Below, piece after piece: positions 1 to 32,826 of a stretch of 32,826 bases of DNA. The first letter of the stretch is position 1. Each line of letters starts with the position of its first letter. The position numbers and the translations under genes were made by a program. The stretch comes from Acidobacteriaceae bacterium (GTDB taxonomy: Bacteria > Acidobacteriota > Terriglobia > Terriglobales > Acidobacteriaceae): NCBI GenBank assembly GCA_003152695.1, contig PMAT01000114.1:25299-58124 (forward strand). The letters run 5' to 3'. The notes under the pieces were generated by a model. It searched no databases and was not told the origin of the DNA. It saw only the letters and a program-made list of their open reading frames with translations.

Positions 1-64
1 AATTAGCAATTAGCAATTAGCAGTCAGTAACTGGCTACTGGCTACTGGCTATTGCTTCTAGCCG
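1..64. repeat. Degenerate heptad (7-bp) repeat array
   Basis: Three perfect AATTAGC units are followed by drifting 7-bp units (AGTCAGT, AACTGGC, TACTGGC twice). The array ends about 10 bp beyond the stop codon of the minus-strand pilC-like gene. It may continue past the left window edge. It belongs to the dispersed heptad family described at the other sites in this window. Confidence 0.8.
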
Positions 65-74
65 CTATCCCTTT

Positions 75-1283
75 CTAACGCAGCCCTTCCGAGCCCAAGC
101 TAAAGATCGGCAAATACAGGGAAATCAGCACAAAAGCCACCACCACGCCCATCACAATCAGGATAACCGGTTCAATCAGGGCCATGGCCGTGGCCAGCGC
201 GTTTTGCACGTCCTCCTCATAGAACTCGGAGACCGAGTTCAGCATGGCAGGCAGCGCACCCGTGGACTCGCCGACCTCAATCATCTCCACCGACATCTCG
301 GGGAAGACCTTGGTCTCTTCCAGGCTGTGGGCCAGCCCCTGACCTTCGCGCACGCCGCGCGTCGCCCTCTCAATGCCGTGCGAGATCAGGCGGCTCTGCA
401 TCGACTCGCACGCCGTCTCCAGCGACGGGACCAGCGACAGTCCGCCCGACAGCAAGGTTGACAGCATACGCGCAAATACCGCGACCTGGTACTTCAACCA
501 GACGTCTCCCAACAGCGGAATCTTTAATTTGATGCGGTCCATCCTGGTAGCGCCGCTGTCGCTCTTCATCCAGCGCCACAAGGAAAACCCAATCGCCCCC
601 AGCACCGCCAGGCAAAGCAGGAAATACTTTTTCGCATTGACCCCGATCGCCAGCATCACGGAAGTCACGGCCGGCAGCGGTGAACCCAATTGCTGATACA
701 GGGTTGCGAACTGCGGAACCACAAAGGTGATGAGGAAGGTCATCATCACGATCAGCATGGCCACCAGCAAAGCGGGATAGACCAGCGAAGCCGTCAGCTT
801 CTTGCGAAAACTCACCGCCAGGCGCTGAAACGAGATATAGCGGCCCATCACCTCTTCCAGGTTGCCGCTCTTCTCGCCTGCCAGCAGCGTGGTGGTGTAC
901 ACCTTGGGAAAAACTTTCTGCGCTTCGAACGCGTCGGAGAGCAGCTCGCCACCGCGCACCCGGTCGTGCACATTCTGCAACACGGAACGAAAGAAGAGAT
1001 TGCGCTGCCGCTTGATCAGCAGCTCCAGCGATTGGATGATCGGCAGGCCGGCATGGATCAAGGTCACGAACTGCTGGTTGAAGATGACAAACTGCTCCTG
1101 CTTGATCTTGCGCCGGTGCGGAAACCCGACCTGGGTCGAAAACAGGCCCTTGGACTTGACCGAATAGACCAGAAAGCCCTGTTGCGCGAAGCGGTCGCGG
1201 ACCTCGACCTCCGAGCCCCCATTCTCGGTTTGCTCGAGGACGTGGCCCCGCTCGTCGGCCATCTTGATCAGGTATTCGGCCAT
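75..1283 (-). CDS. pilC: Type II secretion F / PilC-type inner-membrane platform protein
   Basis: This is a polytopic inner-membrane protein of the GspF/PilC family, the platform that couples the cytoplasmic ATPase to pilus or pseudopilus assembly. The product is 402 aa, the usual family length. Two homologous T2SSF domains are visible, roughly residues 70-195 and 270-395. Hydrophobic segments lie near 160-195 (YPALLVAMLIVMMTFL), 220-240 and 370-395 (LIEPVILIVMGVVVAF); the last is the classic family signature. The N-terminal ~60 residues form the small cytoplasmic cap typical of PilC. No strong Shine-Dalgarno site precedes the ATG. A prepilin-like gene lies 1.1 kb upstream on the same strand, which supports a type IV pilus or T2SS role. 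PilC and GspF cannot be separated with certainty here; no pilB or pilT is in the window. Confidence 0.9.
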   Translation of the reverse strand: MAEYLIKMADERGHVLEQTENGGSEVEVRDRFAQQGFLVYSVKSKGLFSTQVGFPHRRKIKQEQFVIFNQQFVTLIHAGLPIIQSLELLIKRQRNLFFRSVLQNVHDRVRGGELLSDAFEAQKVFPKVYTTTLLAGEKSGNLEEVMGRYISFQRLAVSFRKKLTASLVYPALLVAMLIVMMTFLITFVVPQFATLYQQLGSPLPAVTSVMLAIGVNAKKYFLLCLAVLGAIGFSLWRWMKSDSGATRMDRIKLKIPLLGDVWLKYQVAVFARMLSTLLSGGLSLVPSLETACESMQSRLISHGIERATRGVREGQGLAHSLEETKVFPEMSVEMIEVGESTGALPAMLNSVSEFYEEDVQNALATAMALIEPVILIVMGVVVAFVLISLYLPIFSLGSEGLR

Positions 1284-1319
1284 GGTTGAGAAGTTCCCTA
1301 GGGAGAGGTTATGAGTAGT

Positions 1320-1440
1320 CTAGCATTTAGCCGTTAGCAATTAGCACTTAGCTCTTAGCCTCCAGACATTGACCGGGACCGAAATCGACACCGCCAACAC
1401 TCGCGCGCTTTTACTAAATGCCAAATGCTAAGTGCTCATT
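1320..1440. repeat. Inverted heptad-repeat element
   Basis: The left arm (1320-1360) reads as successive 7-bp units beginning TAGC (TAGCATT, TAGCCGT, TAGCAAT, TAGCACT, TAGCTCT). The right arm (about 1414-1437) is the inverted form (AAATGCTAAGTGCTC). About 55 bp of unique core lies between them. The right arm runs into the stop codon of the downstream minus-strand lolA-like gene (TGA read from 1438 to 1436). Confidence 0.75.
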
Positions 1441-2116
1441 CCGTGAGTTCCGTTCCGGCCACGACCTCGGTCCCAGGCGGCGGAGTAAAGCGAAATTGTC
1501 CGTCTGGTACTTCGACGTTTTCCCTCTGCTGAAGAAAGCGAAATTCGGTGACTGAACCATCGCGTTCTTCGACGACGATGCGCGAGAGCAGGCCGTCGGG
1601 TGCTACTTCCAACAGAGTCTGTTCGACGCGATCGCCCATTCCCTTCGGAATCCCACGCAGGACGACATCGCCCGGGTTGAGCGGCTTTTGATCTGGGGCC
1701 AGCGAGAGCCCATCCAGCTCTTTCTCCAGCTTGGTCTTGCCCAGCAGGTAACGCAGGGGCGAGCGCAGATCGTCGAGCTGCTTGACCGGCGTGCGGCGAA
1801 CCTGCTTCTCCCCCGGAACGTAGAACCATGCGTTGTGACCGTCGGTGAGGAACAGCTTGGGACGCGGCTGATCGTAGTCCCACCTCATGCGGCCCGGCTT
1901 CTTCATCAGCAGAGTGCCGCTCTCGGTGCGGTTGATGCCAGCGCCGCTATAGGTTTGGGTGAACCTGGCTTCCAGAGTGCGCATGTGGTCGTAGCGCTGG
2001 TCCACTTTGGCGGCGAGGGCATGCACGTCGCTTTGGGCGACGAGGGGGGTTGAACCGAGCAGCAAGAACAGTACAACCGCAGCAGGATTCCAGCGGGATG
2101 GGGCGCGAGGTGTCAT
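1436..2116 (-). CDS. lolA: LolA-type outer-membrane lipoprotein carrier protein
   Basis: Predicted periplasmic carrier that moves lipoproteins from the inner membrane (LolCDE) to the outer membrane. From the ATG at 2116 the product is 226 aa, matching the family. It begins with a signal peptide (VVLFLLLGSTPLVAQ, cut near residue 28). The LolA core follows: LEARFTQTYSG, GTLLMKKPGRMRWDY and HNAWFYVPGEKQV. The motif KPGRMRWDY is the diagnostic LolA strand carrying the buried Arg. The reading frame stays open for 69 more codons upstream, but that stretch is a dispersed repeat translated into repeat-derived peptide, so I place the start at 2116. The start codon itself lies in the repeat's terminal inverted repeat. 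No LolB is visible in the window, and many non-proteobacteria lack it. Confidence 0.85.
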   Translation of the reverse strand: MTPRAPSRWNPAAVVLFLLLGSTPLVAQSDVHALAAKVDQRYDHMRTLEARFTQTYSGAGINRTESGTLLMKKPGRMRWDYDQPRPKLFLTDGHNAWFYVPGEKQVRRTPVKQLDDLRSPLRYLLGKTKLEKELDGLSLAPDQKPLNPGDVVLRGIPKGMGDRVEQTLLEVAPDGLLSRIVVEERDGSVTEFRFLQQRENVEVPDGQFRFTPPPGTEVVAGTELTE

Positions 2117-2293
2117 CCTGAGCGTAGCGCCCGCCTGAACCCTTCTTTTGCGGGCCAGGCGGGCGCGCAGTCGAAGAACCCCTATAGCTGGAAGAAATCG
2201 AAGTTTGGATTCCTGCGCGGCAACAAGTCCAAAATTGCTTGGTGGCCAAAGGGATCCTTCGACTCCTCGCTTCGCTCGTCGCTCAGGATGACA
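2111..2293. repeat. Dispersed repeat with 14-bp perfect terminal inverted repeats
   Basis: The ends are TGTCATCCTGAGCG at 2111-2124 and its exact reverse complement CGCTCAGGATGACA at 2280-2293. The interior carries CCTTCGACTCCTCGCTTCG and a CCCCTATAGC block shared with the copy at 9537-9663. It encodes no transposase, so it looks like a MITE-like or REP-like element. It sits immediately 5' of, and overlaps, the lolA start. Confidence 0.85.
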
Positions 2294-2354
2294 CTCCAAG
2301 AAATTCTTCTTCAACCGAAGCATCGCCTCAACGCCGGGGGCCGATTTGTTCTCG

Positions 2355-2834
2355 CTACTGAATCACCGCGCTGGTCGCATCCGCCGGGCCGGAGGAATTG
2401 TAATGGATCTCGCCCGCCTCGTCGGAGTAGAACCGGCGCTGCCCGGTGGTGCCAACCTGATCGGGCACGCCCGTGACGGTGTACGAGCGAATCGCGCCGT
2501 TCACCTTCTCGCCCGGCGTATAGGTGAAGGTGTAGCCGCTCTTGCGGCCGCTGGCCAGGTTATTGTCGATGGTCCCCTCGCCGCCGGTCTGCGTCGTACC
2601 TCCCAGGATGGCCAAGTCCCCGGTGAAGCCCAATTCCGGGTGGCTGCTGGCATAGATCATTTCCGCTTCATTGATGGCTCGGATGCTGGCGATGGCAGAA
2701 GTCTCATGCGCCGGGATGGTGGACTTGGTGAGCTTCGGTATGGTGAATGCCGCGATGATCAGAATAATGGTTACGACGATCAGCAGTTCGATCAGGGTGA
2801 ATCCCCGGTCTCGGTTACGATTCCGTTTACGCAT
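2355..2834 (-). CDS. Type IV prepilin-like protein (PilA/GspG class)
   Basis: Prepilin-type protein, predicted to be processed by prepilin peptidase and assembled into a pilus or pseudopilus. It has a short basic leader (MRKRNRNRDRG) followed by the canonical G|FTLIE motif, with cleavage after Gly11 and Glu at mature position 5. A hydrophobic helix follows (LLIVVTIILIIAAFTIPKL). The rest is a soluble domain with Gly/Thr-rich loops, for 159 aa in total. The start is set at ATG 2834 because AGAAAGG lies 9 nt upstream; a TTG three codons earlier overlaps that site and is unlikely. There are no cysteines for the PilA-type disulfide loop. Together with the nearby pilC-like gene it suggests part of a T4P/T2SS gene set. 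Major versus minor pilin cannot be decided. Confidence 0.9.
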   Translation of the reverse strand: MRKRNRNRDRGFTLIELLIVVTIILIIAAFTIPKLTKSTIPAHETSAIASIRAINEAEMIYASSHPELGFTGDLAILGGTTQTGGEGTIDNNLASGRKSGYTFTYTPGEKVNGAIRSYTVTGVPDQVGTTGQRRFYSDEAGEIHYNSSGPADATSAVIQ

Positions 2835-2974
2835 AACTGGCAACCTTTCTCAGCCGCCCTGGCCGGTGCAGCCGTGCCGCCGCCCGAGTTCCGGCCTTCT
2901 ACCGGGAGGAACACGACCGGCACCCGGACCTCGGCACATGCAGCGCTTCACCGACACAGCGGCTTACGTGGAGC

Positions 2975-3046
2975 TTAGAGGGTCGCTTTGGATTTCTTCT
3001 TCGGCGGCTTTTTGGCTTCGCGCTTTGGTGCGTTCTTATTTCCCAT
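2975..3046 (-). CDS. 23-aa lysine/proline-rich microprotein
   Basis: A short ORF of 24 codons including TAA encodes MGNKNAPKREAKKPPKKK followed by SKATL. It is very basic (9 Lys and 1 Arg of 23) with no hydrophobic segment, so it should be cytosolic and possibly binds nucleic acid or the ribosome. From memory, unverified, short bacterial proteins with the pattern NAPKRE-KKPKK are widespread and annotated as hypothetical, which is why I regard it as a true gene. It lies alone in the 358-bp space between the prepilin gene and the M16 peptidase gene, on the same strand as both. No convincing Shine-Dalgarno sequence precedes the ATG. The rest of this space shows nothing else I can support. Confidence 0.55.
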   Translation of the reverse strand: MGNKNAPKREAKKPPKKKSKATL

Positions 3047-3192
3047 GCCCACAGCATCGCACAGAATTGAAGATCATGCGAGGGGTCAGCAACGCAAACT
3101 ACACTTTGCCCCCCCATTTTTTCCCATATTCAGAATCTGTAATTTGGACGTTCGCCGCCGGGAAAAGTTGTGCTTCGCGGATGTCGGAGCTC

Positions 3193-4470
3193 TCAGCAGG
3201 CCAGGGAATCGCGGCTGATTTTCAATCCGTTGAGATTGCCCAACACCGTCACCGCGATGCGATCCGGCTGGAACAGTTCGTTGGCCGATTCCAATATGCT
3301 TTCCACGGTCACCACCTGGATGCGCTCAATGATTTCGTCCATGCCGAAAAAGCGGTCGTAGTACATTTCCTGCCGCGCCAGGTTCGACATGCGCGCCGTG
3401 CTCGACTCCAGGCTCAGCATCAGGCTTCCCTTCAACTGGTCCTTGGCGCGTTTCAGCTCCTCGTCGGAGATGGGATTCTGTTTCAACTGGCGAAACTCGT
3501 TCACGATGGATTGCACGACCTTGGGGGCGGACGCGCGCGAGGTGCCGGCGTACACCGATAGCAGCCCGGTATCGCGGAAGGGATTCAGCTCGGAGAAAAT
3601 GGAATACACCAGCCCCTGCTTCTCGCGAACATTCTGGAACAGCCGCGAACTCATGCCTCCGCCCAGCAGCGTATTCAGGATGTACGACACATAGCGCCGC
3701 TCGTCACTGATGCGGTAAGACGGAACGCCCACGCAAATCTGCACCTGCTCCAGAGATTTCTTGTTGCGCAGAATGATGCGGGAATGGAGCTTGGGCGGGC
3801 TGTCGTGCCAGCCGTTGGAGCCCGCCGGCAACTGCCCGAAGTTGTGGCGCAGCAGCTCGACAAACTCCTCGTGGTTGACGTTTCCTGCCGCCGAGATGAT
3901 CAGGTTTCCGGGAGCGAACTTGGTGGGATAAAAACCGTGGATGGCATCCTGATCGAAGCGCCGCACCGTCTCTTTGGTCCCCAGGATCGGCTTGCCCAGC
4001 GGGTGGTCCTTGAAGAAATTCTGGGTGAAGATCTCATGCACCAGGTAGTCGGGATTGTCCTCATCCATTTTGATCTCTTCCAGGATGACGCCGCGCTCGC
4101 GCATGATCTCGTTGGCGTCGAAGACCGGATGCAAGACCATGTCGCTCAACACATCCACCGCGATGGGCAGATGCTCGTCCAGGACCTTGATGTTGAAGCA
4201 GATGGTCTCTTTGCCGGTAAAGGCGTCCATGTTGCCGCCAATGGAATCCACCTGGCGCGCGATGTCTTCGGCGGTGCGGTTGGTGGTGCCCTTGAACACC
4301 ATGTGTTCCACAAAATGCGAAATGCCGTTCACCGTGGGATCTTCGTGGCGCGAGCCGGTCTTCACCCAAATCCCCATCGACACCGAACGGATGTGGTCCA
4401 TGTGTTCGGTCAGAATGGTGAGCCCGTTGGGTAACACCTCGCGACGTATATTGCGGATTTCTTCCACCAT
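3193..4470 (-). CDS. M16 family zinc peptidase (processing-peptidase type)
   Basis: Predicted zinc metallopeptidase of the M16 (pitrilysin / mitochondrial processing peptidase) family, the single-unit ~420-aa bacterial type (425 aa here). The inverted zinc motif HxxEH is present as H52-F-V-E55-H56 (SHFVEHMVFKGT). The third zinc ligand Glu falls at the standard 76-residue spacing, at E132 in the EEIKMDEDNP block. The C-terminal half carries the second domain with GGGMSSRLFQNVREKQGLVYS, the R/Y signature of the active subunit. Both halves are intact, so it should be catalytic. No signal peptide is visible, so it is probably cytoplasmic. The gene is divergent from rlmN. The substrate is unknown. 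Confidence 0.93.
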   Translation of the reverse strand: MVEEIRNIRREVLPNGLTILTEHMDHIRSVSMGIWVKTGSRHEDPTVNGISHFVEHMVFKGTTNRTAEDIARQVDSIGGNMDAFTGKETICFNIKVLDEHLPIAVDVLSDMVLHPVFDANEIMRERGVILEEIKMDEDNPDYLVHEIFTQNFFKDHPLGKPILGTKETVRRFDQDAIHGFYPTKFAPGNLIISAAGNVNHEEFVELLRHNFGQLPAGSNGWHDSPPKLHSRIILRNKKSLEQVQICVGVPSYRISDERRYVSYILNTLLGGGMSSRLFQNVREKQGLVYSIFSELNPFRDTGLLSVYAGTSRASAPKVVQSIVNEFRQLKQNPISDEELKRAKDQLKGSLMLSLESSTARMSNLARQEMYYDRFFGMDEIIERIQVVTVESILESANELFQPDRIAVTVLGNLNGLKISRDSLAC

Positions 4471-4675
4471 ATTTTATTTACGTGCTGCTCGACTGCGACA
4501 TCCAAGCTGACTCAGCAACTTGGCATCCGACCCGGGGCCAAATTCTGTGCTTCTACCCCTGGCGCCGGGGCCCACGGGATAAAATGATCATTCACTAGAA
4601 TGAATCGGCAATGACGAAAATGCCCGCAGCGGCGTCGGGCCCATAGGAATCTAATCTAGTCAGCATATTGGATGC
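4471..4675. other. Divergent intergenic region between the M16 peptidase gene and rlmN
   Basis: This 205-bp stretch must hold promoters for both divergent genes. Near rlmN there is a GATAAAATG block and a small inverted repeat, ATTCA-ctaga-TGAAT, around 4590-4605. A GC-rich near-palindrome centred on GGCGCC lies around 4556-4570. I see no promoter good enough to assign and no tRNA or other RNA gene. Confidence 0.4.
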
Positions 4676-5971
4676 ATGAGCGAACCGCAATATACCGAAC
4701 TATTAGGCCTTACGATTCAGCAACTTACGGAGATTGCTGAAAGTCTCGGGCAACCCGGCTACCGCGCCCGCCAGCTTTTAGACGGTTTGTACCGGCAAAG
4801 GTGGCCTGCACTGGAGCAATTCACCATGCTGCCGCTTGCCTTTCGGCAGCGACTGCGTGAGTCGGGCTACGCGATTGGTTTGCCCAGCATCGAGAAGAAG
4901 TTTGTTTCCGCCGACGGCACGATTCGTTACCTGCTGGCATTTGCCGACGGGCAGAGTGTCGAGACGGTGTGGATGCCCGACGGCGATGGGGGAGAAGCCG
5001 GCGATGGCTCCGAGGATGGAGATGTCGAACTGCGCGAACAAGCATTCAGCCATCAGCATTCAGCGCTCAGCAAAGGCAAGCCGGTACTAGGCGGCATAGG
5101 CAAGGGTCCTTCGGTTTCACGCAGCGCAGCTGTGCCAACTCAGTTTCGCGAACTCGAAACTCGAAACTTGAAACTCGAAACTTCGCCGCAGAATGCGGGC
5201 GCCCCATCCTCTCGCCCGCAGCGCGCCACCATCTGCGTTTCCAGCCAGGTAGGCTGCGCGGTGGAGTGCGCCTTCTGCATGACCGCGCTGCTGGGACTGA
5301 AGCGCAATCTCAGCGGGGGCGAAATCGTGGGCCAGATTCTCGCCGTGCTCAACGACCAGCAGGTCGAGATGCAGCGCGACCGCGTCAACCTCGTCTTCAT
5401 GGGACAGGGTGAGCCTTTCCTGAACTACGACAATTTCATGCAAGCGGTGCGCCTGCTGGTGGAAGCGGTTGGCATCCCCGAGTCGCGCATGACGGTTTCG
5501 ACTTCGGGCATTGTGCCGCGCATCGCCGACTTCGGGGCCGAGCCCGTCCGGCCGAAGCTGGCGGTGTCGCTGAATGCGCCGAATGAAGCGCTGCGCACCG
5601 AGGTCATGCCCATCACGAAGAAGTGGACCATCGAGAAGCTGATGGCTGCGCTGCGCGAGTTCCCTCTCCGCAATCGCGAGCGGCTAACCTTCGAGTACGT
5701 CCTGCTCGGCGGGGTCAACGATGGCGTTCAGCACGCCCGCGAGATGGTTGACCTGATTCGTGGTCTGCGGGCCAAGGTAAACCTGATTGCGCTGAATTCC
5801 GGCCCGGAAATTCCTTTCTCGACGCCTTCCGACGAGCGCGTGCTGGCGTTTCAAAGCGTGCTCACGCGAGCTGGCATCCCGGCGTTCGTTCGCCGTCCCC
5901 GCGGCCGCGACATCTACGCCGCCTGCGGCCAACTCAAGCACACCACGGAGCTGGTGCAGGTGGAAACGTAG
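4676..5971 (+). CDS. rlmN: Dual-specificity RNA methyltransferase RlmN (23S rRNA A2503 / tRNA A37) with in-frame insertion
   Basis: Radical-SAM enzyme making C2-methyladenosine at 23S rRNA A2503 and at A37 of some tRNAs. The cluster motif Cx3Cx2C is C194-AVE-C198-AF-C201. It is preceded by the conserved CVSSQVG (C187). The second catalytic cysteine is C417 in the C-terminal AACGQL. All residues needed for the ping-pong methyl transfer are therefore present. At 431 aa it is some 60-80 residues longer than usual. The excess lies at about residues 103-180, between VETVWMPDG and the TICVSSQ core. That insert is low-complexity (GDGGEAGDGSEDGD, then FSHQHSALS, then LETRNLKLET) and comes from two 7-bp-period arrays lying in frame. 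The insert enters a linker just before the radical-SAM barrel, so the enzyme is probably functional. Confidence 0.95.
   Translation: MSEPQYTELLGLTIQQLTEIAESLGQPGYRARQLLDGLYRQRWPALEQFTMLPLAFRQRLRESGYAIGLPSIEKKFVSADGTIRYLLAFADGQSVETVWMPDGDGGEAGDGSEDGDVELREQAFSHQHSALSKGKPVLGGIGKGPSVSRSAAVPTQFRELETRNLKLETSPQNAGAPSSRPQRATICVSSQVGCAVECAFCMTALLGLKRNLSGGEIVGQILAVLNDQQVEMQRDRVNLVFMGQGEPFLNYDNFMQAVRLLVEAVGIPESRMTVSTSGIVPRIADFGAEPVRPKLAVSLNAPNEALRTEVMPITKKWTIEKLMAALREFPLRNRERLTFEYVLLGGVNDGVQHAREMVDLIRGLRAKVNLIALNSGPEIPFSTPSDERVLAFQSVLTRAGIPAFVRRPRGRDIYAACGQLKHTTELVQVET
5043..5071. repeat. Heptad array inside rlmN (CATTCAG type)
   Basis: The units CATTCAG, CCATCAG, CATTCAG, CGCTCAG are each 7 bp and match the intergenic arrays such as the one at 30229. 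Read in the rlmN frame they give FSHQHSALS. Being inside a gene, this copy shows the family is not restricted to intergenic DNA. Confidence 0.75.
5153..5183. repeat. Second 7-bp-period array inside rlmN (CTCGAAA type)
   Basis: The units CTCGAAA, CTCGAAA, CTTGAAA, CTCGAAA and a partial CTT lie about 80 bp after the first array, within the same coding insertion. The period is again 7 bp but the unit sequence differs. It translates to LETRNLKLET. Confidence 0.8.
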
Positions 5972-6043
5972 TCACTCTACTAGAGGATGGCCCGGATTTG
6001 ACTCACGCGCGGTGACCGCTGCACCAAGGCGAATTCCAGATCG

Positions 6044-6859
6044 CTATGACCACGGGGCCGACATTTCATCGGGACGGTGACCCTTCTCCTGCACTGCTGC
6101 CTTGGCGCGGAAGACGCCTCCTACCGAAGCTTCGGGCGAGATGTGCCGCACGTCCTGGAACCCGACATGTTGTAGCATCGCGGCGCACCCGGCAATGTTT
6201 GGGAACCAGAAGCATGTCGGATCGTAACTGGGTTTGTCCGCAGGCCCGCTCTTGATGCCGAAGGGATGAAACTCCGCCATTGGGGTGTCGCCCTGATCGC
6301 CGCAGGTGGAGGTTTGCATCAGCAGCGTTCCTGTACAAACCGAATGAATCTTCTCCAGCGCGAGCAAAGGGTGGCGCAAGTGATAGAGAACACCGAAGAA
6401 CATCACCAGATCGAAAGTGCCAAAAGTTTTGGGATTGAGGTCGTAAACATCGGCCAAGTGCGATTGCGCGCGCGATCCAAATGCAGCCCGGCAGATTTCG
6501 AACTTGCGCGCCATCGGCGGATAGTTTTCGATACCGATGACTTCGGCCGCTCCCCGGCGCTCCGCCTCGAAGCTGAAAAAGCCCTCGGCATGGCCGATAT
6601 CGAGAACCCGCATTCCCGTCATATCCGCAGGCAAACCGTAATGCGGCAATTTGTCCAGCTTGGGATCGCTCCATCCCGGCGTGATTAATCCCCCCGGCAA
6701 CTCCATCTTGAGAAACCAGTAACGCTCTTGTTGAATTCTGGCTAGCAGCCAATCGTGCACCGTCACACTTTTCGAATCGACGATCGAGTCCAAAGGGGAT
6801 ATTTCCCTGGTACCATCCTCGGTCGCCGAGTTGTTCTTTCGCTTACTCTTGAAAACCAT
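6044..6859 (-). CDS. Class I SAM-dependent methyltransferase
   Basis: Predicted SAM-dependent methyltransferase with a Rossmann fold. From the ATG at 6859 it is 271 aa. Motif I reads VLDIGHAEGFFSFEAERRGA at about residues 85-104. Many relatives have Cys or another small residue where this protein has His (DIGxxxGFFSF). An acidic residue ends strand 2 (VIGIENYPP). Post-I features include FDLVMFFGVLYHLRHPLLALEKI, as in CmoB/DUF1698-like enzymes. The C-terminal part (FWFPNIAGCAAMLQHVGF) also resembles that group, often found with cell-surface glycan genes. The frame is open upstream to an ATG at 6958 (304 aa), but GGAAAGGA lies 13 nt before the ATG at 6859, so I prefer the shorter form. The substrate is unknown, and the neighbours give no clue. 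Confidence 0.8.
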   Translation of the reverse strand: MVFKSKRKNNSATEDGTREISPLDSIVDSKSVTVHDWLLARIQQERYWFLKMELPGGLITPGWSDPKLDKLPHYGLPADMTGMRVLDIGHAEGFFSFEAERRGAAEVIGIENYPPMARKFEICRAAFGSRAQSHLADVYDLNPKTFGTFDLVMFFGVLYHLRHPLLALEKIHSVCTGTLLMQTSTCGDQGDTPMAEFHPFGIKSGPADKPSYDPTCFWFPNIAGCAAMLQHVGFQDVRHISPEASVGGVFRAKAAVQEKGHRPDEMSAPWS

Positions 6860-7404
6860 AGGTATCCCAAGGTCCTTTCCAAAATCGGCCATCCAGTAGC
6901 CATGATGTCTTGCAGTACCGGACTCTTTAAGTGCTTTCTGCCGACTAGACCAATCCACCGGTTCCTAGAGCTGAAATCCTACCACTCCAGCAAACGCCCC
7001 GCCGCTTCCTGCTCCTGAACATGCGGAAGGCAAGCATGGCGCCGGCGGCAACCAGGCCAATTCCGACGGCGACTTTCTTCAAGCTTGCCGCATTGCATGC
7101 AGGGCGAGTGTTCGCACCCGCGATGTGCTCCGGACGGAAGCCATTCCCCACCACTCGCCCGAGCAGATCTTGCACGCCGAGAATGTTCACGGCGACCTTC
7201 AGTTGCCACGGCGCCTTCGCCGGACCGGGATTCTGGAAGATTCGCGCGAAAAGTTTATGGGCTTGGACCTGCAAAAATTGCGTGGCGCGGGTGGGAAACT
7301 CGCGCCGCCGCTAGACGCATTCCTACTAACGGGAAGCCCGTTTTGGATCCCTTCCCTTACTCGAAAATTCCCTGCAACGGGCACGGCGATTGGGACATCT
7401 AAAC
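6860..7404. other. Long non-coding or weakly coding stretch upstream of dnaK
   Basis: About 545 bp separate the methyltransferase start and the dnaK control region. Apart from the doubtful ORF at 6945-7274 I see no gene, tRNA or array. The promoter of the methyltransferase must lie at its left end, but I cannot place it. Confidence 0.5.
6945..7274 (-). CDS. Doubtful small ORF with one possible membrane segment
   Basis: This is a weak candidate of up to 109 aa from a TTG codon; no ATG start or good Shine-Dalgarno site was found. The only protein-like feature is a hydrophobic stretch ending in basic residues (KKVAVGIGLVAAGAMLAF then RMFRSRKRR), which would make a single membrane anchor. I do not recognise a family. 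It could be a decayed gene or chance reading of GC-rich DNA. Confidence 0.2.
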   Translation of the reverse strand: MQVQAHKLFARIFQNPGPAKAPWQLKVAVNILGVQDLLGRVVGNGFRPEHIAGANTRPACNAASLKKVAVGIGLVAAGAMLAFRMFRSRKRRGVCWSGRISALGTGGLV

Positions 7405-7425
7405 CTTGACAACGATTCACTCAAG
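7405..7425 (+). promoter_or_regulatory. HAIR-type operator (predicted HspR binding site)
   Basis: CTTGACA (7405-7411), 7 nt, then ACTCAAG (7419-7425). The published HspR target HAIR is CTTGAGT-N7-ACTCAAG. The right half matches 7 of 7 and the left half 5 of 7 with the exact N7 spacer. An hspR gene ends the downstream locus. The site covers the -35 hexamer and most of the -35/-10 spacer, so repressor binding would exclude RNA polymerase. Confidence 0.8.
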
Positions 7426-7434
7426 TTCTATAGT
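7406..7434 (+). promoter_or_regulatory. Sigma70-type promoter of dnaK
   Basis: A consensus -35 TTGACA (7406-7411), a 17-nt spacer, and a -10 TATAGT (7429-7434) with one mismatch to TATAAT. Transcription would start near 7441, leaving a ~79-nt leader before the dnaK ATG. The leader contains a small hairpin, GCAGT-TTT-ACTGC, at 7458-7470. No CIRCE element is seen. Confidence 0.85.
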
Positions 7435-7504
7435 CGGTTTGTTGTGAGACTTGAGAAGCAGTTTTACTGCAATTATTATCAGCAACTTACAAGCTAATTA
7501 AGCC

Positions 7505-7510
7505 AGGAGG
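7505..7510 (+). promoter_or_regulatory. Shine-Dalgarno site of dnaK
   Basis: AGGAGG ends 9 nt before ATG 7520. It abuts the alternative GTG at 7511, so the GTG cannot be the start; this decides the ATG. Confidence 0.85.
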
Positions 7511-7519
7511 GTGGCTGCA

Positions 7520-9448
<1,929 letters not shown>

Positions 9449-9475
9449 CTAGCAGCTAGCAATTGGCAGCTAGTT
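9449..9475. repeat. Heptad array after dnaK
   Basis: CTAGCAG, CTAGCAA, TTGGCAG, CTAG units begin right after the dnaK TAA codon. This is a short member of the heptad family found at other gene ends. Confidence 0.65.
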
Positions 9476-9485
9476 TTTCGAGTAT

Positions 9486-9503
9486 GGGGCGCGCAAGCGC
9501 CCC
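9486..9503 (+). terminator. GNRA-tetraloop hairpin downstream of dnaK
   Basis: A perfect 7-bp stem GGGGCGC / GCGCCCC closes a GCAA tetraloop 38 nt after the dnaK stop. No U-tract follows, so it is not a standard intrinsic terminator. It may instead stabilise the dnaK 3' end or mark an mRNA processing point between dnaK and the downstream genes. Confidence 0.4.
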
Positions 9504-9536
9504 TGCTCACAGGAGTTCGTGAGCGGCCATGGAACG

Positions 9537-9663
9537 TGTCATCCTGAGCGAGGACTCGATTAAAAGATCGCGTCCGAGTCGAAGGACCCCTATAGCGGGG
9601 CAAATATTTTCGCAGCGATAGGGGCCCCTCGACTCCTCGCTGCGCTCGTCGCTCGGGATGACA
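9537..9663. repeat. Dispersed repeat, second copy of the TGTCATCCTGAGCG family
   Basis: It begins TGTCATCCTGAGCG (9537-9550) and ends CGCTCGGGATGACA, so the terminal inverted repeats have one mismatch. It shares the CGAAGGACCCCTATAGC and CTCGACTCCTCGC blocks with the 2111-2293 copy but is 127 bp. It fills most of the 312-bp gap between dnaK and the next small gene. Confidence 0.85.
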
Positions 9664-9760
9664 ACTCAACGAGGGTCGTAGCGGTCGAAGGCAGCGTTGG
9701 CCTCCGACAACCGATCTCTTGGTTCTGCGAAAAGCGAACAGCGAAAGGCGTGTATTAAAC

Positions 9761-9946
9761 GTGCGATTTGAAGTGAACGGTCAGTCCTACATGTTAAGTT
9801 TCAACAACGACGACGGACGGTGGTACTTGATCACCGCCGGCGCCGACGGCCGGATGAAAGCCATTCCGGTAATCAGCGATGAATTTGGTTTTGTCCCGCG
9901 CGACGTCATTCCGATGGGCGACGGCGGACAGGCAAGCATTAACTGA
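9761..9946 (+). CDS. Small hypothetical protein (61 aa) in the dnaK-dnaJ interval
   Basis: I do not recognise a named family. From GTG 9761 the product is 61 aa: [20 protein letters not shown], then [20 protein letters not shown] and [20 protein letters not shown]. It looks like a compact beta-rich single domain without Cys, signal peptide or membrane segment. The even composition and clean end argue for a real gene. The frame is open upstream to a TTG at 9719, but that part ([13 protein letters not shown]) looks non-native. A GAAAGG lies 13 nt before the GTG, a little far. It is followed 13 bp later by the 275-aa gene, so the two may be co-transcribed. A stress role is only implied by position. 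Confidence 0.65.
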
Positions 9947-9959
9947 GCAGGAGAGAAGA

Positions 9960-10787
9960 ATGGGTGAGCCGCTCGATAGAACAAACCGCGTGTTCGTCCA
10001 GTTGACCACATTTGATAAGGCGCTACCCGCTCTTGAAGATGTCATTATTGAGTATTCAGAGGGGTCTATAGTTGGTCGAGTTAGGGATGGATCCTATCGA
10101 TCACGAACTAGCGTCAGGAACTCGGGTGGCCAACTGAGATGCTCCAATCCTGCGTGTAGACGGGGTGGCTACGAATTGGACTTCGATATTCACGACATGG
10201 TTCGCAATAAGCTGGTCAGCAAGAGATTTGTGAAACACTGTCCCGGAGACGAGGGATCTCCGAAGGGGCGCCGACCCGGGCGTACTTGTCTCAACTCGAT
10301 GGATGGACGTATCACGCTCATCTATAAGCCAGAGCTTGTTCCGGAACGCATCAAGATTAAGGATCGCCTGACACGGATCGCTTTCGAAAAATGTAGGGGA
10401 TGCTCTGACTACGTGCCGCTCGTTCCTCTGCAAGAAGCAGGCCGCTTCGGTTGCGGGGAGCACATATTTGAACTCTTGCCTGATGGAAAGTTAAAGGTTT
10501 TGAAGGCTGGATCTCACTGGTGGCCGAAACAGGACGAAATACTGGATGCAGTGAAGACTCAAGCCACTGTCGAACTCGAGTGCTTATTATTGTCACGTGA
10601 GGATATCGACACCTTCATTGGCGGGTCCGCATCACCGGAAACCAAAGAGCTAGTCGAGCGCTGCCTGGAAGGCGAAATTCCCGTGCTCGCCAAAGCGGAT
10701 GGCGCGTATGAACGATTGTCATCGGTGGGTGGCGCAGCCAGACTAGAGCGACTGAAACCTGAAACGATTCGGCGAATCTGCGCCTAA
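9960..10787 (+). CDS. Cysteine-rich protein of unknown function inside the heat-shock locus
   Basis: I do not recognise this 275-aa protein. It starts at ATG 9960, six nt after an AGGAGA; the open frame upstream overlaps the preceding gene and is ignored. Cysteines cluster as C61-x4-C66, C94 and C110, then C145-x2-C148 and C165. This suggests one or two structural zinc sites (RCSNPAC, KHCPGDEG, KCRGCSDY, RFGCGEH). No catalytic motif, signal peptide or membrane segment is evident. Codon use is visibly more A/T-tolerant than in dnaK and dnaJ (TTATTATTG, ATA and AGA codons occur), hinting at later acquisition. It stops 12 nt before dnaJ, so it is probably co-transcribed with it. A link to protein quality control is inference from position only. 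Confidence 0.75.
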   Translation: MGEPLDRTNRVFVQLTTFDKALPALEDVIIEYSEGSIVGRVRDGSYRSRTSVRNSGGQLRCSNPACRRGGYELDFDIHDMVRNKLVSKRFVKHCPGDEGSPKGRRPGRTCLNSMDGRITLIYKPELVPERIKIKDRLTRIAFEKCRGCSDYVPLVPLQEAGRFGCGEHIFELLPDGKLKVLKAGSHWWPKQDEILDAVKTQATVELECLLLSREDIDTFIGGSASPETKELVERCLEGEIPVLAKADGAYERLSSVGGAARLERLKPETIRRICA

Positions 10788-10799
10788 GCGACCTCCGTC

Positions 10800-12038
10800 A
10801 TGCCAACCACGCCCAACAAAGACAAAGACTACTACGGCATCCTCGGGGTCAAGAAGACTGCCTCGGCGGACGACATCCGCAAGGCGTTTCGCAAGTTGGC
10901 GCGCAAGTATCACCCCGACGTGAATCCCGGCGACAAGTCTGCCGAGGAGAAGTTCAAGACGCTCTCCGAGGCCAACGACGTCCTCAGCGATCCCAAGAAG
11001 CGCAAGATCTACGACCAGGTTGGGTTCTACTCCGACAACATCGACGCGGCGACGGCGGAAGCCTACGCGCGCGGCGGTGGCCAGGCAGCAAGCCCCTTCG
11101 GTGGCGGCGCGGGCGGAGGCGGAACCCGCACCTATACCCAGGAAGTTCCGTTCGACTTCGGCGGCTTCGACTTCAATGACTACGTTGAGGGCGCGGGTGC
11201 GGCCGGCCGCAAAGGCGGCGGTGGCGGATTCCGCGACATCTTCTCCGGCATGTTCGGTGGCGGCCGCGAGGCGCCGATGACGCGGCCCGAGGCGGGCGAG
11301 GATCTCGAATACCAGGTGAACGTCGGCTTCTGGCAGGCGATCAAGGGCACCGAGATGCAGCTCACCATTCCCCGCCGCGATTTGTGCACCAACTGCCACG
11401 GCCAGGGCTTTCTTGAGCGCCCCGGCCAGTGCCCCGAGTGCCACGGTAAGGGACAGATCACGCAGAAGAGCGGCAGCATGAAATTTAACGTGGTGTGCCC
11501 GCGCTGCGGCGGCAGCGGCAAGGACCGCACCGTGTGCCCGGTTTGCCACGGTGACGGCCGCATCGAGCACAGTGACGTGCTGAAGGTCCGCATCAAACCG
11601 GGAACGCGCGACGGCCAGCGCATCCGCCTGCCGGGCCGCGGCAACGCCGGGACCATGGGCGCACCCGCGGGCGATCTCTACATCATCGTGCGGGTGGGCG
11701 AGCATCCGGTGTTCAAGCGCGAGGGGGACGACATTCATCTCACTGTGCCGGCGAGCGTCAGCGAAGCCGCGCTGGGCGCCAAGATCGAGGTGCCGACCAT
11801 CGATGGCCGGGCGCTGCTGAAGATTCCGCCGGGCACGCAATCCGGGCAAAAGCTGCGCCTGCGGGAAAAAGGCGTTCCTTCGGCGGTCAAGGAGGGCGCA
11901 CGCGGCGACGAGATTGTCGAAATCAAGCTGGTGCCTCCCAAGGTCAGCGACGAGCGCTCGAAGGAAATCTTGCGCGAGCTGGCAAAGCTGAATCCCGAAG
12001 ATCCGCGGGAGCAATTATGGAAGCAAATCGGCAGTTAG
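10800..12038 (+). CDS. dnaJ: Chaperone protein DnaJ (Hsp40)
   Basis: Type I Hsp40 co-chaperone that delivers substrates to DnaK and stimulates its ATPase. The product is 412 aa. The J-domain carries the essential HPD at residues 38-40 ([11 protein letters not shown]). A long Gly/Phe/Ala-rich linker follows (about 85-160, including AGGGGTRTY and [17 protein letters not shown]). The zinc region has all four CxxCxGxG repeats: [32 protein letters not shown]. The two beta-barrel substrate domains complete it ([19 protein letters not shown] is the second). There is no clear Shine-Dalgarno site; translation may be coupled to the gene 12 nt upstream. The stop codon TAG is part of the heptad array that follows. 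hspR comes next. Confidence 0.97.
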
Positions 12039-12103
12039 CATTTAGCACTCAGCATTTGGCAGTTCGGTCTTGGCCAATTGCTAAGTGCTAACTGCTGAGT
12101 GCC
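12030..12103. repeat. Inverted heptad element between dnaJ and hspR
   Basis: The left arm starts at 12030 (GGCAGTTAGCATTTAGC...) and the right arm is at about 12072-12103 (GGCCAATTGCTAAGTGC...TGAGTGCC). They are imperfect inverted repeats around a ~9-bp core, so the RNA could form a long hairpin. The dnaJ stop codon (12036-12038) is inside the left arm. The element lies within a presumed transcript between dnaJ and hspR and could attenuate hspR expression. Confidence 0.8.
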
Positions 12104-12118
12104 GCCTCGGAGAGCATT

Positions 12119-12511
12119 ATGGCCAAGCGCAAGAAACAAGGCGCGTACATGATCAGCGCGGTGGCGGAGATGTACGACATCCATCCGCAGACGTTGCGCC
12201 TGTATGAACGCGAAGGCCTGCTGAAGCCGTCGCGCACCGAAGGCAACACGCGCCTCTATACCGACGAAGATATCGAGCGCCTGGAACTGATCCTGTCGCT
12301 GGCGCGCGACCTGGGAGTGAACATCTCGGGCATCGCCATCATTCTGCAAATGCGCGAGCGCATGGACGAAATGCAGCGCCAGATGGCGGGCTTCGTCAGC
12401 TACGTGCGCAACGAGGTGATGGCGCGCGCGCAAAACGCCGATCCCAGCCGCGGGGCCCTGGTGCCGCTGCGGCGCGGCATCGTCATCAAGCCGGAGAAGA
12501 AGAAACAGTAG
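12119..12511 (+). CDS. hspR: HspR-type MerR-family heat-shock repressor
   Basis: Transcriptional repressor of the MerR fold that binds HAIR operators and represses dnaK-type operons, with DnaK often acting as co-repressor. The product is 130 aa. The winged helix-turn-helix is at about residues 10-55: AYMISAVAEMYDIHPQTLRL then YEREGLLKPSRTEGNTRLYT. The QTLRxYExxGLxxPxR signature is diagnostic of HspR within MerR proteins. An amphipathic coiled-coil helix for dimerisation follows (RERMDEMQRQMAGF), then a basic tail (VIKPEKKKQ). There are no metal-binding Cys. A CGGAGAG lies just before the ATG. Its position after dnaK and dnaJ, and the HAIR element at 7405-7425, support autogenous control. Confidence 0.92.
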   Translation: MAKRKKQGAYMISAVAEMYDIHPQTLRLYEREGLLKPSRTEGNTRLYTDEDIERLELILSLARDLGVNISGIAIILQMRERMDEMQRQMAGFVSYVRNEVMARAQNADPSRGALVPLRRGIVIKPEKKKQ

Positions 12512-12536
12512 CCAGTTGTCAGTAGTCAGTGGTCAA
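12506..12536. repeat. Short heptad array at the hspR stop codon
   Basis: CAGTAGC, CAGTTGT, CAGTAGT, CAGTGGT are 7-bp units. The first contains the hspR TAG stop codon (12509-12511). Confidence 0.65.
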
Positions 12537-12575
12537 ACGCCTGCTCTACCGAATCGCAGGCGGCCCACTGCACTG

Positions 12576-14180
12576 TCACAACAGCCCGTACTTGACAACC
12601 TGGTTCTCGGCCCCGACGTAGACGCTTCCGTCCGCGATGGTCGGGACGGTGAACTTCACGGCCAGCCCCACGCGGTCGCGGTTTGGGTTCTGCTCGGAGT
12701 TGTACAGCTCGGTCCCCAGGTTGGTAGCGTCGTAGGCGCGCAATACCGCGTTGCCTCCTCCATAGGTGTCGTTCTCAATGATCCAGACGATTCCATTGTT
12801 TGTGCCATTGGACGAGACCGACGGAGTGGAGCCAGGAAAGTTGAAGTACTCCGGAGAGGCGGAGGTGGAACCGGTGGAAAGCTGCTGCGCGTGAGGATCG
12901 AAGGCGAAAGCTCTCAGGTGATCGTTGGAGCCGCCAAAATAAGCCGTGTTGTTCCAGAACGCGGGAGCGCCCCAAATGCCGCCAATCGCGTACGGGATGG
13001 TTTGCACGATCTGGCTGTCGTTGCCCGCGTGGAAGTGTCCCATATTGTCTCGGTTCACCAGATCGATAGTGCCTTCTTTGCCGACCTGTATCAGCAGGTG
13101 GGGATAGGGCGTACCCGGCTGATCGGGAAGAAGCAGGGCGCCGCCGGAGCCGAAGTCGGAGTCGTTCTGATCCAAGGTGTGCTGGTTCCAGGGAGTGAAA
13201 TAGTCGCGCAGAGAGAATGATCCGCCGGCGCTCAGCCAAGCCAGGCGGAGAACGCTGTCCCCGAAATCTGTGCCTGCGTCGAAGTGACCGTTGCCGGTCG
13301 CAGCATAGATCGATCCCCCGGAATCAGCTGCCGGACCGGCGCCGCCGCCCCAGAAGCCGCCTTCGTAACCATTCGGGGTGTCCACATAAAGGCCGGTACG
13401 AGCCAGATTCGATTCGCTGAACGACATCACATAGCCGTGATAACTGCCGAGGTCGCAATGCGAGGCCCAGGCAATGACGACCTGTCCCCTCAGCACCAGC
13501 AACGCCGAACGCTGCCCTTCCACCAGCGGGTCAAAAGTGAGAATGCCCCCGACGGAGCCGGTACCGTTGCCCGGTGACGTGGCGGTAATGCGAACCGGCG
13601 CCAGTTTGTCTTGGCCCGTCTTGATGTCGAGTGCATGCAAGGTCTGATAGAACGAAGTGATGTGGGTTACGGTGTCATACTGTTTCGTCTTGGCAACCAG
13701 GTACATAGTACCGCTGGTGGCATCGATTGCCGGGGTCCCGCTGATGCCAATCTCGGGGACCATGTCGCCACAATTCACGTCGCCGCTGGAGACGGGACTG
13801 ATCACGTAGCGGAATCCAAGCGAGGCAAGAAGATTGGTGTGCCAAAGTTGCTGTCCACTGGTCACGTCGAAGGCATAAACCTGATCGTGCTCGGTGGCGA
13901 TGAACAACACGTTGTGCGAGGTCCCGCCAATCGTGAGGCCCGGCACGTAGAGCGGCTGAGCATAAACGAAGCCCTGCACCGCAAACGTCGCGCGCTTACC
14001 GAACGATTGCGTCCTTACATTCGACACAGTAAGGACCGTTTCCTGCGAGTTGGAACCCGAGCGGTAATTGTCGTTGTGATACGTGGGGACAGCAACCTGC
14101 GCCATCACGACGGTAGAACTTAGGAACAACCACGCGGCCAAGCAGCCACAGCGCAATACACCGGAACACATGTTCTTCAT
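12576..14180 (-). CDS. Secreted PQQ-like beta-propeller protein
   Basis: Predicted exported beta-propeller of the PQQ-like/quinoprotein-repeat type, 534 aa. A signal peptide is visible (CLAAWLFLSSTVVMAQ, cut after about residue 28). The mature part starts VAVPTYHNDNYRSGSN, a pattern I associate with large secreted acidobacterial proteins. Blade-like repeats recur: VLFIATEHDQVYAFDVTSG, then YAATGNGHFD, AYFGGSNDHLRAFAFD and GSVYVGAENQVVKYGLL. I see no dehydrogenase active-site signature, so enzymatic activity is not claimed; it may bind ligands or act as a scaffold. The start is ATG 14180 with AGGAGA 11 nt upstream; an open stretch of 67 codons upstream is non-native. The TPR gene lies upstream on the same strand. 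Confidence 0.8.
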   Translation of the reverse strand: MKNMCSGVLRCGCLAAWLFLSSTVVMAQVAVPTYHNDNYRSGSNSQETVLTVSNVRTQSFGKRATFAVQGFVYAQPLYVPGLTIGGTSHNVLFIATEHDQVYAFDVTSGQQLWHTNLLASLGFRYVISPVSSGDVNCGDMVPEIGISGTPAIDATSGTMYLVAKTKQYDTVTHITSFYQTLHALDIKTGQDKLAPVRITATSPGNGTGSVGGILTFDPLVEGQRSALLVLRGQVVIAWASHCDLGSYHGYVMSFSESNLARTGLYVDTPNGYEGGFWGGGAGPAADSGGSIYAATGNGHFDAGTDFGDSVLRLAWLSAGGSFSLRDYFTPWNQHTLDQNDSDFGSGGALLLPDQPGTPYPHLLIQVGKEGTIDLVNRDNMGHFHAGNDSQIVQTIPYAIGGIWGAPAFWNNTAYFGGSNDHLRAFAFDPHAQQLSTGSTSASPEYFNFPGSTPSVSSNGTNNGIVWIIENDTYGGGNAVLRAYDATNLGTELYNSEQNPNRDRVGLAVKFTVPTIADGSVYVGAENQVVKYGLL

Positions 14181-14342
14181 AGCAACCGAGGTCTCCTGTG
14201 CGAAAGTAGCCTGAGGGAAGAGAGGCGATATTATCCCACAAAAGCCAGCGCATACAACGGCTTTCTCTGGAATCGTGCATCTGGGGGCGGATTCGAAGGA
14301 CCCGGATACCGCAAGATCACCCGGTCGCCGCCTGGTAAAGCG

Positions 14343-14392
14343 GCAATTGGAACTGGCGACTGGCGACTGGCTACTGACCACTGCCTACTGCT
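14343..14392. repeat. Heptad array (ACTGGCG type) at the TPR gene stop codon
   Basis: The 7-bp units GAACTGG, CGACTGG, CGACTGG, CTACTGA, CCACTGC, CTACTGC end in the stop codon of the minus-strand TPR gene (CTA at 14385-14387). It lies between that gene and the PQQ-like gene. Confidence 0.75.
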
Positions 14393-14942
14393 TTTTCAGC
14401 TTGTCCACTTCTTCCCTGGCCCGCTTGGCGTAAGGTCCATCGGGCAGGATCTTCAAGTAGGCTTGGTAATTTTCCACGGCGCCGGCCTTGTCGCCGGTCT
14501 TATTCAACACCTCTGCCAGTTTGAAGGTGGCCTCGGCATCGTGGGGCTTGTACTCCAGCGCCTCACGGTAGCGGCTGATGGCCGCGGGATAATTTTGCTT
14601 GACCTTGAAGTAGAAGTCGCCGATCTCCACATCCTTCATCGCCCGCATGGGACTGTAGGGGGTGAATTCATCGACATCACTAGCGTTGTTTCCCAGTTCC
14701 GCTTCGGGATGCTTTTTGGCATCGTCGGCGGGAGGCGAGACGTCGATCTGCGTCTGCTTGCTGGAGCTTTCTCCGGCAGGGACGTTGTCGGAGCGCGGCG
14801 GATTCCTGCGGTTGTCTTTAGGTGGCGGCGCCGACCTATCGGTGGGGACCTGTTCGACCGGCTGCTGATCTTGCGCGCTGGCAGCTCCGGTAAACCAGAC
14901 ACAAAGTATGGCGAGAATCAGATAACGCAAACGCACTCCCAT
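14385..14942 (-). CDS. Exported tetratricopeptide-repeat protein
   Basis: Predicted exported 185-aa protein with a signal peptide (LRYLILAILCVWFTGAASAQ). A long disordered Pro/Ser/Asp-rich segment follows (residues ~25-95). Two TPR-like helical hairpins then occupy about residues 104-180: DFYFKVKQNYPAAISRYREA, LEYKPHDAEATFKLAEVLNK, and GAVENYQAYLKILPDGPYA. TPR hairpins of this kind, at BamD-like length, act as protein-protein adaptors in the periplasm, but there is no lipobox and I would not call it BamD. The partner is unknown. Its last codons (AAAAAGCAG then TAG) merge with a heptad array. Confidence 0.75.
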   Translation of the reverse strand: MGVRLRYLILAILCVWFTGAASAQDQQPVEQVPTDRSAPPPKDNRRNPPRSDNVPAGESSSKQTQIDVSPPADDAKKHPEAELGNNASDVDEFTPYSPMRAMKDVEIGDFYFKVKQNYPAAISRYREALEYKPHDAEATFKLAEVLNKTGDKAGAVENYQAYLKILPDGPYAKRAREEVDKLKKQ

Positions 14943-14994
14943 ATTCTATTGCAACCCGGAAACCCTGTTGAGGACTCGCTGATCGGATGGCCAC

Positions 14995-15438
14995 TCACTT
15001 TCGCCGGATGTGCAGCACCTTCTGTACTTCGGCGACCACGTCGCCGGCTTCATCTTTCACCTCGACCAGGAATGTCGGCTCGTACTTTTCCTGGAGTTTG
15101 AGCTTTTCGCGAATCTCGTCGAGTTGCGCGTCGGTCAAGCGAAACTCGGCCTTGACGCTTCCCTTCCCGGGTTTGCGGAAGCGGATGCTGGCGGCTTTGT
15201 CCCAGACAATATAATCGCGGCCCAGGTTTTCCATCAGCATCAGCATGTAGAAGGGGTCGGCCATGGAGTACAGCGATCCCCCATAGTGCGTGCCGACGTA
15301 GTTGCGGTTCCAGAAACGCAACTTCATTTCGACATCGACGGCCCGGTTGGAGCGCCAGCGCACGCGGATTCCCGCGCCGCAAAACGGCGGCCAGATGTTG
15401 ATGGCGCGAAGCATGAATCGTTGCAGTTTCGTAGCCAT
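14995..15438 (-). CDS. DUF4442 hotdog-fold protein (thioesterase-like)
   Basis: This 147-aa protein belongs to the DUF4442 group of hotdog-fold proteins, related to acyl-CoA/ACP thioesterases. The hotdog helix signature is [19 protein letters not shown], with the conserved Gly-Gly and Asp near residues 53-61. A beta-rich part follows ([18 protein letters not shown], then [20 protein letters not shown]). It has no signal peptide, so it is cytoplasmic. A fatty-acyl or lipid-related substrate is implied by the family but not shown here. The gene lies 52 bp upstream of the TPR gene on the same strand, and the two may be transcribed together. Confidence 0.8.
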
Positions 15439-15555
15439 GGATTAGAAAGATGATAGACCGCGGAGCAGGTTTCGATAGAACAGCCCAAGAAATTGAAGAG
15501 AGTCTGCCGCCGGTTGACGAGATACTGGAAAAAGCGCTGCAACAGGGAGAAACAG

Positions 15556-15602
15556 CAGATCCCTCCGCTCGGTCGCCGCGCGACCTCGTCGGGATGACAA
15601 AA
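15556..15602. repeat. Partial fragment of the GGGATGACA repeat family
   Basis: GATCCCTCCGCTCGG followed by CCTCGTCGGGATGACAAA resembles the right end of the TGTCATCC-type repeats, but no matching left end is visible. It is probably a decayed copy in the 341-bp gap between the DUF4442 gene and the OmpA-family gene. The same gap holds a repeat-like GGCTGAAGCCACGCACC stretch (about 15623-15640) and the two hairpins listed separately. Confidence 0.5.
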
Positions 15603-15649
15603 ATGAAGGGATTCAACGGCGCGGCTGAAGCCACGCACCTTCATATCAG

Positions 15650-15687
15650 CGGGAAAATAAAAAAGGCCGTCCGCTATGGACGGCCTT
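15650..15687 (-). terminator. Rho-independent terminator (minus strand)
   Basis: A perfect 8-bp stem GGCCGTCC / GGACGGCC (15665-15685) with a 5-nt loop. Read on the minus strand it is followed by a T-rich tract (TTTTTTATTTT). It ends the transcript of the OmpA-family gene, about 95 nt after its stop. Confidence 0.85.
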
Positions 15688-15737
15688 CCTCGGATGGGCG
15701 GCTTTGTCCACCGACTCCTCAAGGAGAAGAACTTTCA

Positions 15738-15764
15738 GCGCGGTCGATCCCCCCTCGACCGCGC
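15738..15764 (-). terminator. Strong hairpin directly after the OmpA-family gene
   Basis: A perfect 10-bp stem GCGCGGTCGA / TCGACCGCGC with a C-rich (G-rich on the minus strand) 7-nt loop lies 15 nt past the stop codon. There is no U-run. With the canonical terminator 50 nt further on it forms a double hairpin, possibly a 3'-end stabiliser. Confidence 0.55.
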
Positions 15765-15779
15765 CTCTTCCCCGGGTCA

Positions 15780-16526
15780 TTACTGCTGTTGCGTTTGCTG
15801 CGTCTGACCAGAGGAACTCGGCTGCGCGGATGAAGCCGACTCCGTCGCGTTGTTCGTCATCAGCGTGATATCCACGCGGCGGTTCTTGGCCCGGCCGCCA
15901 GCGCTGGCGTTCGTGGCCACGGGATTGTCCTTGCCCAGACCAATCAGAAAAATCTTGTGCGCCGGGACATTGTGCTTCTGCGCCATGTACTGGATGACGG
16001 CGTCGGCGCGGCGCTGGCTGAGTTGGTAGTTATAGTCGGCCGGCCCGGTCGAATCGGTGTAGCCTTCCACCTGAACGATGTAGTGCCTCTGACTGCCGAA
16101 CTGCTCCGCGAATTCGTCGAGCGCCTGCTTGTCCTTGCGCGTCAGCTCCGCCTTGTCGAAGCCGAACAAAACCGTGGTGTCGTTGACCGGCTTGTAGTTG
16201 TCCAGATTCTCAACTGTGCCCGCCAGGCTGGTGACGCGATGCGAGGCCTGGGTCGCGTTCTGATTGGCCTGGTCGGCAGCCTGACCTGCAGCCAAGGCTT
16301 TCTGATCGGCGGCGTCAGCCTGCGACTTCGCCTGCTGAATGCCCTGCTGGGCGCGCGCGTCGGTGTCGCGGATGTCGTAAGTATTTTTCGCGGTCAGATC
16401 ATCTAATTCGTTGACCTTGTTTACTGTCGGCGTGACTTCGTTGCGTACGTAGTTCTTGGTGGCACAGCCGAGGGTAAACGGCAGGCTGCCAACCACCAGC
16501 GCTGCGGTGAGGGTAAATCGATTCAT
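15780..16526 (-). CDS. OmpA-family (Pal-like) lipoprotein, peptidoglycan-binding
   Basis: Predicted outer-membrane lipoprotein of 248 aa that anchors the envelope to peptidoglycan. The signal peptide ends in a lipobox-like TLGC with Cys21 as the lipid site. The +2 residue is Ala, consistent with outer-membrane sorting. Residues ~30-105 form an Ala/Gln-rich heptad helix (KSQADAADQKALAAGQAAD), probably a trimeric or dimeric Lpp-like coiled coil. The OmpA C-terminal domain follows at ~115-225: VLFGFDKAELTRKDKQAL, VEGYTDSTGPADYNYQLSQR, then GRAKNRRVDITL. The diaminopimelate-binding Asp/Arg pattern is kept (TDSTG, NRRVDI). A Gln/Ser-rich tail ends it. The start is ATG 16526, with AAGGAG 8 nt upstream. 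Two hairpins follow the stop. Confidence 0.92.
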   Translation of the reverse strand: MNRFTLTAALVVGSLPFTLGCATKNYVRNEVTPTVNKVNELDDLTAKNTYDIRDTDARAQQGIQQAKSQADAADQKALAAGQAADQANQNATQASHRVTSLAGTVENLDNYKPVNDTTVLFGFDKAELTRKDKQALDEFAEQFGSQRHYIVQVEGYTDSTGPADYNYQLSQRRADAVIQYMAQKHNVPAHKIFLIGLGKDNPVATNASAGGRAKNRRVDITLMTNNATESASSAQPSSSGQTQQTQQQ

Positions 16527-16733
16527 AGGATAAGCTCCTTGCAAACCTTAGGCGGCGGCGTTCGACCACTGGCCGCCTGAGAACAAATGAGCAACCATAC
16601 TGCCAATGCCGGGTATTTATGGCCGGAAGAGAAATCCTTTTAATTCAATGGGTTGGGAGAAGCGGCGGAGCAGCCGGTTCGCGCCCCGAGACGGGACCGG
16701 ATAATCCTGACGCGGAGAGTAGAATTTTTACCA

Positions 16734-17264
16734 GTGATCAACTTCGACAGCTCTCGGATCGCACTGTTGCTAATTGCGCTCGCTCCAGCATTCTGCTTTG
16801 CAGAAACTGAAAAAGCGGGGCAGGCTCCAGCAGTATTGACCTACTCCGCAGAGTCGTCCTCACATCCGAGTGCGATAGTTCTGAAGGCGCCGAGCGGAAA
16901 AGCGTACCGCCTCTCATTGGTTCCGGACCACGATATTCGGAACCACGTCGTTGTTCTGGAGCTTGTACTCCAGAAGAGGGCTGGGAGGAATGATGCGAAT
17001 CTCTTGGACTGGACGGGAAAGCTGCACGGCTATCAACCATATTCCTTTGCAGCATCCGATTTCGCACGCGGCGCTCAGGACTCGATCTACGGCGAGGAGA
17101 GAGTAATTGAATTACGTAAGCTGGGAATGCGGATGCGCGTTAAGGTCGTTGCAGTAAAGGTTGAGCCAACAACGAAAAACCCTTCAGAATCTCTGCCGTA
17201 CCAGTTCGATGAATTAACGCTTCATATTACGACACAAAGTCTAGCCGGAGGGGCTTCCCGTTAG
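16734..17264 (+). CDS. Exported protein of unknown function
   Basis: I do not recognise a family. From GTG 16734 the protein is 176 aa. It begins with a clear signal peptide (SSRIALLLIALAPAFCFA, cut before ETEK), which is why I choose this start over the ATG 27 codons upstream. The mature part looks beta-rich: AVLTYSAESSSHPSAIVLKA, then PDHDIRNHVVVLELVLQKR and YEL-type strands; a conserved-looking WTGKLHGYQPYSFAASDF occurs mid-protein. There are no cysteines in the mature part and no membrane segment, so it is probably periplasmic. A GGAG lies about 16 nt before the GTG, which is weak. It ends 46 bp before uvrC on the same strand; a shared transcript is possible but a functional link is unlikely. 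Confidence 0.6.
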   Translation: MINFDSSRIALLLIALAPAFCFAETEKAGQAPAVLTYSAESSSHPSAIVLKAPSGKAYRLSLVPDHDIRNHVVVLELVLQKRAGRNDANLLDWTGKLHGYQPYSFAASDFARGAQDSIYGEERVIELRKLGMRMRVKVVAVKVEPTTKNPSESLPYQFDELTLHITTQSLAGGASR

Positions 17265-17310
17265 TCGGACAGCTTCGTCGGCGCGGCCTAGCCTACACCG
17301 TGGGATCCAA

Positions 17311-19137
17311 ATGGACCTGTACCAGAAAATTCGCACCTTGCCCACCTCGCCCGGCGTGTATCTCTACAAGAACGCCGATGGCGAGATCATCTACGTGGGC
17401 AAGGCCAACAGCCTGCGCGCGCGGGTGCGTTCCTATTTTCTGGAGGGGGCCGCGGACAATGCCAAGACGGGATCGCTGCTGCGCGAAGCCGTCGATCTTG
17501 ACTACATCGTTGTGGACAACGAAAAGGAAGCGCTGGCACTTGAGAACAACCTGATCAAGCAGAAGAAGCCGCGCTACAACATCCTTCTGCGTGACGACAA
17601 GACCTATCCTTACATCAAACTGACCATCGGCGAACGCCATCCGCGGGTGTATCCGACGCGCCGCTTGCGCCGCGACGGATCGCTCTACTTCGGGCCGTAC
17701 TTTCCCACCAGCCTGGCCTATCGCATCGTGGACCTCATCCACCGGCACTTTCTGATTCCCTCGTGCAAGCTCGACCTGAACCGCTATTATCCCCGGCCAT
17801 GCCTGCAGTACTACATCGGGCGCTGCCTGGGGCCGTGCGTCGAAGGGCTGACCACGCCCGAGCGCTACGCCGAAGCCGTCCATGACGTGAAACTGTTCCT
17901 CGAAGGCCGGGGCGCCGACCTGTCGCGCTCGTTGCAGCAGCGCATGGCGGCCGCCGCCGAGCGCCAGCAGTATGAACTGGCGGCCAAATATCGCGATCTG
18001 ATTTCGACCGTCGAGCTGCTGGACAAAAAGCAGCGCATCGCGGCGGTTGAGGGCGACGATGCCGATGTCTTTGGCTATCACTACGAAAACGAGATGCTGG
18101 CGGTGAACCTCTTCCACATGCGTGGCGGCAAGATCGTGGACAAGCGCGAGTTCTTCTGGGAAGACCTCAGCGCGATGGTGGGCACTGCGGGCTTTGAGCC
18201 GGGAGAATTCTTTTCCGCGCTGCTGAAGCAGGTTTACCTGGATCAGCAGTATGTTCCGCACAGTATCTACGTTGCGGTGGACTTCGAAGATCGCGTCACC
18301 TTGGAGGAAGTGCTTTCGGAAGGCCAAAAGCGGAGGGTGCAGATTCACGTGCCGCAGCGCGGCGACAAGCGCTCGCTGATCGATCTGGTGGGACAGAATG
18401 CCAAGCAGGCATACGATCAGCGTTTTCGGGTCATGAAACCGGCGGCCAAGGCGATCCAGGAAGCCTTGCAGGACGCGCTCATGCTGCCGGAGCTGCCCAG
18501 GCGCATCGAGTGCTTCGACATCTCGCATATTCAGGGCGCCGAAACCGTCGCCTCGATGGTGGTGTGGGAAGACGGCAAGATGAAGAAGTCTGACTATCGC
18601 AAGTTCATCATTAAGGGCGTCGAGGGCGTGGACGACTTCGCTTCGATGCGCGAGGTGGTCACCCGCCGCTACAAGCGAGTGCAAGAAGAGAAGCAGACCA
18701 TGCCAAGCCTGGTGCTGATCGACGGCGGCATTGGGCAATTGCACGCCGCCGCGCAAGCGCTGGAAGCTCTGGACATCATCAACCAGCCGCTGGCCTCCAT
18801 CGCCAAGCGCGAAGAGATCATCTACGTTCAGGGCCAGGAGGACGATCCGGTGGTGCTCGACCGCCATTCGCCCGTGCTGCACCTGGTGCAACTGGTGCGC
18901 GACGAGGCCCACCGCTTTGCCGTGACCTTCCATCGCAAGCGGCGGCAAATGCGCGACCGCAAGACCGAGCTGCTGGACATTCCCGGCGTGGGTGAACGGA
19001 CTACCAACCGCCTGTTGCAGCACTTCGGCAGCTTGCAAGCCGTGAAGGTAGCGGATGCCGCGGCGCTGGCGTCCGTGGTGAGCCGTCCGCAAGCTGACGC
19101 GATTCTGCGCTATTTTGGAAAGGGAGTTGGCACTTAG
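17311..19137 (+). CDS. uvrC: Excinuclease ABC subunit C (UvrC)
   Basis: Nucleotide-excision-repair endonuclease that makes both incisions with UvrA and UvrB. The product is 608 aa, the normal length. The N-terminal GIY-YIG nuclease (3' incision) shows GVYLYKNADGEIIYVGKANS at residues ~15-34. The UvrB-interacting UVR helix pair lies near 205-240 (AAAERQQYELAAKYRDLIS). The RNase H-like 5' nuclease has ECFDISHIQG, VLIDGGIGQLHAA and RDEAHRFAV, supplying its acidic and His residues. A tandem helix-hairpin-helix ends the protein (LDIPGVGERTTNRLLQHFGS). The start is ATG 17311. The TAG stop is the first unit of a heptad element. A longer antisense ORF on the other strand is a shadow. Confidence 0.97.
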   Translation: MDLYQKIRTLPTSPGVYLYKNADGEIIYVGKANSLRARVRSYFLEGAADNAKTGSLLREAVDLDYIVVDNEKEALALENNLIKQKKPRYNILLRDDKTYPYIKLTIGERHPRVYPTRRLRRDGSLYFGPYFPTSLAYRIVDLIHRHFLIPSCKLDLNRYYPRPCLQYYIGRCLGPCVEGLTTPERYAEAVHDVKLFLEGRGADLSRSLQQRMAAAAERQQYELAAKYRDLISTVELLDKKQRIAAVEGDDADVFGYHYENEMLAVNLFHMRGGKIVDKREFFWEDLSAMVGTAGFEPGEFFSALLKQVYLDQQYVPHSIYVAVDFEDRVTLEEVLSEGQKRRVQIHVPQRGDKRSLIDLVGQNAKQAYDQRFRVMKPAAKAIQEALQDALMLPELPRRIECFDISHIQGAETVASMVVWEDGKMKKSDYRKFIIKGVEGVDDFASMREVVTRRYKRVQEEKQTMPSLVLIDGGIGQLHAAAQALEALDIINQPLASIAKREEIIYVQGQEDDPVVLDRHSPVLHLVQLVRDEAHRFAVTFHRKRRQMRDRKTELLDIPGVGERTTNRLLQHFGSLQAVKVADAAALASVVSRPQADAILRYFGKGVGT

Positions 19138-19233
19138 CATTTAGCATTTAGCAATTAGAGTTCGCAGTTACCTTTGAGCCGGCAGGGACGCTGTAGCTTT
19201 GGCTAAATGCTAAGTGCTAACTGCTAATTGCTA
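19129..19233. repeat. Inverted heptad element between uvrC and the DUF4337 gene
   Basis: The left arm (GGCACTTAGCATTTAGC, repeating TTAGCAT units) begins in the last uvrC codons and contains its TAG stop. The right arm (CTAAATGCTAAGTGC, CTAACTGCTAATTGC) ends just before the GGGAGG of the next gene. The core is about 45 bp. Arms of ~30 bp could pair as one long RNA hairpin. Confidence 0.8.
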
Positions 19234-19244
19234 CGGGAGGCCTC

Positions 19245-19796
19245 ATGAGCTCAGAAATGGAAGCGATCGACAAAGCAAAGGAAGCAGCCGAAGCAGCCAG
19301 GGAACGAAAGAACCTGGCGCCGATCAGTCTAACCATGGCGATCCTGGCAGTTCTGATCGCCACGGTTTCGCTGCTCGGTCATCGGTCGCATACCGAAGAA
19401 ATCCTGCTGCAGAACCGGGCCACCGACCAGTGGGCCTATTATCAGGCCAAGAACATGCGCCGCAATAATCTGGAGGCGCTCTCCGATGTGCTCACGGCGC
19501 TGGAAAACACCAAGGCCGAACGCGCCGGCCAAGTGCAGAAACGCTTCCACGATGAGATTGACAAATATCGCGACCAGCAGAAGGACATCCAGAACGAAGC
19601 CCGCGGCCTGGAGGCGGAAGTCGGACTGGCCAGCCGCCGCGCGGATCGCTTCGACCTGGGCGAGGTGTTTCTGGAGATCGCGCTGGTCGTCACCTCCATT
19701 ACCTTGCTCACCGATAATCGCCGATACTGGTACTTCGGATTGGTGCTGGCGACGGTCGGCATTGTCGCCGCAGCCCGCGGATTTATGGTGCACTGA
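19245..19796 (+). CDS. DUF4337 membrane protein
   Basis: This 183-aa protein matches the DUF4337 group: one N-terminal membrane segment (ISLTMAILAVLIATVSLLG, ~27-45) and two C-terminal ones (EIALVVTSITLLT near 144-156; YFGLVLATVGIVAAARGF near 163-180). Between them is a long charged helical segment (~55-135) likely to form a coiled coil. The conserved family stretch is RATDQWAYYQAKNMR right after the first membrane segment. Function is unknown in the family. GGGAGG ends 4 nt before the ATG. The gene is separated from uvrC by a heptad element and is probably an independent unit. Confidence 0.85.
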   Translation: MSSEMEAIDKAKEAAEAARERKNLAPISLTMAILAVLIATVSLLGHRSHTEEILLQNRATDQWAYYQAKNMRRNNLEALSDVLTALENTKAERAGQVQKRFHDEIDKYRDQQKDIQNEARGLEAEVGLASRRADRFDLGEVFLEIALVVTSITLLTDNRRYWYFGLVLATVGIVAAARGFMVH

Positions 19797-19822
19797 GGAG
19801 GGAGGCTGTGTCACTCTTAAGT

Positions 19823-19911
19823 TGTCATCACGAGCGCAGCGAGGGATCCGCTTTTGCGTGACGCCGGGAAAAGCAGATTCCTCGCGCCAAACCCAGGCGC
19901 TCGTAATGACA
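19823..19911. repeat. Dispersed repeat, short third copy of the TGTCAT family
   Basis: It starts TGTCATCACGAGCG and ends CGCTCGTAATGACA, giving inverted ends with two mismatches over 89 bp. Interior blocks (GAGGGATCCGC) resemble the other copies. It lies between the DUF4337 gene and the antitoxin gene. Confidence 0.7.
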
Positions 19912-19960
19912 ATTCACAAAAGAGAATCATCCGCAACGCTTAGCTACGCTATCCTTAACT

Positions 19961-19992
19961 AAGGAGCTGCAATGAGCTAAGGAGATACAATG
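19961..19992 (+). promoter_or_regulatory. Duplicated ribosome-binding/start region with two-codon ORF before the antitoxin gene
   Basis: Two tandem 18-bp units (about 13 of 18 identical) each carry TAAGGAG and, 5 nt later, an ATG. The first ATG opens a minimal ORF, ATG-AGC-TAA (19972-19980), whose stop codon overlaps the Shine-Dalgarno of the second. The second ATG (19990) starts the antitoxin gene. Confidence 0.6.
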
Positions 19993-20223
19993 CCGACTGC
20001 CACCATACATCAAGCAAAGACCACCCTTTCGAAGTTGATTGAGCAGGCCGAACACGGTGAAGAGGTGCTGATCGCGCGCGGCAAGAAGGTGGTCGCCAAA
20101 ATTGTACCCATCAATGCCGCACCAAAATTCCGGCGCTTGGATCTCTTCAAGGGCAAATTCACCGTCCCGGCTGATTTTTTGCAGCCGCTACCTGACGACG
20201 AACTTGATGCCTGGGGCCATTGA
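19990..20223 (+). CDS. Type II antitoxin, Phd/YefM (VapB-like) family
   Basis: Small antitoxin of 77 aa that would neutralise a PIN-type toxin and repress its own promoter. The N-terminal fold is typical of Phd/YefM: MPTATIHQAKTTLSKLIEQA followed by EHGEEVLIARGKKVVAKIVP. The C-terminal part is the toxin-binding tail (LFKGKFTVPADFLQPLPDDE, ending LDAWGH). AAGGAGA precedes ATG 19990 at normal spacing. Its stop TGA overlaps an ATG in an ATGA arrangement, as usual for TA operons. What follows, however, is only the last 29 codons of a PIN toxin, so this is an antitoxin without an intact partner here. It may act on a toxin encoded elsewhere or be a relic. Confidence 0.88.
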   Translation: MPTATIHQAKTTLSKLIEQAEHGEEVLIARGKKVVAKIVPINAAPKFRRLDLFKGKFTVPADFLQPLPDDELDAWGH

Positions 20224-20312
20224 TGCTGGTGGCCCAGGCGCAGAGCGAGAACCTGCCGTTGGTCAGCAACGAAAGGATCTTCGACATCTACGGCATCAAG
20301 AGAATCTGGTGA
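20223..20312 (+). pseudogene. Remnant of a VapC-type PIN-domain toxin (C-terminal end only)
   Basis: A 29-codon ORF, in ATGA overlap with the antitoxin stop, encodes MLVAQAQSENLPLVSNERIF followed by DIYGIKRIW. This corresponds to the C-terminal end of PIN toxins of this family, where DRMLVAQA...LPLVSxDxxFxxYGVxxIW carries the last strand and helix. About 95-100 N-terminal residues with most of the acidic active site are missing, so it cannot be a nuclease. The junction is clean, suggesting a deletion that fused the antitoxin end to the toxin's last segment. Confidence 0.8.
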
Positions 20313-20313
20313 A

Positions 20314-20355
20314 GGCTAATTGCTAATTGCTAATTGCTCGCTGCTAATTGCTGCT
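20314..20355. repeat. Heptad array at the pcm stop codon
   Basis: GCTAATT units repeat with 7-bp period (three in a row, a partial break GCTCGCT, then another). The array lies between the toxin remnant and the pcm stop (TGA read from 20357 to 20355). Confidence 0.85.
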
Positions 20356-21014
20356 CACGGCTCCCATCCTTCTTCCCCAACCAGCGGAACAAACCGGCAG
20401 AGGTCATGCAAAGCCACGAAGGTTTCTGGTCCAACTTTGCGCACGACCTGCACCTGCTGCTCAAAGCGGCTCCCCACCGGCAGAACCAGCCTGCCGCCAT
20501 CGGCGAGCTGCGCGACCAGGCTCTCGGGAATTTTCGGCGCCGCTGCCGCAACCAATATCTTGTCGAACGGAGCATGCGGTGGCAGGCCAACGCTTCCATC
20601 GCCCACCACAACGTGAACGTTGACGTAGCCAAGCCGCGCCAGGATTTCGCGCGCCTTCATCGCCAGCTCTGCGTGCCGCTCGATGGTCCACACCTCAGCC
20701 GCCAACTCACCCAGGATGGCCGCTTCGTATCCCGTGCCGGTGCCCACTTCCAGCACGCGGTCCGTGGGACGCAACTCCAGCGCCGCGATCATGGCGGCCA
20801 CGATGTAGGGCTGGGAAACGGTTTGGCCGGCGCCGATGGGGAGTGGATAATCGCCATAAGCGTTGCCCAGATCTTCGTGGGTGACAAACTCCTCACGCGG
20901 GACTTTTCCCATCGCAGCCAGCAGGCGGGGATCGCGAATGCCGCGCGCGCGCAGTTGCTCCTCCACCATGCGGGTGCGCTGCTCCGGCGCGGTTTCAGCG
21001 TCGTGGCCATTCAT
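20355..21014 (-). CDS. pcm: Protein-L-isoaspartate O-methyltransferase
   Basis: Repair enzyme that methylates L-isoaspartyl residues in aged proteins using SAM. The product is 219 aa. The PCMT signature is present: GAGQTVSQPYIVAAMIAALE (residues ~61-80). The SAM-binding motif I follows, VLEVGTGTGYEAAIL (~87-101), then the acidic strand-2 region (VWTIERHAELA) and DGSVGLPPHAPFDKILVAAA. The N-terminal helix (MVEEQLRARGIRDPRLLAAM) is also typical. The start codon overlaps the stop of tamB by 4 bp, so it is the last gene of the bamA-surA-tamB operon. The coupling of a repair methyltransferase to outer-membrane genes may only reflect operon structure. Confidence 0.95.
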   Translation of the reverse strand: MNGHDAETAPEQRTRMVEEQLRARGIRDPRLLAAMGKVPREEFVTHEDLGNAYGDYPLPIGAGQTVSQPYIVAAMIAALELRPTDRVLEVGTGTGYEAAILGELAAEVWTIERHAELAMKAREILARLGYVNVHVVVGDGSVGLPPHAPFDKILVAAAAPKIPESLVAQLADGGRLVLPVGSRFEQQVQVVRKVGPETFVALHDLCRFVPLVGEEGWEP

Positions 21015-24000
21015 CGCTTCCTCTTACGGATAAGAACGTCGAAGCTAACCACGCCGTTTTCGTCACGTATCGCTTCCACCGTATATTCGCTGTTGATGTT
21101 GTATTCGAACTGAATCACCTGCTGCGCCGAGCGGGTCAGGTTGGTGATATAGGTGAGGGTTACGTTGTTGGAGACTTGTTGCTCGACGGTGAGACGCGCA
21201 TTGGGATTGTTGTCGGGGCCGCCCAAAGAAGGATTGATGCGGATGGAGCTGACGCCGAATATCCGCGATACGCGGTTGGAAACCGCCTGATTAATCGCCT
21301 GTCCGAGTAGGGCGCCCGAGGCACTCTCGGCAAACCCGGCCTGCGGCGCCGCGTTCATCGCGCTTTCCTGCTGTGTCCGCCCGAAGGCCAGCAGAGCAAT
21401 AATGTCTTCGCTGGAGAGCGGCGGGTCCGAGCGATAGGTGGTGTTCAGCCGCTCCATGGTGCCGTGCAGGCCGATGGTGATGTCGTAATCGCGGACCCGA
21501 GTGGAGGCCTCGATATCCAGCACCGGGTCGATGCGCACCGGATCGGTAAAGGTAATGTCGCCGCGCTCCAGGTGATACTTGGTTCCAGCCAGCTTGATGT
21601 CGCCCTCGGCAATGTTGATGCGCCCCAGCAAGACCGGCCGAGCCGCCGTGCCCCGCAGCCGCAGATCCACGTCGCCTGCCAGTTTCGCCAGTGCCGTCTG
21701 TACCGTCAACTCCGGCGTAGATTGGATGCGCACATCCAGACGCAGATTATTCAGCGGTGAATTTGCCACGGCTATGGGCGCCGGACCTACCTGCGCCAGG
21801 GCGAAGGTCAGGTCGCTGGACGGAATCTGCGCGAAACGGGTAACGGTCACATCTCCGCTCAGAACTGAGCTTTGCAGTGTGCCCACCAGGCGAAGCGATT
21901 CATCCGCGGTAACGCTGATCCCGGCATAGCGAAAGCGAATTTCAGCACCGTTGGCGGTCAGGTTGAAGCCGACGGTCCGGCCGTAGGTAATGAAGCCGCC
22001 AAAGGTCACTAGCCCGCCGCCGGTGCGGGCCGTGAGGTGCTCCACTTCCAGCCGGTCCTGGTTGAAGACGAGGCTTCCGTTGATATCGCCAAGTCCGGCG
22101 GGCAGGTCAATCATCGACAGACCGCCGTGTTGGATATCGATGCGCCCCGAGATCGCGGGCTGCGCCATCGGACCATTCACGGTGAAGTCCAGGTTGGAGA
22201 CGCCGTACGAACTCACCTCGGGATCAAGCGTGTGCACCAGACTCAGATCGACATGGCCATTGGCGCGAAGCGCCAGCCGGCGATCGTCTTTCAGGCTGGC
22301 GCTGCCGGTCAAGGTGAAGCGCGAATCACCGCTGACCAGCGTGCAGCGTTGTAATGTGACCACTTGGTTCGCCATCACCAGTTGCACGGGCCCATCACTG
22401 GTGATCGCAACCTTTTCCACTTCCACAGCGAACTGGTCGAGGTTGAACTTGCCGTTCAGCAGCCTGGGCTGCTTCAGGGGGCCGGTCAGTTCCGCATGGC
22501 CAGCCAGCGAGGCGTGGTGGGTAACCCTTTGGCGAACCTCCGCTGGCAGAAAAGGATCGATGTCCAGGCCGGAAAACTCCAGCTTCAGGTCGGACAGCAT
22601 GTCGCCGCGCAGTTCAATCCCTCCATCCACCGCCAAGCTGGCCGCGGGGAAATTCGATCGCGCCGTGAGTTGCAGATGATAGCCATGAGTCACCGCGTCG
22701 ACCGTAACGCCGCCGAGACGGTCCCCGTTAAGCACCAGGCCACTAACTTGCACATGGGCATTGATCAGCGGTTGTTCGATGGCGCCCGATCCCTTTGCGG
22801 TGAACTTGCCGACGCCTCCTACTTGCACGTGTGGCATTTGCAGTTCGGGGACATTCGCCAGATCGATGTTCTCGCCCGTCAGGCCGAAGCGCACTTCCTT
22901 GTTGCCGAAGTTGTAGGAAGCCGAACCGGCAAGTTCGCCGTGCATGGCTTGCATCTGGATGTCATCGAGTTGCGCCTCGTGATTAGCAAACGCGAGGTTC
23001 GCCGTGAGCGACTTGACGGGACGGCCATAGACTTGCCCTGCCAGCAATGAGAAATGTCCCGCACCGTGAGGATTGGCTTCCGTTCCGGCGGCCTGCACGG
23101 TGAGATTCAGAGTGCCGGTCACGGGATAATTCAGACCGGCGGCGCGCTGCAATTCCGCGACGTCTGCATCGCGAATGGCAGCCTGCACCTGGAACGGCAG
23201 GTTCCCGGTGAAACTCCCTTTCTGCAGTGTTGCCGAACCATCCACATCCAAGCGCGCGCTACCTTCCTGAAGGATGCCGTGATGCAGAGCAATGCCCGCG
23301 GACGAATACTGCACGTCACCAGAAAACTGATCGATGTGAATGCGTCTCGATTGTGTCGTGGGTTGCGGCGGAGGCGGCGGCGCAGACGCGAAGTGGAAGA
23401 GCGATTTCTTCTTCGCGGGCGCCTGGGTTGAGGGCGCCGAACCCTGCACCGTGGGGGTATAGATGTAAGTGAAGTCAGAGGCTTGCACGTGGCCCGCGAT
23501 CTGCGGGTCCTTCAGCCGACCGCTGAGTGTACCGTTGAAGCTGGCCTCGCCTGCGAGTTCCAGCGGCGGTGGCGGGCTGCCCTTGGCCGTGAGCAGCGGC
23601 TGGAACTCGGTCAGGCTGGTGGTGTTCATCACTACGTGCAGAGCGGCGGAGATCGAGCCCAATGTGCCCGTCGCACTCAAATGGGAGTGCGGGGTCGTCA
23701 TGGTCAGGTCCGAAAAATCCATCACTTGCGCTCTGGGGTTGTAGCGGGCCCGAACTGTCGCGGTCACAGGTAACTGGTTGCCCAATGGCTGCGCCGGAGG
23801 GGTAACGCCGAGCGCCAGGTCGGCGCTGGCGTCGGCCACGGACTGCGTCCACGCCAGATTTACCGTCCCTCCGACGCTGCCCACTGGGTTCAGCTTCTCG
23901 TACGGCACTGCCTTGGTGGAGAACATGCGCGCCAGCTCCGTCAGAGATAGGCCGGTCACCCGTAGGTGAGCCGTCCCCTGCTGCAGATCAGGGCCCGAGA

Positions 24001-25192
24001 TTGGCGGAAAAGTGGATTTACGCCTGCTGGGGCGTTTCTTCGCGCCGGGTTTCGTGCCGGGCTTTGCGCGTTCCGTGGTCTGTTCCATGCTCGGTTTCAT
24101 GCCACGGGTCGAGCCTGACAAAAGGTTTCTGACTTCGGCGTCGCCGGTCACTCCTCCGCCCAGCAAACGTCCGGCTATTCGAGTGAGCGCCAGATTATCG
24201 CGCGCCAGCGAAAAATCCGCGTTTACACCCGCATCGCGCACGTCGACTCCGTTGTCCAGATAGGTGACGCCGCGCGCCGCGGCATACCCTCGCGTGGCGA
24301 CGCCCGCGGCGGTCGAATAGGTGCCCGACCCGTCGAGCGTTACCCTGCCACCGCGAAGCTCATACGCGCGGGTGACCGATCCCAACTGCCCCACGTCCAG
24401 CGCACCGGTGTACGTGAAATCTAGTTTGGCGTTTTCGAAGTTGGTGAGCTCTCCTGTCGCCTGCAGGGAGGAATTCTCGGACATCAGACTCAGCGACTTG
24501 ATTTGCAGCCGGTTGGACCAAAGGCTGAATGCCACTTCGCCCCGCGCCGCAACATCGCGGAGGTCCTCGTACTTTACGTCCATCTTGCCTGCTTGCACGG
24601 CCGCGTCGTAGCGGTGATCGCCGCGATCGTAGGTCATGGCCGCAGTGACATCATCGGCGGCGAAATCAAGTTGCAACGCACGGTCATTCACCAGCAACAA
24701 GCCGTTGTGCAGATCGAGGCGGGCGATCGCCAGATCGAACAGCTGCTGCGCCGGCGTCGCATGGCGGCGCAGCTTCGGTTCCGGAGCGTTGGTCGTCCCA
24801 TCGGGATTCACAATGAGATGGACGACGGGGCGGTGCAGGGTCAATTCCTTGAGGCTGATCCGCTTCTCCACGAAGGAGATGATGTGCAGCCGGACATGGA
24901 TGCGGTCAGCGTGCGCGTACGGCTGCTGATCAGGAGCTTCCAACCCGTGGATGGTCAGATCGTCGGCTTCGAACTCGAGCTGGGAGAGGTTCCAGCGAAA
25001 AGCACGCAACTCGACGCGGCCACCCGTGGCCTCTTCCAAAGTGGCAATGGTTTTGCGCCGCACCAAATCCGCGAACCGCGGGCTGCGCACATACCACACC
25101 AGGACAATAGCGACCGCCAACACCACCACGCCGATTGCGGCCTCAATCCACAAGCGAGTGTGCGAACGGCGAAGCTGGGTTTCTGCGGTCAT
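21011..25192 (-). CDS. tamB: Translocation/assembly module protein TamB (AsmA-like, DUF490)
   Basis: Very large inner-membrane-anchored periplasmic protein (1393 aa) of the TamB/AsmA-like group. These form a long hydrophobic groove between the membranes, implicated in outer-membrane protein assembly and phospholipid transport. An N-terminal membrane segment is visible (AAIGVVVLAVAIVLVWYV, ~17-34). The long body is repetitive beta (many SGRIDIQHGGLSM- or GNINGSL-like strands). The DUF490/TamB C-terminal domain takes roughly the last 350 residues, with LALLAFGRTQQESAM-like and NVTLTYITNLTRSAQQVIQF elements. A basic Lys/Pro-rich linker (GTKPGAKKRPSRRKST) sits around residue 390, and a Pro run near 610. 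It is translated 2 nt after the SurA-like gene and overlaps pcm by 4 bp. Confidence 0.92.
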   Translation of the reverse strand: MTAETQLRRSHTRLWIEAAIGVVVLAVAIVLVWYVRSPRFADLVRRKTIATLEEATGGRVELRAFRWNLSQLEFEADDLTIHGLEAPDQQPYAHADRIHVRLHIISFVEKRISLKELTLHRPVVHLIVNPDGTTNAPEPKLRRHATPAQQLFDLAIARLDLHNGLLLVNDRALQLDFAADDVTAAMTYDRGDHRYDAAVQAGKMDVKYEDLRDVAARGEVAFSLWSNRLQIKSLSLMSENSSLQATGELTNFENAKLDFTYTGALDVGQLGSVTRAYELRGGRVTLDGSGTYSTAAGVATRGYAAARGVTYLDNGVDVRDAGVNADFSLARDNLALTRIAGRLLGGGVTGDAEVRNLLSGSTRGMKPSMEQTTERAKPGTKPGAKKRPSRRKSTFPPISGPDLQQGTAHLRVTGLSLTELARMFSTKAVPYEKLNPVGSVGGTVNLAWTQSVADASADLALGVTPPAQPLGNQLPVTATVRARYNPRAQVMDFSDLTMTTPHSHLSATGTLGSISAALHVVMNTTSLTEFQPLLTAKGSPPPPLELAGEASFNGTLSGRLKDPQIAGHVQASDFTYIYTPTVQGSAPSTQAPAKKKSLFHFASAPPPPPQPTTQSRRIHIDQFSGDVQYSSAGIALHHGILQEGSARLDVDGSATLQKGSFTGNLPFQVQAAIRDADVAELQRAAGLNYPVTGTLNLTVQAAGTEANPHGAGHFSLLAGQVYGRPVKSLTANLAFANHEAQLDDIQMQAMHGELAGSASYNFGNKEVRFGLTGENIDLANVPELQMPHVQVGGVGKFTAKGSGAIEQPLINAHVQVSGLVLNGDRLGGVTVDAVTHGYHLQLTARSNFPAASLAVDGGIELRGDMLSDLKLEFSGLDIDPFLPAEVRQRVTHHASLAGHAELTGPLKQPRLLNGKFNLDQFAVEVEKVAITSDGPVQLVMANQVVTLQRCTLVSGDSRFTLTGSASLKDDRRLALRANGHVDLSLVHTLDPEVSSYGVSNLDFTVNGPMAQPAISGRIDIQHGGLSMIDLPAGLGDINGSLVFNQDRLEVEHLTARTGGGLVTFGGFITYGRTVGFNLTANGAEIRFRYAGISVTADESLRLVGTLQSSVLSGDVTVTRFAQIPSSDLTFALAQVGPAPIAVANSPLNNLRLDVRIQSTPELTVQTALAKLAGDVDLRLRGTAARPVLLGRINIAEGDIKLAGTKYHLERGDITFTDPVRIDPVLDIEASTRVRDYDITIGLHGTMERLNTTYRSDPPLSSEDIIALLAFGRTQQESAMNAAPQAGFAESASGALLGQAINQAVSNRVSRIFGVSSIRINPSLGGPDNNPNARLTVEQQVSNNVTLTYITNLTRSAQQVIQFEYNINSEYTVEAIRDENGVVSFDVLIRKRKR

Positions 25193-25194
25193 TC

Positions 25195-25914
25195 TCAGTT
25201 GGCGCCGGAGGCCCGGTTGGGCTCGACCGGAGCAGTTTCGGCGGGGATCGGTATGGCGCTGTGTATCTCCGCCTGCTGACGCAAGTTATGCAACCACACG
25301 TCCAGCATCTCATCCATGCCCTGCTGGACAAGCAGCTCGCGAATCCTGGGTTCCACTTCGTCCAGAGCAACTACCTTGCCGCCATTTTTTTGCAAATCGG
25401 GCAGTAGCTGGGTCTTGTAGAACGCCTCAATTTCCTCGGGCTGAACGTGCACGTTGGGGCGCAGACGGACCTCCACGAAGTTCATCACTCGCACCTCAGC
25501 CTGAAGGTGCGCCCTTAATGTGACCGGAGTGAGTCCGTAGTTGGCGAGCAACTTCTGCCAGCTGCGATCGTCGTGGCCGTTCGGAACCTGCGCGCGGAGT
25601 TTGGCGATATCCTTGTCTATGTCATCTTGCGACGGTTGCAGGAAGGTCTCGTTGCCCATCTGCGCCTGCAATAACTGGCGGTCAATGAGGCGCTGCAAGG
25701 CCTTCAGCTGATCTGCCCGGCTCACCTGAGCGATGGGCCTCTGTTGCATAAATGCCTCGAAACAGATCGCCTCCTCCCAGTCGCTCTGGAACAAAGGCTG
25801 GCGGTTCACCGTGGCAACGATTCCATCGATGACTTCGCCCGCCAGGGCGAAGGGCGCAACCCCGGGCAGCAAGAACAATAAGCCAATCGTTAAATGGAAT
25901 ATTCGTTTCGTCAA
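25195..25914 (-). CDS. SurA-like periplasmic chaperone (no PPIase domain)
   Basis: Exported 239-aa protein with a signal peptide (FHLTIGLLFLLPGVAPFALA). It is followed by the SurA N-terminal chaperone fold: VIDGIVATVNRQPLFQSDWE, then ALQRLIDRQLLQAQM and LRAHLQAEVRVMNFVEVRLRP. The C-terminal helix is also of SurA-type (EIEAFYKTQLLPDLQKNGGK, ELLVQQGMDEMLDVWLHNLR). The parvulin PPIase domains of E. coli SurA are absent, so it would act as a holdase rather than an isomerase. It lies between bamA (4-bp overlap) and tamB (2-nt gap) and is likely to hand nascent outer-membrane proteins to the BamA-type barrel encoded upstream. Confidence 0.88.
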   Translation of the reverse strand: MTKRIFHLTIGLLFLLPGVAPFALAGEVIDGIVATVNRQPLFQSDWEEAICFEAFMQQRPIAQVSRADQLKALQRLIDRQLLQAQMGNETFLQPSQDDIDKDIAKLRAQVPNGHDDRSWQKLLANYGLTPVTLRAHLQAEVRVMNFVEVRLRPNVHVQPEEIEAFYKTQLLPDLQKNGGKVVALDEVEPRIRELLVQQGMDEMLDVWLHNLRQQAEIHSAIPIPAETAPVEPNRASGAN

Positions 25915-28900
25915 AATGTCTGTCCAATACTGAAATAGAAATTGATATGACGCAGGGTTTCCACCGTGTCCGGACCCTGAACCGGGTGGACCGGGTACCG
26001 CGTCGGATTGAGGTTATAGCCAATGTCAAAGCGCACCGGCCCGACCGGTGTCTTATAGCGTAATCCCATACCGACAGCCTGGGGGTTATAGCTAAAATTG
26101 CAGGTTGCCTTGCTGGTCGGCGCAGAGCAATTCGCGATCGAGGGCTGCTGGATTTGCAGCATCCCACTGATGATGTGGTTTGCGGTGTCGAACACATTAC
26201 CCATATCGTGGAAGAAAACAAATCCCAGATTGTCGCCGACGTAGGGCAAGGCCACAGGAGGAGTGCGAATTTCCAGGTTGTTGACGAACAGTCCCTGGCC
26301 GCCTATGGGATAGCCGGTAACCGAGTCGCGAGGCCCAGCCTGGTTGATGGAGAAGCCGCGCAGCGAATTGCTGCCGCCCGCGAAAAACAATTCGGGCAAG
26401 GGGACGGAAGTGGCCTCCGGCGGCAGCTGTCCCGAGGGTGGCAAACTGAGGAAGTTGTTGACGCCATAGGCATGCAGGATCCCAATTTGCGTGTTCCGCG
26501 CGAAGACCCAGCGCTTCTTAATCCTGTAGTAGGTGGAATTCTGGACCAGCACCTTGCCAAAGTTCGCCTCCGAACCCAGCGCGCTGGTCGCCAGACCTAA
26601 ATCCACGATGTTATAGCTTCCCTTGTGCGAATCGATGGGATTGTCGCGCGTGTCGCGCACATAGGTGAAACTCGGAATGGCCAGCCGCACCGGTTTCGAA
26701 TACAACGGGATCAGGGTGGGATCGATGACCAGGCTATTGGGATCGACCGACACGCGCTGATAACTTAACCGATAAAGCAGGGTGATCGCCCGATTATATT
26801 TCTGCTCGGCCTGCAGGGTCCCATCGAGCCGCTGCGAGGTGAAGGTATTCACGTCGGCGGTATTGTCGTAGAAGGCGGTGGCGTTGAGGCGCCACTTCTC
26901 GCGGTGGAAAAGGCGGGGCGCGTCATAGCCGACCAAACCGCGGCGGGTCAACAAACCGACGCGCGCCCGCATGGTGAGCGTCTGGTCTCGTCCGAACATA
27001 TTGAGGCGAGTGACTTCCAGTACTCCGTTGGGACTGACGCCGGTTTTGCCTTGCGGGTTGTTGGTGGTGGGAATATTGCCCGTGGCAAACTCGACGCCGC
27101 CGCCGTAGCGGAAGGTCCAACGTTTGGCCTCCTGCAGATTGAAAAGCACATCCTTGGTAGGCGCCTGGCCATCGGGATTTTGCACCGCCATGTCCACCTG
27201 GTTGAAGAGGCCCAAGTCGTAGAGTCGCCGCTGTGAATCCACCATGCGGGCCTGGCTCAACGGATCGCCGTCGCCAATCCGCATCTGGCGATTCACAATG
27301 TAAGGACGGGTGTACTCTCGCCCGCTCACCAATACCCGATCGACAAAGACCTGCTCCCCCTCGGTGATGGTGTACGTCACCTGCATGCGCTGCGGCTCGC
27401 CCGGCGCAGGCGATGCGGCCGCTTCAAACTGCACATTAGGAAACCCGTGATTGTAATAAAAGTAGGTCACAGCGTCGCGATCGCTGGCGACGTTGACTTC
27501 GCTGTAGGGCTGGCCCTCCACTTCGCTCATTAACGGGGCCAAGCGGTCGCGCGTGAAGCTGTGATTGCCTGCCAGCTGCAGTGAATTCACCCGCGTCTGT
27601 CGGCCTTCCTCAATCTTGATCACCACCGCCATCTGGCCCTCCCGGCCCTGGTAGTCGTCCTGCAGGTCGGCGGTGACCTTGACATCCAGAAACCCATTTG
27701 CCTGGTAGAGGTTCTTGATGACGGTCACGTCGTCGACCAGAAGTCTCTGGCTGAAACGGCCATTCGGCAAAATGATGCTCGACGCCTGTAGTGCGATGCG
27801 CTCGCGGATGGTGTCGCCATCAAAATACTCATTGCCCTCCAGCCGCACCGCGGCCAGCTTGTGCCGCACCCCGGGATCAATCTTGTAAACGATGTTGAGG
27901 TGGTTTTTCTCTGGTGAGGGCTGCCGTTCCACTTCCAGCGTGGCGTCAAAATAACCTTGCGTCTGCAGGTAGTCACGCAGGTTGCGGCGTCCTTCGTTCA
28001 GCAGGTCGTCATCAACCGAGTTCTCCTGGTAAACCGGAACCAGCTTCCTTAGTTCCCGGTTGCTGATCTTGGCGCCTTCGGCGGTAATCGCCACCGTCGG
28101 TCCCTCGTCTGCCTTGAAGATATAGTCGAGACGGTTGGTATCGGGATGGTAGCGATGGTCGATGAGCGAGACTTGGGCCTCCAGATGATTGTTCCTCTGA
28201 TACTTCTGGCGTAGCCGCTCCAGGGCGCGGGTGACGTGATCCTGCTTCACTTTGTCGCCCGCCTTCAGTTTGGTAAGGCTGCGAACCTTGTCGGGCGGAA
28301 TGCCGGTGTCACCTTCGATCGTGACCTCTCCCACACGCGCCAGTTCCCCCGGGACTACATGAAAATCAATGTCCATTTGCCGGGTGTCATCGTGGGGAAT
28401 GAGGTCATAGGTAATCGTGGCTTTGTAGTAGCCGTTGTCGGCCATCACCTTCAACATGCGTTCGACGGAGCGGTCCACGTTCGCCTGCGAGAACGTATCT
28501 CCCAGATCGAGCTTGCTGGATTCCACCAACTGGTGGGGCTTGGGATTCGTCTTGGTAGGCGTTCCGTCCACGTTGACGTCGCCGTTGAAGTAGTTCTCCG
28601 TGGCCACGAAGACCAGCGACAACTCGTTCTTTTGACTGGTCTCGGCCTCAACCTGCAGCGTGGCGAAGCGTCCGGTGGCATAGAGGATCCGCAGACTGGC
28701 GCGGATTTTGTCGCGATCCAGCGGCTCACCGCTTTTCTGCACCAGCCATTGCCGGAGCATCTCCGGGTTGGTGCCCCTAATACCGCGGAACTCGATGGCC
28801 TGAACCTTGACGCCCTCGTACTTACTCAGTTCGCCAAGCACCGTGGGAAGATCGGCCTGGGAAGGCGTCGGGCCGGGATTTTGACCGGTGGTCAAAGGCC

Positions 28901-29051
28901 CGTTCTGCGGCCGCGCCTGGGAATCCGCCGAGCCAGGATTCTGGCCCGTGGACAAAGGCCCGGTTTGCGACCGCGCCAAGGGCACGCTCAGCACCAGCCA
29001 GGCGCAGACCAGCGCAATTTTATGGAATGATGGCGTGATCGGCTCCGTCAA
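25911..29051 (-). CDS. bamA: BamA/TamA-family outer-membrane assembly factor with seven apparent POTRA domains
   Basis: Omp85 protein that inserts beta-barrel proteins into the outer membrane (1046 aa). The signal peptide (ALVCAWLVLSVPLARSQ) is followed by a 20-aa tandem repeat (GPLSTGQNPG... / GPLTTGQNPG...) at ~31-70. I read seven POTRA-like modules at about 82-150, 150-235, 238-317, 318-396, 396-483, 484-566 and 567-645, each opening with V-x-G/F-x-G type strands such as VRLEGNEYFDGDTI or LAGNHSFTRDRL. The barrel takes ~646-1046 and holds the lid-loop motif RGF at 898-900 (GGSNSLRGFSINQ). The protein ends in Phe (NFYFSIGQTF), the barrel signal. E. coli BamA has five POTRAs and TamA three. 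It heads the operon with the SurA-like chaperone and tamB, so TamA remains possible, but the length favours BamA. Confidence 0.9.
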   Translation of the reverse strand: MTEPITPSFHKIALVCAWLVLSVPLARSQTGPLSTGQNPGSADSQARPQNGPLTTGQNPGPTPSQADLPTVLGELSKYEGVKVQAIEFRGIRGTNPEMLRQWLVQKSGEPLDRDKIRASLRILYATGRFATLQVEAETSQKNELSLVFVATENYFNGDVNVDGTPTKTNPKPHQLVESSKLDLGDTFSQANVDRSVERMLKVMADNGYYKATITYDLIPHDDTRQMDIDFHVVPGELARVGEVTIEGDTGIPPDKVRSLTKLKAGDKVKQDHVTRALERLRQKYQRNNHLEAQVSLIDHRYHPDTNRLDYIFKADEGPTVAITAEGAKISNRELRKLVPVYQENSVDDDLLNEGRRNLRDYLQTQGYFDATLEVERQPSPEKNHLNIVYKIDPGVRHKLAAVRLEGNEYFDGDTIRERIALQASSIILPNGRFSQRLLVDDVTVIKNLYQANGFLDVKVTADLQDDYQGREGQMAVVIKIEEGRQTRVNSLQLAGNHSFTRDRLAPLMSEVEGQPYSEVNVASDRDAVTYFYYNHGFPNVQFEAAASPAPGEPQRMQVTYTITEGEQVFVDRVLVSGREYTRPYIVNRQMRIGDGDPLSQARMVDSQRRLYDLGLFNQVDMAVQNPDGQAPTKDVLFNLQEAKRWTFRYGGGVEFATGNIPTTNNPQGKTGVSPNGVLEVTRLNMFGRDQTLTMRARVGLLTRRGLVGYDAPRLFHREKWRLNATAFYDNTADVNTFTSQRLDGTLQAEQKYNRAITLLYRLSYQRVSVDPNSLVIDPTLIPLYSKPVRLAIPSFTYVRDTRDNPIDSHKGSYNIVDLGLATSALGSEANFGKVLVQNSTYYRIKKRWVFARNTQIGILHAYGVNNFLSLPPSGQLPPEATSVPLPELFFAGGSNSLRGFSINQAGPRDSVTGYPIGGQGLFVNNLEIRTPPVALPYVGDNLGFVFFHDMGNVFDTANHIISGMLQIQQPSIANCSAPTSKATCNFSYNPQAVGMGLRYKTPVGPVRFDIGYNLNPTRYPVHPVQGPDTVETLRHINFYFSIGQTF

Positions 29052-29209
29052 ACTCTGACCTTCAGCACTTCCGCCTGCCCGGAGGGCCTCGTCCGACAGG
29101 GACCAGTCCGGTGTGCCATGCCGGCGAACATGAACCCGGTCCTCACGGCGAAGTTAATCTCGAATCCCTATAATAAACAAGGAAGCCTTCCCCGGAGCAG
29201 GTACCGTCG
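29052..29209. other. Divergent promoter region between bamA and the ThiF-like gene
   Basis: This 158-bp spacer must drive the minus-strand envelope operon and the plus-strand ThiF-like gene. A TATAAT at 29169-29174 fits a -10 box for the plus strand, ~30 bp before the TTG, but no good -35 is found 17 bp upstream. I cannot place a bamA promoter. Confidence 0.4.
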
Positions 29210-30226
29210 TTGGAATTCGCCGAACGCTATTCCCGCCAGATCCTCTTTCAACCCATTGGGCCCCAGGGACAGAAGAAGCTTGCGGCGGCGCGGATCGCCA
29301 TTGTGGGATGTGGAGCTACCGGTTCAGCCATGGCTTCCCTGCTCTGCCGCGCCGGCGTAGGCGCCCTGCGCATCATCGATCGCGATTACGTCGAGCCCAG
29401 CAATCTGCAACGGCAGGTGCTGTTCGACGAGGCCGACGCTGCCGAGTCACTGCCCAAGGCCATCGCCGCGGCCCGTAAAATCAAGGCTTTCAACTCGGAG
29501 ATTGCGGTCGAGCCGCACGCCGCGGACCTGACGCCCATCAATGTGGAAGCCTTGCTCAGCGAGGTTGACCTCATCCTCGACGGCACCGACAATTTCGAAA
29601 CCCGCTACCTGCTCAACGACTTTGCCATCTGGAAGAAATTGCCATGGATCTACGCCGCCGCTGTGGCGAGCTACGCGGTCACCATGACCATCCTTCCCGC
29701 CGAAACGGCGTGCCTGACATGTGTCTTTCCTGATTCCCCCCGTGGCATGGTCGAGACTTGCGACACCGCGGGCATTCTGAACTCAGCCGTGAACTTTGTC
29801 GCCTCGATTGCCTCGACCGAAGCCATCAAACTGCTGGTCGGCGCTCGCGACAGGATCCGGCGCACGCTTCTGTCTTACGACGTGTGGAGCAACGACTTCG
29901 CGGAGATCAAAACGGCCAAACCTCGCGCGGGTTGCCGGGCGTGCGACCAGCACGATTTTGTCCATCTCGCCGGCGAAGGACGGCCGCATATCACGCTGTG
30001 CGGGCGCAATTCCGTCCAGATACATGAGCGGCAGCGGCCCGTTGATTTCGACGAACTGACCCGCCGCCTCACCCCTCACGGCACCGTGCGGCACAGCGAG
30101 TTCATTCTCAAATTCTGGCGCGATCCCTACGAGCTAACGCTCTTTCCCGACGGCCGGGCCATCATCAAAGGCACCACCGACACGGCCATCGCGCGCAGTT
30201 TGTACGCGCGCTATATCGGGTCGTAA
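29210..30226 (+). CDS. ThiF/MoeB-family E1-like adenylyltransferase
   Basis: ATP-dependent enzyme that adenylates the C-terminal Gly of a small ubiquitin-like sulfur carrier (ThiS/MoaD type). The product is 338 aa. The nucleotide-binding loop is G33-C-G35-AT-G38 (IAIVGCGATGSAMAS), with the adenylation Arg finger in SNLQRQ and D126 in LDGTDNFETR. A structural zinc site is formed by C168-x2-C171 and C242-x2-C245. C184 (VETCDTAGI) is the candidate catalytic Cys. After the second CxxC comes a ~90-aa C-terminal domain (TLCGRNSVQIHERQRPVDFDE, then ELTLFPDGRAIIKGT) found in some bacterial members. The start is a TTG at 29210 with GGAG upstream. No carrier gene lies nearby, so thiamine versus molybdopterin cannot be decided. 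Confidence 0.9.
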   Translation: MEFAERYSRQILFQPIGPQGQKKLAAARIAIVGCGATGSAMASLLCRAGVGALRIIDRDYVEPSNLQRQVLFDEADAAESLPKAIAAARKIKAFNSEIAVEPHAADLTPINVEALLSEVDLILDGTDNFETRYLLNDFAIWKKLPWIYAAAVASYAVTMTILPAETACLTCVFPDSPRGMVETCDTAGILNSAVNFVASIASTEAIKLLVGARDRIRRTLLSYDVWSNDFAEIKTAKPRAGCRACDQHDFVHLAGEGRPHITLCGRNSVQIHERQRPVDFDELTRRLTPHGTVRHSEFILKFWRDPYELTLFPDGRAIIKGTTDTAIARSLYARYIGS

Positions 30227-30228
30227 GG

Positions 30229-30389
30229 CAGCAGTCAGCACTCAGCCTTCAGCCATTTCTCGCGGGTGAGAACCTCTAAGGCGGTAAGCCCCCACGAATC
30301 GACCTAGGAATTTTCGGCTAACTTGGACGGAGTGTGGGGGCTGAATGCTGACTGCTGAGTGCTAACAGCTAATCGCTAGTTGCTAGTTG
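30229..30389. repeat. Large inverted heptad element between the ThiF-like gene and the MFS gene
   Basis: The left arm GCAGCAGTCAGCACTCAG... (30229-30254) begins 3 bp after the stop codon. The right arm (30340-30389) has GGGGGCTGAATGCTGACTGC followed by CTAACAG, CTAATCG, CTAGTTG units. They are inverted around a ~85-bp core. This is the largest member in the window and fills most of the spacer before the MFS gene. Confidence 0.8.
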
Positions 30390-30434
30390 ATTCTTCTGAT
30401 ATCTTTTCCATTCACCTTACCCGAGGCCGCTTGA

Positions 30435-31796
30435 ATGTCTGTATCGCAAACCCTGGTCGATACCCGCCCGCAGCCGAGCAAGTCGTATCGCTGGTTAGTG
30501 CTGATCTTCGTCAGCCTGGCCATGTTCGGCAATTACTACATTTACGACAGCATCAATCCGCTGGAGCGGATATTCCTCCAGCAGTTGAATTATTCCGCTT
30601 CCATGTTCGGCTGGCTGAATGCCAGCTACAGCGTGGCGGCGGTGGCGACGCTGTTGATCGGCGGCATCCTTATCGATCGCTTCGGGATCAAGCAATCTTT
30701 AATGCTCTTTTCAGTTCTCATTGTTTTGGGAGCTCTGCTGACGTCCCTCAGTGGCAATTTTTATCTGATGGTCGCTGGCCGTGCGGTCGTCGGACTCGGC
30801 GCTGAATCGCAGATCGTGGCGGTTACGACTGCCCTGGCACGGTGGTTCAAGGGTAAGGAACTGAGCTTCGCCTTCGGCATCAATCTGACCATCGCCAGAA
30901 TCGCCTCCATCGCAGCCGACAATTCGCCGACGTGGGCCAAGTTCGCCTTCTTTCCCAACGGAGTCAATGTCCAGCCCAGTTGGCATCGTCCCCTGGTGCT
31001 GGCCGTGGTTGTCGGCTCGACGGCCGTGATCGGCGCCCTGGTGTACTGGGCGCAGGAAACTTACGCCGAGACGCGCTACCACCTTGGCAAGTCGAGCGAG
31101 CCGGACAAACTGAGTTTCCGCGAAGGACTGAAATTCAATCCTTCGTACTGGTACGTGGTCGCACTGTGTTTCACGTTTTACTCCGGAATCTTTCCGTTCC
31201 GTACATTTGCCATCGATCTGTTCACCAGCAAATACCTATCGCAGATGGGTGCGGTCGCGAGTTCGACCGCTGCCTTCGCTGTGGCCCAGCAAAAGGCTGG
31301 CTGGTTGAACAGTCTGCTTCCCTTCTCTGCCATGATCGCCACACCGCTCTTCGGCCTGCTCGCCGACCGCATTGGCAAGCGCGCCGGCCTCATGGTCATT
31401 GGATCGTTCCTGATGATGCCGGTGTACCTGATGATCGCCTACAGCAGCATTTCGCTGCTGGTGCCGGTCTCGCTGATGGGGATTGCCTTCTCGCTGATTC
31501 CGGCGGTGATGTGGCCCTCCGTCGCCTACATCGTGGATGAGCGGCGGCTGGGCACAGCCTACGCGCTGATGAGCTTGCTGCAGCAGATCGGTTTCTTTAT
31601 CTTCAACCTCGCGATCGGGAAGGCCAACGACATAAGCCATGCCGGGCCCACCAATTTTGGCGGCTATGCATTAGGAATGTGGATCTTCTCGATTCTGGGC
31701 TTCTTGGCGTTGCTCTTTGCCCTATTGCTGCGTCAGCGTGAGACCGGCCCCAACGCCCATGGACTGGAAACCATCACCACGCATTCGCACGCGTGA
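30435..31796 (+). CDS. Major facilitator superfamily transporter (MFSD1-like)
   Basis: Polytopic inner-membrane transporter of 453 aa with about 12 hydrophobic segments. The start of TM1 is WLVLIFVSLAMFGNYYIYDS and the last is IFSILGFLALLFALLL. The MFS loop 2-3 motif is present as GGILIDRFGIKQSLMLF (G-x3-D-R), and the matching loop 8-9 as FGLLADRIGKRAGLMVIG. The pattern YDSINPLERIFLQQLNYSAS (first extracytoplasmic loop) resembles the MFSD1-type group, whose animal member exports dipeptides from lysosomes; that assignment is from memory. The substrate here is unknown. A GAGG lies about 11 nt before the ATG. The preceding ThiF-like gene is separated by a heptad element, so a common transcript is doubtful. 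Confidence 0.9.
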   Translation: MSVSQTLVDTRPQPSKSYRWLVLIFVSLAMFGNYYIYDSINPLERIFLQQLNYSASMFGWLNASYSVAAVATLLIGGILIDRFGIKQSLMLFSVLIVLGALLTSLSGNFYLMVAGRAVVGLGAESQIVAVTTALARWFKGKELSFAFGINLTIARIASIAADNSPTWAKFAFFPNGVNVQPSWHRPLVLAVVVGSTAVIGALVYWAQETYAETRYHLGKSSEPDKLSFREGLKFNPSYWYVVALCFTFYSGIFPFRTFAIDLFTSKYLSQMGAVASSTAAFAVAQQKAGWLNSLLPFSAMIATPLFGLLADRIGKRAGLMVIGSFLMMPVYLMIAYSSISLLVPVSLMGIAFSLIPAVMWPSVAYIVDERRLGTAYALMSLLQQIGFFIFNLAIGKANDISHAGPTNFGGYALGMWIFSILGFLALLFALLLRQRETGPNAHGLETITTHSHA

Positions 31797-32009
31797 TAGC
31801 GCCGTGGGCAGGGTGAACTCCAGTTCTAGAGCAATTCCAGAGTTCCTGTAGCGGTGTTGGGTGGAGCGCGCCTCTCAGGCGTGCATACGAAAGCTGCAAA
31901 AAGGGCAAGACTTTAAGCCGATGAGGTAAGGGTTCTGGTCACCTCAGCGGCTAAAGCCGAATTCAGACGCCACTCTCAAATGCACCGCTGAAGCGGTGCT
32001 CCACGCGGT
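31797..32009. other. Intergenic region with hairpins between two converging genes
   Basis: The MFS gene and the M3 peptidase gene converge here. A hairpin GCACCGC-TGAA-GCGGTGC is at 31982-31999, just past the peptidase stop. A second, CGGCT-AA-AGCCG, is at 31948-31959. Neither has a U-tract, so intrinsic termination is possible but unproven. No gene is seen. Confidence 0.45.
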
Positions 32010-32826
32010 TTACTTCGATGCGCTTGTCGCCAGCCCGTGATACTTCAGCATGGGTTCGATGCTGGGCTGGGCCCCGCGCCACGTGACGTACATTTTCTCC
32101 AGGTCCTCGGTGTTGCCCCGCGATAAGACCATCTTTCGGAAGCGGTCGCCGTTGGCGCGAGTGAGGCCGCCGTGGTCTTCGAACCATTGGAAAGCATCAT
32201 CATCCAGCATCTGGGTCCACAGATAGGCATAGTAACCGGCGGCATATCCGCTGCTCCAGATGTGAGCGAAGTAGCTGGAACGGTAACGCGGCGGCGTGTA
32301 GCTGATCGCCAAGTGGGTTTGTTGCAAGGCCTCGGTTTCGAATGCGTCCGGCTTCTCGATGGGCGCACTTGCCGGAAGCGCGTGCCACATCATGTCCAGT
32401 TCGGCCGCTGCCAGTAATTCAGTGGTGTCGTAGCCCTTGTTGAAGGTGTCCGACTTCTTGATCTTCGCCAACAACTCCGCCGGCATGGGCGCGCCGGTCT
32501 TGTAGTGCTTTGCGTAATGCTGGAAAACCGCCGGGTAGGTGGCCCAATGCTCATTGAACTGCGAGGGGAACTCAACAAAGTCGCGCGCCGTTGAGGTGCC
32601 GGAAAGACTGGGGAATTGGGTGTTAGCGAACATGCCGTGCAACGCGTGCCCAAATTCATGGAACATCGTCCGCACATCATCCGAGGTGAGAAGAGCCGGC
32701 TCGCCGGGAGCGGGCGGGGCGAAATTGGCGACGTTACTGACAACCGGGCGCGTGCCCAGCAATTTGGACTGGTCCACCAGGTTGTTCATCCAGGCGCCAC
32801 CTTGCTTGTTGTCGCGCTTGAAGTAG
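32010..32826 (-). CDS. M3 family zinc metallopeptidase (Dcp-like), C-terminal part
   Basis: C-terminal part of an M3 (thimet oligopeptidase) metallopeptidase, cut by the right window edge; 271 complete codons are visible. The zinc motif HEFGH (codons 32660-32646) lies in TMFHEFGHALHGMFANTQFP. The third ligand region is FVEFPSQFNEHWATYPAVF. Substrate-pocket features follow: RYRSSYFAHIWSSGYAAGYYAYLW and the conserved DLEKMYVTWRGAQPSIEPML near the end. This tail is most like peptidyl-dipeptidase Dcp, which removes C-terminal dipeptides, but oligopeptidase A is not excluded. Translation is open to the window edge (YFKRDNKQGGAWM just upstream of the first internal Met), so the true start is outside. 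Confidence 0.9.
   Translation of the reverse strand, partial: YFKRDNKQGGAWMNNLVDQSKLLGTRPVVSNVANFAPPAPGEPALLTSDDVRTMFHEFGHALHGMFANTQFPSLSGTSTARDFVEFPSQFNEHWATYPAVFQHYAKHYKTGAPMPAELLAKIKKSDTFNKGYDTTELLAAAELDMMWHALPASAPIEKPDAFETEALQQTHLAISYTPPRYRSSYFAHIWSSGYAAGYYAYLWTQMLDDDAFQWFEDHGGLTRANGDRFRKMVLSRGNTEDLEKMYVTWRGAQPSIEPMLKYHGLATSASK

Follow-up and report, generated by a model that had tools for sequence, protein, structure and literature searches.

The HspR heat-shock switch is known mainly from actinobacteria, Deinococcus and epsilonproteobacteria. According to the available text on Streptomyces coelicolor, the in vivo targets of HspR include dnaK, clpB and lon, and an earlier consensus drawn from the clpB, lon and dnaK sites is given as TTGAGY-N7-ACTCAA, together with a later and looser one (PMC2687793). 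A HAIR probe from Mycobacterium tuberculosis reads CTTGAGC-GGGGTGC-ACTCATC, and in mycobacteria HspR is described as being released by heat, with DnaK as its co-repressor (PMC10415612). Repression by HspR through HAIR-like sites is also reported for Helicobacter pylori (PMC6102357) and Campylobacter jejuni (PMC7464140), and in Corynebacterium glutamicum a dnaK promoter of the SigA type is believed to be under HAIR control (PMC10012870). The Bifidobacterium dnaK site, in the part of its description available, has TTGAG. Among the matches listed in a search of mostly open literature, no title dealt with HspR in Acidobacteriota.

The locus analysed here belongs to an Acidobacteriaceae bacterium and lies in a 32,826-nt stretch of DNA, hereafter the window. 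Positions 7405-7434 of its forward strand precede dnaK (7520-9448, forward strand; TIGR02350, 994.7 bits, cut-off 822.55), and they are very probably a housekeeping, sigma70-type dnaK promoter on which an HspR operator (HAIR) is superimposed, so that repressor and polymerase would compete there. The sequence of 7405-7425 is CTTGACAACGATTCACTCAAG, which divides into CTTGACA-ACGATTC-ACTCAAG and is followed by TTC and TATAGT. This inverted repeat agrees with the HAIR consensus CTTGAGT-N7-ACTCAAG at 12 of 14 positions and with exact spacing, as an earlier note on this DNA had claimed, and the two mismatches are the innermost bases of the left half. The predicted left half-site (CTTGACA, 7405-7411) contains a -35 hexamer, TTGACA (7406-7411), that matches the sigma70 consensus at six of six positions, and the right half-site (ACTCAAG, 7419-7425) falls in the promoter spacer. 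A -10 hexamer, TATAGT (7429-7434; five of six), stands 17 bp past the -35 and 3 nt past the operator, for a total of 11 of 12 consensus positions. All four elements are on the forward strand, the half-sites assigned by sequence match and conservation and the hexamers by promoter scan and conservation; the dnaK ATG at 7520 is 94 bp past the end of the inverted repeat. The earlier note's further points, that the left half holds the -35 with TATAGT at 17 bp and that operator and promoter share bases, are thereby borne out, and the arrangement is conserved in relatives.

In the mechanism that we propose, the left half-site would act as the -35, the right half-site would fill the spacer, and three further bases would give the -10 its 17-bp distance. 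In a cell at normal temperature, polymerase would be excluded by an HspR dimer sitting over the -35 and the spacer; under heat or misfolding HspR would leave, opening a near-consensus promoter for the transcription of dnaK. Both repression by HspR and its release on heating are carried over to 7405-7434 by homology with the systems described above. The same fused element would act upstream of clpB, and lon would be served by a symmetric TTGAG[TC] form near its start codon. One stretch of DNA thus seems to satisfy both repressor and polymerase.

Taken by itself, the window does not make the site unusual: it holds two HAIR matches with at most three mismatches, a number equalled in 21 of 100 shuffles, and the promoter scan of 7000-12800 returned 2 sites against 1.3 expected. 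Significance drawn from the window alone was judged insufficient; it is conservation in relatives that settles the reality of the element. Across the 4.5 Mb genome there are 12 distinct sites with at most two mismatches to the HAIR consensus, several of them inside coding frames, and from this count about 0.0003 such sites would be expected within 120 bp upstream of one preselected gene. A perfect HAIR is expected about 0.02 times by chance in the genome. One perfect CTTGAGT-N7-ACTCAAG was seen just 5′ of an HNH-endonuclease-like gene (L002 1501-1521; G000:C8:121826-121846), with Vsr-like and cytosine-methyltransferase-like frames as neighbours (named by eye). This site, beside a restriction/repair-like cluster, was not accepted as a regulon member, and neither was a one-mismatch HAIR inside a coding frame (L006; C77:47676).

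Eighty loci from named relatives were gathered by HspR similarity, 42 of which had a dnaK start and enough upstream DNA, and the window brought the set to 43. Every one of these 43 dnaK upstreams contains TTGACA-N7-[AG]CTCA, so that the alignment of relatives suggested as a check in the earlier note finds the half-sites conserved. The search pattern fixed TTGAC and CTCA and left the sixth base free, and this base is A in all 43. A TA that starts a -10 at 17 bp follows in 33; the operator stands without a -10 at that distance in the other ten (L047, L058, L072, L084, L085, L087, L088, L096, L098 and L100), a group to which Paracidobacterium acidisoli (L096) belongs and which is the chief finding against taking TTGACA for a -35 in every case. 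By eye, a hexamer starting with TAT can be seen at 23 bp in L047, L085, L087 and L088. A second set comprised 56 genomes from organisms partly shared with the named set. It showed the core in 51, plus G018. Of the 51 cores, 50 have CA as their inner bases and one has CT. The dnaK site is off by one or two bases in G053, G059 and G060, and in G058, which has weak HspR matches only, TTGACA is present and the right half is missing.

A wider comparison across the phylum links the operator to its putative repressor. HspR was detected in 97 of 119 genomes and dnaK in 116, and 80 dnaK upstreams were searched for the core TTGA-N9-[AG]CTCA, one mismatch being tolerated. The core was present in 52 of 62 HspR-bearing genomes and in 3 of 18 that lack HspR (Fisher p 2.5e-7), and perfect cores were present in 38 of 62 and 1 of 18, respectively (Fisher 2.3e-5), these values being guides and not strict probabilities because the genomes are related. 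Shuffled upstreams gave the core in about 5 of 62 and 0.7 of 18. The HAIR operator therefore co-occurs with HspR and is rare where HspR is absent. The exceptions run both ways. The core at dnaK is missing, with two or more mismatches, in ten of the 62 HspR genomes (G073, G078, G101, G116, G117, G118, G131, G143, G159 and G174). G145 has the operator at dnaK and no detected HspR, an absence that may be explained by the contig end towards which its dnaK points; and G016, a 100% complete genome outside the 80-upstream count with no HspR at E 1e-12, has kept TTGACA-N7-ACTCA. At positions outside the search core, 47 of the 52 sites from HspR genomes carry CA, and 40 have TAnnnT with at least four of six consensus bases at exactly 17 bp, the next most frequent distances being 14 bp (11 sites) and 19 bp (10 sites).

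Searched as a whole, the fused pattern behaves as a marker of the regulon. TTGACA-N7-RCTCA-N5-TAnnnT was found 64 times, in 40 of the 61 genomes searched and never more than twice in any one, against none for the reversed control; the full pattern is not present in the other 21 relatives. Fifty-eight of the 64 matches lie in front of one of two genes, no more than 400 bp upstream of dnaK in 35 cases and no more than 1.7 kb upstream of clpB in 23; the remaining six are unassigned. In the genome of the window the clpB site reads TTGACA-ATATCGC-ACTCATA-TTT-TATGCT and is separated by 275 bp from the clpB match that follows. The core was found at 15 of 30 clpB loci, with inner bases CA in 13, CT in one and TA in one and a TA at 17 bp in all 15; at the other 15 loci it was not seen within the stretch read. 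In the 15 relatives that have the core, the site is located about 520-880 bp before clpB, a gap taken to be the space for one small gene, a putative hsp20.

The lon gene offers a comparison in which the two inner bases of the left half are different. In the genome of the window the lon upstream contains CTTGAGC-GTGATTG-ACTCAAG, 7 bases ahead of the lon start codon. This is one of the 12 genomic sites with at most two mismatches and, besides the one at dnaK, a clear heat-shock case among them; dnaK, clpB and lon of the same genome each have a HAIR-type site upstream. Scoring was possible for 39 of 44 lon upstreams and not for the other five: the full core is present in 23 of the 30 scored in the organism's own family, and in none of the nine scored outside it was a core found within one mismatch. 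The inner bases of the 23 lon cores are GT in 16, GC in six, TA in one and CA in none, such that TTGAG[TC] is found at 22 of 23 lon core sites, as against TTGACA at 50 of 51 dnaK and 13 of 15 clpB sites. By eye, no more than about 10 bases separate the end of most lon operators from a start codon, and these operators do not fall on a -35. The lon sites differ from the dnaK sites at exactly the two bases that a -35 demands, and this supports the idea that the left-half mismatches serve the -35.

The flank of the operator is likewise shared between dnaK and lon. Directly 5′ of the operator in the window stands CATCTAAA (7396-7403, forward strand), a similar form of which occurs at lon. CATC plus an A within 13 nt was found at 28 of 34 own-family dnaK core sites; by eye, CATC precedes the operator at 21 of 23 lon core sites, and at one of 15 clpB core sites (G031), where 10-12 nt were visible. 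At dnaK, and at lon in loci such as L132-L152, CATC is followed by an A-rich stretch 5′ of the operator. The flank could possibly be an extra contact for HspR, or an A-rich extension as in the Bifidobacterium HAIR consensus.

The same inner bases might instead belong to the recognition sequence of acidobacterial HspR, with no concession to a -35 at all, a view that we consider unlikely but worth keeping in sight. The ten of 43 named dnaK upstreams in which TTGACA occurs without a -10 at 17 bp are what one would cite in its favour: in that clade TTGACA may not be a -35, and the proposal that CA serves the -35 is weakened for that clade. Yet a repressor that required CA is hard to reconcile with the own-family lon operators, 22 of 23 of which have TTGAG[TC] and none of which has CA, and a -10 at 17 bp does accompany most TTGACA sites, 40 of 52. 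The earlier note's explanation of the GT-to-CA mismatches, that they are there for the -35, holds in the main: it is supported by lon and weakened by those ten upstreams.

We also put forward a tentative extension, to which we would give rather less than an even chance. Acidobacterial HspR may read two classes of operator: dnaK and hsp20/clpB would have the asymmetric class, TTGACA-N7-ACTCA fused to a promoter whose -10 stands at 17 bp, and lon the symmetric class, TTGAG[TC]-N7-ACTCAAG, close to its start codon. The CA dictated by the promoter would lower the affinity of HspR, and chaperones would for that reason be released before the protease on warming. If this were true, the order of release would be built in, encoded by two bases and conserved through much of the phylum.

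A different question is whether dnaK transcription starts mainly from the fused promoter. A second promoter-like match, TTGAGA-17-TATTAT (7451-7479, forward strand), agrees with the consensus at 10 of 12 positions and could in principle supply the main dnaK start, but this is improbable, given that, among the near relatives looked at, its TTGAGA is seen in L022 and L024 but not in L025, and that the conservation of 7406-7434 reaches much further. The dnaK leader also contains a terminator-like stem at 7458-7470; the scan that picked it up gave 2 such sites against 6.2 expected.

Three further accounts fare worse. The promoter might be the real element and the right half-site a chance resemblance, with HspR acting elsewhere: TTGACA and TATAGT would suffice as a good promoter and the window by itself lends the site no significance, but such a coincidence is very hard to credit when the right half is kept phylum-wide at a fixed distance and the core is as rare without HspR as the counts above show (3 of 18 against 52 of 62). 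MerR-type activators work on spacers of 19-20 bp, and HspR, as a member of the MerR family, might be imagined to twist an overlong spacer and so to activate dnaK; the spacer here, however, is already the optimal 17 bp and the HspR proteins studied in other bacteria repress in the accounts available, which leaves this idea with very little to recommend it. That an RpoH-type alternative heat-shock sigma factor reads the promoter, as is often the case for the dnaK genes of proteobacteria, is scarcely credible with hexamers and a 17-bp spacer of the sigma70 type and with a best RpoH-model match in the genome of 65.1 bits against a cut-off of 323.1.

Other routes of heat-shock control were considered for the genome as a whole. 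RpoH control of dnaK was rejected, since no match in the genome reaches the model cut-off, and control by CIRCE/HrcA was rejected as well, there being no CIRCE at dnaK. Three sites in the genome match CIRCE, TTAGCACTC-N9-GAGTGCTAA, with at most three mismatches, none of them at dnaK; a perfect copy lies at a groES-like gene and a two-mismatch copy at an hrcA-like gene (genes named by eye). With CIRCE at these genes and not at dnaK, the genome seems to divide its heat-shock genes between HrcA and HspR. At the groES-like gene (L391 1501-1527 and 1563-1583) the perfect CIRCE is accompanied, 35 bp away, by a HAIR-like ATGAGT-N7-ACTCAT, and double control of this gene by HrcA and HspR, as in Campylobacter, is possible.

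Downstream of dnaK, on the same strand, follow an ORF without a known family (9960-10787), dnaJ (10800-12038; profile match) and hspR (12119-12511), which encodes a MerR-family heat-shock repressor. The earlier note had placed hspR five genes downstream; it is the third ORF after dnaK. The HspR protein matches MerR_1, and its NF047375 score of 105 bits is exactly the cut-off of 105; its identification is also supported by the dnaK-dnaJ neighbourhood, which is common to the loci of many relatives. The ORF at 9960-10787 has several Cys pairs and a low GC content (52.5%). It looks like a recent insertion, as it has no tblastn match in the loci of 80 relatives and the corresponding stretch is missing in the close loci L022 and L024.

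No full-core operator was found before hspR in 78 upstreams or before dnaJ in 55; one-mismatch cores numbered 3 and 5, respectively, against 3 and 1 in single shuffles. With no full-core operator directly before hspR, a feedback loop, which would put hspR under the control of its own product, could work only if transcripts begun at the dnaK promoter ran on for about 4.7 kb, through the ORF at 9960-10787 and dnaJ. No terminator-like site turned up in a simple scan of the DNA from the dnaK end to hspR. The distance from dnaJ to hspR was measured in 40 loci and amounts to 2-5 kb in 22 of them. Between dnaJ and hspR (12031-12102) we observed imperfect inverted repeats of TTAGCA/TGCTAA-like words, with a 29-nt repeat just before hspR; similar degenerate repeats were seen by eye after dnaK, after hspR and before clpB.

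Compared with the described systems, the acidobacterial element is close to that of S. coelicolor, with which it has in common, as far as the available text goes, the repressor family, the half-site spacing, the three target genes and the right half ACTCAA. It departs from the S. coelicolor consensus TTGAGY in that dnaK and clpB mostly have TTGACA, lon having TTGAGY. Three repeats are reported for S. coelicolor in the available passages (PMC6102357, PMC7464140), whereas one is described for the Acidobacteriaceae dnaK site. The M. tuberculosis probe, as quoted, has the same geometry and the left half TTGAGC, not TTGACA. The overlap that we propose resembles that at the Pcbp and Pclp promoters of C. 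jejuni, where the HspR footprint overlaps the core promoter; the accessible portion of that report describes extended operators and extra low-affinity sites but not a shared TTGACA (PMC7464140). In C. glutamicum the available account names two promoters, P1dnaK and P2dnaK, one of them read by stress sigma factors (PMC10012870), in contrast to the one widely conserved sigma70-type promoter seen here.

Overall, the HAIR operator with its spacing, and dnaK, clpB and lon as its targets, were already described in Streptomyces, and HspR footprints over core promoters in Campylobacter, in the portions of those reports available. What appears to be new, within the mostly open literature searched, is the fixed fusion of TTGACA and a 17-bp spacer to the operator across much of the Acidobacteriota, together with the split from the lon form. 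The HspR switch is thereby extended to a large and little-cultured phylum, with dnaK, clpB and lon named as its likely targets, and the split between TTGACA and TTGAG[TC] represents a natural experiment on the trade-off between operator and promoter constraints. The element is more general than the earlier note could show, and it is soundly described as a variation on a known control system.
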